Shown here: piece by piece, positions 1-64,000 of the stretch
Position numbering within the stretch: the first letter of the stretch is position 1
Layout: each line of letters starts with the position of its first letter
Assembly: GCA_944383305.1 (NCBI GenBank)
Contig: CALWOZ010000001.1
Location: forward strand, 29,026 to 93,025
Direction: 5' to 3'
Length of the DNA: 64,000 bases
Source of the DNA: an uncultured Clostridia bacterium
GTDB lineage: Bacteria; Bacillota; Clostridia; Lachnospirales; CAG-274
Position numbers and translations under genes: made by a program
Notes under the pieces: model-generated
The model's database searches: none
The model's input: the letters and a program-made list of their open reading frames with translations, nothing else
Told to the model about the DNA's origin: nothing

Positions 1-1498
1 TTATGGTATAAATCCTTTAAATAATAAAAAAATACCTATATGGATATCGGATTATGTATTGGCAGATTATGGTACAGGTGCTATTATGTGTGTACCAGCC
101 CACGATGAGAGAGATTTTGCTTTTGCTAAAAAATTTGATTTACCTATTGTACAAGTTATTAAAAAAGAAGATGAAGATATAAATGATATTATGGAAGAAC
201 CATTTTTAGAAGATGGTATAATGGTTAATTCTGATAAATTTGATGGTATAAAATCATCTGAGGCAAAAGAAATTATAGCAACATTTTTAGAAGAACAAGG
301 AATTGGCAAAAAAACTGTAAATTATAAACTTCGTGATTGGGTATTTTCAAGACAGCGTTATTGGGGAGAACCTATACCTTTAGTACATTGTGAAAAGTGC
401 GGTATAGTAGGGGTTAAAGAAGAGGACTTACCAGTCGAGCTTCCTAATGTTTCATCATATCAACCTACAAGCACTGGAGAATCACCTCTTGCTATGATAG
501 AAGAGTGGGTAAACACTACTTGTCCTAAATGTGGAGGTAGCGCTAAAAGAGAAACTAACACTATGCCACAATGGGCTGGTTCTTCTTGGTACTTCCTTAG
601 ATATTGTGATGTAAATAATGATAATGAACTTGCTAGTAAAAAAGAACTTGAAAAATGGTTACCAGTTGATATGTATGTAGGTGGTATAGAACACGCTGTT
701 TTACACTTATTATATGCAAGGTTTTATACTAAATTTTTAAAGGACATAGGAGTAGTAGACTTTGACGAACCATTTTTACATCTTTTTAACCAAGGAATGA
801 TAACAAAAGACGGAGCTAAAATGAGTAAGTCTAAGGGAAATGTAGTTTCTCCTGATGAACTTGTAGAAAAATACGGTTGTGATTCTTTAAGATTATATGA
901 ACTTTTTGTAGGTCCACCTGAGATAGATTCTGAATGGGACGATAGTGGTATAGATGGTACATTTAGATACTTAAATAAAGTATGGAAATTCATAGATGAA
1001 TATAAAGACAAAATAGTAGAGCCTAGTGAAGAAATGGTAAAACTTCGTCATAAAATGGTTTATGAGATAACTACTCGTTTAGAGGCTTTAACTTTAAATA
1101 CAGTTGTTTCTGGATTTATGGAATTTACAAACAAAATAATAGCAGAGGCTAAAAATATAGGTGGTGTAGATAGAGATACTTTAGAAACAATGGTTATCCT
1201 TTTAGCACCATTTACTCCGCATATTTGTGAAGAACTTTGGCAAATACTTGGACACCAAGAAAGTGTATTTAAAAACAGCTGGTGTTCTTATGATGAAGAA
1301 AAAATGAAAGATAGTAGAGTAGAAATAGCTTTACAAATAAATGGGAAAGTTAAAGGAAATCTTGCTATAAATGTAGATGCTAATAAAGATGAAGTTTTAG
1401 CTTTAGCTAAACAAAATTTAGCTGATAAATTAGAAGGATTAAATATAGTTAAAGAAATATATGTTCCAGGTAGAATAGTAAATATTGTAGCTAAATAA
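1..1498 (+). CDS. leuS: Leucyl-tRNA synthetase, C-terminal part (5' end outside window)
   Basis: Charges tRNA-Leu with leucine in the cytoplasm. The frame is open from base 2, so the gene starts before the window; the first TTG at 59 is only an internal codon. The visible part begins near the end of the CP1 editing domain (GTGAIMCVPAHDERD), then has a zinc-type Cys pair region (CEKCG ... CPKCGG), the class I KMSKS loop (KMSKSKGN, about base 820), the anticodon-binding helical domain and the small C-terminal domain ending in IYVPGRIVNIVAK. The HIGH motif must lie upstream. It is followed by a strong palindromic terminator. The reading is intact to the stop. Confidence 0.97.
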   Translation, partial: YGINPLNNKKIPIWISDYVLADYGTGAIMCVPAHDERDFAFAKKFDLPIVQVIKKEDEDINDIMEEPFLEDGIMVNSDKFDGIKSSEAKEIIATFLEEQGIGKKTVNYKLRDWVFSRQRYWGEPIPLVHCEKCGIVGVKEEDLPVELPNVSSYQPTSTGESPLAMIEEWVNTTCPKCGGSAKRETNTMPQWAGSSWYFLRYCDVNNDNELASKKELEKWLPVDMYVGGIEHAVLHLLYARFYTKFLKDIGVVDFDEPFLHLFNQGMITKDGAKMSKSKGNVVSPDELVEKYGCDSLRLYELFVGPPEIDSEWDDSGIDGTFRYLNKVWKFIDEYKDKIVEPSEEMVKLRHKMVYEITTRLEALTLNTVVSGFMEFTNKIIAEAKNIGGVDRDTLETMVILLAPFTPHICEELWQILGHQESVFKNSWCSYDEEKMKDSRVEIALQINGKVKGNLAINVDANKDEVLALAKQNLADKLEGLNIVKEIYVPGRIVNIVAK

Positions 1499-1510
1499 TA
1501 GCTAAAAAAT

Positions 1511-1543
1511 AAAGGACTATTATTAATAATAGTCCTTTATTTT
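1511..1543. terminator. Bidirectional terminator between leuS and the SseB-like gene
   Basis: A perfect 28-base palindrome with 14-base arms (AAAGGACTATTATT and its complement) is followed by ATTTT on the + strand and preceded by A-rich sequence. It sits between two convergent genes and can serve both. Confidence 0.85.
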
Positions 1544-1559
1544 AAAATAAAATTATAAA

Positions 1560-1952
1560 TTAAACAATAGTATCTCGAGGGATAAATAAGGCTTCATCAC
1601 CAATATTTATGACAACACCTTTAGCTTTATCATCAATAGTAGTAAGCATATAATGAAAATCTTTAATAGTAGCATCTATTGCTGTAAAAGGATTTTCTTT
1701 TTTAAATTTGTTATATTTATCCCAGTCAGTAAATGCTAAGAAAAAGCTATTATTTTCAGCGTCTGTAATATTAATAAAAGAAACATCAGAGTTATTTAAG
1801 TCATTAGACGCATTTTTATTTACAATAACAACAGGAGAAAGAAATTTTGTATTATTAATTTCTTTTTCAAAAATTTTAGAATTTTCATCATTTTGATTTT
1901 GTAATAAATTTTTCATAGCATTTAAAAAGCTATCACTAGAAACATTAGACAT
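1560..1952 (-). CDS. SseB-family domain protein
   Basis: A 130-residue protein that resembles the SseB N-terminal domain: the LSPVVIVNK strand, the S-F-I-N-I-T-D segment, FFLAFTDWDKYNKF and the C-terminal GVVINIGDEALFIPRD are typical. No signal peptide or membrane segment is seen, so it is probably cytoplasmic. The biochemical role of these stand-alone SseB domains is unknown. A GAGG ribosome site lies just before the ATG. The gene begins 19 bases after the leucine-rich-repeat gene ends, on the same strand, so the two are probably co-transcribed. Confidence 0.75.
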   Translation of the reverse strand: MSNVSSDSFLNAMKNLLQNQNDENSKIFEKEINNTKFLSPVVIVNKNASNDLNNSDVSFINITDAENNSFFLAFTDWDKYNKFKKENPFTAIDATIKDFHYMLTTIDDKAKGVVINIGDEALFIPRDTIV

Positions 1953-1971
1953 ATTTTATACCTCGCTTATT

Positions 1972-4062
1972 TTAGTTATTTTGTTCCATTTGTGGATTAT
2001 ATTCTTGTAAAAGGTTTTGCCAAGTAGTTTGTGCAAGATAGGACTTATAATTATTATAGCTATTTAAAGGTACAATAATTTTTTCTAATTTATTAGAACC
2101 TATAAATACATTATACCCAAAAGAATTAGTTTGTAAAGCATTAAATTGTACAGTTTTTAAGTTAGGGCAATAAGATAGGGCATTATCACCAATAGTCTGT
2201 AAAGTAGAAGGTAAGATTAAACTTTGTATATTAGTACCTTTAAATGCACTATCTTTTATAGTTTTAACTCCTTCTTTAATGTTTATTTTGTTAATAGGAG
2301 CATTTAAAAATGCTTGACTTTCAATAGTTTCTACATTTAAGCCTAAATTTAATATAGATATTTGAGCCTGTTCAAAAGCACGCTCTTCAATAATTTTAGT
2401 TTGTTCTGGAATAGAAAAGCTGTCAACTTTTTTACGAGCAGGATATTTTATAAGATTAGACTTATCTTTATTGTATAACACACTATAATAAGAAGAATAA
2501 TTATTATTTACACTACTTACATTAAATCCGTCAATGTTAGGGGTATTATCAAAGGCATTATCACCTATTTTATTAACCTTATCATCAATTGCTATGACTC
2601 CGTATAACTTTGTAGCATTAGCAAAGGCAAAAGGTGAAATTTCTTCAACTGAATATGGAACATTAAAGTTTGTAACTGATTTTTTAGGTGGGAACTTAAT
2701 AAGCTTTTCTTTATCTTTATCGTATAAAACTCCATTTTCAGAAGAAAATTTATCATTTTTTTCATCTACATTAAATTGAGAAATAGAGCTTGCAGTATTT
2801 AAAGCATCTTCCTTAATAGAAGTAGTCTCTTCAGGAATATTTATATAGTCAAGTTCTCTCTTAGGTGGAATATAAGTAAGTTCAGCTCTATTATTAGTAT
2901 ATAAGATATTATCTATTACCTCAAAATATCTACTATTATTAGTATAAACTTGACTTATATTGTTACAACCATAAAAAACATTTTTACCTATAGTTTTTAA
3001 ATCTCTAGTTATAGTAAAATTAGAAAGAGAGGAACAATTTAAAAATGCTTCGTCTTTTATAGTTTGTAAATTTGCATTAAAAGTAATATTTTTTAGACTT
3101 TTACAGTTTGCAAAAGCTTGATAATCTATTGAAATAAGAGTTCTTGGAGCATTAAAACTTTCTATGGCAGAATTTGTAAAAGCAAATTGTCCTATGTTAG
3201 TAAGTCCATCTTTAAAAACTACATTTTTAAGGTTTTTACAATTATAAAAAGAATAGTCAGGTAAAGATTTTATCCTATAAGGTATTTCTATATTTTTTAT
3301 ATTACTATTATAAAATGTAGCTTTACCCATATTTTCTAAATATGTAGAAAGACTTATACTTTGTATAGAAGAATTAGCAAAAGCATAATCTCCTAAAGTT
3401 TTAAGTTTGACAATACCAGATATCTCTATTAATTTTTGAGTATTAGCAAAAGCATAAGAGCCTATTTCTTCTAAGTCAGAGTTAGCCACAAAGCGTTCTA
3501 AATTTTTATTGTTATAAAAAGCACCTTGTTCTATTTTTTTTACATTAACTGGTAAGTTATATTGTTTATCTGTCTTACCAGCAGGATATGTAATAAGAGT
3601 ATCTTTAGAAACATTAAAAAGAACACCATTTACACTAGCATATTTATTAGCCCCAGGGATAACATTTATTTCTTTAAGATTTTGACAGTCAGTAAAAGCA
3701 AAAGTACCAATATTTTTAACAGTATCAGCAATGGTTACACTTTCTATATATTGATTTTGATAAAAAGCATAAGGGGATATACTATCTACTGTATATGTTT
3801 TACCTTGATATATAACGGTCTGAGGAATATTAACATTTTTGTTTTTAAAATTTTGCCCACTAGATACTGTAACATATCCTTTTAAAGTCTCTGAAGATTG
3901 TTGAGTTATTGTATATGTAATACCATCATAAGTAAAACTTTTTGTTTTATCGACAGATATAGTCTGAGTAGGTAGACTAATGTCGAGGGGGTTAGCAAAT
4001 GTAATAATATTAGAAGAAAAACTTAACGCTATTGATAAAATTATAGCTAAACGTTTTTTCAT
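1972..4062 (-). CDS. Secreted BspA-type leucine-rich-repeat protein
   Basis: About 696 residues. The start is set at the ATG at 4062 because the upstream GTG (4071) lies inside the ribosome site AAAGAGGTG; the ATG is six bases further on. A signal peptide (MKKRLAIILSIALSFSSNIITFA) is followed by an N-terminal strand-rich domain and then LRR_5/BspA repeats over most of the protein: the unit with IP..V..I...AF..C..L..I is repeated about a dozen times, with spacers reading (V/L)LYNKDK..LI.YP. Such proteins are surface or secreted binding proteins; the ligand is unknown. No sortase or SLH anchor is visible, so attachment is unexplained. The SseB-like gene follows closely. Confidence 0.88.
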   Translation of the reverse strand: MKKRLAIILSIALSFSSNIITFANPLDISLPTQTISVDKTKSFTYDGITYTITQQSSETLKGYVTVSSGQNFKNKNVNIPQTVIYQGKTYTVDSISPYAFYQNQYIESVTIADTVKNIGTFAFTDCQNLKEINVIPGANKYASVNGVLFNVSKDTLITYPAGKTDKQYNLPVNVKKIEQGAFYNNKNLERFVANSDLEEIGSYAFANTQKLIEISGIVKLKTLGDYAFANSSIQSISLSTYLENMGKATFYNSNIKNIEIPYRIKSLPDYSFYNCKNLKNVVFKDGLTNIGQFAFTNSAIESFNAPRTLISIDYQAFANCKSLKNITFNANLQTIKDEAFLNCSSLSNFTITRDLKTIGKNVFYGCNNISQVYTNNSRYFEVIDNILYTNNRAELTYIPPKRELDYINIPEETTSIKEDALNTASSISQFNVDEKNDKFSSENGVLYDKDKEKLIKFPPKKSVTNFNVPYSVEEISPFAFANATKLYGVIAIDDKVNKIGDNAFDNTPNIDGFNVSSVNNNYSSYYSVLYNKDKSNLIKYPARKKVDSFSIPEQTKIIEERAFEQAQISILNLGLNVETIESQAFLNAPINKINIKEGVKTIKDSAFKGTNIQSLILPSTLQTIGDNALSYCPNLKTVQFNALQTNSFGYNVFIGSNKLEKIIVPLNSYNNYKSYLAQTTWQNLLQEYNPQMEQNN

Positions 4063-4290
4063 AAATAACACCTCTTTATATTAAATTATATTTTATAAAA
4101 ATTTTTGATTAAAAGTACAAAGCTATGTCTATTGATATAATAATTAATAATTATTAATAAGATTATTATTAACCTAATTATATGTGTAACAATTATACCA
4201 CAAAAACATTAATAAAACAATTATATTTTAATATATAACAAAACAAAAATAAAAAATCTACATATTAATATATAAAATAACAATATATTA

Positions 4291-4420
4291 TCAATTTTTT
4301 TGATACTTTGTATCAAAAACCAGCTATTCCTATTATTCTTCTGCGATAAAATTTAAAACCAAAACCCGTTTATAAATTTTATCTTGAACAATAAAGTCAT
4401 AGCTTAATTGAAATTAATAA
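4291..4420 (-). repeat. Dispersed repeat copy A (medium length)
   Basis: Read on the - strand it has the head (AATTAAGCTATGACTTTATT), the middle (AAATTTATAAACGGGT), the AATAATAGGAATAGC block, and ends in the tail palindrome TTGATACAAAGTATCAA. It lies between the divergent LRR gene and the surface-protein promoters. Only a weak hairpin borders its head, unlike most other copies. It lacks the internal GTGGTAATTT hairpin of copy C and has a short unrelated stretch there. Confidence 0.85.
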
Positions 4421-4454
4421 AAATAATATAGTTATATATGTTTTATTACTAAAA

Positions 4455-4470
4455 TGTAACTAATGTTACA
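4455..4470. promoter_or_regulatory. Dyad TGTAAC-TAAT-GTTACA before surface-protein promoter P1
   Basis: A perfect inverted repeat with 6-base arms and a 4-base spacer. The same design (TGTAAT-AGTT-ATTACA) occurs before the CAP-gene promoter at 11049. More TTAC/GTAA half-sites lie at 4690-4722, upstream of promoter P2. It is probably a binding site for an unidentified regulator. Confidence 0.5.
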
Positions 4471-4496
4471 AGTAAATTACAAATGCCTTTAATCTA

Positions 4497-4525
4497 TTGC
4501 AAAAAATTTTAACTGGTGTTATATT
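4497..4525 (+). promoter_or_regulatory. Predicted sigma-A promoter P1 of the surface-protein gene
   Basis: TTGCAA, 17 bases, TATATT. It lies 300 bases before the ORF and would give a long leader that includes the paired AAGATAG/CTATCTT hairpin near 4570-4600 and a 14-base palindrome (AATGTTTAAACATT, 4642-4655). Confidence 0.5.
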
Positions 4526-4736
4526 ATATACAAGCAAAGCAAACAAATAAAAACAAAATATAGTGCAGAAGATAGTTAAGCCCAAAGTTCTATCTTATAA
4601 ACCACCCTTTATTAACACTTTAACTTATTAAATATATTTATAATGTTTAAACATTGTTATTATAAGGGGGTAGGCAAAAGATTTTATAAAATATTACAAG
4701 AAATGTTACAGTAATATTACATCTTATGAAATACTA

Positions 4737-4765
4737 TTGACTACAAAGGTTTGCAATGCTATAAT
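4737..4765 (+). promoter_or_regulatory. Predicted sigma-A promoter P2 of the surface-protein gene
   Basis: TTGACT, 17 bases, TATAAT: close to consensus, about 65 bases before the start codon. Upstream TTACA/GTAATATTAC half-sites may be part of its control. The strength of this site fits an abundant surface protein. Between 4072 and 4829 no gene was found; the space holds repeat copy A and these two promoters. Confidence 0.75.
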
Positions 4766-4829
4766 AAGTGTATGATGGATAGTTAATTAATTTAGCTAAA
4801 CACTCAAATTTTTTAGGAGGAATTTTATA

Positions 4830-7800
4830 ATGAAAAGAAAAATTGCGATATTATTATCAGCTATGATGGTTACTAGTGCAATGCCACTTAGCGCAAGCGC
4901 AGCTCAATTAAAATCTGATAGCGTTCAAAATACTACTTTCGCTAAATCAGGCGAAACTATTGACCCAAATGCTAAAGATTATAAAACTTATACTAATGAA
5001 AATGACTTAAGAGGTAGAAGAAGTGTTCTTAAAGTAAACCTTAATAATGATGGTACAGATGCAATCGAAAAAGGTACTAGCTTTAATGTAAAATTAACTA
5101 ATGGTACTTTTGGTGATTATCAAGCAGGTACAGACCTTAATAATACAGAGTTTGGTTATAGAAACGTAAATAATATAGGTTATACTGAAGTTGAAAGTTT
5201 AGGTACTTTAACAGAAGTTTATAATAAAATTGCTGAAAGCCAAACTGCAACTTATGGTCTTAATACTCCAATAGTTCTTTCTGGTAATCAAGATAGTACA
5301 GTTCAGGCTATTGCAAGTGCTTTTACATCTGCATCTTCTAGCGATAAGCCAAGTAGTAACAGTGCAGCAGATTTACTTACTTGGTTAGATGGAAAATCTA
5401 AAGCAGGTACTAATTTTCTAAATACATTTAAAAATAATTTAGAAAGTAGTACAGGTTCTACTCCATCTTTACTTCATATTCCGTATAGTATAACACTTGT
5501 AAGCCCAACAGAAGCTAGAATTACTACATTACAAACTCTTACAAATGATGATAAGGAAATAACTTTTAATAGCTCTATAGAAGTGAATACAAGTGAATTA
5601 GAAATTAAAGTATACTCTGATGAAGAAGGTAAATTAGAAATTGAAGATTTTACTACATTAGGTACTGAATTAAATCAAGCTAAATCTATTAAAATAGTAG
5701 AAAAAACTTCAGGTGAAGGTGTTAAAACTACTACAAAATCGCTTAAAGATCCATATATTGCATTACCTTTAGGTGGTGTTAAAGCTGATGGTAATGGTGC
5801 TGTTAAAGCTACTGTTGTTGCTGATTATAACGATAAAGTAGTAGGTGGCGAATATACTATTACTAAAGGTTTAGAATCAGGTTCTACTAGCTTAGTATTT
5901 GATTCTAATAATGTTAAATCTTTTGAAGATAAAGTTGAAATTGATTCTTTAACTTTAAGAGAAAACGTTAGAAATACAATCGGTAAAGATACTGATAACA
6001 ACGGTACTAAAGATACTGCAGAAATAACTTTAAGACTTAGCGGTGGTTTCAAATTTAAAGATAGCAACGTTACAGTTGTAGATGCATCTGGTAAAAATGA
6101 TCTTACTAATAAAGTTACTACTAGTTGGGTAAATGAAAATAATCAAAGTGCTATTAAAGTTAAAATTACAGGATTAGAAGACCGTAACAATCCAATCGGT
6201 TTAGATTTTAGCAAAATTGGAACAGAAATCTTACCTACTAATGACAACAACTATGGTGATGTAGAAATTACTGTATCTGGTGATGGAATTAGTGGTCAAA
6301 CAATTCTTGTTGCTAAAAGAGAAAAATTAGGTTTCAAACTTGAAACTGTAAAAGATGCTCAAGAAATAGTATCTGGTAGACATTTCAACATTGATAAAAA
6401 CACTATGGTTGAAGATGACAACAACACAGTTGAAGTTAAATTCTCAGAAGCTGTTCCTAACACATTAGTTAGCTCTAGAGCTTTAGACTTTGATCTTCCA
6501 GAAGGTGTTAAAATCGTAGACGTAGAAGTATCTGAAGCTAAAAACTTTAAGAGTTCTAATGGTCTTGATGATTCTGACTTTGAAATCATCAACAATGGTA
6601 GAACTTTAAGACTTACAAGAGATAGCTATGCTATCCAAGATTCAGTTAAATCTGTAGCTAGCTTTAAATTAAAATTCAACTTATCTGTTGATCCATCTTT
6701 CACAGGTGACATTAAACTTAGTGTATCTGGTGGTGGACAAAGCGAAGGTACTACTCCTGACGTTGTTATAGCTAAAGCAGTAGCTCCTTTTGAAATCAAA
6801 ACTCAAACTACTAAAGTAGATTTAGGTTACCAAGATTATAACACTGCTGATATTACTATAACAGAAACTAAACCTGGTATGTTCTTAGAAGCTAAAGATG
6901 CTCAATTAAAATTAGTTGCTCCTTATGGTACTCAAGAAGTTGGTTTCTCTGAAGCTAAATTCGAAGTAACTGGTGGAGAATTAGAAGTTAAAGAAAAAGA
7001 CTTCAAAATTAAAGATGGTGTAATTAACTTTACAGTGAATAAAGCATCTTACAAAAACCCATCTACAATCACTATTAAAGATGTAAAAATTGGTTCTACT
7101 CGTTCTGTACCATATGGTAGCTATAACTTAGCTTTAAGTGGTGGAGCAGTTATCAACAACTATAAATCAGGACTTGCAGATGACAAACAATTTACACTTT
7201 CTACAACAGGTTCAAAAGATACAAAAGAATTAATGTATCAAAACAACACTGAATACTATGAAGTTGAAAACTATGTAAACGTTATTACTGAAACTGGTAC
7301 TTTCAATCAAACAGTTAAAGTAAGCGTTGGTGAAAAAACTGTTCTTGTTGGTGATCAAGCTTATGATATGGACGTAGCTCCTTATATCCAAGCTTCAAGC
7401 AACAGCACAATGGTTCCTTTAAGATTCGTTTCTGTAGCTTTAGGTGTAGATAGCTCTAACGTAGCTAACCCAGACGCTTCTAACAAAATCGCTTGGGATG
7501 CAAACACTAAAACTACTACAATCTACTACGGTGCAGGTACTGGTCAAAAAATTATTCAATTCCAAGCTGGTAGCAACATTATGGTAGTTGATGGTACTAG
7601 AATTCCTATGGAATATGGTGTAGTAGCTGAAATTAAAGACGGTAGAATGTTTGTTCCTTTCAGAGCTTTAGGTCAAGCTCTTGGTGTAACTGTTTCTTGG
7701 GATGCAGATACTAGAACTGCTATCTACAACGAAAACAACGCTAGAAATGCAAACACTACTACAACTGCTTCTACAACAGAAAGCACAACTGCAAGTAGTT

Positions 7801-7886
7801 CTTCTACTACAACAGAATCTACAACAGAAAGCACAACTGCTTCTACAGATTCTACAACAGAATCTACTACTGCTGCAAATAAATAA
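4830..7886 (+). CDS. Large secreted surface protein with C-terminal stalk (copper-amine-oxidase-like) domain
   Basis: 1018 residues. A signal peptide (MKRKIAILLSAMMVTSAMP, cut near ASA-AQ) is followed by about 800 residues of strand-rich sequence without a family I recognise, then a copper amine oxidase N-terminal-like domain at roughly 820-960 (MVPLRFVSVALG, WDANTKT, MFVPFRALGQALG, WDADTRT), and a Ser/Thr-rich tail of STTTEST-type repeats ending at the stop. Such domains are thought to act in cell-wall attachment or assembly, not in amine oxidation. No SLH motif is seen. The ribosome site is AGGAGGAA. The 3' half uses many more C-ending codons (AAC, TTC, ATC) than the 5' half and than neighbouring genes, which suggests high expression and perhaps a mosaic origin. 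It is a candidate major surface-layer protein. Confidence 0.8.
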   Translation: MKRKIAILLSAMMVTSAMPLSASAAQLKSDSVQNTTFAKSGETIDPNAKDYKTYTNENDLRGRRSVLKVNLNNDGTDAIEKGTSFNVKLTNGTFGDYQAGTDLNNTEFGYRNVNNIGYTEVESLGTLTEVYNKIAESQTATYGLNTPIVLSGNQDSTVQAIASAFTSASSSDKPSSNSAADLLTWLDGKSKAGTNFLNTFKNNLESSTGSTPSLLHIPYSITLVSPTEARITTLQTLTNDDKEITFNSSIEVNTSELEIKVYSDEEGKLEIEDFTTLGTELNQAKSIKIVEKTSGEGVKTTTKSLKDPYIALPLGGVKADGNGAVKATVVADYNDKVVGGEYTITKGLESGSTSLVFDSNNVKSFEDKVEIDSLTLRENVRNTIGKDTDNNGTKDTAEITLRLSGGFKFKDSNVTVVDASGKNDLTNKVTTSWVNENNQSAIKVKITGLEDRNNPIGLDFSKIGTEILPTNDNNYGDVEITVSGDGISGQTILVAKREKLGFKLETVKDAQEIVSGRHFNIDKNTMVEDDNNTVEVKFSEAVPNTLVSSRALDFDLPEGVKIVDVEVSEAKNFKSSNGLDDSDFEIINNGRTLRLTRDSYAIQDSVKSVASFKLKFNLSVDPSFTGDIKLSVSGGGQSEGTTPDVVIAKAVAPFEIKTQTTKVDLGYQDYNTADITITETKPGMFLEAKDAQLKLVAPYGTQEVGFSEAKFEVTGGELEVKEKDFKIKDGVINFTVNKASYKNPSTITIKDVKIGSTRSVPYGSYNLALSGGAVINNYKSGLADDKQFTLSTTGSKDTKELMYQNNTEYYEVENYVNVITETGTFNQTVKVSVGEKTVLVGDQAYDMDVAPYIQASSNSTMVPLRFVSVALGVDSSNVANPDASNKIAWDANTKTTTIYYGAGTGQKIIQFQAGSNIMVVDGTRIPMEYGVVAEIKDGRMFVPFRALGQALGVTVSWDADTRTAIYNENNARNANTTTTASTTESTTASSSSTTTESTTESTTASTDSTTESTTAANK
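7763..7880 (+). repeat. Short tandem repeats coding a Ser/Thr-rich tail
   Basis: Imperfect repeats of TCTACAACAGAAAGCACAAC-type units encode S-T-T-E-S-T-T-A at the end of the surface protein. The tract could change length by slippage; a glycosylated or wall-spanning linker is an inference. Confidence 0.7.
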
Positions 7887-7907
7887 TTTAATCTCTTGAT
7901 TAAATTT

Positions 7908-7934
7908 AAGCCTCCCAAAAGGGAGGCTTTTTTA
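7908..7934 (+). terminator. Terminator of the surface-protein gene
   Basis: AAGCCTCCC, AAAA loop, GGGAGGCTT followed by a T run. It is the most GC-rich stem in the window and a strong intrinsic terminator. Confidence 0.92.
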
Positions 7935-8028
7935 ATGAAATATATAGAATATAGAATATTTAATAGTTTATTAGACATATATTTATTAACATAAAATAGG
8001 ATATTTATAGTAAAATATATAAAAATAG

Positions 8029-8057
8029 TTGAAAAAATTATAAAAATGTTGTATGAT
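8029..8057 (+). promoter_or_regulatory. Predicted sigma-A promoter of the chemotaxis-receptor gene
   Basis: TTGAAA, 17 bases, TATGAT, about 50 bases before the start codon and after the previous gene's terminator. Confidence 0.5.
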
Positions 8058-8110
8058 AATAAAAGTAGGTATACTAACTATTTACATAATTATGTTAGGA
8101 AGGGGATTAT

Positions 8111-10360
8111 ATGAAAAAAATAAAAAATTTAAAACTTTTTGTTAAATTTTTACTTACATTTGGAATAATACTAGTATTAGTATTAGTATTGGGAGTAAGT
8201 GGAATATTAGGCTTAAGCTATGCTAATAACACATATTATAACGCTCTAAAATCTAATGATTCTATTGTTAAAGATGGAATGGAATTAACAGAAAATATAG
8301 CTGAAATGAGACGTGAGATTACAGTAATGGGTTATAGAGGCACTGTTACACAAGAGGATAAAGATTTTATTCAAGCTTCATATAGTGCATCTAAAGAAGC
8401 AGGTGAAAGATATTTAGAGGACCTTAAAAAAATTCAGCAAGAGGCTAAAAAAGATAGAAGTGAAAATATAGCTTTAATAGAAAATATTTTAACATCTTTA
8501 GACGAATACTATGGTTTATATGAGCAACTTGTAGATGCTATAGAGAATAATCAACCAGATAGACAAAGTCAAGTATTAGAAGAAATGACAAAATTAGGTG
8601 GAACATTCTTTAGTAATGCATATTCTGCTCAAGGTGATGCTTTTGATACTCTTCTTTTAGAAATGGATGAAGTTAAAGCTAATATACAAATAAAAATAAT
8701 ACAATTAATCTTAATATTTATCGTTATAGTTATAGTAGGAACTATATTTGGTGTAGGACTTTCACGTTTAACAAGAAAACCAATAGAACGATTGAAAGAT
8801 ATAGCTTTACAGGTGGCTAAAGGTAATTTAGATGAAGACCCAAGAACTAATACTACTGATGAAATAGGCGAATTATCTAATGCTATATCTAATATGTCTG
8901 AAACATTTAGAGGCATTTTATTAGACATAAACCAATTATCTAGTGAATTAGATAAAGGTAATATTTATTATAGAATAAATTCTGAAAGATATGAGGGTAT
9001 ATTTAAAGATGCAATAAACTCTATCAACAATGCTATTAACAATTTAATTGAAGATTCGTTATATATAGTTGAAAAAATAAAAGAATTTGGCAATGGTGAC
9101 TTTGAATCACAAATAAAAGACTTTCCAGGAGATAAAGCTATTATTAAAAATGAAGTTTCTGGAGTACAAAATGCTTTAAGAAGTGTATCAGAAGAAATAC
9201 ATAGCCTTATATTAGCAGCAAGTGATGGTAACTTAGATTTTAGACTTGATACGTCTAATTATATCGGTCAATGGAAAGAAATAACAGAAGGTTTAAATCA
9301 ATTTGTAGAAAATGTAGTAGCACCTATTAAAGAAACTCAAAATGCACTTAATCAATTTTCTGTTGGTAATTTTGCCCATAGAATGACTAATGAATATAAA
9401 GGTGAGTTTAACAATATTAAACAAACTGTAAATTATACAGCAGAAACAGTTGGCTCTTACATTTCTGAAATATCTGATATTTTAAATGAAATGGCTAATA
9501 AAAATTTTGATCTTTTTATAGAAAGAGATTATCTTGGTGATTTTGAACAAATTAGAACTTCTGTAAATTTAATAATTACAAATCTTAATATGCTTACAAA
9601 AGATATTATAACATCTGCTGAACAAGTATCTGCTGGTGCTAAACAAATATCTGAATCTAGTATATCTTTAGCAGAAGGGGCTACAAAACAGGCAGAAGCC
9701 GTAGAAGAACTTAATTCTACTGTTAAAATTATATCTCAACAATCTAGCGACAATGCTAAAAATTCTGAAAAAGCTAATGTAATAGCATTACAAGCTAAAG
9801 ATAGTGCCAATGATGGTAGTAAACAAATGGATAGTATGCTTTTAGCAATGGAAGAAATAAATGTTGCTTCTAACAGTATATCTAACATAATAAAAGTTAT
9901 AGATGATATTGCATTCCAAACTAATATACTTGCCCTTAATGCTGCTGTAGAAGCAGCCCGTGCTGGTGAACACGGTAAAGGATTTGCAGTAGTTGCTGAA
10001 GAAGTTAGAAACTTAGCAGCTAGAAGCCAACAGGCAGCTAGAGAAACTACAGGGCTTATAGAAAGTTCGGTTGAAAAAGTAGCTGAAGGTTCTAAAATAG
10101 CTAATAATACAGCTCAGGCTTTACTCAGTATTGTTAATCAAATAGAAGAAATAGCAAGCTTAGTAGAATCTTCTACTATATCATCTAAAGAACAAGAAAA
10201 ATCTATTGAAGAAGTTAGAACAGGCATATCTCAAATATCAGTTGTTACACAAGATAATACTGCTACAAGTGAACAATCTGCAGCTGCAGCTCAAGAACTT
10301 GCTAGTCAAGCCGAAGTTTTCTACTCTTCTGTTTCAGATTTTAAACTAAGAAACGAATAA
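8111..10360 (+). CDS. Methyl-accepting chemotaxis protein
   Basis: 749 residues. Membrane segment 1 lies at about 13-36, an extracytoplasmic four-helix-type sensor domain at about 37-195, membrane segment 2 at about 196-217, then HAMP ([20 protein letters not shown]) followed by further HAMP-like repeats to about 500 and a C-terminal signalling domain with the conserved hairpin tip ([33 protein letters not shown]). It would pass a ligand signal to CheA/CheW at the membrane. The ligand is not predictable. The extended HAMP array is longer than in simple receptors. No che or flagellar genes are nearby. Ribosome site AGGAAGGGG; own promoter and downstream terminator, so monocistronic. Confidence 0.95.
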
Positions 10361-10375
10361 TATAAATTTTAAATA

Positions 10376-10595
10376 ATTTTTTTGATACTCTGTATCAAAA
10401 CCAACTATTACTAATATTTTTCTACAATAATGTGGTAATTTTTATTTATTTTGACGCTTTGCACAAAAAATGAATTGTGTATTGCAATTTAAAAATTGTA
10501 TATTGCAATTTAAAAATTGCAATAGTATTAAAACAAAAAGTAAATTTATAATTTTTATTGTAGAAAAATAAAGTCATAGTTTAATTATAATTAAT
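10376..10595 (-). repeat. Dispersed repeat copy B (long)
   Basis: On the - strand: head ATTAAACTATGACTTTATTT, a middle with repeated TTGCAATTTTTAAATTGCAA-type hairpins in place of the GTGGTAATTT hairpin of copy C (only a half of which remains), a degenerate AATATTAGTAATAG block, and the tail palindrome TTGATACAGAGTATCAA at 10382-10398. The head abuts the terminator hairpin at 10596. Confidence 0.75.
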
Positions 10596-10634
10596 AAAAA
10601 AGATATTTATTGTTTTATATAAATATCTTTTTTT
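10596..10634. terminator. Terminator hairpin downstream of the chemotaxis gene and copy B
   Basis: 15-base arms (AAAAAAGATATTTAT / ATAAATATCTTTTTT) with a T run on both strands. It can end transcripts from the chemotaxis gene after they have read through repeat copy B. Confidence 0.75.
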
Positions 10635-10689
10635 ATGCCCAATAGGATTGATATATATTAGTCGTAGGTAAAATTCTTATAGAAAAGTA

Positions 10690-10990
10690 AAAACCTCCTA
10701 TTTATAGAATGAGATTAGTTTAAAAATTCAAAATAAAAGCATAGGAGGTTTTGCTATGAAATAAATAATTTATAACATTCTAAATATAGATGTAAATGAT
10801 TTGCACAAAAATATAGTGGTAAAGAAATTATGAAAAGTAAAATATTAAGAATAATATGTAAAAGTAAGAGAGTGAAAATAAGTAGGCAAAAAAGCCACTT
10901 TAGTAGTAGCCAAATAAGGTAATAGTGTAGCTTCAGTGCCTTTAGGACTTACAACAAGAAAAAGACTGAGCAAAGAACCTATTAAATGGG
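10690..10990 (+). mobile_element. Decayed mobile-element-like remnant with ribosome-site hairpin
   Basis: An 11-base perfect inverted repeat (AAAACCTCCTA at 10690, TAGGAGGTTTT at 10742) places a strong ribosome site in its right arm, just before ATG 10756. The following frame stops at the third codon but stays protein-like in pieces: NILNIDVNDLHKNIVVKK and, further on, GLTTRKRLSKEPIKWVV near 10930-10990. This looks like a degraded ORF, perhaps of an insertion sequence; the tail faintly recalls IS605-type TnpB ends. The family assignment is a guess. No gene was found in 10635-11271 apart from this remnant and the CAP promoter region. Confidence 0.3.
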
Positions 10991-11048
10991 TGGTTTTGAT
11001 TAATACAATTAAGCTATTTTTATAAATTATATTATTAGTTTAATAAAA

Positions 11049-11064
11049 TGTAATAGTTATTACA
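11049..11064. promoter_or_regulatory. Dyad TGTAAT-AGTT-ATTACA before the CAP gene
   Basis: A perfect inverted repeat with the same arm length, spacer and half-sites as the one at 4455. Two further direct ATTATTAC half-sites follow at 11066-11084. It sits about 35 bases before the predicted -35 box, the same relative place as at the surface-protein gene. Confidence 0.5.
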
Positions 11065-11098
11065 AAATTATTACAAAATTATTACCAATAATTGATTG

Positions 11099-11128
11099 TT
11101 TACAAATATATTAAAAATGTAGTATTAT
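11099..11128 (+). promoter_or_regulatory. Predicted sigma-A promoter of the CAP gene
   Basis: TTTACA, 18 bases, TATTAT. The transcribed leader starts with GACAAAGAAAACAATAAAAAA, close to the AGCAAAGCAAACAAATAAAAA that follows promoter P1 of the surface-protein gene, so the two genes share leader as well as operator sequence. Confidence 0.45.
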
Positions 11129-11289
11129 ATATATAGACAAAGAAAACAATAAAAAACAATACATAAACTTTTGATAAATAAACAAGATATTATAATCTAC
11201 ATACAAAATAAAAAAAATAATGGATAAAGCAAATAGGATATAGAAAAAGATACAAAACCATAAATTATATTTTGAAAGGAATAATTATT

Positions 11290-11970
11290 ATGAAAAGATT
11301 TTTTATTACAACTTTTGCTTTAACTTTATTTTCAACAGCAAGTGTATTTGGAGCTAGTTCTAGTCCAAATAACTCGATTATTAATTTTTTAACCATTAAT
11401 GGCAAACCAATTGAATATTATAGTCAAAACAATAATCAAAATAGTAATCAAAACAAACCAAACAATAATAATAGTGTAAATGATTGCACAAACGATAATA
11501 CAAATAATAGTACAAATGATAGTACAAACAAACCTTCAACAGAAACACCTAGCAATCCTAATAAACCTGTAGAAGACGAAAATAGTTCAAATAGCTCTGT
11601 ATCTAGCATAGAACAAGAAGTTGTTAGACTTGTTAATATAGAAAGACAAAAAGAGGGTCTTTCACCACTTAGTATAGATACCCAGCTATCTAAGGTGGCA
11701 AGATTAAAATCTGAAGATATGAAAAATAAAGGATATTTTTCTCATACTTCACCAACTTATGGAACACCTTTTGATATGTTAAAACAATTTAATATTTCGT
11801 ATAAAACTGCTGGAGAAAATATTGCTAAAGGGCAAAAAAGTGCAGAAGCAGTTGTAAATGCGTGGATGAACTCAGAAGGGCACAGAAGAAATATACTTAG
11901 TAAATCCTTTACACATATTGGAGTTGGTCACACATCAAATTATTGGACACAACTATTTATATCTAAATAA
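11290..11970 (+). CDS. Secreted CAP-domain (SCP/PR1-like) protein
   Basis: 226 residues from ATG 11290; the upstream TTG (11272) is rejected because the ribosome site AAAGGA (11275-11280) lies after it and nine bases before the ATG. A signal peptide (MKRFFITTFALTLFSTASVFG) is followed by an Asn/Gln/Thr-rich linker (about 45-100) and a CAP domain: VVRLVNIERQKEGLSPL, LSKVARLKSEDM, YFSHTSPTYGTPFDM, AGENIAKG, WMNSEGHRRNIL, HIGVG. The CAP cavity residues H, E and H are present. Bacterial CAP proteins are secreted and many appear with sporulation or wall functions; the activity is unproven. Shared promoter motifs suggest co-regulation with the 4830 surface protein. Confidence 0.9.
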   Translation: MKRFFITTFALTLFSTASVFGASSSPNNSIINFLTINGKPIEYYSQNNNQNSNQNKPNNNNSVNDCTNDNTNNSTNDSTNKPSTETPSNPNKPVEDENSSNSSVSSIEQEVVRLVNIERQKEGLSPLSIDTQLSKVARLKSEDMKNKGYFSHTSPTYGTPFDMLKQFNISYKTAGENIAKGQKSAEAVVNAWMNSEGHRRNILSKSFTHIGVGHTSNYWTQLFISK

Positions 11971-12039
11971 GCAATTTTATTTGTTATTTATCCTACTTTA
12001 ACATATATAACAAATATACATATTGCAAAAGTGTGTATA

Positions 12040-12074
12040 AAAAAGTCATAGATATTATCTATGACTTTTTTATT
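12040..12074 (+). terminator. Terminator of the CAP gene
   Basis: AAAAAGTCATAGAT, ATT loop, ATCTATGACTTTTT, then T-rich sequence. Repeat copy C begins within the T tract. Confidence 0.88.
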
Positions 12075-12255
12075 AATTTCAATTAAGCTATGACTTTATT
12101 TTTCAAGATAAAATTTATAAACGGGTCTTTGTTTTAAATCGTGGTAATTTATAAAATTACCACATTATCAAAGAGAAATAATAGGAATAGTTTGTTTATT
12201 TTGATATAAGGTATCAAAAAAACTAATTGATACAAAGTATCAAAAAAATTGATTT
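12071..12255 (+). repeat. Dispersed repeat copy C (most complete)
   Basis: Head AATTAAGCTATGACTTTATT, then AAATTTATAAACGGGT, an internal perfect hairpin (GTGGTAATTT / AAATTACCAC, 12141-12163), AATAATAGGAATAG, and a duplicated tail palindrome (TTGATATAAGGTATCAA at 12201 and TTGATACAAAGTATCAA at 12227). It lies directly beyond the CAP-gene terminator. No coding potential is seen. The rest of 11971-12433 is plain AT-rich sequence. Confidence 0.88.
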
Positions 12256-12433
12256 TAAATGTTTTGTATCAAAAGTTAATTAATATTATACTATCTTAGT
12301 AAAATTAAAAGCTTTTAATAAAATTTAAAAACTTATTTCTAATTATTAATTTTTATGTTATAATTAAAATAAATTTTATTTAATAATATTAAAAGATTCA
12401 ATTAACTATTGTATTATGAAAGTTGGTGCAATT

Positions 12434-12790
12434 ATGGATAAAATAGAATTTTTAACTTTTGGTGAAATTATTTTTTGTATTGTAGTTTCTTTTATTATAT
12501 TAAATTTTTTACTATTTATAAAATTATCTAGAGAATGTATATATCCTATACATATTTTTCATAGTATGGCTGAAGATTTTTATACTATATTTTCTAAACA
12601 ACCAATAATGTTTAAAGGAAATATATATGAAAGAGGTACACTTATAAAAATAACTACCATACATAAAAAAATATATGAAGGAGTGTTTATTGGATTTGAC
12701 GGTAAAAATAAAATTTGTATAGTAAATAAAAGTAATATAATAATAAATAATATAAAAAATATAAAAGACATAAATTTAATAAAATATTAG
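12434..12790 (+). CDS. Small membrane-anchored protein of unknown function
   Basis: About 118 residues from ATG 12434. A GTTGGTG ribosome site precedes that codon, the pattern used by several genes here; the upstream ATG at 12416 has none. One hydrophobic segment (about 11-32, IIFCIVVSFIILNFLLFI) is followed by a cytoplasmic or external domain of about 80 residues with strand-forming sequence (GTLIKITTIHKKIYEGVFIG, KNKICIVNKSNIIINNIKN). I do not recognise the family. It stands 56 bases before the stalk/TolC-like gene on the same strand and may be transcribed with it. Confidence 0.65.
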   Translation: MDKIEFLTFGEIIFCIVVSFIILNFLLFIKLSRECIYPIHIFHSMAEDFYTIFSKQPIMFKGNIYERGTLIKITTIHKKIYEGVFIGFDGKNKICIVNKSNIIINNIKNIKDINLIKY

Positions 12791-12846
12791 ACAATTAGTT
12801 TTGTATTTCGTATATAATAATAAGATAAATAGGAGGATAAATAAGT

Positions 12847-14322
12847 ATGAAAAAAAATCTTAAAAAAATTATTGTATGCACAACTTTATCTACACTTATT
12901 TTAACAAATAGTGTTTATGGTTATAGTAAAAAAGATGTATCTGTAAATATAGATAATATGCTACAACCTGTTAAATCTAATGTTATAAATAAAGATGGAT
13001 ATACATTAGTAGCTTTTAGAGATTTATTTGAAATGTTAGATGCAGAGGTAGACTGGAATAGTGTCAAAAGAAATATTACTGCTAAAAAAGATGGTAAAGT
13101 TTTAGTTATAAATGTAGACACTAATAAAGCTAAATTAGATGATAAATATTTAGATATGCCTGTTTCTGTTGAGATAATAGATGAAACTACATATGTACCA
13201 TTAAGATTTATATGTGAGGCCTTTGGTATGAATGTTGATTGGGATAGTGAAAAACAAAGAATATCTATAGATACTGGTAATGAAGGATACATATACTTAA
13301 ATAATCTTTATAAAGAAGAAAACACAACAACTTTATCTCAAGAAGAAGCTGTGAAAAAGGCTAAAGATAATAACTCAAATATAAAAAATCTAAATGATGC
13401 AATAGAATACACTAAGGAAGTTTCATATAATTTAAGCCAACAAATAGTAGGTCAAAATTATTATGACCCAGCAATAGAACAACTATTAAAGAACATAAAT
13501 AGCTTAAATGCACAAATTCAAGACAAAGATATTAATCAAAAAATAATAGAGGATAGTATAGAGTTAAGTGTTATTAGTTCTGCTACAGCCATTAAGAATA
13601 CTAAACTTAATATTGCCGTTTTAGAAAAGACTATTGAAGCTAATAACAAAAACATAGAAGCTTTAGAACTAAAATATAAATATGGTATGATTTCTGAAAG
13701 TGAATTAAAACAAGCTAAAGACACTCAAAAAAATAATGAATTAACATTAGCTTCTTTAAATAATTCTTTAAAAACTCAACAACAAACATTAAACAATATA
13801 TTAGGACAAAACTATAATACAAATGTAAATATACAATTAAAAGATGATTTTAGTGAAATAGATAAAATAGACATAGACTCATATATTACAAGAAGTAGAG
13901 AAGGAGATATATCTATACAAATACTTAAAAAGAACTTAGAAAGAGCAGAAGACTTAAGAGAAAATTATAGCCATACTTCATCTGAAGAAGATAAATTAAA
14001 GGCAGATAATGACATAAAAACTGCTCAAAGAAAGTTAGAAGATGCTAAAACAGAGATGGAAAATAAACTAAGAAGTAGCTATGATAATTTATTAAAAACA
14101 AGAGATAATGATAAAAGCTTAAAATTACAATTAAATAAGGCAATAGATGATTATAATAAAGTTGTAGCAAATTATATTAGTGGCAATGCAACCTTAAATC
14201 AAGTTGAACAAGCAGAGTTAGGAATATTAAACGTAGAAAAACAAATAGAAGAAAATAAAATAAATTATGCTGTTTCTTTATATACTTTTGAAAAACCATA
14301 TTTACAAAGTGGAGTTAATTAG
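12847..14322 (+). CDS. Secreted protein: stalk domain fused to a TolC-like coiled-coil region
   Basis: 491 residues. Signal peptide (MKKNLKKIIVCTTLSTLILT, cut near VYG), then a copper amine oxidase N-terminal-like domain at about 30-150 (LVAFRDLFEMLDAEVDWN, TYVPLRFICEAFGMNVDWD), then about 320 residues of long helices with the outer-membrane-efflux (TolC/OEP) pattern: LSQEEAVKKAKDNN, LNIAVLEKTIEANNKN, KYKYGMISESELKQAK, ISGNATLNQVEQAELGIL. TolC proteins export across an outer membrane, which a Gram-positive cell lacks; the stalk domain points instead to a wall-associated role. No efflux pump or adaptor gene is adjacent. Ribosome site AGGAGG. Confidence 0.82.
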   Translation: MKKNLKKIIVCTTLSTLILTNSVYGYSKKDVSVNIDNMLQPVKSNVINKDGYTLVAFRDLFEMLDAEVDWNSVKRNITAKKDGKVLVINVDTNKAKLDDKYLDMPVSVEIIDETTYVPLRFICEAFGMNVDWDSEKQRISIDTGNEGYIYLNNLYKEENTTTLSQEEAVKKAKDNNSNIKNLNDAIEYTKEVSYNLSQQIVGQNYYDPAIEQLLKNINSLNAQIQDKDINQKIIEDSIELSVISSATAIKNTKLNIAVLEKTIEANNKNIEALELKYKYGMISESELKQAKDTQKNNELTLASLNNSLKTQQQTLNNILGQNYNTNVNIQLKDDFSEIDKIDIDSYITRSREGDISIQILKKNLERAEDLRENYSHTSSEEDKLKADNDIKTAQRKLEDAKTEMENKLRSSYDNLLKTRDNDKSLKLQLNKAIDDYNKVVANYISGNATLNQVEQAELGILNVEKQIEENKINYAVSLYTFEKPYLQSGVN

Positions 14323-14364
14323 TGATATGTAGCAATAATTGTAAATAATTAGAAATTAAATAAT

Positions 14365-14421
14365 GTATAAATTTAATACCTTTGGAAAATATCTTTATAT
14401 AAGGAATTTTTCGGAGGTATT
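14365..14421 (+). promoter_or_regulatory. sigG leader: possible sigma-F/G promoter and ribosome-site hairpin
   Basis: GTATA (14365-14369), 14 bases, GGAAAATAT resembles forespore sigma-F/sigma-G promoters, though not perfectly. AATACCTTTG (14375-14384) can pair over ten positions, two of them G-U, with CGGAGGTATT (14412-14421), which contains the sigG ribosome site. A transcript started at the proposed promoter would lack the left arm; a read-through transcript from the upstream gene would carry the full hairpin. Confidence 0.4.
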
Positions 14422-14425
14422 TTTT

Positions 14426-15199
14426 ATGTCAGGATATAAAGTTGAAATATGTGGAGTTAATACAAGTAAATTACCTATTTTAAAAAATGAAGAAAAAGAA
14501 GAGTTGTTTAAACGTGTACAAGAAGGAGATGAAAAAGCAAAGGAAGAGTTTATATATAGTAATTTAAGACTTGTTTTAAGTGTAATAAAAAAGTTTGCTA
14601 ATCGTGGAGAAAATATAGACGATATATTTCAAGTTGGTGTAATAGGGCTTATAAAAGCTATTAACAATTTTGACGTAAATCAAGGTGTTAAACTTAGCAC
14701 TTATGCTGTACCAATGATTATTGGTGAGGTAAGAAGATATCTTAGAGATTATAATTCTATAAGAGTAAGTAGGTCTTTAAGAGATACAGCATACAAAGCG
14801 TTACAAACTAAAGAAATGCTTATTAATAAAAATTGTAAAGAGCCTACAATAGAGGAGATAGCAAAAGAACTTAATATAGATAAAGAGGATATTATATTAG
14901 CTTTAGATGCTATACAAGAGCCTATATCTTTATTTGAACCAGTATATAATGATGGAACAGATTCTATATTTGTTATGGACCAAGTTAAAGATGACAAAAA
15001 CTGTGACACTCAATGGGTAGAAAATATAAGTCTTAATGAAGCTATGAAAAAGCTTAATGAAAGAGAAAAATATATTATAAAGCTTAGATTTTTTGAGGGC
15101 AAAACTCAAATGGAAGTGGCAGAAGAAATTAATATAAGTCAAGCGCAAGTTAGTAGATTAGAAAAAAGTGCATTAAAAAATATGCGAAAATATATGTAA
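14426..15199 (+). CDS. sigG: Sporulation sigma factor G
   Basis: 257 residues from ATG 14426, eight bases after GGAGG; the longer frame from 14363 has no ribosome site. Late forespore sigma factor. Visible: the N-terminal KVEICGVNTSKLPILKNEE typical of SigG, region 2 (NLRLVLSVIKKFANRGENID, DIFQVGVIGLIKAINNFD), region 3 (RRYLRDYNSIRVSRSLRD) and region 4 helix-turn-helix (KTQMEVAEEINISQAQVSRL). In many spore-formers sigG follows spoIIGA-sigE; here it follows the TolC-like gene and precedes M16 peptidases, so its chromosomal context differs. The next gene overlaps or abuts its stop. Confidence 0.96.
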   Translation: MSGYKVEICGVNTSKLPILKNEEKEELFKRVQEGDEKAKEEFIYSNLRLVLSVIKKFANRGENIDDIFQVGVIGLIKAINNFDVNQGVKLSTYAVPMIIGEVRRYLRDYNSIRVSRSLRDTAYKALQTKEMLINKNCKEPTIEEIAKELNIDKEDIILALDAIQEPISLFEPVYNDGTDSIFVMDQVKDDKNCDTQWVENISLNEAMKKLNEREKYIIKLRFFEGKTQMEVAEEINISQAQVSRLEKSALKNMRKYM

Positions 15200-15210
15200 T
15201 GGAGATAAAA

Positions 15211-16452
15211 ATGATTGATAATGGTATAAATATAAAAGTTATAAATACTAATAAATTTAAAACTATATGTATTGCAGTACTTTTAAGACAAAGTTTAGAT
15301 AGAGATTATGTAACATATAATGCAATGTTACCAAAATTATTAATGATGGGTTGTAAAAAATATAAAACTATAAAAGACATAAACATAAAAATAGAAGAAA
15401 TGTCAGGTGCATATATTCATAGTGATATATTAAAAAAAGGTGACAATCAAATAATAGAATTTATAATAGAATTTGTAGAAGACAAAGTAAGTTTAGACGA
15501 AGTATTTTTATTTTTAAAAGAAATAATACTAAATCCTTTAGTAGATGATAATAAATTTAAACAAGAATACTTTGAAAAATCCAAAATATTAACTAAAGAA
15601 GACATAAATGCTAGACAAAATGATAAAAAGGAATTTGCAAAAGATAGATGTATACAAATTATGTGTGAAAATGAAAAATTCGGTATTTTAGCAGATGGAT
15701 ACATTGAAGACTTAGAACAAAATAAAATAGATAATAATAAACTTTATATTCATTATAAAAATATTTTAAAAACTTGTGAAATAGATATAATCGTAATAGG
15801 AAATGTAAATAAAGATAATATAAAAAATATGGTAAATACCCATTTTAATATATGTGATAGAGGTTATAAACCTATAAAAAATGAATTTATATATAAAGAA
15901 AAATGTGAAGAAAAAAATATAGTAGAAAAGTTCAATATAACTCAAGGGAAACTTTGTATGGCATTTAGAACTAACATATCAGTTGATAGTGAAAACTTTA
16001 TAGGGCTTTTAGTTGGTAACGAAATATTAGGTGGAGGCTCAGGTTCTATGCTTTTTAATAATGTTAGAGAGAAAGAAAGTCTTTGTTATTATATTAACTC
16101 ATTTATATACGTTTTTAAAGGAATTTTATTTATACAAAGTGGTGTAGACTTTAAAAACTATGAAAAAACTGTAAATCATATAAAAAATAATGTAGAAAAT
16201 ATTAAAAATGGAGAATTTGATAATGATAGTATGCAAATAGCTATAAATAGTCTTTGTAAGAAGTATAATGGAATATTAGATTATAATACTTCTACCATAG
16301 ATTACTATTATACTAATTATTTAGCAAATATAGATATTAGTATAGAAAACATTATAGATAAAATAAAAAGTGTTAAAAAAGAAGATATAAAAGAAGCATT
16401 TAAAAATATATGGCTAGATACTTGCTATTTTATGAAAGGTGATGAAAATTGA
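15211..16452 (+). CDS. M16-family peptidase-like protein, YfmF type (no zinc motif)
   Basis: About 413 residues, from ATG 15211, six bases after GGAG; the ATG at 15199 overlaps the sigG stop and lies before this site. M16 fold: two homologous halves, with KQEYFEKSKILTKEDINA, FNITQGKLCMAFRTNIS and the C-terminal half GNEILGGGSGSMLFNNVREK followed by SLCYYI. The HxxEH zinc motif is absent, as in the non-catalytic partner of two-subunit M16 enzymes. It overlaps the next gene, a HxxEH-bearing relative, by four bases, so the two probably form one complex. Clostridial relatives are annotated as YfmF/YfmH, linked to elongation factor P modification; that role is taken from annotation practice only. 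Confidence 0.85.
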   Translation: MIDNGINIKVINTNKFKTICIAVLLRQSLDRDYVTYNAMLPKLLMMGCKKYKTIKDINIKIEEMSGAYIHSDILKKGDNQIIEFIIEFVEDKVSLDEVFLFLKEIILNPLVDDNKFKQEYFEKSKILTKEDINARQNDKKEFAKDRCIQIMCENEKFGILADGYIEDLEQNKIDNNKLYIHYKNILKTCEIDIIVIGNVNKDNIKNMVNTHFNICDRGYKPIKNEFIYKEKCEEKNIVEKFNITQGKLCMAFRTNISVDSENFIGLLVGNEILGGGSGSMLFNNVREKESLCYYINSFIYVFKGILFIQSGVDFKNYEKTVNHIKNNVENIKNGEFDNDSMQIAINSLCKKYNGILDYNTSTIDYYYTNYLANIDISIENIIDKIKSVKKEDIKEAFKNIWLDTCYFMKGDEN

Positions 16453-17675
16453 TAGATAACATTATATATGAAAATATAAATGGAACAACACTTGCTTTTA
16501 TACCCAAAAAAAATTATATAGAAAAACAAGTTATGATTTGTTTTAAATATGGTTCTACTCATAATAATATTGTTATTGACAATAATAATATTAGCTTACC
16601 TGCTGGTATAGCACATTTTTTAGAGCATAAAATGTTTGAAAAAAAAGACTATAATATTTTTGATACTTTTAACAAATTAGGTGGAAATGTAAATGCTTAT
16701 ACTAATTTTTTGTCCACAACATATTATTTTAATTGTGTAGATAACTTTTATGATAATTTTAAAGAACTATTAAACCTTGTGAGTAATCCACATTTTACAA
16801 AAGAAAATGTAGAAAAAGAAAAGGGAATAATAGAACAAGAAATAAAAATGTATGATGATGACCCTTATTGGAGAGTATTTTTTAACCTAATGAATTTAAT
16901 GTATGATGAAAATAATCCTATAACAAAAGATATAGCAGGTAGTGTAGAAGATATAAAAAAAATAAATGAAGATATGTTATATGAATGTTATAACAATTTT
17001 TATACTAAAGATAATTGTATAATTATATGTTGTGGAGATATAGATGATAAAATAAAAGTAGAAAACTATATATTAAAAAATTTAGACTTAAATAATAAAA
17101 AAACAGGTTTTATACAAAAGTATGAAGATAAATGTGGTGGAAAATCGAATTATGTAGAAAAGAAAATGGGAATAAATCAAAAAATTTTTAATATAGGCTT
17201 TAAAAATGTAGAAAAAAATGTTACAATATTTGATAAAATGGTGTCTAATAAAATTGTTTTAGATATTATTTTTGGAAAAAGTTCATTATTTTATGAAAAG
17301 TTATACAAAAAGGGTCTTATAGACAATAATTTTGGATTTGACTTTAATAATTTTAATGACAATTCGTCTTATATATTTTCTGGTATATCTAAAGAACCAA
17401 AAGAAATTATAAAATATATAAATCAAGAAATAGAATTATTTAAAAACAAGGGTATAGAAAGTAAGGACTTTAATAGAATAAAAAATAAACATATAGGAGG
17501 ATTTATAAGAAAATTTAATATTATAGACAATATTGTTTCTATGGAGGCTGACTTTTTTTCAAATGGATTTAATATAAAAGAATATTATAAATCTATACAA
17601 AATATATCTTTGGAAAATGTAGAAAAAGCTTTAAGCTATTTTGAAGATAATTCATATTTAAGCGTTATAAATTAA
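16449..17675 (+). CDS. M16-family zinc peptidase, YfmH type
   Basis: 408 residues, starting at TTG 16449 behind AAAGGTGAT and overlapping the previous stop by four bases. The inverted zinc motif HFLEH is near residue 58, followed by MFEKKDYNIFDTFNKLGGNV and the more distal glutamate in EKEKGIIEQEIKMYDDDP. The C-terminal half has the arginine/tyrosine-type FYEKLYKKGLIDNNFGFDF region. It is the catalytic partner of the preceding protein; substrate unknown. Lgt begins 22 bases further on. Confidence 0.9.
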   Translation: MIDNIIYENINGTTLAFIPKKNYIEKQVMICFKYGSTHNNIVIDNNNISLPAGIAHFLEHKMFEKKDYNIFDTFNKLGGNVNAYTNFLSTTYYFNCVDNFYDNFKELLNLVSNPHFTKENVEKEKGIIEQEIKMYDDDPYWRVFFNLMNLMYDENNPITKDIAGSVEDIKKINEDMLYECYNNFYTKDNCIIICCGDIDDKIKVENYILKNLDLNNKKTGFIQKYEDKCGGKSNYVEKKMGINQKIFNIGFKNVEKNVTIFDKMVSNKIVLDIIFGKSSLFYEKLYKKGLIDNNFGFDFNNFNDNSSYIFSGISKEPKEIIKYINQEIELFKNKGIESKDFNRIKNKHIGGFIRKFNIIDNIVSMEADFFSNGFNIKEYYKSIQNISLENVEKALSYFEDNSYLSVIN

Positions 17676-17697
17676 ACTAAAATTAGGGGGAATTATT

Positions 17698-18585
17698 TTG
17701 GCACCAGAAATATGGTTTGTAAATTTAGGTATAAAAATCAATAATTTAGACAGAGTTGCATTTAATATATTTGGAATAGATGTATATTGGTATGGTATAA
17801 TTATAGCTTGTGGTATGATTTTAGGGCTTTTAGTCACTTTAAAAGAAGCTAAAAGAACAGGTCAGAATACAGATTTTTATATAGATACTGTAATAATATC
17901 TACTATTATTAGTATATTATTTGCAAGATTATATTATGTAATATTCTCGTGGGACTATTATAAAAATCACTTAAATGAAATATTTTCTATAAGAAATGGG
18001 GGTATAGCAATATATGGTGCTATTATAGGCGCTATTTTATCAGCTATTATAATATGTAAAATAAAAAAACAAAGATTTTTAAAAGTAGCAGATACATTTA
18101 CTTTTGCTTTTTTAATAGGTCAAATAATAGGGAGATGGGGTAACTTTGTAAATAGAGAAGCATTTGGTGGATATACAGATTCTTTATTTGCTATGAGATA
18201 TTTAAAAGAGCAAGTGTCTAATATACCTCAAGATGTATTAGATAAAGTAGTAAATGTTAATGGTATAGAATATATACAAGTTCATCCTACTTTTTTATAT
18301 GAATCTTTGTGGAATATAGTGGTTTTAATAATTTTATACACATTTAGAAAACACAAAAAATTTGATGGACAATTAATGGCTATGTATTTTATAGGTTATG
18401 GTTTAGGTAGATTTTGGATAGAGGGTATGAGAACAGATTCTCTTATGATAGGTTCAACTAATATACCTGTTTCACAAGTTTTATCTATTATACTAGTTAT
18501 AGTATTTATTATTTATATTTTTATAAATATAAATAATACTAAAAAAAATAAAGATAGCCTTTTAGAAGGAGCTGAAGAAAAATAA
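17698..18585 (+). CDS. lgt: Prolipoprotein diacylglyceryl transferase
   Basis: 295 residues, TTG start at 17698 after TAGGGGGAATTATT. An integral membrane enzyme that moves diacylglycerol from phosphatidylglycerol to the lipobox cysteine of prelipoproteins. Seven or so hydrophobic segments; the Lgt signature GRWGNFVNREAFGG is intact, with IDVYWYGIIIA near the N-terminus and HPTFLYESLWN and GLGRFWIEGMRTDSL downstream. Its stop TAA overlaps a Spo0E-like reading frame whose start codon has become ATA. Confidence 0.97.
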   Translation: MAPEIWFVNLGIKINNLDRVAFNIFGIDVYWYGIIIACGMILGLLVTLKEAKRTGQNTDFYIDTVIISTIISILFARLYYVIFSWDYYKNHLNEIFSIRNGGIAIYGAIIGAILSAIIICKIKKQRFLKVADTFTFAFLIGQIIGRWGNFVNREAFGGYTDSLFAMRYLKEQVSNIPQDVLDKVVNVNGIEYIQVHPTFLYESLWNIVVLIILYTFRKHKKFDGQLMAMYFIGYGLGRFWIEGMRTDSLMIGSTNIPVSQVLSIILVIVFIIYIFININNTKKNKDSLLEGAEEK

Positions 18586-18791
18586 CTAATTTAATTATAA
18601 CAAATATAGAAAAAACTAGATATAAGTTAAATACACAAATAGAAAATAACGATAATGCAGAAGATATATTAAAGACAAGTATTAAATTAGATAATCTAAT
18701 TAATCAATATTATAAACATTGTACATATAAAAGTAATATAGAAATAAAAAATAATCAAAATAAAGTACTTGCCAAAAATTTATTTTTATGA
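18582..18791 (+). CDS. Spo0E-like aspartyl-phosphate phosphatase with ATA in place of ATG
   Basis: A 69-codon frame reading ...NIEKTRYKLNTQIEN...ILKTSIKLDNLINQYYKHC. The motif S-x-x-L-D-x-x-I-x-x-Y is the Spo0E family signature; such small two-helix proteins dephosphorylate Spo0A and delay sporulation. No ATG, GTG or TTG exists in frame before the motif. GGAG (18568-18571) lies ten bases before ATA 18582, which overlaps the lgt stop as ATAA. One G-to-A change in an ancestral ATGA would have kept the lgt stop but removed this start. It may be weakly translated from ATA, or silent. Confidence 0.6.
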   Translation: MTNLIITNIEKTRYKLNTQIENNDNAEDILKTSIKLDNLINQYYKHCTYKSNIEIKNNQNKVLAKNLFL

Positions 18792-18797
18792 TAATAT
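18769..18797 (+). promoter_or_regulatory. Predicted sigma-A promoter of rpsO
   Basis: TTGCCA, 17 bases, TAATAT. It overlaps the end of the Spo0E-like frame and gives an rpsO leader of about 80 bases. Confidence 0.5.
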
Positions 18798-18802
18798 TTA
18801 TA

Positions 18803-18880
18803 TGATATCCTGTGTTCAGAAAATGGATACTCCAACCTTTTCTTAGCATTAGGAGCTTATTTAAGATTATGGAGGAATAA
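18803..18880 (+). promoter_or_regulatory. rpsO 5' leader, possible S15 autoregulatory RNA
   Basis: The leader contains ATACTCCAACCTTTTCTTAG and TTAGGAGCT, in which ACTCC and GGAGC/T can pair around a CTTTTCTTAGCATT loop. S15 leaders in Firmicutes commonly fold to bind S15 itself; the assignment here rests on position and the paired CTCC/GGAG only. Confidence 0.35.
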
Positions 18881-18882
18881 AA

Positions 18883-19143
18883 ATGGAATTTAACAAAAAA
18901 GAAATCGTTGCAAAATTTGGTAGAAATGAACAAGATACTGGTTCTCCAGAAGTTCAAGTGGCTTTATTAACAGCTAGAATTAATCATTTAACAGAGCATT
19001 TAAGAATCCACAAAAAAGACCACCATTCTAGACGTGGACTTTTAAAAATGGTTGGTCAAAGAAAAGGTCTTTTAAATTATATTAAAAATAAAGACATTAT
19101 TAAATATCGTGAACTTATTGCTGAATTAGGCTTAAGAAAATAA
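18883..19143 (+). CDS. rpsO: 30S ribosomal protein S15
   Basis: 86 residues, close to the usual 88-89. Binds the central domain of 16S rRNA early in assembly of the small subunit. Conserved blocks [39 protein letters not shown] and RKGLLNYI are intact. Ribosome site GGAGG. In many Firmicutes pnp follows rpsO; here a terminator follows and no pnp is present. Confidence 0.98.
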
Positions 19144-19155
19144 TAATCATTTATT

Positions 19156-19200
19156 AGCTTTTAATGGTTAAATTTAATTTAACTATTAAAAGCTTTTTTA
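19156..19200 (+). terminator. rpsO terminator
   Basis: AGCTTTTAAT ... ATTAAAAGCT with an inner GTTAAA/TTTAAC extension, followed by TTTTTTATTG. Confidence 0.88.
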
Positions 19201-19203
19201 TTG

Positions 19204-19268
19204 TCTTAATTAAGCTTTGACTTTATTTTTTATTTTAATTCTATTGTAAAAATATAGAACAAAAATAA
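19204..19268 (+). repeat. Dispersed repeat copy D (head only, degenerate)
   Basis: TTAATTAAGCTTTGACTTTATTT just past the rpsO terminator, then decayed AT-rich sequence. Middle and tail are missing. Confidence 0.6.
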
Positions 19269-19306
19269 ACTAATTATTAAATAAAATATTAATAATATAA
19301 AATTAC

Positions 19307-19341
19307 AATTATACATAAATATACTATATTTATGTATAATT
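19307..19341. promoter_or_regulatory. 15-base perfect dyad upstream of the PTS promoter
   Basis: AATTATACATAAATA, five bases, and its exact complement. It lies about 55 bases before the -35 box of the PTS gene and has no T run. It could be an operator or a DNA cruciform; no protein partner is known. Confidence 0.45.
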
Positions 19342-19394
19342 TATTTATAAAATAAGTATAAAAATATTTTATATTGTAATATTTTTATATTTTA

Positions 19395-19423
19395 TTGACA
19401 ATAAATGAAAATGATAGTATAAT
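19395..19423 (+). promoter_or_regulatory. Consensus sigma-A promoter of the PTS gene
   Basis: TTGACA, 17 bases, TATAAT, an exact consensus, about 45 bases before the start codon. Confidence 0.85.
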
Positions 19424-19467
19424 AAATATATAAAATTAAAATAAAAAATTAGGGGAGGTTGTACATT

Positions 19468-20937
19468 ATGATGAAATATTTACAAAGATTGGGTAAATCA
19501 TTAATGTTACCAGTTGCTTGTCTTCCAATAGCAGGTATATTAATGGGCTTAGGCTATATGTTTGATAAGTCTGTTATGGCTGGTGGCGACCCAGGTTCCT
19601 TATTTGTTGTTGCTAAATTTTTAGTTACAGCTGGTGGAGCTATAATTAATAGTATGGGTATATTATTTGCAATTGGTGTGGCAGTTGGTATGTCGGATGA
19701 CCAAGAAGGTACTTCTGCACTTGCAGGTCTTGTTTCCTTTCTTATTTTCTTAACTATTTTGGCTCCAGATGTAATCGCTGCATTAAAAGGAATTGACGTT
19801 GGTGAGGTAAATGAAGCGTTTACTAAAATGAATAATAACAACCAATTTATAGGTATTATAAGTGGTATTATAGGTGCAAGTTGTTATAATAAATTCAAAA
19901 ACACAAAATTGCCAGATGCATTAGCATTCTTTAGTGGTAAAAGAAGTGTTGCTATTGTAACAGGTGTAGTATCTCTTATAGTGTCAGTTATATTATTCTT
20001 TATTTGGCCTATTATTTATACTGGATTACAAAACTTAGGTAAAGGTATATTAAGTTTAGGTGCAGTAGGTGCTGGTATATATGGTTTCTTTAACCGTTTA
20101 TTAATACCTTTTGGCTTACATCACGCATTAAATTCAGTATTTTGGTTTGATGTTGCTAATGTTAATGACCTTGGTAATTTCTGGGCAGGTACTGGTACTC
20201 TTGGAGAAACAGGTATATATATGACAGGCTTCTTCCCAGTTATGATGTTTGGTTTACCAGCTGCTTGTCTTGCTATGTATCATACAGCTAAAGATAAAAA
20301 CAAAAAACAAGTTGCAGGTTTATTATTCTCAGCTGCTATTTGTTCATTCTTTACAGGGGTTACAGAGCCTATTGAATTTGCATTTATGTTTTTAGCTCCA
20401 GGTTTATATTTAATACACGCTATATTAACTTGCTTATCTTTAATAGTATTAGGTTTATTACCAGTAAGAGCTGGATTTAACTTTAGTGCAGGGTTCTTAG
20501 ATTTATTCTTTAGTTCATTTACACCTTTAGCTCTTAATCCGTGGATGCTTATTCCTATTGGTTTAGTAGTAGGTGTAGTATACTACTTTGTATTTAGATT
20601 TGCTATAAAAATATTTAACTTTAAAACTCCTGGTAGAGAAGATGAGCTAGAGGCAGTATCTAGTGCTACAGGAAATTTATCTAATCAAGGCAAAGGATTT
20701 AGAGAAACAGCAGAAATTGTATTAGAAGGACTTGGTGGAAAAGATAATATTGTATCAGTTGATAACTGTATAACTAGATTAAGACTTGAAGTAAAAGATA
20801 TGAGTAAAGTTGATGAAGCTAAAATCAAAACTGCAAAAGTTTCTGGTATATTAAAACCAGGTAAAAACTCTATTCAAGTAATAATTGGAGCAAATGTACA
20901 ATTTGTTGCAGATGAATTAAAAAACTTAGTTAAATAA
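19468..20937 (+). CDS. PTS transporter subunit IIBC, glucose/N-acetylglucosamine/maltose family
   Basis: 489 residues from ATG 19468, nine bases after AGGGGAGG; the TTG at 19459 overlaps that site. The IIC domain (about 1-395) has the N-terminal LQRLGKSLMLPVACLPIAGI, ten or so membrane segments and the FFTGVTEPIEF substrate loop. A linker leads to the IIB domain (about 415-489) with the phosphocysteine in VDNCITRLRL and GVLKPG-type GILKPGKNSIQVIIG. No IIA domain is present, so a IIA from elsewhere (such as a Crr-type protein) must supply phosphate. The sugar is probably a glucoside or N-acetylglucosamine, but cannot be fixed. Single gene with own promoter and terminator. Confidence 0.92.
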   Translation: MMKYLQRLGKSLMLPVACLPIAGILMGLGYMFDKSVMAGGDPGSLFVVAKFLVTAGGAIINSMGILFAIGVAVGMSDDQEGTSALAGLVSFLIFLTILAPDVIAALKGIDVGEVNEAFTKMNNNNQFIGIISGIIGASCYNKFKNTKLPDALAFFSGKRSVAIVTGVVSLIVSVILFFIWPIIYTGLQNLGKGILSLGAVGAGIYGFFNRLLIPFGLHHALNSVFWFDVANVNDLGNFWAGTGTLGETGIYMTGFFPVMMFGLPAACLAMYHTAKDKNKKQVAGLLFSAAICSFFTGVTEPIEFAFMFLAPGLYLIHAILTCLSLIVLGLLPVRAGFNFSAGFLDLFFSSFTPLALNPWMLIPIGLVVGVVYYFVFRFAIKIFNFKTPGREDELEAVSSATGNLSNQGKGFRETAEIVLEGLGGKDNIVSVDNCITRLRLEVKDMSKVDEAKIKTAKVSGILKPGKNSIQVIIGANVQFVADELKNLVK

Positions 20938-20980
20938 ACAATCTAAATATTTTATATATAAAAATTAAAATAATAAAAAA

Positions 20981-21019
20981 CAAGATTAGTTATTATAAAT
21001 TATAACTAATCTTGTTTTT
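20981..21019. terminator. Bidirectional terminator between the PTS and SSB-like genes
   Basis: CAAGATTAGTTAT ... ATAACTAATCTTG, T-rich on the + side and A-rich before it, between convergent genes. Confidence 0.85.
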
Positions 21020-21060
21020 ATTGTTTTAAGGTTATATGAAATAGTATAAGATATGTAATA

Positions 21061-21729
21061 TTAGTTATTACTAATATTTTGAACAATATCAGCTGTATTA
21101 CAACTATTATCTTCTAAAACTTCTAATTTAGATACGCTTATTTCATAAGCAACTTTTTCTAAAATATCACCATTTTCTAATTTTTTTTGATAGTTTCTAC
21201 TTTGCATACGACCAGATATTTTTATGTTATTACCAACTTCTAGTCCGCTAGCAAATTTAGCATTTCTACCCCATATAATACAAGGAATATAATCTGATTT
21301 GTTGTAAGAGCGATTTACTGCTAATAAAACGTCGGCAATTTCTCTACCAAAAGGTGTTTTTCTATATACAGGTTGTTTGCATACATATCCATTTAATGAT
21401 ACTTGATTTGGATTTTTGTTTAAATCTAAATTAAAGTTTACGTCTTTAGCAAAAATAGTTAAAATAAGATGATTTTTATTTTCCACAACATTATTATAAG
21501 AACGAATTTGACCATTAATTTCTATTAAAGCACCTATTTTAAAAAGGTTCTTATCTATAAGCCTTTCAGATATTGTTACAGGCAAAATGTCAGAGGTTTG
21601 ACTTAGTCTAGAGGTTTCTATTTTAAAAGTATAAAAAGCTTCTCCATACATTTCGTGTGAAAGAGTATAATCAGATACTATTTTTCCTATAAGTGTTACT
21701 ACATTGTTTTGTCTTAAATCTGTTTGCAT
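21061..21729 (-). CDS. Single-strand-DNA-binding-protein-like, two OB folds
   Basis: 222 residues with two OB-fold halves: about 1-105 (NNVVTLIGKIVSDYTLSHEM, FYTFKIETSRLSQTSDILPV) and about 107-205 (NQVSLNGYVCKQPVYRKTPF, IADVLLAVNRSYNKSDYIPC, NNIKISGRMQSRNYQKK). The second half has the clear SSB pattern. It lacks the acidic C-terminal tip of canonical SSB, so it is probably an accessory ssDNA-binding protein and not the main SSB. GGGAG ribosome site before ATG. Monocistronic, convergent with the PTS gene. Confidence 0.8.
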   Translation of the reverse strand: MQTDLRQNNVVTLIGKIVSDYTLSHEMYGEAFYTFKIETSRLSQTSDILPVTISERLIDKNLFKIGALIEINGQIRSYNNVVENKNHLILTIFAKDVNFNLDLNKNPNQVSLNGYVCKQPVYRKTPFGREIADVLLAVNRSYNKSDYIPCIIWGRNAKFASGLEVGNNIKISGRMQSRNYQKKLENGDILEKVAYEISVSKLEVLEDNSCNTADIVQNISNN

Positions 21730-21935
21730 TAAAAATTTCTCCCTTCAGTAACTTAAAAAATTTTTTAGGATTGTAACCTTTAAAATAATTATTCAATAAA
21801 ATTTAACTATATACTAAAAATATAAATACATATTAAGTATAAAAAATATAAATATTTCTAAAAAATATAAAAGGAGTATAAAATATTGAAAAAAATCCAA
21901 AAAAATGATATTATATTTTTTTAGTAGGTGATTAT

Positions 21936-22661
21936 ATGAAAAAAGCTATATTACTAATTTGCTTTGGTAATAAAAATATAAATATACAATTAGATAAACT
22001 AGAAAAAAATCTAAAAATGGAATTTTATGAATATGATATATATAAATGTTTTACAAGTGATTTTTTTATTAAAAAATATGGATATGGAATAGAAGAAGTG
22101 TTAAATAATATATTTAAAAGTGGATATAATGAAATAATTTGTCAACCTCTTTTTACAATAAATGGAATAGAATACGAAAAAGCTATTTTTTATATAAATA
22201 AATGGAAAGAAAAGTTTAAAACTATAAAAGTTAGTAGACCATTATTATATAGTGAAGAAGACTTTAAAATGTTATATAACTTTATAAAAAAATATTATAC
22301 AACAAATATACTATATATATGTCACGGTACAGATAATAAAAGTAATTATAATTATAAAAAGTTATTTAATATGTTTAAAAATGAAAACATATTCTTCGCT
22401 AATTTAGAAAGCACCCCATATATAGAAGATATTATAAAAGATTTAAAAAATAAAAAAATTACAAGTATATGTATAAAACCATTTTTACTTTTTAATGGTA
22501 AACACATAGAGCAAGACATAGCAGGGGATAAGTATAACTCTATAAAAAATATTTTATTAAAAAATAATATGGATTTAAAATTAGATTTAAAACCACTTTT
22601 ACAATATGACGAAATAATAAAAATATTTATAAATCATTTAATTAAGGCTAATAAAATATAA
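21936..22661 (+). CDS. cbiK: Sirohydrochlorin cobaltochelatase-like protein (CbiK family)
   Basis: 241 residues. The family inserts Co2+ into sirohydrochlorin in anaerobic cobalamin synthesis. Two lobes; possible metal ligands are the histidine in ICHGTDN (about 129), the glutamate in NLESTP (about 160) and the histidine in FNGKHIEQDIAGD (about 192), matching the H-E-H set of CbiK. The N-terminal LLICFGN and QPLFTINGIEYEK fit as well. No other cobalamin or sirohaem gene is nearby. Starts behind TAGGTGATT and stands 17 bases before the permease. Confidence 0.85.
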   Translation: MKKAILLICFGNKNINIQLDKLEKNLKMEFYEYDIYKCFTSDFFIKKYGYGIEEVLNNIFKSGYNEIICQPLFTINGIEYEKAIFYINKWKEKFKTIKVSRPLLYSEEDFKMLYNFIKKYYTTNILYICHGTDNKSNYNYKKLFNMFKNENIFFANLESTPYIEDIIKDLKNKKITSICIKPFLLFNGKHIEQDIAGDKYNSIKNILLKNNMDLKLDLKPLLQYDEIIKIFINHLIKANKI

Positions 22662-22678
22662 GGAGAAGTATAATATTA

Positions 22679-24114
22679 ATGATAGATTATATAAAAAATT
22701 TTTTATATAAAAAATTTAACATAAGAGAGCATAATTCTAACATAAAAACAGAAATCTTAGCAGGTGTTACTAATTATTTTACACTTATATATTTAGTTAT
22801 GCTTATGCCAGAAGTTTTGATGAACATATTTAGTGGTGCAATAGCTGAAGACGGGAGTATAATAGGAGATTTTATATTGGGAAATGGACTTACAGCTAAC
22901 GAAATGTTTATAGCATTAACTGCAACGTCTTTTATATGCTCAGGATTAAGTTCTATTATTATGGGATATTTGACTAATTTGCCATTTGTACAAGGACCTA
23001 GTCTTGCAGTAGCACATTTATAACATATACAGTATGTATAAGCTTTGGATATACATATAATCAAGCTTTAGCTATTGTATTTGTGTCAGGTCTTATATTT
23101 TTTGTATTAGCATTATTTGGTATTGAAAAGAAAATAGATAAGGCAATACCTAAAAATATAAAATATGCAGTTAGTTGTGGTATAGGACTATTTATAGCTT
23201 ATCAAGGACTTTTAAAATCTCATATTATAGAACAAAGTTCTTTAAATACAAATCTTTTTGATTTTTATAATATAGCTAGCAAAGAAACAAAAACAGCTAT
23301 ATTAGCATTAGTAGGTGTAATTTTAATAACTATACTACATAAAAAGCATATATATGGGTCTATATTTATAGGTAAAATAGTTTGTATAATACTAGCCTTT
23401 CCATTAGGTCTTATTAGTTTAGAAAAGTTAGATTTTTTTACTTCAATAAATTTAGATAAAGTATTTTTTGAATTAGATTTTACTGGTATTATAGATTTTT
23501 CTAATAGTAGTTTATTTTTTCAAACAACTATGACCATATTAGTTGTATTATTTTCCATATGTATTATGGATATATTTGAAACAATGGCTATGCTTATAGT
23601 AGCAGATAACTTTGTGGAGATAAGCAAAGAAAGATTTACTAATAAAAGAATACCACAAATATTAGAGATAGATGCTATAACTACATCTATTGGATCAACA
23701 ATAGGAAGTGTTACTATATCTACTTATGTAGAGAGTACAGCAGGGATTATAGAGGGTGGAAGAACAGGATTGACAGCTATAGTAACAGGGATATTATTTT
23801 TAGTATCTACATTTTTATCACCATTAGTTGCTTTAGTACCTTCTGCAGCCACAGCTACAACTTTTATAGTAGCAGGAGTTTTGATGATGACTATAATCAA
23901 ATTTATAGACTTTGAAAATATAGATGAGGCAGTACCAGCATTTTTAACTATGATTTTAATGCCTCTTACTAACAGTATACTTGTTGGTATAGCTTTTGGT
24001 ATAATATCCTATGTTGCTATACATTTATTTTTAGGTAAGGGATATAAAGTTAATAAAATATTATATATATTATCTGTATTATTATTAATATGTTTAATAT
24101 ATTTGCCTAGATAA
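22679..24114 (+). pseudogene. NCS2/AzgA-family purine permease, interrupted by a frameshift
   Basis: Two consecutive frames match one permease: 22679-23023 (FNIREHNSNIKTEILAGVTN, TSFICSGLSSIIMGYLTNLP, VQGPSLAVA) and the frame that carries on as FITYTVCISFGYTYNQALAI and VSGLIFF to 24114 (IGSTIGSVTISTYVESTAGI, GGRTGLTAIVTG). The break is near 23011-23017 (GCAGTAGCACATTTATAA): one missing base there joins both parts. Twelve or so membrane segments in the joined product. Family transports hypoxanthine, guanine or adenine. It is either a recent loss of function or a sequencing error; no long homopolymer is present. Confidence 0.85.
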
Positions 24115-24206
24115 ATATAAAAAATAGGAATAACCTATCTTTGTTTTTAATATACTTTTATGAATACAAATTAAAAAGTTTTAAAATACAAAGGTAGGTG
24201 ATTTTT

Positions 24207-25123
24207 TTGGTAAATGATAGAAAAGAGTTTTATAAAAAAATAGCAGAAAACTCCTTAAAAGATATAAAAACTAGAAGAACAACAAGAACAACAAAAAATA
24301 GTACATATAATCATATGACCAAAAATAATAATTATAAAAAAACAAAAAATATAACAAAAAATGGAATGATAAAATTTGACGAAGAACCTAATCAAACTAT
24401 AAAATCTAAATTTTTTATACAATGTATAATATGTGTTTTAATAGTATGTATATTTTATTATTTGTCAAATAGTAACTCTGAAAAAGCTATTAATATAGTC
24501 GATAAAACCAAGATACTATTAGATAGTAAATTTAATATAGATGATAAAATAAGTAATATTATTTCAAAATTTAAAATTAGTACTAATGTAGGTGGTGGGA
24601 GCAACGGTAATGTGTCAGTAGATGATAAACTTATAGAACAAATGGAAGAAGAAATAGAAAATACACCAAAAAAATAGAAAGCCTCAAGACACCACAGGTT
24701 GTTCTTGGGGCAGAAAACAAATGGATAAATCCAGTAGATGGAATTATAACAGGATATTTTGGAGATAGAATAAATCCTATATTAAATAAACAAGAATTTC
24801 ACAATGGACTAGATATAGGAGCTGATGAAAATACTCCAGCATATGCAGTTAAAGCTGGAGTTGTAACAGAAGTAGGTAATTCTGATACTTATGGCATATA
24901 TATAAAGTATAAAACTTATGATAATTATGAAATAATGTATGCACATTTGAATAAAGCCTTAGTAAAACAAGATGAAAAAATACAGGCTAATCAACAAATT
25001 GGATTAGTAGGAAGTACAGGACTTTCAACAGGACCACACTTACATTATACAGTTATAAAAGATGGAAAATATTTAGACCCTATAACTCTTGTAGGATTGC
25101 CTAAAGCTAGTTATTTAGAATAA
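24207..25123 (+). pseudogene. spoIVFA: SpoIVFA-like M23-domain protein, frameshifted in an A7 run
   Basis: The first frame (ending 24677) codes a basic N-terminal tail, one membrane segment (FFIQCIICVLIVCIFYYLS) and a linker ending NTPKK. After AAAAAAA (24668-24674) a one-base shift continues as IESLKTPQVVLGAEN, WINPVDGIITGYFGDRINPI, HNGLDIGADE, MYAHLNKAL, VGSTGLSTGPHLHYTV to the stop at 25123. H-x3-D and H-x-H M23 zinc residues are present. The place, directly before spoIVFB, and the single membrane segment plus LytM-like domain identify it as SpoIVFA, the partner that holds and inhibits SpoIVFB. Start is put at TTG 24207 behind GGTAGGTG. It may be a true mutation, a read error, or be rescued by slippage. 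Confidence 0.78.
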
Positions 25124-25148
25124 TTTATTAATAAAAAGAGAGGTGTAT

Positions 25149-25979
25149 ATGTTAAAAAAAGTAAGTATAAATCCAACATTTTATGTAGCATTAATTTTAG
25201 TTATAGTTTTTAAAGTATATGATATATTTTTTTATTTTTTTATATTTGTTTTTTTACACGAATTAGCACATATATTTATGGCTAAAAAATTTGGATTAAA
25301 CACCAAAAAACTAATTATAACTCCTATTGGATTGATAGCTGTAATAAATAATATAGAAAAATTACAACTTTATAAAAGACTTTTAATAGTAAGCATAGGA
25401 GTTTTGACAAATATAATATTAGCATTAATTTTTAATATGTTTACAAATGAGAAAATGCAGTTGATGAAAAATATTAATTTATCAATTGCATTTTTTAATT
25501 GTCTGCCTATTTTCCCATTAGATGGAGGCAGGTTTTTTTGTTATATTTTAGGCAGTAAAATAGGAGATTTAAAGGCTAGTATAATTTTAAAAAAAATAAG
25601 TTTATTTTTAAGTTTTATTATTTTTTTATTAGGGTTTATTCAAATTGTACTATATCCGTATAATATAACTCTTTTATGTTTATCTTTATATTTTATAAAA
25701 GTAAATAAAAGTGAATATATTTATCAATTTTATAAAGCTATAATTAATAAACAACAATATGAAAAAAATAGAATATTAAAAGTAAAAGAAGTTTTAATAG
25801 ATAAAGACTATGAAAATAAAGAGATTATTTTAATTCTTAGTTCAGATTATTATATAATTATAAATATTTCTATAAATGGTAATATTTTATATACATTAGA
25901 AGAAAAAGTATTTTTAGACTATATACAACAATATGGTATTAATGGTACAATATATGATATTGTTAAAAATATTTGCTAA
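25149..25979 (+). CDS. spoIVFB: SpoIVFB-like M50 intramembrane metalloprotease
   Basis: 276 residues from ATG 25149, behind AGAGAGGTG. A site-2-protease-type enzyme that cleaves pro-sigma-K in the outer forespore membrane. Several membrane segments; zinc motif HELAH near residue 38 and the second ligand motif in FPLDGGRFFCYIL near 120. The C-terminal 80 residues (ILKVKEVLIDKDYENKE, FLDYIQQYGINGTIYDIV) take the place of the CBS domain of family members but are weakly conserved. It follows the broken spoIVFA by 25 bases and is itself intact. Confidence 0.92.
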   Translation: MLKKVSINPTFYVALILVIVFKVYDIFFYFFIFVFLHELAHIFMAKKFGLNTKKLIITPIGLIAVINNIEKLQLYKRLLIVSIGVLTNIILALIFNMFTNEKMQLMKNINLSIAFFNCLPIFPLDGGRFFCYILGSKIGDLKASIILKKISLFLSFIIFLLGFIQIVLYPYNITLLCLSLYFIKVNKSEYIYQFYKAIINKQQYEKNRILKVKEVLIDKDYENKEIILILSSDYYIIINISINGNILYTLEEKVFLDYIQQYGINGTIYDIVKNIC

Positions 25980-26037
25980 AATAAAAAAAGTGTGGCAAAA
26001 TATAAAGTATGTAATTTACTAAAGATGGAGGATTAAT

Positions 26038-27867
26038 ATGATAGATGAAATATTAATGCAGGTTGAAAAACCAGCAAGATATATAGGTAATGAAATAAAT
26101 ATGGTTGTAAAAGACCCTAAAAATGTAGATATACGTTTTGCTTTTTGCTTTCCTGATAGTTATGAGGTTGGTATGAGTTACGTTGGTTTACAAATATTAT
26201 ATTTTTTTATGAACAGACGTGATGATGTATACTGTGAAAGAGTATTTGCTCCGTGGCACGATATGGAAGAAAAAATGAGAGAAAATAATATAGAACTATT
26301 TACTCTTGAAACAGGAGATAGTGTAAGAAATTTTGATTTTGTAGGTTTTACTCTACAATATGAAATGACTTATACTAATATTATAAATATGCTAAATTTA
26401 GGAAATATACCTATATGGAGCAAAGATAGAACAGAAAATGACCCTATAATTATAGCAGGGGGACCTTGTGCCTATAATCCAGAACCTTTAGCCGATATTA
26501 TAGACATATTTTATATTGGCGAAGGTGAGGTTAAATATGATGAATTTTTTGATATATATAAAGAAGTAAAAAAACAAGGGGGAACAAAAGAAGATTTTTA
26601 TCTTAAAATACTTAAAATGGACGGTATTTATATACCTAAATTTTATGATGTAGAGTATAAAGAAAACGGTGAAATAAAAGAATTTAAACCTCTACATAAA
26701 GATGCACCTAAAAAAATAAAAAAAGTCATAGTTAATAATATGGATAATGTTTTTTATCCAGAAAAACAGCTTGTTCCTTTAATTGATATTGTACACGATA
26801 GAGTAAATTTAGAAGTGTTTAGAGGGTGTATAAGAGGGTGTAGATTTTGTCAAGCAGGGTATGTATATCGTCCGGTTAGAGAAAAGTCGGCAGAGGCTAT
26901 ATTAGAAAAGTCTAAAACATTAGTAGAAACATCAGGACACGAAGAAGTGTCTTTAACAAGTCTTAGTACAGCAGACTATAGAGATTTTAGAAAATTAGCA
27001 GAAGGACTTTTAGACCAGTTTAAAGACGAGAAAGTTAATATAGCGTTGCCTTCTTTAAGAATAGATGCCTTTTCATTAGACTTAATGCAAAAAGTACAAG
27101 GAGTTAGAAAATCAAGTCTAACATTTGCACCAGAGGCAGGTACACAAAGGCTTAGAGATGTTATTAATAAAGGTATAACTGAAGAAGAAATATTAAGAGG
27201 AAGTAGCCTTGCTTTTGAAGGGGGCTGGGATAGAGTTAAATTATATTTTATGGTAGGGCTACCTACAGAAACAGATGAAGACATAAAAGGTATTGTAAAG
27301 TTATCTTCGGATATAGTAGATAAATTTTATGAACTACCTAAAGAAAAAAGAAATAGAGGAGTATCTGTTACTGTTAGTTCGTCTTGTTTTGTACCAAAGG
27401 CTTTTACTCCTTTTCAATGGTCGGCACAAGATACTTGTGAGGAGTTTTTAAGAAAGCAGTATCTTTTAAAAGACACTAATGAAAGAAAACAAGTTAAAAT
27501 AAATTATCACGAACCTACTGTTAGCTCAATAGAGGGAATTCTTGCTCGTGGTGATAGAAAAGTAGCTAAACTTATAGTAAAAGCTTGGGAAAACGGAGCA
27601 AAATTTGATGGTTGGACAGAAAGTTTTAAATATGATGCGTGGCTTAAAGCTTTAGACCAAACAGGACTTAATCGTGAGTTTTATGCTAATAGAGAGAGAA
27701 GCTATGACGAAATATTACCGTGGGATCATATATCTATTGGTGTATCTAAAAGATTTTTTATAGAAGAAATGGAAAGGGCTAAAAAAGAAGCTATAACACC
27801 AAATTGTAGAGAAAATTGTAGTATGTGTGGAGCAAAAGTTTTTGGAGGAGGTGTTTGCTTTGAATAA
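26038..27867 (+). CDS. Radical SAM protein with B12-binding-like domain (TIGR03960 type)
   Basis: 609 residues. The N-terminal part (about 1-230) has a B12-binding-like fold (FAFCFPDSYEVGMSYVGLQI, IIIAGGPCAYNPEPLADI, FYIGEGEVKYDEFF); the radical SAM core follows with the 4Fe-4S triad in FRGCIRGCRFCQAGYVYRPV (about 258-277) and SLTSLSTADY. A Cys cluster near the C-terminus (CRENCSMCGAKVFGGGVC) may bind another cluster. The exact reaction is unknown. It overlaps the DUF2344 gene by eight bases; these two partners are almost always adjacent, next to rng, in Clostridia, pointing to an RNA or ribosome-related role. Confidence 0.9.
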   Translation: MIDEILMQVEKPARYIGNEINMVVKDPKNVDIRFAFCFPDSYEVGMSYVGLQILYFFMNRRDDVYCERVFAPWHDMEEKMRENNIELFTLETGDSVRNFDFVGFTLQYEMTYTNIINMLNLGNIPIWSKDRTENDPIIIAGGPCAYNPEPLADIIDIFYIGEGEVKYDEFFDIYKEVKKQGGTKEDFYLKILKMDGIYIPKFYDVEYKENGEIKEFKPLHKDAPKKIKKVIVNNMDNVFYPEKQLVPLIDIVHDRVNLEVFRGCIRGCRFCQAGYVYRPVREKSAEAILEKSKTLVETSGHEEVSLTSLSTADYRDFRKLAEGLLDQFKDEKVNIALPSLRIDAFSLDLMQKVQGVRKSSLTFAPEAGTQRLRDVINKGITEEEILRGSSLAFEGGWDRVKLYFMVGLPTETDEDIKGIVKLSSDIVDKFYELPKEKRNRGVSVTVSSSCFVPKAFTPFQWSAQDTCEEFLRKQYLLKDTNERKQVKINYHEPTVSSIEGILARGDRKVAKLIVKAWENGAKFDGWTESFKYDAWLKALDQTGLNREFYANRERSYDEILPWDHISIGVSKRFFIEEMERAKKEAITPNCRENCSMCGAKVFGGGVCFE

Positions 27868-28531
27868 GTATAGACTTAAATTTTCTAAAATAGGTAAAAT
27901 AAAATATACAGGTCATTTAGATTTATTAAAAATATTTCAAAGAGCAGTAAAAAGAGCAAATTTGCCTATATCTTATTCACAAGGATTTAACCCTCATCAA
28001 ATAATGAGTTTTGCTATACCTCTTCCTCTTGGTATGGAAAGTCAAGCAGAATACTTAGACATACAACTTGACAAACATTTAGAAAATGAATATATAAAAA
28101 ATGAATTAAATAAAAATATGCCAATAGGTATGGAAATATTAAACGTAATAAAGCTAAAAGAAGGACAAAAATCAGCACCTTCTATTGTTTGTATAGGTGA
28201 ATATGAAATACTTTTAGACAATAACATAAACAAAGATAATATACAAAACTTTTTAAACCAAAAAGAAATAAATATAGAAAGAGTTAGTAAAAAAAGAGGA
28301 AAAGAAACTATAAAAACAGTTAATATTAAAGAAGATATTTTTAATATAGAATGTACCCATAATAATAAAATTAAAGTTTTAATATCAACAGGAAGTGCTA
28401 AAAATTTAAAACCAGACATATTAGTAGAAACTATTTATAAATTTTTAAATCTTCCCTATGAAAAGTATAAAATACACTATAAAAGAACTGGATTATTTGA
28501 TGAAAATAAAAATCAACTAGATTTGTTATAA
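27860..28531 (+). CDS. Radical-SAM-associated protein (DUF2344, TIGR03936 type)
   Basis: 223 residues from TTG 27860, seven bases after GGAGGAGGTG inside the previous gene. The typical start YRLKFSKIGKIKYTGHLDLL and NLPISYSQGFNPHQIMSFAI, LPLGMESQAEYLDIQL identify the family. No catalytic motif is known; it works with the upstream radical SAM protein. RNase G begins 12 bases later. Confidence 0.92.
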   Translation: MNKYRLKFSKIGKIKYTGHLDLLKIFQRAVKRANLPISYSQGFNPHQIMSFAIPLPLGMESQAEYLDIQLDKHLENEYIKNELNKNMPIGMEILNVIKLKEGQKSAPSIVCIGEYEILLDNNINKDNIQNFLNQKEINIERVSKKRGKETIKTVNIKEDIFNIECTHNNKIKVLISTGSAKNLKPDILVETIYKFLNLPYEKYKIHYKRTGLFDENKNQLDLL

Positions 28532-28543
28532 GTAGGTGTTAAT

Positions 28544-29941
28544 ATGGATAAAACTCTTGTTATAGATACACTTTTTAATTATGAAAGAGCAGGACTTTTA
28601 GAAAATAATGAACTTAAAGAATTAATAATAGAAGAAAAAGGCAATTTTCAAATAGGAGATATATTTATAGCTAAAGTTAAAAAAATAATACCTAAAAAAT
28701 TTGCTTTTTTAGATTTAGGTTATGATAAAAATGCTTTTTTAGGACTAACTGATAAAAAACAAAAAGGACTATATACATTTAATGAAAAAACCAATAAGTA
28801 TACCCTAAACTTAAAAGAAGGACAAGATATATTGGTACAAATAGATAAACAAGGTACAGATATAAAAGGTGCAAGCGTTACGACAAATCTTACACTTACA
28901 GGTAAATATGTAGTTTTATTATTAAATGAAAAAAATATAGCCATATCTAAAAAAATAGAAGATAAAGAAAAAAGAGATTTTTTTAAAAACTTTGCTAATG
29001 AAAATTTACCACAAGATTATGGTATTATTTTTAGGACAAACTGTGCTAATGTTGATACTAAAGAAATAAAAAGTGAAGTTTTATATCTTATAGAAAAAGC
29101 CAAAAATTTATTAGAAAAAGCTAATTATATAAAACCACCTATGAAACTATTTTATGCTAAAACAGAAGTAGAAAAAATTATAATAGATATTTTAGATAAA
29201 GATGATAAAGTTATAACTAACAGTCAAGATAGTTATAATAGCTTAAAAAATATATTTGATAATGTAGAACTTTATAATGATAAATTACCAATATTTGAAG
29301 CATATAGTATAGAAAATAAGCTAGAAAAAGTCTTTAATAATAAAGTATGGCTTAAAAGTGGAGGATTTTTAATAATAGATATAGTAGAGGCTATGACTAT
29401 TATAGATGTAAATACTGGTAAAAATATTACAAAATCCTTTGATGAAATGATTTTTAAAACTAATAAAGAAGCATTAGAACAAATATCTAAAGAAATAAGG
29501 CTTAGAAACATATCGGGGATTATATTAATTGACCTTATAGATATGAAAAATGAAGAACATAAAAAACAATTAGAATTATATATGAAACAATTATCTAAAA
29601 ATGACCGAATGCCTATAAATATATATCCTATAAATGAGCTAGGCATAATGCAACTTACTAGAAAAAAGGCATTACGTTCTCTTTATGAAATGGTATCATC
29701 AACTTGTCACGTATGTAATGGTAGTGGGAGAATAAAAAATGCTGATTATGTAGTAAATACTATTTTAAATCAAATAATTTCAATATTTTCTAATACAATT
29801 TATAACAAAGTAGTAGTATATGCACATAAGATGATTATAAGTCGTATGGATAAAATCACTATACCTGATAAAAAAATAGATTATATAATTATAGATACTA
29901 CTAGATTAGATTATTTTAATATAGAAAAGTTTATAGAATAA
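28544..29941 (+). CDS. rng: Ribonuclease G (RNase E/G family)
   Basis: 465 residues. Single-strand endoribonuclease acting in RNA maturation and decay. S1-like domain at about 35-115 (QIGDIFIAKVKKIIPKKFAF, LGYDKNAFLGL), 5' sensor and RNase H-like region, catalytic acids in AMTIIDVNTGK (about 285) and IILIDLIDM (about 328), and the zinc-link CHVCNGSGR near 390. It ends in a perfect terminator. In many Clostridia rplU-rpmA-obg follow; here they do not. Confidence 0.95.
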   Translation: MDKTLVIDTLFNYERAGLLENNELKELIIEEKGNFQIGDIFIAKVKKIIPKKFAFLDLGYDKNAFLGLTDKKQKGLYTFNEKTNKYTLNLKEGQDILVQIDKQGTDIKGASVTTNLTLTGKYVVLLLNEKNIAISKKIEDKEKRDFFKNFANENLPQDYGIIFRTNCANVDTKEIKSEVLYLIEKAKNLLEKANYIKPPMKLFYAKTEVEKIIIDILDKDDKVITNSQDSYNSLKNIFDNVELYNDKLPIFEAYSIENKLEKVFNNKVWLKSGGFLIIDIVEAMTIIDVNTGKNITKSFDEMIFKTNKEALEQISKEIRLRNISGIILIDLIDMKNEEHKKQLELYMKQLSKNDRMPINIYPINELGIMQLTRKKALRSLYEMVSSTCHVCNGSGRIKNADYVVNTILNQIISIFSNTIYNKVVVYAHKMIISRMDKITIPDKKIDYIIIDTTRLDYFNIEKFIE

Positions 29942-29945
29942 AAAT

Positions 29946-29977
29946 AAACTGAAGAAATTTCTTCAGTTTATTTTTTA
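29946..29977 (+). terminator. rng terminator
   Basis: A perfect 24-base palindrome (AAACTGAAGAAA and its complement) followed by ATTTTTTATTTT. Confidence 0.9.
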
Positions 29978-29983
29978 TTTTAT

Positions 29984-30008
29984 AAATTAAGCTATGACTT
30001 TATTTTTA
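29984..30008 (+). repeat. Dispersed repeat copy E (head only)
   Basis: AAATTAAGCTATGACTTTATTT directly after the T tract of the rng terminator. The rest of the element is missing. Confidence 0.6.
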
Positions 30009-30085
30009 ATATTTTTATTAAAATATTAAAGCAATAATTTATATTTTTATATGTTAGTTAAAAATATAAATGCAAAGTGTATATC

Positions 30086-30114
30086 TTGACAATTTTATAT
30101 AAAAAAGATAAAAT
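30086..30114 (+). promoter_or_regulatory. Predicted sigma-A promoter of rny
   Basis: TTGACA, 17 bases, TAAAAT, about 95 bases before the coding start. Confidence 0.7.
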
Positions 30115-30209
30115 ATAAATTAAGGTATCTTTTAATAAATTTTAATAATATCTTAAAAAATTTTATAAATATAAAACGTCTAATTAAAACTGGCAAGGAG
30201 GTGTTTTTT

Positions 30210-31760
30210 CTGGACGTAAAGTACATAATAGCAATTATACTGTGTAGTATTATATCAATTGTCATAGGTGGTGCAATTGGTTTTGCTATTCGTAAAAAGA
30301 TTGCTGAGGCAACTATAGGTTCGGCAGAAAAAGAGGCAGACAATATTTTAATATCTGCCAAAAAAGAAGCAGAAGCTAAGAAAAAAGAAATTTTACTAGA
30401 GACTAAAGAAGAAAGTCTTAAAGTAAAAAATGAAATAGAGAGAGAGAGTAAGGAAAGAAAGCAAGAACTTCAAAAATTTGAAAAAAGACTTATCCAAAAA
30501 GAAGAATCTCTTGATAAAAGAAGTCAAACTCTTGAGAAAAAAGAAGAGTTGCATCAAGAAAAAGTAGCTAAACTTGAAGAACAAAAACAAAATATAGAAG
30601 AAATATCTAATAAAAAAATAGAAGAGCTTGAAAGAATATCTGGATTTACTACTGAACAGGCAAAAGAGCATCTTTTATCTAATTTAGAGGAAGAACTTAT
30701 TCACGAAAAAGCTACTCGTATAAAAGAAATGGAAGCTAGTGCTAAACAAGAGGCAGATAAAAAAGCTAAACAAATAATAGGTTTAGCTATACAAAGATGT
30801 GCAGTTGACCACGTTACAGAAAGTACAGTTTCTGTTGTACCACTACCTAATGATGAAATGAAAGGTAGAATAATCGGACGAGAAGGCAGAAATATTAGAG
30901 CAATAGAATCTTTAACTGGTATAGATATTATTATAGATGATACTCCAGAGGCAGTTATACTATCTGGATTTGACCCTATGAAAAGAGAAATTGCTCGTAT
31001 AGCATTAGAAAAGCTTATTTTAGACGGGAGAGTGCACCCAGCTAAAATAGAAGAAATGGTTGATAAGGCTAAAAAAGAAGTTGAAACAATGATTAGAGAA
31101 GAAGGTGAAAGTGCTTGTTTTGAAATAGGTGTACACGGTGTACATCCAGAACTTGTTAGGTTACTTGGTAAAATGAAATTTAGAACAAGCTATGGACAAA
31201 ATGTTTTAAAACATTCTTTAGAAGTAGCCCATCTTACTGGAATGATGGCAAGTGAACTTGGATTAGATGTTACACTTGCTAAAAGAGCTGGACTTTTACA
31301 CGATATAGGAAAGGCAATAGATTATGATGAGGAAGGTTCACACGTAGAACTTGGTTCTTCTCTTTGTAAAAAATATAAAGAAAATAACGTAGTAATAAAT
31401 GCAGTTGAATCTCATCACGGAGATACAGAGCCTACATCTTTAATATCTGTTTTAGTTCAAGCAGCAGATGCTATATCGGCAGCTAGACCAGGAGCAAGAA
31501 GAGAAACTTTAGAAACTTATATAAAAAGATTACAAAATCTTGAAAATATAGCAGATAGTTTTGAGGGAGTTGAAAAGTCGTTTGCTATACAAGCTGGTAG
31601 AGAACTTAGGATAATGATTTCTCCTGATGTAGTAGATGATGATAGACTTGTGCTTTTGGCTAGAGAAATATCTAAAAAGATAGAAGAAGAGTTAGAATAT
31701 CCTGGTCAAATAAAAGTAAATCTTATTAGAGAAACTAGAGCTGTGGACTATGCAAAATAA
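30210..31760 (+). CDS. rny: Ribonuclease Y, probable CTG start
   Basis: 516 residues. Membrane-anchored endoribonuclease that begins mRNA decay. N-terminal membrane helix ([19 protein letters not shown]), a long charged coiled coil (about 30-190), a KH domain with [18 protein letters not shown], and an HD domain with [19 protein letters not shown] and ESHHGD. Start: the GTG at 30201 is part of the full ribosome site AAGGAGGTG and cannot serve; the first codon at proper distance is CTG 30210 (CTG GAC GTA AAG), so a CTG start is inferred. Own promoter and terminator. Confidence 0.93.
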
Positions 31761-31776
31761 TAGATGTTAAACATAG

Positions 31777-31824
31777 AAATGTATTTGTCTACTTAATATA
31801 TAAGTATTCAAATACATTTTTTAT
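31777..31824 (+). terminator. rny terminator
   Basis: AAATGTATTTG ... CAAATACATTT with an inner ACTTA/TAAGT pairing, followed by TTTTATTATA. Confidence 0.85.
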
Positions 31825-31828
31825 TATA

Positions 31829-31966
31829 TAAATTAAGCTATGACTTTATTATTTGAGAGAAAAATTATAAGTTAGGTTTTTAATTTGTAGGAATTTATAA
31901 AATTACCACATTATCAAAGAAAAATAATAGGAATAGCTATTTATTTTAATACAGAGTATTAAAAAC
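31829..31966 (+). repeat. Dispersed repeat copy F
   Basis: Head AATTAAGCTATGACTTTATT, middle with AAATTATAAGTTAGG, a decayed left arm plus intact right arm of the internal hairpin (AAAATTACCACATTATCAAA), AATAATAGGAATAGC, and a tail of TTTAATAC-AGA-GTATTAAA. The tail differs from the consensus at both arms in a way that keeps the pairing. Beyond it, to 32074, the sequence is AT-rich with no recognised gene. Confidence 0.85.
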
Positions 31967-32074
31967 TAATTTTGCAAAAATTTAATATACTACACTTTAA
32001 AATTAACATAGTTTTTATTAAAATAGTATATTAATAACTAAATGTTTATTATATTTATGAAAGAAGGCAATTAT

Positions 32075-32728
32075 ATGAAAAAATTAGCAATATTTGATTT
32101 AGATGGAACATTAGTAGATTCTATTGGCTCAATTGCAGGGGCTTGTAATGAAGCCTTAAAAGAAAACGGACTTGAAGAAAGAAGTGTTAATGAATATAAA
32201 TATTTTGCAGGTGATGGTGCTTTAGAACTTGTCAAAAGAGCAGTTTATGCTAGTGGAGATATAGAATATAAAAAATTAGATAGTGTTTATAGTATATATA
32301 AAGAAATATTTGTAAAAGATTGTACAAAAGGTGTAGTACCATTTGAGGATATAAACGAACTTTTAAAACAACTTAAAAAAAGAGAAATAAAGTTAGCAGT
32401 CTTATCAAATAAACCACACGATAGGACTATTGACGTAGTGAATAAAATATTTGGCAATAATACATTTGATATGGTGTTAGGATATAAAAATGAAGAAACC
32501 AAAAAACCTAACCCTTATGGAGCATTATTAATAGCTAAACGTTTTAATATAAAACCTGAAGATTGTGTATATATAGGAGATACAGACACAGATATGCAAA
32601 CAGGAATAAACGCAGGTATGTATACAATAGGAGTTAGTTGGGGATTTAGAGATAGAGAAGAGCTTATTAAAAATAAAGCAAACATTATAGTTGATAATCC
32701 TATGGATTTATTAAACTATTTTACATAA
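32075..32728 (+). CDS. HAD-family phosphatase, phosphoglycolate-phosphatase type
   Basis: 217 residues from ATG 32075 behind GAAGGCAATTAT; the longer frame from 32042 has no ribosome site. HAD motifs: nucleophile DLDGTLVDS (residues about 8-16), LSNKPHD, KKPNPYG and the Mg-binding GDTDTDMQTG. The C1 cap region between motifs I and II fits the Gph/pyrophosphatase PpaX subgroup. Substrate unproven. The FAD oxidoreductase gene follows by 27 bases. Confidence 0.9.
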   Translation: MKKLAIFDLDGTLVDSIGSIAGACNEALKENGLEERSVNEYKYFAGDGALELVKRAVYASGDIEYKKLDSVYSIYKEIFVKDCTKGVVPFEDINELLKQLKKREIKLAVLSNKPHDRTIDVVNKIFGNNTFDMVLGYKNEETKKPNPYGALLIAKRFNIKPEDCVYIGDTDTDMQTGINAGMYTIGVSWGFRDREELIKNKANIIVDNPMDLLNYFT

Positions 32729-32755
32729 ATAAAATTTATACAAGAAGGTGATTTA

Positions 32756-35143
32756 ATGGAAAATATTGTAATAGTTGGATCTGGTATAGGGGGATTAGCT
32801 GCAGGAGCTAAGCTATCTAAGGAAGGATATAATGTAACTGTTATAGAAAAACATTTTATAGCAGGAGGATATTCTACAAATTTTGTAAGAAAGGCTAAAA
32901 CAGGAGAAAAAGTTATATTTGATGTATCTTTACATGGTATAGGGGATTTAAATGAAGATAGAGAATTTTATAGACAATTAAAAGAAATAGGCGTTTTTGA
33001 AAAAGTAAATCCTATTAGAAAAAAGGAAACAGCAACATTTGTACTTGATAATGATGAAAAATTTGATATACCAGATGATTTTGAAAAATATAAACAAGAG
33101 TTAATTAAAAAATTTCCAAATGAGAAAGAGGGCATAGAAAAATTATTTACATTTTTAAGAGCTTTTGATGAAGATATGGAAATTAATGTGTATAAAAAAG
33201 GAGAAATGCCTAAATATATACACAGTTTACAAGATATAACTTTATATGACTTTTTAAAACAATATGTAAATGATGAAAAATTTATAGATTTATTTTGTTT
33301 TTTATGGTTATATTATGGATTACCATCTAAGGAAATTAATGCTTATTATTATTTAGTTGCTTGGCTTGGATACCATATAGGTGGCACATACTATATGGAG
33401 GGAGGTGCAGGAGCTTTTAGTAAAGCCTTTAGTGATATAATAGAAGAAAATGGTGGACATATTGTATTAAAAGAAGAAGTAATTAAAATAAATACTAAAA
33501 ATGACAAAATTATTTCTGTAACAACTAATAAAGGTAAAACTTTTAAAGCAGATACATTTATTATAAATGGTTGCCTTGAAAATGTTTTAGAATGTGTAGA
33601 TAATAAAAAGAATATAAGTGATTATTTAGAAAAAATAAAAAGTAACCAAACTAGTTGTAGTTTAACTCAGTTATATATAGGATTAGATTGTGACCCTACA
33701 AGTCTAGGAATAGAAAAGTCAGATATTTTTTATGACTATAAAGAAGGTTCAGACAAAGGGTATGAATATATAAAAAATGGTAATTATGAAAATACACATT
33801 TTGCAATAGTAAATTATAATTTATTAGACCCAAATTTAAATAAAGATACAGGATTTATATGTATAACAATAGGTGATTTTGAAGAAAATTGGCCTGACCA
33901 TAACTCAGAAGAGTATAAAAATAAAAAACAACAAGTTACAGATATACTTTTAAAAAGGTTGTATTGTCATTTTCCTAAAGTTGAAGGTCATGTTATTATA
34001 ACAGAGCTTGGAACACCTAAAACTATGAAAAGATATACAAATAATAAAAATGGTGCTGTATATGGATTTGCACAAGATTTAGAAAATGGCGGATTTAATA
34101 GAGTAGGTCATAAAGCTTTTTTTGAAAATTGTTACATAGCAAGTGCTTGGGGACAGCCAGGTGGTGGATATCAAGGGGCTATTTTATCAGGTATATATTG
34201 TTCTAATATAATAATTGATAAAGATAAACGAAAAAAAGAATTAATAAATAAAGAAGATGAACTTTTAGAGCCAAATATGTTTATAGCTGGTATGATAGAA
34301 GAGGCAGATAAAGAGTATACCCAAAATATAACAGCTAAATATATGTTTAATTTTAAAGATATAAATAAAAAGTATATTATATCAGTTAATAATGGAAAAA
34401 TATTTTTAGATAAAAATTTAGATAATATAGATACAGAAATAATATGTGATTATAAAGTATGGTCAGATATATCAAATGGTAAATTATCAGGTCAATCTGC
34501 CTTTAGAGAGGGTAGCTTAATTATTAGAGGAAGTACAGAAAAATTTAGAATTTTATTAAAAATTTTTAAACCAAATAATTATGTAGGAGATAAAATTGAA
34601 AAGAAGTTAATTAGAGGTGATTTACTATTTCCTATTGCATTAGTTCCATTTATTTTTTATTGGACTACATCCAATATACCTATACTCAATATACAATATA
34701 GTACATATGCAGCAATAAGTGTTTTATACACTATTTTAATAATGCCTTTATTAAAACCTAGATATATAAAAAATCAAATAACTACTTTAGAAAGAATAAC
34801 AATAGTTACTTTTGTATTGATGTGGATAGTAGATGCATTTTTAAATATTCCTCAATTTATGGAACTTATTTTACCAATAGGTTTAATTATATCTTGTTTT
34901 AAAGGTGAAAATATTATATCACAGTATTCTAAGCTTGGATTTAATGATAATGTTTCTAGAACAAAATTGTATAATAAAATAAATAAAAATTTATCTATTA
35001 TGTGGGCTATTATATTTATTATACAATTTATTATAGTTAAAATAATATTTATTAATGACCCATTAGCAAGCTTAATCTATCTTTTAAGTGCGTTAGGAGG
35101 AATAGTTTCCTTGGTTTATCCTAAAAAAGCTATGGGTAATTAA
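32756..35143 (+). CDS. FAD oxidoreductase (CrtI/retinol-saturase-like) fused to SCP2-like and membrane domains
   Basis: 795 residues. Domain 1 (about 1-495): Rossmann FAD site IVGSGIGGLAAGAKLSKEGY, IEKHFIAGGYS, the WLGYHIGGTYYMEGGAG strand and the C-terminal FAD loop SAWGQPGGGYQGAILSG, as in phytoene desaturases and retinol saturases. Domain 2 (about 525-620): SCP2-like, with VWSDISNGKLSGQSAFREGS and LIIRGS. Domain 3 (about 635-795): five or six membrane segments (LLFPIALVPFIFYW, FVLMWIVDAFL, IMWAIIFIIQFIIVKIIF). The fusion suggests oxidation or saturation of a lipid held by the SCP2 part at the membrane. No carotenoid genes are nearby. Substrate unknown. Confidence 0.85.
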   Translation: MENIVIVGSGIGGLAAGAKLSKEGYNVTVIEKHFIAGGYSTNFVRKAKTGEKVIFDVSLHGIGDLNEDREFYRQLKEIGVFEKVNPIRKKETATFVLDNDEKFDIPDDFEKYKQELIKKFPNEKEGIEKLFTFLRAFDEDMEINVYKKGEMPKYIHSLQDITLYDFLKQYVNDEKFIDLFCFLWLYYGLPSKEINAYYYLVAWLGYHIGGTYYMEGGAGAFSKAFSDIIEENGGHIVLKEEVIKINTKNDKIISVTTNKGKTFKADTFIINGCLENVLECVDNKKNISDYLEKIKSNQTSCSLTQLYIGLDCDPTSLGIEKSDIFYDYKEGSDKGYEYIKNGNYENTHFAIVNYNLLDPNLNKDTGFICITIGDFEENWPDHNSEEYKNKKQQVTDILLKRLYCHFPKVEGHVIITELGTPKTMKRYTNNKNGAVYGFAQDLENGGFNRVGHKAFFENCYIASAWGQPGGGYQGAILSGIYCSNIIIDKDKRKKELINKEDELLEPNMFIAGMIEEADKEYTQNITAKYMFNFKDINKKYIISVNNGKIFLDKNLDNIDTEIICDYKVWSDISNGKLSGQSAFREGSLIIRGSTEKFRILLKIFKPNNYVGDKIEKKLIRGDLLFPIALVPFIFYWTTSNIPILNIQYSTYAAISVLYTILIMPLLKPRYIKNQITTLERITIVTFVLMWIVDAFLNIPQFMELILPIGLIISCFKGENIISQYSKLGFNDNVSRTKLYNKINKNLSIMWAIIFIIQFIIVKIIFINDPLASLIYLLSALGGIVSLVYPKKAMGN

Positions 35144-35383
35144 TATTGTTATAATAAAAAATTAAGATAATATTTATATTTATCACATTTAATTTAAAAA
35201 AGTCCAATTATATAATAGATAATTTTTATTAAATAGTTATAAAATATATATAATATTTTGTTTATTTAATAAAAAAATATAAGTAAATAAAATAAATATT
35301 ATACTATTTATATAAAATAAAATATATACATACACTTTTATATAAACATATTTTACAATAAATATAACTTTAATAAAATTTTA

Positions 35384-35399
35384 TTGAAATTGTTTTCAT
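35384..35399. promoter_or_regulatory. cre-like site overlapping the livJ promoter
   Basis: TTGAAATTGTTTTCAT fits the CcpA cre consensus WTGNAANCGNWWNCAW at all fixed positions except the central C (here T). It covers the -35 box of the liv promoter, a position that would repress. From 35144 to this site nothing else was recognised. Confidence 0.45.
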
Positions 35400-35412
35400 T
35401 TATATATATAAT
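35384..35412 (+). promoter_or_regulatory. Predicted sigma-A promoter of the liv operon
   Basis: TTGAAA, 17 bases, TATAAT, 42 bases before the livJ ATG. Confidence 0.65.
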
Positions 35413-35453
35413 TACTTATAAGTTATTATTAATTATATATTAGGAGGGGTTTT

Positions 35454-36617
35454 ATGAAATTAAAAAAATTTATAGCTTTAGCTACAGCGACAGTAATGTC
35501 ATTATCTATGGTTGCTTGTAGCAACACACAAACAACAACACAAGGAGCTAACTCAGATAAAATAATTCTTGGTTCTATGGGACCACTTACAGGTGAAAAT
35601 GCTATTTATGGTATTACTACATCTAATGGTATAAAACTAGCAATAGAAGAAAAACAAACTGTTTTGAATAAACCAGTAGAATTATTATCAGTAGATGACA
35701 AAGCAGACCAAACAGAAGCAGTTAATGCATATAACAAATTTGTTAACAATGATGGAGTAACAGCAGTTATTGGTGCAGTTACAAGTTCTGCTGCTTTAAG
35801 TGTAGCCATAACTTCTGCAAAAGATGGTACACCAGTATTAACACCAACAGGTACTGTACCAGAAATAACAACATCTGGAGAAAATGTATTTAGAGCTTGT
35901 TATACAGACCCATTTCAAGGTGAGATAATGGCTAAATTTGCATTTGAAAATTTAGGACTTAAAAAAGTAGCAATTATGCAAAATACAGACAGTTCATATT
36001 CTGAAGGTATAGCTAACAGTTTTATTGAAAAATTTCAAGAATTAGGTGGAGAAATAGTGGCAAGTGAAGGATATAAACAAGCTGACACAGATTTTAAAGC
36101 TCAGCTTACAAAAATATCTTCAACTACTCCAGAGGCTTTATTTATACCAGATTATTATACAAAAGTATACTTAATAGCTAATCAAGTTAAAGATACAGGT
36201 ATTAAAGATATTCCTTTATTAGGCTGTGATGGCTGGGATGGTATGAATACTATATTTGAAGAAGATGCAAGTACAGATACTTCAGTAGTAGAAAATGCTT
36301 ATTTTTGTAGCCACTTTTCTTTAGAAGATCAAGACCCAGCTGTTCAAAATTTTGTTAATAATTATAAAGCTAAATATGGTGAAAATCCTACATCTTTCGC
36401 AGCATTAGGATATGATGCTACAAATATTATGTTAAATGCTATTGAAACAGCAGGTTCAACAGATTCTAAGGCTATTGTAGAAGCTATTAAAAATACAGAT
36501 TATCAAGGTGTTACAGGTAACATTAAATTTGATGAAAATGGAGACCCTATAAAAAGTGTATCCATCTTAAGAATAGAAAATGGCGAATCTAAATTATTTG
36601 AAAAAATTGAAGGTTAA
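35454..36617 (+). CDS. livJ: ABC transporter substrate-binding lipoprotein, branched-chain amino acid type
   Basis: 387 residues. Lipoprotein signal MKLKKFIALATATVMSLSMV with lipobox ending at AC (about residue 22), then a type I periplasmic-binding fold (GSMGPLTGENAIYGITTSNG, DDKADQTEAVNAYNKFVNND, VIGAVTSSAALSVA, VFRACYTDPFQGEIMAKFAF). It would capture leucine-type amino acids or a related ligand outside the membrane. Ribosome site AGGAGGGG. A 20-base-pair hairpin follows before livH, which could keep the abundant binding-protein message apart from the rest. Confidence 0.9.
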   Translation: MKLKKFIALATATVMSLSMVACSNTQTTTQGANSDKIILGSMGPLTGENAIYGITTSNGIKLAIEEKQTVLNKPVELLSVDDKADQTEAVNAYNKFVNNDGVTAVIGAVTSSAALSVAITSAKDGTPVLTPTGTVPEITTSGENVFRACYTDPFQGEIMAKFAFENLGLKKVAIMQNTDSSYSEGIANSFIEKFQELGGEIVASEGYKQADTDFKAQLTKISSTTPEALFIPDYYTKVYLIANQVKDTGIKDIPLLGCDGWDGMNTIFEEDASTDTSVVENAYFCSHFSLEDQDPAVQNFVNNYKAKYGENPTSFAALGYDATNIMLNAIETAGSTDSKAIVEAIKNTDYQGVTGNIKFDENGDPIKSVSILRIENGESKLFEKIEG

Positions 36618-36620
36618 TAT

Positions 36621-36663
36621 TTATATAAATTAAGGGAGATAACATCTCCCTTAATTTATATAA
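36621..36663. terminator. Intercistronic hairpin with perfect 20-base arms between livJ and livH
   Basis: TTATATAAATTAAGGGAGAT, loop AAC, and the exact complement. No T run follows (ACACAATATT), so it is probably a partial terminator or mRNA 3'-end stabiliser that favours livJ over the downstream genes, not a full stop. Confidence 0.75.
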
Positions 36664-36691
36664 ACACAATATTAAAGTAAGGAGTTGGAGT

Positions 36692-37561
36692 ATGGACTTT
36701 TTTAATCAATTAATAAATGGTATAAGTATAGGAAGTGTATATGCTTTAGTTGCTCTTGGATATACTATGGTTTATGGTATAGTAAAGCTTATAAACTTTG
36801 CTCATGGCGATATAATAATGATAGGATCATATTTTATATTAATATTTTCAAAAAGTATAGGAATGCCTTTTTGGCTAGCAGTAATAGCATCTATGATATT
36901 TTGTGCTATATTTGGTGTTTTGATAGAAAAGATAGCTTATAAACCTCTTAGAAAAGCACCACGAATATCAGCACTTATAACAGCAATAGGTGTTAGTATA
37001 TTTTTACAAAATGTAGTTACTTTAATAAAACCAGACCCAGTACCTTTTTCAAATACATTAGCAGGTAGTTTTAGAATTTTAGGTACAGATATAGGATATG
37101 TAAATATTGTTACTATAGTAGTATCTTTTGGTTTGATGATTATTTTAACATTATTTGTTAAATACACAAAAGCAGGAAAGGCTATGAGAGCAGTATCTGA
37201 AGATGAAGGTGCATCTACATTAATGGGTATAAATGTAAATAATACAATTGCTTTAACTTTTGCTATCGGGTCAGCATTAGCAGCAGTTGGTGGTGGTTTA
37301 TATGGTGTATCTTATAAACTTATAGAACCAACAATAGGTTCTGTATTTGGACTAAAAGCATTTATTGCGGCAGTAATAGGTGGGATAGGGACAATTCCGG
37401 GAGCAGTAATAGGTGGTTTAATAATGGGACTTGTAGAAACATTTACAAAAGCTTACATATCAACAAATCTTACAGATGTAATAGTATTTGCAGTTCTTAT
37501 AATAATATTACTTTTTAAACCATCTGGATTACTTGGTAAAAATGTTAGAGAGAAAGTGTAG
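36692..37561 (+). CDS. livH: Branched-chain amino acid ABC permease LivH
   Basis: 289 residues, eight or so membrane segments. Family marks: GISIGSVYALVALGYTMVYG at the N-terminus, LINFAHGDIIMIGSY, AMRAVSEDEGASTLMGINV (ATPase contact loop) and AVIGGIGTIPGAVIGG. Forms the membrane channel with LivM. Ribosome site AAGGAG. LivM begins directly after its stop. Confidence 0.95.
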   Translation: MDFFNQLINGISIGSVYALVALGYTMVYGIVKLINFAHGDIIMIGSYFILIFSKSIGMPFWLAVIASMIFCAIFGVLIEKIAYKPLRKAPRISALITAIGVSIFLQNVVTLIKPDPVPFSNTLAGSFRILGTDIGYVNIVTIVVSFGLMIILTLFVKYTKAGKAMRAVSEDEGASTLMGINVNNTIALTFAIGSALAAVGGGLYGVSYKLIEPTIGSVFGLKAFIAAVIGGIGTIPGAVIGGLIMGLVETFTKAYISTNLTDVIVFAVLIIILLFKPSGLLGKNVREKV

Positions 37562-37570
37562 GTGTGTTAT

Positions 37571-38527
37571 TTGAAGAAATTTAAGGATTATTTAATTAAT
37601 TTAATTTGTATTTTAGTACTATATGGTATAATATTTTCTTTAATAAGCACAGGTGTACTTAACAATTATTATCAAGGTATAATAGTGCTTATAATGATTA
37701 ATATAATATTAGCTGTTAGTCTTAATCTTGTTACTGGTATTTTAGGTCAGTTAACTCTTGGACACGCAGGATTTATGGCTGTTGGAGCTTATACATCAGC
37801 AATTTTTACAAAATATGTAGAATTACCATCAGGTATAGAGTTTTTATTAGCTTTAATATTGTCAGGACTTTTAGCAGCTGTTTTTGGTATTATAATAGGC
37901 ATACCAGCTTTAAGACTAAAAGGCGATTACATAGCTATATTAACTCTTGGATTTGGAGAAATGATAAGAGGACTTATTATATATTTTTCAGATTTAACAG
38001 GTGGTGCTAAAGGATTTATAGGAATAGAATATTATTCTAACTTTACAGTTGTATTTATAGTAACAGTACTTACAATATATATATTAAACACGCTTATTTT
38101 GTCAAGGCACGGCAGAGCTATATTATCTATTAGAGAAGATGAAATAGCAGCGGAAGCATCGGGGATAAATACAGTATATTATAAAATATTTGCCTTTTCT
38201 ATATCAGCATTTTTTGCTGGAATAGCAGGTAGCTTATTTGCACATTATCAAATGGTTTTAGACCCAGTTAAGTTTAATTATAATTATTCTATTGAAATAT
38301 TAATAATGGTAGTGCTTGGTGGTATGGGAAGTATAACAGGTTCAATAATAGCTACAATAATATTAGTAGCAATACCTCAAATATTAATTGAATTTTCTCA
38401 ATATAGAATGCTTATATATTCATTATTATTAATAATTATAATGATATTTAAACCTTCAGGTTTGTTTGGTAGATATGAGTTTTCTATTAATAGATTAATA
38501 TCTAAAATTTTTAATAAAAATAAGTAG
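37571..38527 (+). CDS. livM: Branched-chain amino acid ABC permease LivM
   Basis: 318 residues, from TTG 37571 behind TAGGTG; the GTG at 37562 is inside this ribosome site. Membrane segments throughout; NLVTGILGQLTLGHAGFMAV, GDYIAILTLGFGEMIRG, AILSIREDEIAAEASGI and VVLGGMGSITGSIIATI are LivM-typical. Partner of LivH; followed after 15 bases by livG. Confidence 0.93.
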   Translation: MKKFKDYLINLICILVLYGIIFSLISTGVLNNYYQGIIVLIMINIILAVSLNLVTGILGQLTLGHAGFMAVGAYTSAIFTKYVELPSGIEFLLALILSGLLAAVFGIIIGIPALRLKGDYIAILTLGFGEMIRGLIIYFSDLTGGAKGFIGIEYYSNFTVVFIVTVLTIYILNTLILSRHGRAILSIREDEIAAEASGINTVYYKIFAFSISAFFAGIAGSLFAHYQMVLDPVKFNYNYSIEILIMVVLGGMGSITGSIIATIILVAIPQILIEFSQYRMLIYSLLLIIIMIFKPSGLFGRYEFSINRLISKIFNKNK

Positions 38528-38542
38528 GAAAGGAGGATAAAT

Positions 38543-39301
38543 ATGTATTTATTAAAAGCAACAGGTCTAGGAATAACTTTTGGAGGATTAAAAGCTGTAT
38601 CAGATGTAACATTTGATATAAAAGAAGGTGAACTTGTAGGTCTTATAGGTCCTAATGGAGCTGGAAAAACAACATTTTTTAACCTTTTGACAGGTGTTTA
38701 TCAACCAACAGAAGGTGATATAGAATTTAATGGTAAAAGTATTTTAGGCAATAAACCTTATCAAATAAACAATTTAGGTATAGCTAGAACTTTTCAAAAT
38801 ATTAGACTTTTTAAAGATTTAACTGTACTAGATAATGTAAAAATAGCTTATAATTCTAATATGAAATATGGAGCATTAACAGGTATATTTAGACTTCCTA
38901 AATATTTTAAAGAAGAAAAAGAAGCAGATGAAAAAGCTATTGAACTTTTAAAATTATTTAGTTTAGAAAATCTTATATATGAAAAAGCATCTAATCTTCC
39001 TTATGGAAAACAAAGAAAATTAGAAATAGCTAGAGCTTTAGCTAGTAGTCCTAAATTATTACTTTTAGATGAACCAGCAGCAGGCATGAACCCTAGTGAA
39101 ACAGAAGAACTTATGGAAACAATAGCTATTATTAGAAAAAACTTTAATACAGCTATTTTATTAATAGAACACGATATGGGGCTTGTTATGGGAATTTGTG
39201 AAAGATTATTTGTCTTAGAATATGGTATGTTAATAGCACACGGTAAGCCACAAGAAGTTATAAATAATCCTAGAGTTATAGCAGCTTATTTAGGTGATTA
39301 A
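38543..39301 (+). CDS. livG: Branched-chain amino acid ABC ATPase LivG
   Basis: 252 residues. Walker A GPNGAGKTT, signature-like region LPYGKQRKLEIARALAS, Walker B LLLLDEPAAGMN, H-loop IEHDMGLVMGI. LivG type by GITFGGLKAVSDVTFDIKEG and ARTFQNIRLFKDLTVLDNV. The ABC signature reads PYGKQ in place of LSGGQ, as is usual in LivG. Ribosome site AGGAGG. Confidence 0.95.
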   Translation: MYLLKATGLGITFGGLKAVSDVTFDIKEGELVGLIGPNGAGKTTFFNLLTGVYQPTEGDIEFNGKSILGNKPYQINNLGIARTFQNIRLFKDLTVLDNVKIAYNSNMKYGALTGIFRLPKYFKEEKEADEKAIELLKLFSLENLIYEKASNLPYGKQRKLEIARALASSPKLLLLDEPAAGMNPSETEELMETIAIIRKNFNTAILLIEHDMGLVMGICERLFVLEYGMLIAHGKPQEVINNPRVIAAYLGD

Positions 39302-39312
39302 GGGGTGAAATT

Positions 39313-40017
39313 ATGTTAAAAGTAAATGATTTACAAGTTTATTATGGTGCAATACACGCTATTAAGGGCATAACATTTGAAGTAAACCAAGGTGAAATAG
39401 TATCTTTAATAGGTGCAAATGGAGCAGGTAAAACTACTACTTTACACGCAGTTTCTGGACTTTTAAAACCTACAAGTGGAGAAATTAGCTTTTTATCTAG
39501 TAAGATAAATAATCTTTCTGCAGATAAAATTGTAAAAAGGGGTATTGCTCACGTTCCGGAGGGAAGACGCGTTTTTGCAAAACTTTCTGTTCAAGAAAAC
39601 TTAGAGTTAGGCTCATTTTTAGTAAAGGACAAAAATTTTATAAAAAATGAGTATGAAAGAGTTTTAACACTTTTTCCAAGACTTAAAGAAAGATTAAAAC
39701 AAATGGCAGGGACACTATCTGGTGGAGAACAACAAATGCTTGCAATAGGTAGAGCATTAATGAGTAAGCCTAAAATGCTTTTAATGGATGAACCTTCTAT
39801 GGGTCTTGCTCCTATACTTGTAAAAGAAATATTCGAAATTATAAAAGAATGTAATAAGCAAGGAATGACTATTTTATTAGTTGAACAAAATGCTAAAATG
39901 GCACTTAATATATCAAATAGAGCTTATGTTTTAGAAACAGGTAAAGTTGTTATGTCTGATAATGCTACAAATCTTTTAGGAGATGAAAAAGTTAAAAAGG
40001 CATATTTAGGAGGTTAA
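39313..40017 (+). CDS. livF: Branched-chain amino acid ABC ATPase LivF
   Basis: 234 residues. Walker A GANGAGKTT, signature LSGGEQQML, Walker B MLLMDEPSMGLAP, H-loop LLVEQNAKMAL; HVPEGRRVFAKLSVQENLEL is LivF-typical. Its last codons (TTA GGA GGT TAA) supply the ribosome site for the next gene. Confidence 0.95.
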   Translation: MLKVNDLQVYYGAIHAIKGITFEVNQGEIVSLIGANGAGKTTTLHAVSGLLKPTSGEISFLSSKINNLSADKIVKRGIAHVPEGRRVFAKLSVQENLELGSFLVKDKNFIKNEYERVLTLFPRLKERLKQMAGTLSGGEQQMLAIGRALMSKPKMLLMDEPSMGLAPILVKEIFEIIKECNKQGMTILLVEQNAKMALNISNRAYVLETGKVVMSDNATNLLGDEKVKKAYLGG

Positions 40018-40021
40018 TTTA

Positions 40022-40849
40022 TTGAAAATAGCAGTTGTACAAAAGAAATATTATAATTTAGAATATGATAAAAATGTAGAAATAGGTGTACAAAGTGTTA
40101 AAGAAGCTAAAAATTTAGGAGCAGATATAGTATTATTTCCTGAATGTTTTATAACAGGATATAGTTTGCCTATTACTATGGAACAATCTATATTAGATAA
40201 TAGTGAATATATTAAAACTTTTTGTAAATTGGCTAAAGAATTAAACATAGGGATTGTAATCACATCTTTTACAAAAGGTAATGAAAAACCTCAAAATAGT
40301 GCTTTTGTTATAGATAGAGATGGAAATATAATTATGAAATATGTAAAAGTACATACTTGTGACTTTGCAGATGAAAAATGTCTTGAAAGTGGAAAAGAAT
40401 TTAAAGTTTGTGAATTTGATGGTGTTAAAATTGGTATTATGATTTGCTATGATAGAGAATATCCAGAAAGTGCTAGAATGCTTATGCTTAAAGGAGCAGA
40501 AATTATTTTAGTACCTAATAATTGTCAAGGTATGAAACCTAGAGTAAATGCACTTCAAACAAGAGCCTATGAAAATATGGTTGGTGTTGTTATGGCTAAT
40601 CCACCTGGTAAAAATGCAGGATTATCTTGTGCATATAGTCCTATTGCGTGGGATAAAGATGGATATAGCAATAATATGGAAATATTTTTAGCAGATGAAC
40701 TTAGTGAAAAAATATATATAGCAGATTATAATATAGATGAACTTAGAGAGTATAGAAGTAGTGAAATGATGGGTAATACTTTTAGAAAAGTAGATGCTTA
40801 TGAAGGTTTGCTATCAAAAGAGATAAAAGAACCTTTTATTAGAAAATAA
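40022..40849 (+). CDS. Nitrilase-superfamily carbon-nitrogen hydrolase
   Basis: 275 residues from TTG 40022, with the ribosome site in the livF end. Catalytic triad: Glu in FPECFITGYS (about 41), Lys in YVKVHTCD (about 113), Cys in GIMICYDREYPES (about 143). Cleaves an amide C-N bond; the branch resembles plant-type N-carbamoylputrescine or omega-amidase enzymes, but the substrate is not fixed. Its place at the end of the liv operon suggests that the transporter imports an amide or amide-derived compound. A terminator follows. Confidence 0.88.
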   Translation: MKIAVVQKKYYNLEYDKNVEIGVQSVKEAKNLGADIVLFPECFITGYSLPITMEQSILDNSEYIKTFCKLAKELNIGIVITSFTKGNEKPQNSAFVIDRDGNIIMKYVKVHTCDFADEKCLESGKEFKVCEFDGVKIGIMICYDREYPESARMLMLKGAEIILVPNNCQGMKPRVNALQTRAYENMVGVVMANPPGKNAGLSCAYSPIAWDKDGYSNNMEIFLADELSEKIYIADYNIDELREYRSSEMMGNTFRKVDAYEGLLSKEIKEPFIRK

Positions 40850-40860
40850 ATAAAGTTTAA

Positions 40861-40897
40861 AATAAGATAGATAAATTTAAATCTATCTTATTTTTAA
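40861..40897 (+). terminator. Terminator of the liv-amidase operon
   Basis: AATAAGATAGAT ... ATCTATCTTATT followed by TTTAATAC. Confidence 0.85.
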
Positions 40898-40956
40898 TAC
40901 AATTAATCTAGATATAAAGTATAAAAAATTATTTTTTAATATTAATTTTAAATTTG

Positions 40957-40985
40957 TTGACAAAAAGATTGTAAAGTAATAATAT
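40957..40985 (+). promoter_or_regulatory. Predicted sigma-A promoter of the ABC-F gene
   Basis: TTGACA, 17 bases, TAATAT, giving a leader of about 95 bases that holds the short ORF at 41034. Confidence 0.75.
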
Positions 40986-41033
40986 ATTGTTAATTAAAAT
41001 AATTTATATATTAACGAAATGGGGGTGATTCCA

Positions 41034-41060
41034 TTGAAAATATTAAAAAATGTAACATAA
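41034..41060 (+). CDS. Eight-residue leader peptide of the ABC-F gene
   Basis: TTG AAA ATA TTA AAA AAT GTA ACA TAA reads MKILKNVT. It has its own strong ribosome site (GGGGGTGAT) at good distance and ends 27 bases before the ABC-F start, whose weaker site is GGTTGGTGATG. Short leader ORFs before Lsa/Vml-type genes act as sensors of drug-stalled ribosomes; the role here is inferred from place and ribosome site. Confidence 0.55.
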   Translation: MKILKNVT

Positions 41061-41087
41061 TTTTAAATATAGGTTGGTGATGTAATA

Positions 41088-42551
41088 TTGTTAATTAATA
41101 TTTCTAATTTAACTTTTTGTTATGATGGTAGTTATGATGATATTTTTAAAAATTTAAGTATATCTATTGATACAGATTGGAGAATAGGATTAGTTGGGAG
41201 AAATGGTAAAGGGAAAACTACTTTATTAAAATTATTAATGAACGAATATGAATATTCTGGTACAATTAATTCTCCTGTTAGCTTTGATTATTTTCCATTT
41301 AATGTGGAAAATAAAGAATTAGATACATTAGATGTATTATTACAAATAAACAGTCAGGTTTATGAATGGGAAATTTTGAGAGAATTTTCTTTTTTAGATT
41401 TAAAAGAAGAAATATTATATAGAAAATTTAATACATTATCTAATGGAGAGCAGACAAAAGCTTTATTAAGTATATTGTTTTTAAAACAAAATGGATTTTT
41501 ATTAATAGATGAACCTACCAATCATTTAGATATAGAGGGACGAAAAGTTGTAGCAAAGTATTTAAAAAGTAAAAAAGGCTTTATATTAGTATCCCACGAT
41601 AGAGAGTTTTTAGATGAAAGTGTAAATCACATATTGTCTATTAATAAAAACAATGTAGAGTTACAAAAAGGTAATTATTCTTCTTATGAATATAATAAAA
41701 AATTAGTAGACAACTTTGAAATAAAACAAAATGATAAAATAAAAAAAGATATTAAAAGACTAGATAATTCTAAAAAGAATATTGCTATATGGTCGGATAA
41801 AATAGAAGCAAGCAAAATAGGTAATGGTAGCGTAGATAGAGGGTTTATTGGGCATAAAGCTGCTAAAATGATGAAAAGGTCAAAAAATGTGGAAAAGAGA
41901 ATTGACAAATATATAGAAGAAAAAAATAGCTTACTTAAAAATATTGATATATCAGAAGATTTAAAAATACATTGTTTAGAATATTATAAAGATGAACTTA
42001 TAAAACTTAATAATATACAAATATTTTATGATAATAATGAAATATTATCTAATATTAATTTTACTGTTAATAGTGGAGATAGGCTATTTTTAATAGGAAA
42101 AAATGGAACGGGTAAAAGTAGTTTGTTAAAACTTATTAATGGAGAGAATATTAATTATAAAGGTAATGTTAATATTGGTAAAAATTTAAAAATTTCTTAT
42201 GTGTTTCAAGATGTATCTAATTTAAAAGGAAGTTTAAAAGATTATATAAATAAATTTAATATTAATGAAACACTATTTAAAACAATTTTAAGAAAGTTAG
42301 ATTTTTCAAGAGATATGTTTGATAAAAATTTAGAAACATATAGTCAAGGTCAAAAGAAAAAAGTATTAATATCTAAAAGTTTAGCTGAAGAAGCACACTT
42401 ATATATTTGGGACGAACCTTTAAACTATATAGACATTTTATCAAGAGAGCAAATAGAAAATTTAATTTTAAAATTTAAACCTACAATAATCTTTGTAGAA
42501 CACGATAGTAGATTTATTGAAAATGTAGCTACTAAAATTATAAATATTTAA
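41088..42551 (+). CDS. ABC-F ribosomal protection protein, Lsa type
   Basis: 487 residues from TTG 41088. Two ABC modules without membrane segments: Walker A GRNGKGKTT and GKNGTGKSS, signatures LSNGEQTKALL and YSQGQKKKVLI, Walker B GFLLIDEPTNHLDIEGR and LYIWDEPLNYIDI, with a long charged linker (about 185-300) that would reach the ribosomal exit site. The N-terminus (INISNLTFCYDGSYDDIF) and SFDYFPFNVENKE are close to Lsa proteins, which protect ribosomes from lincosamides, streptogramin A and pleuromutilins. Chromosomal relatives are common; the drug range cannot be read from sequence. Confidence 0.88.
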   Translation: MLINISNLTFCYDGSYDDIFKNLSISIDTDWRIGLVGRNGKGKTTLLKLLMNEYEYSGTINSPVSFDYFPFNVENKELDTLDVLLQINSQVYEWEILREFSFLDLKEEILYRKFNTLSNGEQTKALLSILFLKQNGFLLIDEPTNHLDIEGRKVVAKYLKSKKGFILVSHDREFLDESVNHILSINKNNVELQKGNYSSYEYNKKLVDNFEIKQNDKIKKDIKRLDNSKKNIAIWSDKIEASKIGNGSVDRGFIGHKAAKMMKRSKNVEKRIDKYIEEKNSLLKNIDISEDLKIHCLEYYKDELIKLNNIQIFYDNNEILSNINFTVNSGDRLFLIGKNGTGKSSLLKLINGENINYKGNVNIGKNLKISYVFQDVSNLKGSLKDYINKFNINETLFKTILRKLDFSRDMFDKNLETYSQGQKKKVLISKSLAEEAHLYIWDEPLNYIDILSREQIENLILKFKPTIIFVEHDSRFIENVATKIINI

Positions 42552-42557
42552 TAATAA

Positions 42558-42596
42558 AATAAGTCAATAGGTATTTTGCTTATTGACTTATTTTAT
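42558..42596 (+). terminator. ABC-F gene terminator
   Basis: AATAAGTCAATA ... TATTGACTTATT followed by TTATTAT, a modest T tract. Confidence 0.75.
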
Positions 42597-42598
42597 TA

Positions 42599-42650
42599 TC
42601 TAAGTTAAGCTATTAAATACAAAAATTATAAATGGGTTTTATTTAATAAT
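42599..42650 (+). repeat. Dispersed repeat copy G (decayed)
   Basis: TAAGTTAAGCTATTAAATAC and AAAATTATAAATGGGTTTT match the head and middle loosely, directly after the ABC-F terminator. From here to the promoter at 42799 only AT-rich sequence is seen. Confidence 0.45.
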
Positions 42651-42798
42651 AGTGATTTAATAAAATATATTAAAAACTTAATTATAAAATTTTACTAAAT
42701 AATAAATAAAATAATTGTAACATATATACTTAATAAGTTAATAATATAACAATAAAAATTACTAAAAATTTGTTTAACTATTTATATAAAATTGTAAA

Positions 42799-42827
42799 TT
42801 GACATAGGTATGATATGATTATATAAT
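42799..42827 (+). promoter_or_regulatory. Consensus sigma-A promoter of the xylose operon
   Basis: TTGACA, 17 bases, TATAAT, 71 bases before the regulator's start. Confidence 0.85.
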
Positions 42828-42840
42828 AAATTTGTAAAAG

Positions 42841-42850
42841 TGCTCGAGCA
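42841..42850. promoter_or_regulatory. LacI-family operator in the xylose promoter
   Basis: TGCTCGAGCA, a perfect palindrome with the central CG typical of LacI-family sites, flanked by AAAAG and AAATTTT. It lies about seven bases after the expected transcription start, so binding would block the operon and its own regulator gene. Confidence 0.7.
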
Positions 42851-42897
42851 AATTTTATTAAAATATATTTTTAGACTTTAACTATGGAGTGAACTAT

Positions 42898-43908
42898 ATG
42901 GCAGTTACTATTAAAAAAATAGCAGAAGTTAGTGGTGTATCTAGGGGTACTGTTGATAGAGTTTTAAACAATAGAGGTAAAGTAAGTCCAAAAACAGAAC
43001 AAAAAGTTAGAGAATGTGCAGAAAAGTTAGGATATAAACCTAATTTAGCTGGTAAAGCATTAGCAGCAAGGAAGAAAAATTATGTTATTGGAGTTATAAT
43101 ATCATCAGATGGTAATATATTTTTTGATGACATTTTAGACAGTATAAAAAATGAAGCTAAAATTTATGAAGAATATGGCATAAAAGTTGTTTTGAAAACT
43201 ATGAAAGGGTATGATATAGATACACAAATAAAACTTATTGAAAGTATACAAGATGATATATCTAGTTTAATAATTACACCAATAGATGAAAACATAGTTA
43301 GAGATAAAATAGACTATTTATGTGATAAAGGTATAGGTGTTATAACGTTAAATACAGATATAAAAAATAGTAAACGTTTAGCTTATGTAGGTACAGATTA
43401 TTATAAGGGTGGTCAAATAGTAGCTGGAATAATAAATCTTATAAGTCCTTATGCTAATATAGGTATTATACAAGGAACTAGCAAACTATATGGTCATAAT
43501 CAAAGAGTTTTAGGATTTAAAGATGAGGTAAAAAACTACAAAAACTTAAATATTAAAGCTATGTTTGAATGTGAAGATGACGATAATACCTCATATGAAA
43601 AAACTATTGAAATGTTAAGGGACAATGAAGATATAGACACAATTTTTATTGTTGCTGGAGGTGTTTATGGTGTTTGTAAAGCTGTTATTGAAAAGCAAAA
43701 AAACATAACTATAGTTTGTTTTGATGAAATACCTAAAACTATTGAAATGTTAAAAAAAGATATTATAAAAGTCACAATATCTCAACAGCCTAAAATTCAA
43801 GGGAAAAAAGTTATGGAGATAATTTTTGACTATCTTATAAAAGGTGAAAAGCCACAAAATGAAAATTATATTATTGAAAATCAAATAAAAATTAAACAAA
43901 ATTATTAA
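42898..43908 (+). CDS. LacI-family transcriptional regulator of the xylose genes
   Basis: 336 residues from ATG 42898, behind GGAGTGAAC; the GTG at 42889 lies in that site. N-terminal helix-turn-helix ([36 protein letters not shown]), hinge ([13 protein letters not shown]), then a sugar-binding fold ([49 protein letters not shown]). The GTVDRV variant and ligand domain resemble regulators that sense simple sugars. It is transcribed with xylA, 13 bases before it, and the palindrome at 42841 is its likely operator. Many Firmicutes use ROK-type XylR; this is a LacI-type replacement. Confidence 0.9.
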
Positions 43909-43921
43909 AGGAGAATATAAA

Positions 43922-45244
43922 ATGAGTGAAATATTTAAAAATATAAGTAAAATAAAATATGAAGGCAAAGAAAGTAAAAATCCATTAGCTTTTAAATATT
44001 ATGATGCAGATAGAGTTATTTATGGCAAAAAAATGAAAGAACATTTATCTTTTGCTATGGCGTGGTGGCATAACTTATGTGCAGAAGGTGTTGACATATT
44101 TGGAGCAGGAACAACAGATAAAAGCTTTGGAGCTCTTACTAAAGGGACTATGCTTCACGCAAAGGCAAAAGTAGACGCAGGATTTGAATTTATGTCTAAA
44201 CTAGGAATAGAGTATTTTTGTTTTCACGATATGGACATTATACCAGAGGCAGATACTATAGAAGAAACTAATAAAAGATTAGATGAAATAACAGATTATA
44301 TAAAAGAAAAAATGGACGAAACAGGGATTAAATGTTTATGGGGTACAGCAAATATGTTTTCTAATCCTCGATTTATGAACGGTGCTGGTAGCACAAATTC
44401 AGCAGATGTATTTTGTCTTGCAGCTGCACAAGTAAAAAAAGCATTGGATATGGTTGTAAAACTTGGTGGTAAAGGCTATGTATTTTGGGGTGGTAGAGAA
44501 GGATATGAAACACTTTTAAATACAGATATAAAATTTGAACAAGAAAACATAGCTAACCTTATGAAAATGGCAGTAGAATATGGTAGAAAAATAGGATTTG
44601 AAGGAGACTTCTTTATCGAACCAAAGCCAAAAGAACCAATGAAACACCAATATGATTTTGATGCAGCAACAGCTATAGGATTTTTAAAACAATATGGATT
44701 AGATAAAGACTTTAAATTAAACATAGAAGCAAACCACGCAACATTAGCAGGACATACATTCCAACACGATTTAAGAATAGCAGCCATAAACCAAATGTTA
44801 GGTTCAATAGATGCTAATCAAGGAGATAACCTTTTAGGTTGGGATACAGACCAATTTCCATCTAATGTTTATGAAACAACTATGTGTATGTATGAAGTAT
44901 TAAAATGTGGTGGTATGAAAAATGGTGGATTAAACTTTGACTCTAAAAATAGACGTGCAAGCTACACACCAGAAGATATGTTTTATGGTTATATTTTAGG
45001 TATGGACACATTTGCATTAGGACTTATAAAAGCAGTAGAATTAATAGAAGATGGAAGAATTGACGAATTTGTAAAAGAAAGATATAGCAGTTTTAATGAA
45101 GGTATTGGTAAAAAAATAAGAGAAGGGCAAACAAGTCTTGAAGAATTAGCAGAATATGCTAAAAATATTGATAGTAAAACGTTGCCAAGTTCAGCTAGAC
45201 AAGAATATTTAGAAAGTATTGTAAACAGTATTTTATTTTCATAA
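43922..45244 (+). CDS. xylA: Xylose isomerase
   Basis: 440 residues, the usual length. Converts D-xylose to D-xylulose with two divalent metals. Active-site and metal blocks: [12 protein letters not shown] (catalytic His/Asp), [34 protein letters not shown] (Glu and Lys), [20 protein letters not shown], and [10 protein letters not shown]. All expected residues are present. Ribosome site AAAGGAG. xylB follows by 11 bases. Confidence 0.98.
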
Positions 45245-45255
45245 GGAGAATTTTT

Positions 45256-46776
45256 ATGAAATATGTATTAGGCATAGATATTGGAACTTCAGGTACAAAA
45301 ACAGTATTATTTGATGAAAAGGGAAATAAAATTGTAAGTAGTACAGTAGAATATGATTTAATTCAGCTTAAAAATGGTTGGGCAGAACAACAACCAGAAA
45401 AATGGTGGCAAGCTACTAAAATTACAATTGATAATATAATAAAAAGTAGCAAAATAAATGTAGAAGATATTAAAGGGATTGGCATAGCAGGTCAAATGCA
45501 CGGACTTGTTATGGTAGATAAAGGTGGTAATGTACTTAGAAATGCTATATTATGGTGCGATGGAAGAACAAGTGAAGAATGTTTAGAAATAACTGAAAAA
45601 ATAGGTAAAGAAAGACTTATAGAAATATGTGCAAATCCTGCTTTGACAGGATTTACAGCAGGCAAAATATTATGGGTTAGAAAAAATGAACCACATATTT
45701 ATAAAAAATGTTATAAAATCTTATTACCTAAAGATTATATAAGATATAAGCTTACAGGAAATTTTGGAACAGAACCATCAGATGCATCAGGAACTAATTT
45801 GTTTGATATAAACAATATGTGTTGGTCTAAAGAAATTTTAGATAAATTAGATATAAACATAGATTTATTACCACCTATATATAAATCTATTGATAACGGT
45901 GGGAATATAACTAAAAAAGCTAGCGAAGAAACAGGATTATCTACAAATACAATAGTTTGTATGGGAGCTGGAGATAATGCAGCAGCAGCAGTAGGAACTG
46001 GCATAGTAGAAAAGGGAAAAGCATTTACAACTATTGGAACATCAGGTGTTATATTTGCTTATTCAGACAAAGTTATTATAGATAAACAATGTAGAGTACA
46101 CACATTTTGTCACGCTATACCAAATACATGGGCAGTTATGAGTTGTACTCTATCAGCTGGAATGTCATTAAAATGGTTTAGAGATAATTTTTGTATGTCA
46201 GAAAAAGAAGTAGCAAAGTATTTAAATAAAGATAGCTATGAGTTTATAAATGAAGGTGTAAAAGATATATCTATTGGCTCAGAAAATCTTATATATTTAC
46301 CATATTTAATGGGTGAACGTTCCCCAATACTAGATGAAAATGCAAGGGGTGTATTTTTTGGCTTATCTGCCATACATAATAAATATCATATGTTAAGAGC
46401 AATTATGGAAGGTGTAACATATTCACAAAAACAATGCTTTGAACTTATAAAAAATATGGGTATAGAAATAGATGAAATGTATGTTTGTGGCGGAGGGGCT
46501 AAAAGTAAAATTTGGCGACAAATGATGAGTGATATATATAGTTTAGATACTGTATCCATAGAAAATGAAGAAGGACCTGCTTTAGGGGTAGCTATTCTTG
46601 CTAGTGTTGCTTGTGGAATATATGATAATGTTAATCAAGCTTGTGATAAATTAGTAAAATTAAAAGATAAAATAAGCCCTATAAAAGAAAATTATGAAAA
46701 ATATATGAAATTTTATAAAATATATGAAAATATGTATCCTATTTTAAAAGATAGTTTTAAACAGTTAAGTTTATAA
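45256..46776 (+). CDS. xylB: Xylulokinase
   Basis: 506 residues. Phosphorylates D-xylulose to xylulose 5-phosphate for the pentose phosphate path. FGGY kinase marks: LGIDIGTSGTKTVLFDEKGN, IGIAGQMHGLVMVDKGGNVL, LWCDGRTSEEC, GAGDNAAAAVGTGIV, GTSGVIFAYSD, YLMGERSPILDENARGVFFG, and YVCGGGAKSKIWRQMMSDI. No xylose transporter gene is in the operon; uptake must be encoded elsewhere. Confidence 0.97.
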   Translation: MKYVLGIDIGTSGTKTVLFDEKGNKIVSSTVEYDLIQLKNGWAEQQPEKWWQATKITIDNIIKSSKINVEDIKGIGIAGQMHGLVMVDKGGNVLRNAILWCDGRTSEECLEITEKIGKERLIEICANPALTGFTAGKILWVRKNEPHIYKKCYKILLPKDYIRYKLTGNFGTEPSDASGTNLFDINNMCWSKEILDKLDINIDLLPPIYKSIDNGGNITKKASEETGLSTNTIVCMGAGDNAAAAVGTGIVEKGKAFTTIGTSGVIFAYSDKVIIDKQCRVHTFCHAIPNTWAVMSCTLSAGMSLKWFRDNFCMSEKEVAKYLNKDSYEFINEGVKDISIGSENLIYLPYLMGERSPILDENARGVFFGLSAIHNKYHMLRAIMEGVTYSQKQCFELIKNMGIEIDEMYVCGGGAKSKIWRQMMSDIYSLDTVSIENEEGPALGVAILASVACGIYDNVNQACDKLVKLKDKISPIKENYEKYMKFYKIYENMYPILKDSFKQLSL

Positions 46777-46787
46777 TGAATAAAAAT

Positions 46788-46818
46788 TACAACTCTAATT
46801 AGTTGTATACTATCTTTA
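46788..46818 (+). terminator. Weak hairpin after xylB
   Basis: TACAACT, CTAATT loop, AGTTGTA, then ACTATCTTTATTG; the T tract is poor. Confidence 0.35.
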
Positions 46819-46981
46819 TTGTATTATAAGTACAAAATAGATGGAAAAAATATAAGTAAATTTAGGATTTTTAAGCATTTCTTTTAAAATTAAATTTTAT
46901 CTATAAAAGTAAGTACATAAATGAAAAATAATAAAAATTATACATAACACAAATGCTTGATACTTTGGTACAAGCTTATAT

Positions 46982-47045
46982 CACTAAAAACAGTAAACAA
47001 CTAATTAAACTAATAAAAGATTTAGGTTGTTTACTGCTTTTAGTG
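46982..47045. repeat. Long inverted repeat, 19-base arms
   Basis: CACTAAAAACAGTAAACAA (46982-47000) and TTGTTTACTGCTTTTAGTG (47027-47045) pair with one G-U. The loop is 26 bases and no T run follows. It may be a small mobile-element relic or a structured RNA. Confidence 0.55.
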
Positions 47046-47222
47046 GCGTTTAAAATATTAAATAATAAAATATATTTTTATATATTATGATTTTAAATAT
47101 TTTATATTAAATGTTATGTAAAATGTTAAGTTTAAATATTTTATATGAGTATATTTTAATAACGAACAAACTTTTTCATATGTTGAGGTATAATACATAG
47201 GTAACAAAAAAATATAAAAAAA

Positions 47223-47500
47223 GATTTCCCTTTGTGGTATAGTAAATTTGGAAATAAAAACTACAAAGGAGAAATCATATATATGATACCACAATAAAGT
47301 ATTATCGTTAACGTTTTATTAAATATGCAATAAAAAATGGGGTTACAAAAGCTTCAATATGAGTACTTACAAAATACTTGTTATTTACAGAATGTTTTAT
47401 TCTCAAAATTTGACCAGTTTTATTATAAATATAAAACATTTTTTGACACTTAGTGTTGTCTATTTTTTTAGCAATATTTGATTTTCTCAATTATAAGTAT
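47223..47500 (+). mobile_element. Decayed transposase start with ribosome-site hairpin
   Basis: GATTTCCCTTTGT (47223) pairs with ACAAAGGAGAAATC (47263-47276) with one bulge; the right arm is the ribosome site for ATG 47283. After it, fragments in shifting frames read HNKVLSL (47290 on) and RFIKYAIKNGVTKAS (47312 on), then MSTYKILVIYRMFYSQNLTS in a third frame. This resembles the N-terminus of integrase-core (IS481/IS3-type) transposases. At least two frameshifts make it dead. The 46777-47863 gap holds this relic, the 46982 inverted repeat, and repeat copy H; no working gene. Confidence 0.45.
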
Positions 47501-47770
47501 ACAAAAAAATATTTCTATAATCACTTATTTTAATACTACGACTATCTTTATTACATCCAAAAGAAATAGTATGGATTTATTTGTTATAGTTTTCTTATGT
47601 TTTATAGTATATATATAAATTTGAATAAGTCTAGCAAAAATGAATAATAAATTAACCCAAAAATCACAAACACTAAAAAATATAAAGGCTCTTTATTAAA
47701 AATGCCAAAACGAAAAGTTTTGACATAACTATTGACAAAGAACCTTTGAGAGTTGTAGTTTTTATAGTAT

Positions 47771-47845
47771 TATAATTATGCTATAACTTTATTTTTCAAG
47801 ACTTTTGTTTAAGTTTTTGTTATAGAAAATAATAATAGTAATTTT
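47771..47845 (+). repeat. Dispersed repeat copy H (decayed)
   Basis: AATTATGCTATAACTTTATT, TTTTCAAGA, TTTTTGTTATAGAAAATAATAATAG match the head and middle. A weak hairpin AAAGAACCTTT-type sequence lies about 40 bases before it. Confidence 0.5.
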
Positions 47846-47863
47846 TTAATATAAAATTATATT

Positions 47864-48520
47864 TTAGATTTTTATATTATCTATATGTTTTAAATATAAA
47901 ATTTTATATAATTCATAGGTAGCAAGTACATCTGACATTGCCCTATGTGCAAAAGGGTTAGATATATTAAAATGATTACATAAAAAGGCAAGATTATACT
48001 TTTTTAATTCAGGAAATAAATTTCTAGTTGTAGAAACTGTGTCTAAAGCTTTATTTTTAATGTTAAATCCTAAAATTTGGGCATTATTTATTAAAAAACC
48101 CATATCAAATTTTGCATTGTGAATAACAAGATTATAATCAGATAAAAAATTAAAAAAATCTTTAAAAATATCTTCTATAAAAGGCTTATCTTTAACCATA
48201 TCATTTGTAATATTAACTTTTTCCGATATAAAGGGAGGTATAGTAACTTTAGGATTTATGAGTGTTTCAAATTTATCTTCTATTTTATTATTAATAACTT
48301 TTATAGCGCCTATTTCTATTATTTTGTTGTTAGTAGGGGATAGACCAGTTGTTTCAAAATCAAGTACTATATAGTCTTTAAAGTTGGGATTTAAGATAGT
48401 ATCAAATGTAAATTTTTTTTCTTTATTAATTTCAGCTGTTTTAGATTTATTGTATACAAAATAATCTGTATTGTTTAAATCGGATTTTTTTATTAAATGA
48501 TTTAAAAAGTCTTTATTCAT
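47864..48520 (-). CDS. DnaQ-like 3'-5' exonuclease
   Basis: 218 residues. DEDDh exonuclease: ExoI DFETTGLSP (about 54), ExoII HNAKFDMGFL (about 133), ExoIII HRAMSDVLATY (about 192). About 45 residues precede the domain (MNKDFLNHLIKKSDLNNTDY) and have no known motif. Stand-alone enzymes of this type trim DNA or RNA 3' ends in repair. It begins three bases after the lexA stop, so it is in the lexA operon and probably belongs to the DNA-damage response. Confidence 0.9.
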   Translation of the reverse strand: MNKDFLNHLIKKSDLNNTDYFVYNKSKTAEINKEKKFTFDTILNPNFKDYIVLDFETTGLSPTNNKIIEIGAIKVINNKIEDKFETLINPKVTIPPFISEKVNITNDMVKDKPFIEDIFKDFFNFLSDYNLVIHNAKFDMGFLINNAQILGFNIKNKALDTVSTTRNLFPELKKYNLAFLCNHFNISNPFAHRAMSDVLATYELYKILYLKHIDNIKI

Positions 48521-48523
48521 AAA

Positions 48524-49135
48524 TTAAAAGCTTCTAAAAAGCCCTATTACCTTTCCTAAGATTATTATATTATTTGATTTTATTGGTTCATATAAACTAT
48601 TTTCTGGTTTTAATACAATAGTATTATCTTCTATAAAAAATCTTTTACAAGTTGTTTCATCATCTATTAGTGCTATAACTATATCTCTATTATTAGCAGT
48701 AGATTGTTTATTAACTAAAACTAAATCACCATCATATATTCCAGCATTAATCATACTATCTCCAAAAACTTTTAGCATAAACGCATCATTGTTTTTTAAA
48801 TAGCTAACAGATATAGGGAAATAGCTTTCTATACTTTCTGTGGCAAAAGTGGGTATACCAGCAGATACATTGCCTAATATAGGCACATTTACTAATTCAT
48901 CATAAGAGTTTTTATAAAAATTTTTTTCTAATATTTCTATATTTCTTGTTTTAGCTTGTTTTCTTCTAATATAGCCTTTTTTTTCTAATGTTTCTAGATG
49001 AAGATGAACAGATGATGTAGAAGAAAGACCAGATGCTTGACAGATTTCTCTGATAGATGGAACAACTCCATTTAATTTAACTTGAGATTTAATATAGTTT
49101 AAAATAAGTTGTTGTTTTTCTGTTAAGGGTTCCAT
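48524..49135 (-). CDS. lexA: LexA repressor
   Basis: 203 residues. N-terminal winged helix (LTEKQQLILNYIKSQVKLNG, SIREICQASGLSSTSSVHLH), Ala-Gly self-cleavage site in GNVSAGIPTFA, catalytic Ser in FGDSMINAGIYDGD and Lys in DDETTCKRFFIE. Represses SOS genes until RecA filaments trigger self-cleavage. Ribosome site GGAGGTG. It is divergent from the sigF operon over 164 bases. No Bacillus-type GAAC-N4-GTTC box was seen there; a TGATAA direct repeat (49167-49183, - strand reading) is the only symmetrical or repeated site. Confidence 0.95.
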   Translation of the reverse strand: MEPLTEKQQLILNYIKSQVKLNGVVPSIREICQASGLSSTSSVHLHLETLEKKGYIRRKQAKTRNIEILEKNFYKNSYDELVNVPILGNVSAGIPTFATESIESYFPISVSYLKNNDAFMLKVFGDSMINAGIYDGDLVLVNKQSTANNRDIVIALIDDETTCKRFFIEDNTIVLKPENSLYEPIKSNNIIILGKVIGLFRSF

Positions 49136-49238
49136 TTTTCACCTCCATAAAATGTATAATATATAATTATTTTATCATTATTTATCAAAAAGTAAAGTAT
49201 TTTATTAAAAAAAGTGAAATTAATGAGTTTAATTTAAG

Positions 49239-49267
49239 TTGATAAATATACATATATTAAGTATTAT
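49239..49267 (+). promoter_or_regulatory. Predicted promoter of the sigF operon
   Basis: TTGATA, 17 bases, TATTAT. A sigma-H promoter would be expected for this operon; no clear match was found, and the site given fits sigma-A. Confidence is limited by the AT-rich context. Confidence 0.35.
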
Positions 49268-49299
49268 ATATATATACAAATAACTAAGGAGGAAAAAAC

Positions 49300-49635
49300 G
49301 TGAAAATAGAATGCAAAAAAATTAATAGAACATTATTAGTTAAGCTATATGGTGAAATAGACCATCATTATACAGAAGATATAAGAGATAAAATAGATAG
49401 AGAGTTTTATAAACAAAATTGTCAAAATATAATTTTAAATTTTGAAGACGTAGAATTTATGGATAGTTCGGGTATAGGTATGATTATAGGAAGATATAAA
49501 ATATCTCAAGAAAAAGATGGTAAGACTTATGCTTTTGGTCTAAAAGATAATGCAAAAAGAATATTTGATATGTCAGGACTTAATAAACTAATAACTTGTT
49601 TTAAAACAGAAGAAGAAGCTATAAAAAGCATATAG
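49300..49635 (+). CDS. spoIIAA: Anti-sigma-F factor antagonist
   Basis: 111 residues, STAS fold. Binds SpoIIAB and frees sigma-F in the forespore; regulated by phosphorylation of the serine in FMDSSGIGMIIGRYK (about 57). LYGEIDHHYTEDIRDKIDRE is the usual N-terminal block. The start is a GTG at 49300 behind AAGGAGGAA. First gene of the operon, 11 bases before spoIIAB. Confidence 0.96.
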   Translation: MKIECKKINRTLLVKLYGEIDHHYTEDIRDKIDREFYKQNCQNIILNFEDVEFMDSSGIGMIIGRYKISQEKDGKTYAFGLKDNAKRIFDMSGLNKLITCFKTEEEAIKSI

Positions 49636-49646
49636 GAGGATATAAA

Positions 49647-50078
49647 ATGCAGTATGACAACAAAATTAGCATAATATTAGATGCTATTTCTGAAAATGAA
49701 GCTTTTGCAAGAGTGAGTGTTTCAGCTTTTGCCACTCAGTTAAACCCAACTTTAGAACAATTAGATGATATAAAAATGGCTATATCAGAGGCCGTTACTA
49801 ATGCTATAATACACGGATATGATGGTATAGAAAATGGACAAGTATATATAAATTGTAAAATAGCTAAAGATACTTTATACATAGAAATTGAAGATAAGGG
49901 AAAAGGTATAGAAAATATACAAAAAGCTATGGAACCACTCTATACGTCAAAGCCTGAGATGGAACGTTCAGGTATGGGATTTACTGTTATGGAAGCTTTT
50001 ATGGACAATATAAAAGTAATATCAGAGATAGGTAAAGGAACAAAAATATATTTGGAAAAGAAAATAAATAAAAATTAG
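49647..50078 (+). CDS. spoIIAB: Anti-sigma-F factor, serine kinase
   Basis: 143 residues, GHKL ATPase fold. Holds sigma-F and phosphorylates SpoIIAA. N box SEAVTNAIIHGYDG, G1 IEIEDKGKGIENI, G2 ERSGMGFTVMEAFMD are intact. Ribosome site GGAGG; sigF follows after a short gap. Confidence 0.96.
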   Translation: MQYDNKISIILDAISENEAFARVSVSAFATQLNPTLEQLDDIKMAISEAVTNAIIHGYDGIENGQVYINCKIAKDTLYIEIEDKGKGIENIQKAMEPLYTSKPEMERSGMGFTVMEAFMDNIKVISEIGKGTKIYLEKKINKN

Positions 50079-50095
50079 TGCAAGGAGGTTACCTA

Positions 50096-50815
50096 ATGGA
50101 TGGTGATATATTAAATTTAATTAAACTTGCACAAAACGGCGATGAAAAAGCCATAGAAACAATAATAGAAACAAATTCTGGACTTATATGGAGTGTTGTA
50201 AAAAGATTTTTAAATAGAGGATATGAAGCCGATGACTTATTTCAAATAGGTTCTATTGGACTTTTAAAGTGTATAAAAAAATTTGATATAAACTATGAAG
50301 TTAAATTTTCTACATATGCTGTTCCTATGATTATGGGAGAAATAAAAAGATTTTTAAGAGATGATGGATTGATAAAAGTATCAAGACCATTAAAAGAAAT
50401 AGCAACAAAAGCAAAATATATGAGAGATGTTTTGACTAAAAAAAATAACGAAGAACCTACCATAAATGAACTTGCCATAGCCATAGACGTATCCATAGAA
50501 GATTTAGTTTTAGCATTAGATGCAGATAGGGAAGTAGAGTCTTTGTATAGTACAGTTTATCAAAATGACGGCAAAAGTGTGTATTTAATAGATAAATTAG
50601 AATTAAAAAATGACAATCAAGATAATATAGTAGATAATATTGTCTTAAAAGACATAATAGATAATTTAGAACCTCGAGAAAAACAAATAATAACTCTTAG
50701 ATATTTTGAAGATAAAACTCAAAGTCAAGTAGCAAAATTAATAGGGGTATCTCAAGTACAAGTATCTAGAATAGAGAAAAAAGTTTTAACTAAAATAAGA
50801 GAAAAATTTGGCTAA
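50096..50815 (+). CDS. sigF: Sporulation sigma factor F
   Basis: 239 residues from ATG 50096, which follows CAAGGAGGTTACCTA; the GTG at 50078 overlaps the spoIIAB stop and precedes that site. First forespore-specific sigma factor. Region 2 (GLIWSVVKRFLNRGYEADD, LFQIGSIGLLKCIKKFD), region 3 (IKRFLRDDGLIKVSRPLKE) and region 4 (KTQSQVAKLIGVSQVQVSRI). About 50% alike by eye to the SigG of this window. Confidence 0.96.
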   Translation: MDGDILNLIKLAQNGDEKAIETIIETNSGLIWSVVKRFLNRGYEADDLFQIGSIGLLKCIKKFDINYEVKFSTYAVPMIMGEIKRFLRDDGLIKVSRPLKEIATKAKYMRDVLTKKNNEEPTINELAIAIDVSIEDLVLALDADREVESLYSTVYQNDGKSVYLIDKLELKNDNQDNIVDNIVLKDIIDNLEPREKQIITLRYFEDKTQSQVAKLIGVSQVQVSRIEKKVLTKIREKFG

Positions 50816-51045
50816 AAATATGACTAAATAAAATATATAAGATAAGGTTAATTTTATAATTAAAAAAAGTTATAACTGGTTAATTAGCACATATAATTTA
50901 ATATATAATGTACAAAGTATACAAAAATGAAAAAATATATTAAACTAATGTTGACTTTTTATTGTTAAACAAGTATATTAAATATATATTAACATTAATT
51001 AAAAGTTAATTTTGACTAAGCTAATAGACAACTGAGGTGAATTTT

Positions 51046-51537
51046 TTGGATAAGTTTTATGAACAGTTTATATCAAAAGATTATGGTACTTTACCTAATG
51101 CTATAAACATTGCAAGTAAAGCTATACTATTAATTGGAGTAGCTATTTTTGCTATATTTGGTATTACTGGAATAATTTTAGCTATACCAGCTTTTATAAT
51201 ATTTATATTAATAGAATTTTTTATGTCAAAAAGTTTTTTAGAATATGAATATGAATATTATGATAAAGATATAACAATATCAAAAATTATTGGCAAAAGA
51301 AGAAGAAAAATTATTGGTAATATAAATGTTACTAATATTTTAAAAGTTTCTAATATTAATAGTATAGGAAAAGATGAAAAAGTTATAAGGTGTACTATAA
51401 AAGGACTAAACCTTAAAGAAATAGTTATTTTTGTTAATGATAAAAATAATAAAAAGGTTGGTTATTTAGTAGGTTTAGATGAAAAACTTCATTCTATACT
51501 AAAAAAAGACAACCCGACATTATTTAATTATATTTAA
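51046..51537 (+). CDS. Membrane protein of unknown function (DUF6106-like)
   Basis: 163 residues from TTG 51046 behind GAGGTG; the GTG at 51037 is part of that site. Two membrane segments (about 25-65: AILLIGVAIFAIFGITGIIL, IPAFIIFILIEFF) and a C-terminal soluble part with strands (EYEYEYYDKDITISKIIGKR, KKVGYLVGLDEKLHSILKK). Similar clostridial proteins are listed as DUF6106; no function is known. It stands alone between sigF and the ABC ATPase. Confidence 0.65.
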   Translation: MDKFYEQFISKDYGTLPNAINIASKAILLIGVAIFAIFGITGIILAIPAFIIFILIEFFMSKSFLEYEYEYYDKDITISKIIGKRRRKIIGNINVTNILKVSNINSIGKDEKVIRCTIKGLNLKEIVIFVNDKNNKKVGYLVGLDEKLHSILKKDNPTLFNYI

Positions 51538-51583
51538 AATTTAAAGAATTTAGCTAACTTATATATTTTAGGAGGAAATAAAG

Positions 51584-52702
51584 ATGGCAGGATTAAAACT
51601 TAAAAACGTTGTTAAAAGATATGAAAATGGCTTTGAAGCGGTTAAAGATTTTAATTTAGATATTGAAGATAGAGAGTTTATTGTTTTTGTAGGCCCTTCT
51701 GGTTGTGGTAAATCTACAACATTAAGAATGATAGCAGGTCTTGAAGAAATATCTAGTGGTGAATTATACATTGGAGATAGAATTGTTAATGATGTTGCAC
51801 CTAAAGATAGAAATATTGCTATGGTTTTCCAAAACTATGCGTTATATCCACATATGACAGTTTATGACAATATGGCTTTTGCCCTTAAAATTAGAAAAGT
51901 ACCTAAAGATGAAATAGAGAAAAAAGTTAAAGCAGCTGCAGCAATATTAGATATTGAGCATCTTTTAGATAGAAAACCAAAAGCACTTTCTGGTGGTCAA
52001 AGACAAAGGGTTGCTATGGGTCGTGCTATCGTACGTAGTCCAGAAGTATTCTTAATGGACGAACCTTTATCAAACCTTGATGCTAAGCTTAGAGGTCAAA
52101 TGCGTATTGAGATTGCTAAACTTTATCACGAACTTAACACAACATTTATTTATGTTACTCACGACCAAACAGAAGCTATGACACTTGGTACTAGAATTGT
52201 TGTTATGAAAGATGGAGTTATTCAACAAGTAGATTCTCCAAAAGAAATTTATGAAAATCCACAAAATATCTTCGTTGCTGGTTTCATTGGTATGCCACAA
52301 ATGAACTTCTTAGATGCTTCTATTGTTGAAAAAAATGGGAAAGTTTTAGTTAGCGTTTTAGGTAAAGATATTGAGTTATCTAGTGAAAAACAAGCTATAT
52401 TAAAAGAAGATGGATATATTGGTAAAGAAGTTATTTTAGGTATTAGACCTGAAAACATTAGATGTCTTATAAATAATGTTACAGCAGATGGTAACACAGT
52501 ATTTAAGTCTAAAATAGAAGTTTATGAAAACTTAGGTGCTGAAACATATCTTCACATTGAAGAAAATAAAAAACAAATAATAATTAAAACAGCTACTGTT
52601 GATAATGCACCAACAACAGGTGATATAGAATATATGTTTGACTTAAATAAAGTATATCTTTTTGATAAAGATACTGAAAAAACTATATTTAATAAAAAAT
52701 AA
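51584..52702 (+). CDS. Sugar ABC transporter ATPase, UgpC/MsmX type
   Basis: 372 residues. Walker A GPSGCGKST, Q-loop QNYALYPHMTV, signature LSGGQRQRVAMGRA, Walker B FLMDEPLSNLDAKLR, H-loop THDQTEAM, then a TOBE/regulatory domain (IEVYENLGAETYLHIEE). Such ATPases power several carbohydrate importers whose own operons lack an ATPase. It has no permease neighbour, as for MsmX. Ribosome site AGGAGG and its own terminator. Confidence 0.93.
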   Translation: MAGLKLKNVVKRYENGFEAVKDFNLDIEDREFIVFVGPSGCGKSTTLRMIAGLEEISSGELYIGDRIVNDVAPKDRNIAMVFQNYALYPHMTVYDNMAFALKIRKVPKDEIEKKVKAAAAILDIEHLLDRKPKALSGGQRQRVAMGRAIVRSPEVFLMDEPLSNLDAKLRGQMRIEIAKLYHELNTTFIYVTHDQTEAMTLGTRIVVMKDGVIQQVDSPKEIYENPQNIFVAGFIGMPQMNFLDASIVEKNGKVLVSVLGKDIELSSEKQAILKEDGYIGKEVILGIRPENIRCLINNVTADGNTVFKSKIEVYENLGAETYLHIEENKKQIIIKTATVDNAPTTGDIEYMFDLNKVYLFDKDTEKTIFNKK

Positions 52703-52722
52703 TTAATATAATAATTAAATAT

Positions 52723-52758
52723 AAAAAGACAAAGTAAAATTTTACTTTGTCTTTTTAA
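52723..52758. terminator. Bidirectional terminator, UgpC-type gene and WecA-like gene
   Basis: A perfect 34-base palindrome (17-base arms AAAAAGACAAAGTAAAA) that overlaps the last bases of the - strand gene. Confidence 0.88.
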
Positions 52759-53783
52759 TTTTGTGTACGACTTTTATATACATACATCATAAGCATAAGT
52801 ATAGAAAAGAATATAAAAACAACAATTGTAGCTTTATAATCTTGTATAGCTATGAGTATAGCTATTGTTGCACTAAATAAGCTAAGACCATATAATATAA
52901 AAACTGCTTGTTTATGAGAATATCCGCTGTCTATAAGTCTATGATGAAGATGACCTCTATCGGCGCTCATTAAAGGTTTTCTATTTATAGCACGTCTTAT
53001 CATAGCAAATAATGTATCTAGTATAGGTAAAGCTACTGCCAAGATAGATATAACAATAGATAAAACAGCATAGCTTTTATACACTCCAATACAAGAAGTT
53101 ACGGCTAAGACATATCCTAAAAATGTAGAACCAGTATCCCCCATATATATTTCTGCTGGACTAAAGTTTCGTGGTAAAAATCCTAAACAAGAACCGGCCA
53201 ATATAGCAGTCAAAACAACAGCTAAATTACTTCCAGAAATAATACAAAGTATCATAAGGCATAAAGAGGCTATTGAAGAAACGCCAGCAGCAAGTCCATC
53301 TACACCATCTATAAGATTTACTGCATTTATAAGACCAATTATCCATATCATAGTTATTATAGAATTAAAAGGTCTTAAATATTGCCAAAATGGCCACGAC
53401 ATAACGTCAATTCTTGTTCCAGTATATACAACTATAATAGCTACTAATAGTTGAACAACAAATTTAATTTTTGGAGTAAGTTCATAAATATCATCGAATA
53501 TTCCAAGTATTACAATTAATATACCACCTATTAAAAATCCTAAAAACTGTTTTGTATGAAAATCCTTAACAAAAAATGATAAAATTGCAACAGATGCTAT
53601 AAACCCTAAAAATATAGCTAGTCCACCTATTCGTGGCATAGGTTCTTTATTTAACCCTCTAGATTTAGGATAGTCAATAGCTTTTACTTTAAAAGCAAAT
53701 TTTTTTGCAAAAGGAGTCATAAGCATTGACACTGCAAAAGATATTGAAAAAGCAGCTAAATATAATAACCAATTATGCTCCAA
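52755..53783 (-). CDS. WecA/TagO-type undecaprenyl-phosphate sugar-1-phosphate transferase
   Basis: 342 residues, about ten membrane segments. Family motifs: DYPKSRGLNKEPMPRIGGLA, DDIYELTPKIKFV, LINAVNLIDGVDGLAAG, YMGDTGSTFLGY and ADRGHLHHRLIDSGYSHKQA. It starts lipid-linked synthesis of wall polymer such as teichoic acid by adding a HexNAc-1-phosphate to undecaprenyl phosphate. It is distinct from MraY by the HLHHRL loop. Ribosome site AAGGAGG. A hairpin (AAAGGCTCT ... AGAGCCTTT, 53804-53828) lies in its leader. Confidence 0.92.
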   Translation of the reverse strand: MEHNWLLYLAAFSISFAVSMLMTPFAKKFAFKVKAIDYPKSRGLNKEPMPRIGGLAIFLGFIASVAILSFFVKDFHTKQFLGFLIGGILIVILGIFDDIYELTPKIKFVVQLLVAIIVVYTGTRIDVMSWPFWQYLRPFNSIITMIWIIGLINAVNLIDGVDGLAAGVSSIASLCLMILCIISGSNLAVVLTAILAGSCLGFLPRNFSPAEIYMGDTGSTFLGYVLAVTSCIGVYKSYAVLSIVISILAVALPILDTLFAMIRRAINRKPLMSADRGHLHHRLIDSGYSHKQAVFILYGLSLFSATIAILIAIQDYKATIVVFIFFSILMLMMYVYKSRTQN

Positions 53784-53803
53784 AAAAAAACCTCCTTGTA
53801 AGC

Positions 53804-53828
53804 AAAGGCTCTTTTATATAGAGCCTTT
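53804..53828. terminator. Hairpin between upp and the WecA-like gene
   Basis: AAAGGCTCT, TTTATAT loop, AGAGCCTTT. No T run on either side; it borders the head of repeat copy I. It may be a worn terminator. Confidence 0.45.
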
Positions 53829-53835
53829 AGAATAA

Positions 53836-54015
53836 TTAATTTCAATTAAGCTATGACTTTATTATTCAAGAGAAAAATTATAAACTAGTTTTTGTTTTAA
53901 TCATATTACAATTTTTAAATTACAATATTCAATTTAAAAAATTGCAAAAATATCGAATAATAATAGGAATAGCTTGTTTATTTTGATACAAAGTACCAAA
54001 ATAAATTGATTTTTT
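53836..54015 (+). repeat. Dispersed repeat copy I
   Basis: Head AATTAAGCTATGACTTTATT, middle AAAATTATAAACTAGTTTTT, an internal AT-rich set of ATTACAATTTTTAAATTACA and TTGCAA half-hairpins in place of GTGGTAATTT, AATAATAGGAATAGC, and the tail TTTGATACAAAGTACCAAA with one mismatch. The head faces the 53804 hairpin. The gene to the right, upp, is on the other strand. Confidence 0.82.
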
Positions 54016-54039
54016 AGGTATATTTAGAATTCGCTATAT

Positions 54040-54070
54040 AATTTTATAAAGTATGACTTATTATAAAATT
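54040..54070 (-). terminator. Weak hairpin after upp
   Basis: AATTTTATA ... TATAAAATT just after the upp stop on the - strand, with no clear T run. Confidence 0.3.
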
Positions 54071-54071
54071 A

Positions 54072-54701
54072 TTATTTTGTACCAAAAATTCTATCTCCAG
54101 CATCACCAAGTCCCGGTATAATATATCCGTGGTCATTAAGATGGTTATCTAAAGCAGCTGTATATATATCTATATCTGGGTGAGCTTCACTAACTTTTTT
54201 TACACCTTCAGGAGAAGCTATTAAGCATAAAAATTTTATATTTTTAAATCCACGTTCTTTTATAAATTGCATAGCAGCAATTGCAGTCCCACCAGTAGCA
54301 AGCATAGGGTCTACAAGAAGTATATCTGTATTTGAAGGGTCTGAAGAAGGTAACTTACAATAATATTCAACTGGTAGAAGAGTTTCAGGATCTCTATAAA
54401 GACCAATATGTCCAATATTAGCATTAGGTATTAAATTTAAAATACCATCTACCATACCAAGACCAGCTCTTAATATAGGTACAATACCAACTTTTCTATT
54501 TAAAACATTACCTTTAGTTTTACAAAGAACAGATTCTACTTCTATTTCTTTTGTTTCTAAATCTTTAGTTGCTTCATAACAAATAAAGCTGGCAATTTCA
54601 GAAACAAGTTCTCTAAACTCCTTGTTACCTGTGTTTATATCTCTAAGCATAGTAACTTTACTTTGTACAACAGGGTGTTCTACTATATATAATTTACTCA
54701 A
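54072..54701 (-). CDS. upp: Uracil phosphoribosyltransferase
   Basis: 209 residues, the standard length, from TTG 54701 behind TAGGAGTGA; the GTG at 54710 lies in that site. Joins uracil and PRPP to UMP in pyrimidine salvage. HPVVQSKVTMLRDINTG, PILRAGLGMVDG, DPMLATGGTAIAAM (PRPP loop) and GYIIPGLGDAGDRIFGTK are intact. Last gene of a leftward operon. Confidence 0.97.
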   Translation of the reverse strand: MSKLYIVEHPVVQSKVTMLRDINTGNKEFRELVSEIASFICYEATKDLETKEIEVESVLCKTKGNVLNRKVGIVPILRAGLGMVDGILNLIPNANIGHIGLYRDPETLLPVEYYCKLPSSDPSNTDILLVDPMLATGGTAIAAMQFIKERGFKNIKFLCLIASPEGVKKVSEAHPDIDIYTAALDNHLNDHGYIIPGLGDAGDRIFGTK

Positions 54702-54712
54702 AAAAATCACTC

Positions 54713-55600
54713 CTATTCTTCTATCATATTAATTCTTTTTATATGTCTTTCTTCATTAGAAAAAGGTGTTTCTAAAAAAGTTTTAACTATTTCTAAGGCT
54801 AGTCCAACTCCTATAACACGCTCTCCCATAGCTAATATATTAGCATTATTATGTTCTCTAGTAGCTTTTGCAGAAAAAACATCGTGACAAAGAGCAGCAC
54901 GAATTCCTCTGACTTTATTAGCAGCTATTGAAATACCAATACCAGTACCACAGATTAATATACCTTTATCTAATTTATTATTAGCTACATCTTCTGCCAC
55001 TTTTTTAGCATAAATAGGGTAGTCTACAGCTTCTGGAGAATATGTACCATAATCTTTAAAAGATATATTATTTTCTTTTAAATACTTTATAATTTCTTCT
55101 TTTAGGTGAAAACCACCGTGGTCTGAACCTATACCTATCATACGTTCCTCCAATATTTTATTAAAATTTATTTTAGATATAAGACTATAAATCTCATTAA
55201 AACAATCGTTATATGAGTTTATGTCTGTTCCAAAAGGGTCTTTTATATCTAAATCTTTATTTAATACATATTCATATAATGTAAAGACTTTATTATCTTT
55301 TATGTTATTGTTTTTATTAAATTGTAATAAAAGATTTTTTTGCTCTTTTTCCATTGTTAATATTAAATCTGCATTTTCAAATTCTGATAAAGTAATGGGT
55401 TTGGAATAATGTTCAGATACATTAATATTATTTTTTTCTAAAACAATTTTTGCATTTTCGTTAATAGGCAATCTACTATATACAAAAGTTCCTCTAGATA
55501 ATATACTTATTTCTTTAGATTTACATAATGATTTAGCTATTGCCTCTGCCATAGGACTACGGCAAGTATTACCAGTACAAATGAATATTATATTTTTCAT
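54713..55600 (-). CDS. Fusion: low-molecular-weight protein-tyrosine phosphatase + ribose-5-phosphate isomerase B
   Basis: 295 residues. Residues about 1-150 form an LMW-PTP: P-loop CTGNTCRSP (C-x5-R) and general acid in IKDPFGTD. Residues about 152-295 form RpiB: GIGSDHGGFHLKEEI, active Cys in LICGTGIGISIAANKVRGIR, and HNNANILAMGERVIG. The isomerase interconverts ribose and ribulose 5-phosphates; the phosphatase may act on phosphotyrosine or phosphoarginine proteins. Both active sites look complete. It stands between Sua5 and upp; Sua5, LMW-PTP, RpiB and upp are often neighbours as separate genes in Firmicutes, so this is a joining of neighbours. Confidence 0.93.
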   Translation of the reverse strand: MKNIIFICTGNTCRSPMAEAIAKSLCKSKEISILSRGTFVYSRLPINENAKIVLEKNNINVSEHYSKPITLSEFENADLILTMEKEQKNLLLQFNKNNNIKDNKVFTLYEYVLNKDLDIKDPFGTDINSYNDCFNEIYSLISKINFNKILEERMIGIGSDHGGFHLKEEIIKYLKENNISFKDYGTYSPEAVDYPIYAKKVAEDVANNKLDKGILICGTGIGISIAANKVRGIRAALCHDVFSAKATREHNNANILAMGERVIGVGLALEIVKTFLETPFSNEERHIKRINMIEE

Positions 55601-55611
55601 AAAAATTAACT

Positions 55612-56670
55612 TTACACCTCTATTATTTTATAGTCAGACGCTTTTTTTAATCTATTCATAACAGCAAGACCTACACCTTCTTCTGAGAATGATTCTATAT
55701 ATATTTTTTGCATATTAAGATTATCACATTCTCTTAAAGTATTAAAAAGATTTTTTGCTATTATTTCTATATTTTTTCTACTACCAATGTTTAAAACATC
55801 AAATGAAGAATAGTTATCTATAGTTTCATCAGATGCAATAACAAGAGATTTTATATTATTTATTTTATCGTTTTTTAAAGAGTCTAATATATATGATACA
55901 ATATTGTCAATATTACCATTTATTATAAAAACATCTCCTAAAGGGGCATAATGTTTATATTTCATACCAGGGGATTTTGGTAATAAATTAACATTAGTTG
56001 ATAAAATAGAACTATCAATAACAACGTTATCTACAAATTTTTCTAACATTTCTTTTGTTATACTGCCAGGTCTTAAAATAGTAACTTTATTATCTAAAAC
56101 TTCTACAACTGTGGATTCTATACCAAAGTTACAACTACCACCATCTATAATCATATCTATTTTACCATTTAAGTCTTTATAAACGTGACTTGCAAGAGTA
56201 GGGCTTGGTTTTGTAGAAGTATTAGCACTAGGGGCAGCTAATGGAAATCCACATTCTTTTATTAAAGCTAATGCAATATTATTTTTAGGCATTCTTATAG
56301 CAACTGTGTCTAATCCACCAGAGGTTGTTTTAGGTATTATAGAGCTTTTTTTTAAAATTATAGTTAAAGTACCAGGCCAAAATTTATCCATTAAAATAAG
56401 AGCATTTTTAGGGACACTATCTACAAGAGGGTAAATATCATCTTTTTTTGCTATATGGACTATAAGGGGATTGTCAGATGGGCGTCCTTTTGCTATATAT
56501 ATTTTTTTCACAGCTTCTTCTTTTAAAGCATTTGCACCAAGTCCATATACAGTTTCTGTTGGAAATGCCACTAATCCATCATTTTTTAAAATATTAGCCG
56601 CCTTTTTTAAGGCGACTATGTCTAAAAGTGGATTTAAACTGTCAATTTTTTCAAATATTGTATTAGACAA
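55612..56670 (-). CDS. L-threonylcarbamoyladenylate synthase (Sua5/YwlC type)
   Basis: 352 residues from TTG 56670, nine bases after GGAG at the end of the SEC-C gene; the longer frame to 56730 only overlaps that gene. Makes threonylcarbamoyl-AMP for the t6A37 tRNA modification. YrdC domain with FPTETVYGLGANAL, IYIAKGRPSDNPLIVHI, FWPGTLTIIL, DTVAIRMPKNNIA, PSANTSTKPSPT, then the Sua5 C-terminal domain (about 225-352) after SPGMKYKHYAP. Confidence 0.94.
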   Translation of the reverse strand: MSNTIFEKIDSLNPLLDIVALKKAANILKNDGLVAFPTETVYGLGANALKEEAVKKIYIAKGRPSDNPLIVHIAKKDDIYPLVDSVPKNALILMDKFWPGTLTIILKKSSIIPKTTSGGLDTVAIRMPKNNIALALIKECGFPLAAPSANTSTKPSPTLASHVYKDLNGKIDMIIDGGSCNFGIESTVVEVLDNKVTILRPGSITKEMLEKFVDNVVIDSSILSTNVNLLPKSPGMKYKHYAPLGDVFIINGNIDNIVSYILDSLKNDKINNIKSLVIASDETIDNYSSFDVLNIGSRKNIEIIAKNLFNTLRECDNLNMQKIYIESFSEEGVGLAVMNRLKKASDYKIIEV

Positions 56671-56671
56671 A

Positions 56672-57169
56672 TTAGTTAGCTCCACAACATTTTTTATATT
56701 TTTTACCACTTCCACAAGGACAAGGGTCATTTCTTTCTATTTTTGGTTCTCTAATAAATGTAGTAGAGCTTCTTTGTCCTTTGAATAGTGCTTTTAATTG
56801 CTCTTCTGTAAATATATTTTTCCATTCAGGTAAATTGTAAAGATGGTCAGCCTTATATTCAACCATTTTTTTATATAAAGTTTCAAAATTAATATTTATA
56901 CATATTTCACTTTCTTCAGTTAAAGTTTCTAAGTTTATTTTTTCTGGTTGAATGTCATTTATACCATCAATAAATCCAGTAAAGTACTCTGGAGACATAT
57001 CAAATTTTTCAGCAAGTTTTTTTACAGTGCCTTCAATTTTTTCAACTTTTTCACTTAAAATATATTCATATATTTTTTGTTCTTTTGGCATAAAGTCATT
57101 CCAAAATGAGTCATTAATTCTACCATCTTGAGTATATGCTTTTTTAAACCAACTTTCGTATAAATTCAT
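56672..57169 (-). CDS. SEC-C motif protein of unknown function
   Basis: 165 residues. A helical body (about 1-140: [40 protein letters not shown]) and a C-terminal zinc-binding SEC-C motif, [16 protein letters not shown]. Such motifs also end SecA and other proteins; the role of this small family is unknown. Ribosome site AAGGAGG. First gene of the leftward operon; its end carries the ribosome site of Sua5. Confidence 0.85.
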
Positions 57170-57390
57170 TTTTTATCCTCCTTAAAAATACAACCATAAT
57201 AATTAGTTAGCTTTAATAAGTATATTTATAAAAGCTTTAGAAATTATATTGAAAACTTTTAAATCTCATATATTTTACAATAAAAATTATAAAATGTCTA
57301 GATAAATATATTAAAAATTAATAAATAATAAATATTATACCCTATTTTTACTCATTATACAACATAAAATTTAAAAGTAAAAAGTAGTGT

Positions 57391-58749
57391 TTAAGAAATA
57401 ACTATTTTTAATAGTTCATTTATGTTAGAAACAGGATAAATTTTTATACCTTTTATAGATGATACTTCTTTTAAATTATCTTTTGGGATAACAACTGTTT
57501 CAAATCCAAGCTTTAAAGCTTCTACAACACGTTTTTCACAAAAAGATACTGCTCTAAGTTCTCCAGATAAGCCAATTTCTCCAAAAATTAGTGTTTTAGA
57601 ATCAATAGGTTTGTTTTTATAGCTAGATACAATAGAACAAGCCACAGCAGCATCTAAAGCAGGTTCTAATATTTTTATACCACCAGCTAAATTTACATAT
57701 ACATCATATGAACCTAGTTGTAAGCTTAATTTTTTTTCTAAAACAGCAATGAGTAGTATTACACGGTTAAAGTCCATACCAGTTGCCATTCTCCTTGGTA
57801 TATTAAAAGTAGTATAACTTACTAGAGATTGAACTTCTGCAAGGATTGGTCTTGTACCCTCTATACTGCAAGTTACAGAAGAACCAGTAGCACCAATAGG
57901 ACGACCAGATAGCATATATTCTGAAGGATTAGTAATTTCTACAAGACCTATTTGACGCATTTCAAAAACACCAATTTCATTAGTTGAACCAAAACGATTT
58001 TTAACTGCTCTAAGTATACGATAGCTAGCTAATCTTTCTCCTTCAAAATACAAAACAGTATCAACCATATGCTCCAATATTCTAGGTCCAGCAATAGCAC
58101 CATCTTTTGTAACGTGACCTACTATAAATATAGATATATTTTCACCTTTACCAATACGCATTATTTTAGCAGTACATTCTCTAACTTGAGTTACACTCCC
58201 TGGAGCAGAAGAGAGTTCTTCTAAAAATACCGTCTGTATAGAGTCTATTATAACTAAATCTGGATTAAGTTCTCTTATTGTATTTTCTATTATGTTAAAA
58301 TTAGTTTCTGATAATAATAAGAGATTTTTAGTAGTAATATTTAGTCTGTTTGCTCTAAGTTTAATTTGTTGTACAGACTCCTCTCCAGATACATATAATA
58401 TTTTTTTATTAGAATTACCAACAGCTTGGCATATTTGTAAAAGTAGGGTAGATTTACCAATACCAGGATCCCCACCTACTAATGTTAAAGACCCTTGAAC
58501 AATCCCACCACCTAAAACTCTGTCTAATTCTCCTATTTGAGTTTTTGTTCTTACCTCACTAATAGGGGCTATGCTTTCAAGGTCTAAAGCTTTGCTTGTG
58601 GCAGAGATAGTATTGGTTTTAGAGTTAGTTTTTTCAACAATCTCTTCAGAAAATGTTGAAAAATTGTTACAAGATGGGCATCTACCAAGCCATTTGCCAG
58701 TTTCATATCCACATTCTTGACATATATACTTTGTTTTAATTTTTGCCAT
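57391..58749 (-). CDS. radA: DNA repair protein RadA
   Basis: 452 residues. A RecA-like branch-migration helicase for recombination repair. N-terminal zinc finger CQECGYETGKWLGRCPSCNN, Walker A GGDPGIGKST, Walker B LVIIDSIQTV, RadA motif KNRFGSTNEIG, and a Lon-protease-like C-terminal domain (DVYVNLAGGIKILEPALD, IFGEIGLSGELRAV). Last gene of a six-gene leftward operon, 17 bases after topB. Confidence 0.97.
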   Translation of the reverse strand: MAKIKTKYICQECGYETGKWLGRCPSCNNFSTFSEEIVEKTNSKTNTISATSKALDLESIAPISEVRTKTQIGELDRVLGGGIVQGSLTLVGGDPGIGKSTLLLQICQAVGNSNKKILYVSGEESVQQIKLRANRLNITTKNLLLLSETNFNIIENTIRELNPDLVIIDSIQTVFLEELSSAPGSVTQVRECTAKIMRIGKGENISIFIVGHVTKDGAIAGPRILEHMVDTVLYFEGERLASYRILRAVKNRFGSTNEIGVFEMRQIGLVEITNPSEYMLSGRPIGATGSSVTCSIEGTRPILAEVQSLVSYTTFNIPRRMATGMDFNRVILLIAVLEKKLSLQLGSYDVYVNLAGGIKILEPALDAAVACSIVSSYKNKPIDSKTLIFGEIGLSGELRAVSFCEKRVVEALKLGFETVVIPKDNLKEVSSIKGIKIYPVSNINELLKIVIS

Positions 58750-58766
58750 AATAACTCCTTTAATAA

Positions 58767-60896
58767 TTATTTTATTATTACGTTTATATTTCCTGTATCT
58801 AACAATATTAAATCGGCTAATTTTTCTTTTTTATCTTTTGGGTCAATAATTTTTATATCGGTTATTTTCTTATCTTTTAATAAATTTGTTGCTATTTCTT
58901 TATGAATAAACACATTATACTTTTCTATGTTATTTTTCCATATGGTAAATTTACAACCAGTCTTCCAGTTAGAACAATAAAAGCCTTTGCTATTTTCTAA
59001 AATATCTCCATTACATTTAGGACATATACCAAATTTTTCTAAACTTTTGTATTTATCAGATTTTTTATAGTTCTCATCTTCAAATATAACATTTATTTTA
59101 GATTTTTTAGCATAGTCTACTAAAAAATTTACATATCTTACTATACTATCCATAAACATTTTTGATTGCATATTACCTTTAGATATAGATGATAGACCTT
59201 TTTCCCATTTACCAGTTGTTTCTGGAGATTTTAGCTCTTTTGGTACAACTTCTATAAGTTGAATACCTTTTTTTGTAGGTATAAGAGATTTACCTTTTCT
59301 TTCTACATATCCAACTTGTAGTAAACGTTCTATAATAGAGGCTCTGGTGGCAGGTGTACCTAATCCAGATTCTTTTAATTGTTCTTTTAAGTCTTCATTT
59401 TCTACAAATCTACCAGCGTTTTCCATAGCAGATAGTAGTGTAGCTTCATTGTATGGACTAGGAGGTTTAGTTTTTTTATTTAAAATTTTAGACTGTTTAT
59501 TACTAACTTCTTGATTTTTACATACAGTTGGTAAAATATCTTCATCTTTTTTGTCTTTTTCAGTTATAAGATTAAGTTTTGTAAATCCTTCCTGTATTAT
59601 AGTTGTACCTTTAGTTATAAAAGAATGTTCATCTATTTTTGTTATAATTTTTGTAATGTTATAAATATAGTTAGGATAAAATACAGCTATAAAACGTCTT
59701 ACTATAAGGTCATAAACATTTTTTTCTTCTTGTGATAATGAAGATAAATTTATAGTAGTTATTGTAGGGATAATAGCGTGATGGTCTGTTATTTTACTAT
59801 TGTCTATAATACGTTTTGTTATTGGTAAATCATCTAATGATAATACATATCCTAAAAAGGATTTATATTTATCTATAGTGTTAAGTTTATTTAAAATAGG
59901 CTTAAGTTTTGGTTTCATATCTTCAGATAAATATCTACTATCTGTTCGAGGATATGTAATAAGTTTTCTCTTTTCATATAAATCTTGAGCGATAGATAAA
60001 GTTTTTTGTGCAGAATAAGAAAATTTTTTATTACAGTCTCTTTGCAGCTCTGTAAGGTCATATAAAAGGGGAGGAGGTTGTTTTTTTGTTTCATTTTCTA
60101 TACTATCAACAACTCCATTTTTATTATTTATATATTTTAAAATATCATTAGCCTTATCTTTTTCAAATATTTTAGTTTCATTGTTTTTATCTATCCAAAT
60201 AGCTTTATAAATTTGACTATTTTCATCTAAAGTTTTAAATAAAACTTCTATTTCAAAATATTCTCTTATATCAAACTTTTCTATTTCTTTATGTCTTTCT
60301 ACTAATATAGCTAGAGTAGGGGTTTGAACACGTCCAATTGATAATAGAGTATTAAATTTTAATGTAAAGGCTCTAGAAGCATTTATACCAACTAACCAAT
60401 CAGCTTCAGACCTACATTTTGCAGAAAAATAGAGATTATCATAATCTTTGCCATCTTTTAAATTATCAAATCCATCTTTTATAGCATCATCAGTCATACT
60501 AGATATCCAAAGTCTTTTAAATGGCTTTTTACATTTAGTTATGGTATATATATATCTAAAAATAAGCTCACCTTCACGTCCACTATCGGTTGCACATATA
60601 AGCTCTTCTACACTATCCATATTTATAAGTGAGGTTAATATTTTAAGTTGTTCACTAGTGTTTTTTATAGCCTTAATTTTTATTTCATCTGGGATAATAG
60701 GTAAAGAATTTATAGTCCATTTTTTTAAATTTTTATCATATTCTTCAGGGTCGCAAAGGGTAACAAGGTGACCAATAGCCCACGATATAATATAAGTATC
60801 ATTATAAAGATATCCATCACCTTTTTTAGTACATTTTAGGACTTTTGCTATATCTCTTGCCACAGAAGGCTTTTCTGCAATAATTAAAGACTTCAT
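58767..60896 (-). CDS. topB: DNA topoisomerase III
   Basis: 709 residues. Type IA topoisomerase that passes single strands and resolves recombination intermediates. Toprim domain (MKSLIIAEKPSVARDIAKVL, ICATDSGREGELIFRYI), catalytic Tyr in KLITYPRTDSRYL (about 318), the GLGTPATRASIIERLLQVGY block, and a C-terminal zinc ribbon (CPKCNGDIL, CSNWKTGCKFTIW). It overlaps the GNAT gene by four bases. Confidence 0.96.
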   Translation of the reverse strand: MKSLIIAEKPSVARDIAKVLKCTKKGDGYLYNDTYIISWAIGHLVTLCDPEEYDKNLKKWTINSLPIIPDEIKIKAIKNTSEQLKILTSLINMDSVEELICATDSGREGELIFRYIYTITKCKKPFKRLWISSMTDDAIKDGFDNLKDGKDYDNLYFSAKCRSEADWLVGINASRAFTLKFNTLLSIGRVQTPTLAILVERHKEIEKFDIREYFEIEVLFKTLDENSQIYKAIWIDKNNETKIFEKDKANDILKYINNKNGVVDSIENETKKQPPPLLYDLTELQRDCNKKFSYSAQKTLSIAQDLYEKRKLITYPRTDSRYLSEDMKPKLKPILNKLNTIDKYKSFLGYVLSLDDLPITKRIIDNSKITDHHAIIPTITTINLSSLSQEEKNVYDLIVRRFIAVFYPNYIYNITKIITKIDEHSFITKGTTIIQEGFTKLNLITEKDKKDEDILPTVCKNQEVSNKQSKILNKKTKPPSPYNEATLLSAMENAGRFVENEDLKEQLKESGLGTPATRASIIERLLQVGYVERKGKSLIPTKKGIQLIEVVPKELKSPETTGKWEKGLSSISKGNMQSKMFMDSIVRYVNFLVDYAKKSKINVIFEDENYKKSDKYKSLEKFGICPKCNGDILENSKGFYCSNWKTGCKFTIWKNNIEKYNVFIHKEIATNLLKDKKITDIKIIDPKDKKEKLADLILLDTGNINVIIK

Positions 60897-61348
60897 ATAT
60901 TTCTCCTTATATATTTTTCTAAATAAATCATATCTTTTAATAAAACACCATTTTCATAAATAGGTTTATTATAATTATCTAAAAAGAAATTATCTATTTT
61001 ATCATATATTTTAAAACCACATTTTTCATAAAAGGGTAAAGTTAAAGGACTATCTCCGGTACCAACTATTATTCTCTCACATTTTTTATAATGATTATTA
61101 AAGACTAAATTTATTAAAGATTTACCATATCCTTTATTTTGATATTTTTTATATATAGCTAAATTTTTAATTTCATAAGTTTTTTCGTTTATTTTATGTA
61201 TAACTATACTGCCTATTAAATCATTGTCAAATAACAAAAACATATCACTATTATCAATATATTTATCTATCATTTTTTCTTCTTCATCTGCTAACAATAA
61301 TAAATCTAAAAAATCTTTTTTATTAATAAAAATTTGTTTAATATACAT
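60893..61348 (-). CDS. GNAT-family N-acetyltransferase
   Basis: 151 residues. Acetyl-CoA-binding motif A in IYKKYQNKGYGKSLINLVF, beta strand before it (YEIKNLAI), and FYEKCGFKIYDKIDNFFLDN near the end. Substrate unknown. It overlaps topB by four bases and follows the aminotransferase by nine. Confidence 0.88.
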   Translation of the reverse strand: MYIKQIFINKKDFLDLLLLADEEEKMIDKYIDNSDMFLLFDNDLIGSIVIHKINEKTYEIKNLAIYKKYQNKGYGKSLINLVFNNHYKKCERIIVGTGDSPLTLPFYEKCGFKIYDKIDNFFLDNYNKPIYENGVLLKDMIYLEKYIRRNI

Positions 61349-61357
61349 ATTTAATCC

Positions 61358-62515
61358 TTATAGACTTTGTATAAATTTTTTAATACGAAGTAAGGCTTCT
61401 TTTATTTCTTCAATAGAATATGCATAAGAACATCTAATAAAGCCCTCGCCACATTCACCAAAGGCAGTACCGGGAACGACAGCTACCTTTTGTTCATAGA
61501 CAAGACGTTCACAAAACTCTTGAGAAGATAAACCAGTAGATTTTATAGATGGAAACAGATAAAAAGCTCCAAAAGCCTCAAAACAGTCAAGTCCTATTTC
61601 TCTAAAGCCATTTAACATAAATTTTCTTCGCATATTGTATTCTTTACGCATTTTATCAACGCTTGATAAACAAGAAGATAAAGCCTCAAGTCCAGCATAT
61701 TGGCTCATTGTAGGAGCGCACATTATAATATATTGATGGATTTTTGTCATAGCAGCAATAATATCTTTAGGACCAAGAGCAAAACCTAGACGCCAACCAG
61801 TCATAGCAAATGACTTTGAAAAACCATTTAAAACTATTGTTTTTTCATACATACCGTCAAATTGTGCTATTGATTTATGAGTTTTACCTTCATAAGTAAG
61901 TTCAGAGTATATTTCATCACTAATGACTAAAATATTTTTATCTTTTAACACATTAGCTATTTTTCTTAAATCTTCTTCTTCCATAATAGCACCAGTAGGG
62001 TTATTAGGATAAGATATAATAATAGCTTTTGTTTTATTAGATAATTTTGGCAAAATATCTTCAGGGGTTAGTTTAAAATTGTTTTCTGCTTTAGTATTTA
62101 TGACAATAGGGATACCACCACACATAACTATACAAGGTTTATAAGAAACAAAAGAAGGCTCTACAACTAGCACTTCATCTTGAGGGCACACAACTGCTCT
62201 AAGGGCAAGGTCTATCCCTTCACTAGCACCAACAGTGACTAAAACTTGATTTTTAGCACAGTAATCAACATTTATTGTATTTTTTATATATTTAGATATT
62301 TCTTCTCTAAGCTCTATAAGTCCAGCATTAGAGGTATAAGTTGTTTTCCCTTGTTCTAATGTATATATTGCTCTTTCTGTACAGGACCAAGGAGTGTTAA
62401 AGTCAGGTTCTCCCACACCAAGAGATATAACTCCTTCAACTTCATTTGCTATATCAAAAAATTTTCTAATACCAGAATAGGGTATATCTTGTATATGTTT
62501 TGATACTAAACTCAT
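61358..62515 (-). CDS. PLP-dependent class I aminotransferase
   Basis: 385 residues. Fold type I: VISLGVGEPDFNTP, TYTSNAGLIELREEISKYI, ISYPNNPTGAIM, VISDEIYSELTY, PLP lysine in NGFSKSFAMTGWRLGFALG (about 234) and the substrate arginine in GEGFIRCSYA. Likely acts on aspartate or aromatic amino acids; the exact pair is unknown. It starts in an ATGA overlap with the Lrp-like gene, a lasting pair that suggests direct control. Confidence 0.92.
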   Translation of the reverse strand: MSLVSKHIQDIPYSGIRKFFDIANEVEGVISLGVGEPDFNTPWSCTERAIYTLEQGKTTYTSNAGLIELREEISKYIKNTINVDYCAKNQVLVTVGASEGIDLALRAVVCPQDEVLVVEPSFVSYKPCIVMCGGIPIVINTKAENNFKLTPEDILPKLSNKTKAIIISYPNNPTGAIMEEEDLRKIANVLKDKNILVISDEIYSELTYEGKTHKSIAQFDGMYEKTIVLNGFSKSFAMTGWRLGFALGPKDIIAAMTKIHQYIIMCAPTMSQYAGLEALSSCLSSVDKMRKEYNMRRKFMLNGFREIGLDCFEAFGAFYLFPSIKSTGLSSQEFCERLVYEQKVAVVPGTAFGECGEGFIRCSYAYSIEEIKEALLRIKKFIQSL

Positions 62516-63003
62516 GGTGTTATAATAATCCTTTCATCATTTGGTGTGTTTTCATCTATAACAACTCCGTGGTCTTTATATTTTTTTAATATAAAGTGAG
62601 TAGATATACTAAGTATACAATCTAAAGTAGCTAATTTATTAGAAACAAAAGAAGAAATTTCTTTAATGTTCTTACCCTCTACAACTATTAATAAGTCAAA
62701 AGTACCAGACATAAGATATAAAGCTTTAACCTCGTCAAAATGGTATATTCTCTTTGCTATTTTATCAAAGCCTTGTTCTCTTTGAGGAGTTACTTTAACT
62801 TCTATTAAAGAGGTTACATAATCTCCTTCTTTGTCTGTTTTGTCCCAATTTATAAGTGTGGGATATCCACAAATTGTTTTATTATTTTCTAATCTTTTGA
62901 TAGTATCTTCAACATTTTCTTTTGTTGTACCAAGCATATTTGCCATATCTTCAAAAGAAAGTCGACTGTTTTTTTCTAATAATTCTAATATATCATTTTC
63001 CAT
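62512..63003 (-). CDS. Lrp/AsnC-family regulator
   Basis: 163 residues. N-terminal helix-turn-helix (ILELLEKNSRLSFEDMANML, TKENVEDTIKRLENNKTICG) and a RAM ligand domain (TSLIEVKVTPQREQGFDKIA, ALYLMSGTFDLLIVVEGKN, CILSISTHFILKKYK). It probably senses an amino acid and controls the aminotransferase it overlaps. Ribosome site AGGAG. Confidence 0.92.
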   Translation of the reverse strand: MENDILELLEKNSRLSFEDMANMLGTTKENVEDTIKRLENNKTICGYPTLINWDKTDKEGDYVTSLIEVKVTPQREQGFDKIAKRIYHFDEVKALYLMSGTFDLLIVVEGKNIKEISSFVSNKLATLDCILSISTHFILKKYKDHGVVIDENTPNDERIIITP

Positions 63004-63020
63004 ATAATAATCTCCTAAAA

Positions 63021-63896
63021 TTAAGAATTAAATTTTTTTATAAATCCAACACCAATGGCAGTAGCACCAGTATGAGCACCTATTGTTATACCAATGTCAA
63101 AAATAGGATAGTCTAAAGAAATATTGTATTTTTCTTTTAATACTTTTTCTAATTCAATTGCTTCATCTTTACAATTTGCGTGTGCTATGGCTATTTGGTA
63201 TTTATCCAAAGGTTCTTTAATGTATTCGTCAAAAATTCTTAAGACTTCTGAGAGAGATTTCTTTCTACCACGAACTTTAGAGTGAGGCTCTAAAATACCA
63301 TTATCTAATAATAAAATAGGCTTTATATTTAAAAGACTACTAGCAAGAGCAGAAGCTTTACCTATTCTACCACCTTTTTGTAAATATTCTAATGTATCTA
63401 TTGTAAATACGATAATACCCTCGTGTTTTAGCTGTTCCATTTTTTCATAAGTTTCTTGTATAGAAAATCCAGCATTTTTCATTTTGCTAGCTTCTACTAC
63501 TAATAAACCTTGAGCCACAGTAGCTTTTCTAGAATCGATTACAATTATTTTTCTGTCTGGATAATCTTCTAATAAAATGTTAGAAGCATTGACAGCACTT
63601 TGATATGAACCACTAAGTTCTGAACATAAAGTAAAACATAATATATCAAGTCCATTATCTAAATGTTTTTTAAAATGATTACAATAGTCATCCATAGACG
63701 GAAGAGAAGTCTTTGGAATAATCTTTTCTGAAACCATTTTTTTATAAAAATCATTTATATTTATATCTATATTTTCTTTTAAATAGTTTTCTTTATCAAA
63801 TGAAACATAAAAAGGAACAACATCTATATTATATTCTTGCTTTAAACTATCTGGTAAATCACAGGAACTATCTGATACAATAACAAAATTTGACAT
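63021..63896 (-). CDS. DegV-family fatty-acid-binding protein
   Basis: 291 residues. Two-domain DegV fold: VIVSDSSCDLPDSL, IPKTSLPSMDDY (fatty-acid carboxylate loop T-S-x-P), TLCSELSGSYQSA, IDSRKATVAQGLLVVEASKM, TLEYLQKGGRIGKASALASS, KPILLLDNGIL, and HTGATAIGVGFI. Such proteins hold fatty acids for phospholipid synthesis (FakB type). First gene of the leftward operon; AGGAGG before the ATG. Confidence 0.93.
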   Translation of the reverse strand: MSNFVIVSDSSCDLPDSLKQEYNIDVVPFYVSFDKENYLKENIDININDFYKKMVSEKIIPKTSLPSMDDYCNHFKKHLDNGLDILCFTLCSELSGSYQSAVNASNILLEDYPDRKIIVIDSRKATVAQGLLVVEASKMKNAGFSIQETYEKMEQLKHEGIIVFTIDTLEYLQKGGRIGKASALASSLLNIKPILLLDNGILEPHSKVRGRKKSLSEVLRIFDEYIKEPLDKYQIAIAHANCKDEAIELEKVLKEKYNISLDYPIFDIGITIGAHTGATAIGVGFIKKFNS

Positions 63897-64000
63897 ATAA
63901 GCCTCCTAATAAATTAAATAATTATAATAACATTTTAAGTATATGTATAGGTTATGTCAATATATATTATAATTTTTAATAGTACAAATTTATTTAATTA

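Follow-up and report, generated by a model that had tools for sequence, protein, structure and literature searches.

The dispersed repeat present in this DNA is probably a non-autonomous transposable element resembling palindrome-associated transposable elements (PATEs), spread in trans through single-strand transposition by an IS200-type Y1 enzyme and using intrinsic terminators as landing sites. The stretch analyzed, called the window, spans 64,000 nucleotides (G000:C1:29026-93025) of a 2.57-Mb draft genome (G000); other G numbers denote the genomes compared with it. The nearest named relatives of G000 are uncultured Eubacteriaceae/Clostridia MAGs, with Anaerotignum next. The element is approximately 120 bp long, carries no gene, and has the organization (TTATT target)-AATTTC-AATTAAGCTATGAC...long hairpin...second palindrome-AAATTGAT. 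In its usual form, a unit of about 126 bp, the order is TTATT (target), AATTTC, AATTAAGCTATGAC, a stem, AATAATAGGAATAGC, TTTTTTGATACAAAGTATCAAAAAA, and ATTGAT. Longer copies carry additional palindromic modules in the middle of the unit, and other copies are shortened or consist of the head only.

When up to three mismatches are allowed, the 20-base head AATTAAGCTATGACTTTATT is matched eight times in the window, compared to 0.07 matches expected, and 151 times in the whole G000 genome, where a reversed-pattern control yields zero. Head counts in sister species are 112 in G006, 55 in G003 (where the heads are of the variant AATTAAGGTACGACTTAATT), 21 in G001, and up to 6 in others. Genome-wide searches and a covariance model had been proposed in an earlier note on this DNA. 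The model built here recognizes the compact form in seven of the eight genomes of the genus, and gives no match in the 40 genomes examined elsewhere in the family, which represent 10 genera. An Rfam search of the window returned zero matches.

Alignment of syntenic stretches of the sister species G006 with G000 revealed at least eight empty sites, from which it is evident that the element inserts. In G006, the empty site of the 4290 copy reads TTATTTTT/ATAGTATATTG (with the slash at the insertion point), the site after rny reads ACATTTTTTATTTTAT/AAAAATTTAATA, and the site at L094 reads TTATCTTTTT/ATTATCAATC. At most empty sites the terminator hairpin is already part of the empty allele: the terminator is kept at rny, L080, L081, L091, L097, and L100, and is missing at L048, L063, and L094. 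Four further relatives (L138-L141) lack the element at the rny locus. Because related rny loci occur without the element, three of them (L139-L141) clearly retaining the rny terminator, the filled state is the derived one. Roughly half of 34 comparable G000/G006 sites are common to both species, a proportion worded this loosely because the rny site was wrongly scored as common in the count. One of two readings offered in the earlier note was that the repeat may be mobile, non-autonomous, and directed at terminators, and the note had suggested comparing orthologous sites with and without it. The empty sites that keep the hairpin, the lineage-specific copies, and the enrichment statistics given below all support that reading.

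The boundaries can be placed to within a few bases: the left flank retains the target ..TTTTTAT(T), and the right end reads ..AAATTGAT(T). Junction overlaps at the empty sites span 2-6 bp (AT, ATTA, ATTAAT) and could be small duplications; because their length varies, a fixed-length target duplication is ruled out. A two-base (TA) duplication model also fails at the 4290 site. Tandem copies, which are arranged head to tail, abut exactly (..AATTGAT/TAATTTCAATTAAGC). A candidate autonomous version at L275 was rejected, as its long head-to-tail span holds host genes and reflects a chance pairing. At this locus (L275 15736-17134 in G006), a large serine recombinase gene adjoins an element head whose distant tail partner is a chance match.

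Within the window, copies are found at or near all of the places where the earlier note had reported at least nine copies or fragments. The full, half, and head-only forms it described are seen as full, shortened, and head-only copies, together with an ends-only form, and the units (~120-240 bp) indeed enclose no ORF. Six of the nine, rather than the seven it had placed just after terminator-like hairpins, immediately follow a hairpin that carries a T tract. The full element behind the CAP-domain gene (12075..12253, plus strand; BLAST and pattern matches, and a covariance model match of 53 bits at 12073-12227) has a middle lengthened by a GTGGTAATTT...AAATTACCAC module, a doubled right-end palindrome, and a right end at 12229-12253 that is an exact match. 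Its landing site is the terminator of the CAP gene (12037..12073, plus strand), which consists of a hairpin formed by an 18-nt perfect inverted repeat plus a T tract and is identical in the sister species G006. Head-only copies detected by pattern and BLAST follow the terminators of rpsO (19202..19230, plus strand; gene called by Pfam) and of rng, for RNase E/G (29979..30007, plus strand); no head occurs at the rng place in any relative examined. A full element matched by the covariance model follows the terminator of rny, for RNase Y (31823..31974, plus strand), and a degenerate left part, which is a weak BLAST match reading TTATTATCTAAGTTAAGC..AAAATTATAAATGGGT, follows that of an ABC-F gene (42603..42666, plus strand). 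The sixth copy is a full element with long palindromic inserts mid-unit (10372..10592, minus strand; BLAST and covariance model), preceded on the minus strand by a hairpin and T tract next to 10592. Five copies share the strand of the gene that precedes them, in agreement with the count in the note.

Among the other three, a full element also present in the sister species G006 (53838..54005, plus strand; BLAST and covariance model) has an upstream hairpin without a T tract. The remaining two, which are a full compact element with a unit of ~126 bp (4290..4417, minus strand; 134.8 bits with the covariance model, and a clean empty site in G006) and a decayed copy (47768..47851, plus strand; pattern and BLAST), have no clear hairpin upstream. 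A tenth copy, recognized through the sister-species comparison, is the ends-only remnant ATACAATTAATCTAGATATAAAGTATAAAAAATTAT directly behind a terminator (40897..40932, plus strand). Here the window has only both ends and G006 a fuller copy; the reciprocal case is the 12081 site, where G006 retains only both element ends. The window also contains a chemotaxis receptor gene at 8111-10360, of which several diverged copies exist in the sister species (G006 C3, C19, C37, C129).

The fold of the element has three parts: a stem (AGNNNN-GA-CT.../...AG-GA-NNNNCT) in which a tandem GA mismatch is conserved, a hairpin inside it, and, set apart from these, a palindrome at the right end. All three stems are backed by compensatory base changes across the genus. 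Variable stem bases stay paired from species to species (GCTAT/ATAGC, GGTAT/ATACC, AGATAT/ATATCT, AGATGT/ACATCT). In an alignment of 44 copies, 18 of 37 pairs show changes on both sides, amounting to 133 both-side-change cells compared to 40 in shuffles (with 0 of 500 shuffles reaching 133), and the signal is lost when the pairing partner is slid. Since the short head hairpin AATTAAG..CTTTATT shows zero covariation when considered alone, the long pairing AGNNNN-GA.../...GA-NNNNCT was adopted. The palindromes near both ends are covarying hairpins, and the only sequence common to the two ends is the 6-base TCAATT/AATTGA, which is inverted. Among base-pair intermediates, G-T (49) exceeds A-C (22), a bias implicating the T-tract strand as the one that folds, either as DNA or as RNA.

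These folding data raise the possibility that the repeat is a functional RNA, such as a processed 3′ extension, an antisense RNA, or an sRNA, propagated as a repeat and retained behind terminators for its RNA role. Strong stem covariation fits this explanation, as does an excess of G-T over A-C on the strand that would be made by read-through transcription. However, single-stranded transposon ends predict the same fold equally well, and transcription beyond a terminator is low. Furthermore, copies are gained and lost between sister species, many are head-only or broken, they have no tie to particular genes, and roughly half do not follow a terminator. The conserved post-terminator RNA that the earlier note had offered as its second reading is therefore not favored, and we regard an RNA function as quite improbable.

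Several longer copies (window 10440-10530; L054, L058, L064, L074) include the palindromic modules TTGCAATTTTTAAATTGCAA, GTGGTAATTTATAAAATTACCAC, and TTTGGCGCAAAGCGTCAAAATAAA, as if smaller elements were nested in the repeat. At L127 and L022 (G000:C61:9988-10527), 64-bp head units and ~91-bp tail units are repeated separately in an array. This arrangement indicates that individual parts of the element can undergo amplification independently.

The association with terminators was evaluated for 102 heads in G000 by scoring a hairpin (dG ≤ -8 kcal/mol) plus a T tract just upstream. By this score, 53 heads (52%) have a terminator, compared to 3.5% of non-coding positions drawn at random and 12% of those matched for T runs. 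None of the 102 heads is inside an open frame. At dG ≤ -6, 55 heads have a terminator, and a same-strand gene precedes 42 of these. The score detects no terminator at about half of the heads, eight of which follow another copy in tandem. The pentamer before the element is TTATT at 37 of the 102 heads, TTTAT at 20, TTTTT, TAATT, and TTAAT at 6 each, and TTGAT at 4. When sub-families are split by the base before the head, their association with terminators is weak (p = 0.018).

Bacterial-C (group IIC) introns insert directly behind Rho-independent terminators (PMC8919778), and a degenerate intron of this group, or an element mobilized by one, would have the same class of landing site. It is to the landing site that the group IIC analogy drawn in the earlier note applies, and no further. 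Group IIC introns are retroelements equipped with a ribozyme and a reverse transcriptase, whereas neither is found here: the repeat is only ~120 bp with no visible intron features, no intron RNA was matched in the window by Rfam, and no intact reverse transcriptase was found in G000 or G006 (G000 has one broken fragment). This reading is already largely refuted, and we consider it highly improbable. The terminator-targeting machinery that is observed in the genus is that of IS200.

Stand-alone Y1 transposase genes are present in the genus and belong to the IS200/IS605 transposase family (NCBIfam NF033573, present in G000). Within the genus and its family, 18 of 21 genuine IS200 left ends lie directly behind terminators at a constant distance, where the 21 exclude two loose-pattern matches read as non-IS200. 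In other families of the order the count is 35 of 37 (L378, L389, L395, L399, and L401-L418 in G089; L380, L390, L396, L400, and L416 in G083), including 24 left ends of four IS types, mostly in one complete genome. The total for all left ends examined in the genus, family, and order is 53 of 58. No terminator precedes the different Y1 type at L374.

The details of these sites also agree with those of the element. IS200 left ends follow TTATT (9 of 14), TTGTT, or TTTTT. The spacing between the last hairpin G/C and the left end is 6-11 nt, with a mode of 8-9 nt, for IS200 and the element alike. The IS200 right end is a hairpin plus TCTTGACT or TTTTGATT, so that a palindrome followed by TTGAT(T) is common to both, as are the target pentamer, the kept left flank, and the post-terminator location. 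In contrast to IS200, the element has no tnpA, and the hairpin sequences of the two differ; the match is limited to the right-end pentamer, the target, and the layout. IS200s and element heads have also inserted behind IS200 right ends (L346, L093, and L316, with heads at L093 and L316), and for this reason a terminator can be read as a stand-in for the right end, namely a hairpin followed by a T-rich pentamer. The repeat copies are probably passengers moved by an IS200-type enzyme. We found no report of IS200 insertion at terminators in the literature searched, and papers beyond that set may mention it.

A further insertion, of ~330 bp and with TTTTTAGTGGCGGTTAAAA motifs, lies behind a terminator on the reverse strand of L272 (~6530-6880, G006 C33), opposite window position 7945. 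It is related to a piece beside IS200 in L320 and is possibly a second small element that uses terminators.

Movement by some other enzyme, now lost or unrecognized, might also be considered, for example if the repeat were a MITE derived from a DDE transposon, forming duplications that vary in length or are very short and happening to prefer T-rich sites behind hairpins. Element copy number indeed does not parallel IS200 count: G005 has 13 Y1 matches and only 6 elements by the covariance model, a Y1 relic is all that accompanies the 112 heads of G006, and G002 and G007 show zero Y1 matches, yet hold a few element copies. The draft state of G006 (89% complete) explains the mismatch only partly, and draft assembly together with IS loss may account for the Y1-poor genomes that have copies. 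The 2-6 bp junction overlaps and the short inverted match between the two ends would likewise suit such an element. However, the empty-site boundaries reveal neither the terminal inverted repeats nor the constant duplication of a DDE-type MITE, and no longer relative with the element ends and an internal gene exists in ~0.8 Mb of G006 plus the examined G000 loci. The target pentamer and geometry, moreover, match those of IS200. A different mover is thus unlikely, and transposition in trans by an IS200-type enzyme remains our preferred explanation.

The closest precedents are the PATEs of Haloquadratum (PMC3119063) and Halanaerobium (PMC7290912), which are compared here with reference to excerpts of those papers. 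As with PATEs, the repeat is too short for a transposase gene (~120-240 bp), is present in many copies (151 heads), and has palindromes close to both ends without terminal inverted repeats. The two also have in common lineage-specific insertions, which in PATEs occur although the IS200 genes of the host are mostly broken, ends-only versions, reported as core-deleted forms (PMC3119063), and partly broken IS200-type transposases in the host. PATEs generate no target duplication, and here there is none of fixed length, albeit with the overlaps noted above. Unlike PATEs, whose ends resemble IS605-type ends in sequence, only the right-end pentamer and the layout match IS200 in the present case, and terminator targeting is not mentioned in the excerpts of either paper. 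REP/REPIN sequences with RAYT (TnpA-REP) are similar in that many dispersed hairpins are tied to a Y1 enzyme, but the units examined here are ~120 bp and are inserted singly or head to tail. The GT[AG]G foot of REPs is absent from the element alignment A1, and the G000 transposase scores as IS200, with 30 bits for the REP-associated NF047646 (below the 80-bit cut-off).

Excerpts describing the IS200/IS605 group (PMC5934647, PMC2806898, PMC7290912) report that these transposons use single strands, that their end hairpins are bound, and that insertion is 3′ to a short target kept on the left flank. On this basis, a Y1 transposase, presumably IS200 TnpA, would be supplied in trans and would spread the element by single-strand "peel and paste" transposition. 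The T-tract strand is predicted to form a long, imperfect hairpin close to the left end, with a short palindrome positioned 7 nt from the right end, and the transposase would recognize both structures in single-stranded DNA. The right end (palindrome plus TTGAT(T)) would then be joined to the sequence right of a TTATT-like pentamer that stays on the left, yielding no target duplication. The preferred target would be the T tract of an intrinsic terminator, where a hairpin is followed by T(4-6)ATT. This resembles the right ends of both the element and IS200 (hairpin plus TTGATT), and such mimicry, if it underlies target choice, would explain the exact head-to-tail arrays and the insertions behind IS200 right ends. 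In ISDra2, the TTGAT pentamer participates in target recognition and insertion is 3′ to TTGAT (PMC2806898). There TTGAT is the target, whereas in the element it belongs to the right end, and the excerpt on ISDra2 does not mention a terminator requirement.

Terminators could be chosen through recognition of the hairpin, through a paused polymerase that exposes the T-tract strand, or through a hairpin on the lagging strand. We speculate, with somewhat less than even confidence, that throughout this Clostridia order the IS200 group genuinely targets intrinsic terminators, recognizing them by structure. TnpA might read the hairpin and T tract in place of its own right end or, where RNA polymerase pauses, might catch the non-template T tract as a single strand, with non-autonomous passengers using the same harbor.

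The element is a new family of the known PATE-like kind with an unusual target, and it accounts for a large part of the repeats dispersed between genes in these genomes. What is known of target choice by IS200/IS605 is recognition, through base pairing, of a tetra- or pentanucleotide. Terminators precede about half of the passenger heads and 53 of the 58 IS200 left ends, which points to an additional hairpin requirement. If true, this would constitute a second route to harmless genome sites, independent of that taken by group IIC introns, in that a copy behind a stop signal would break no gene. Terminator targeting could, by the same property, help place cargo behind genes without gene breakage.
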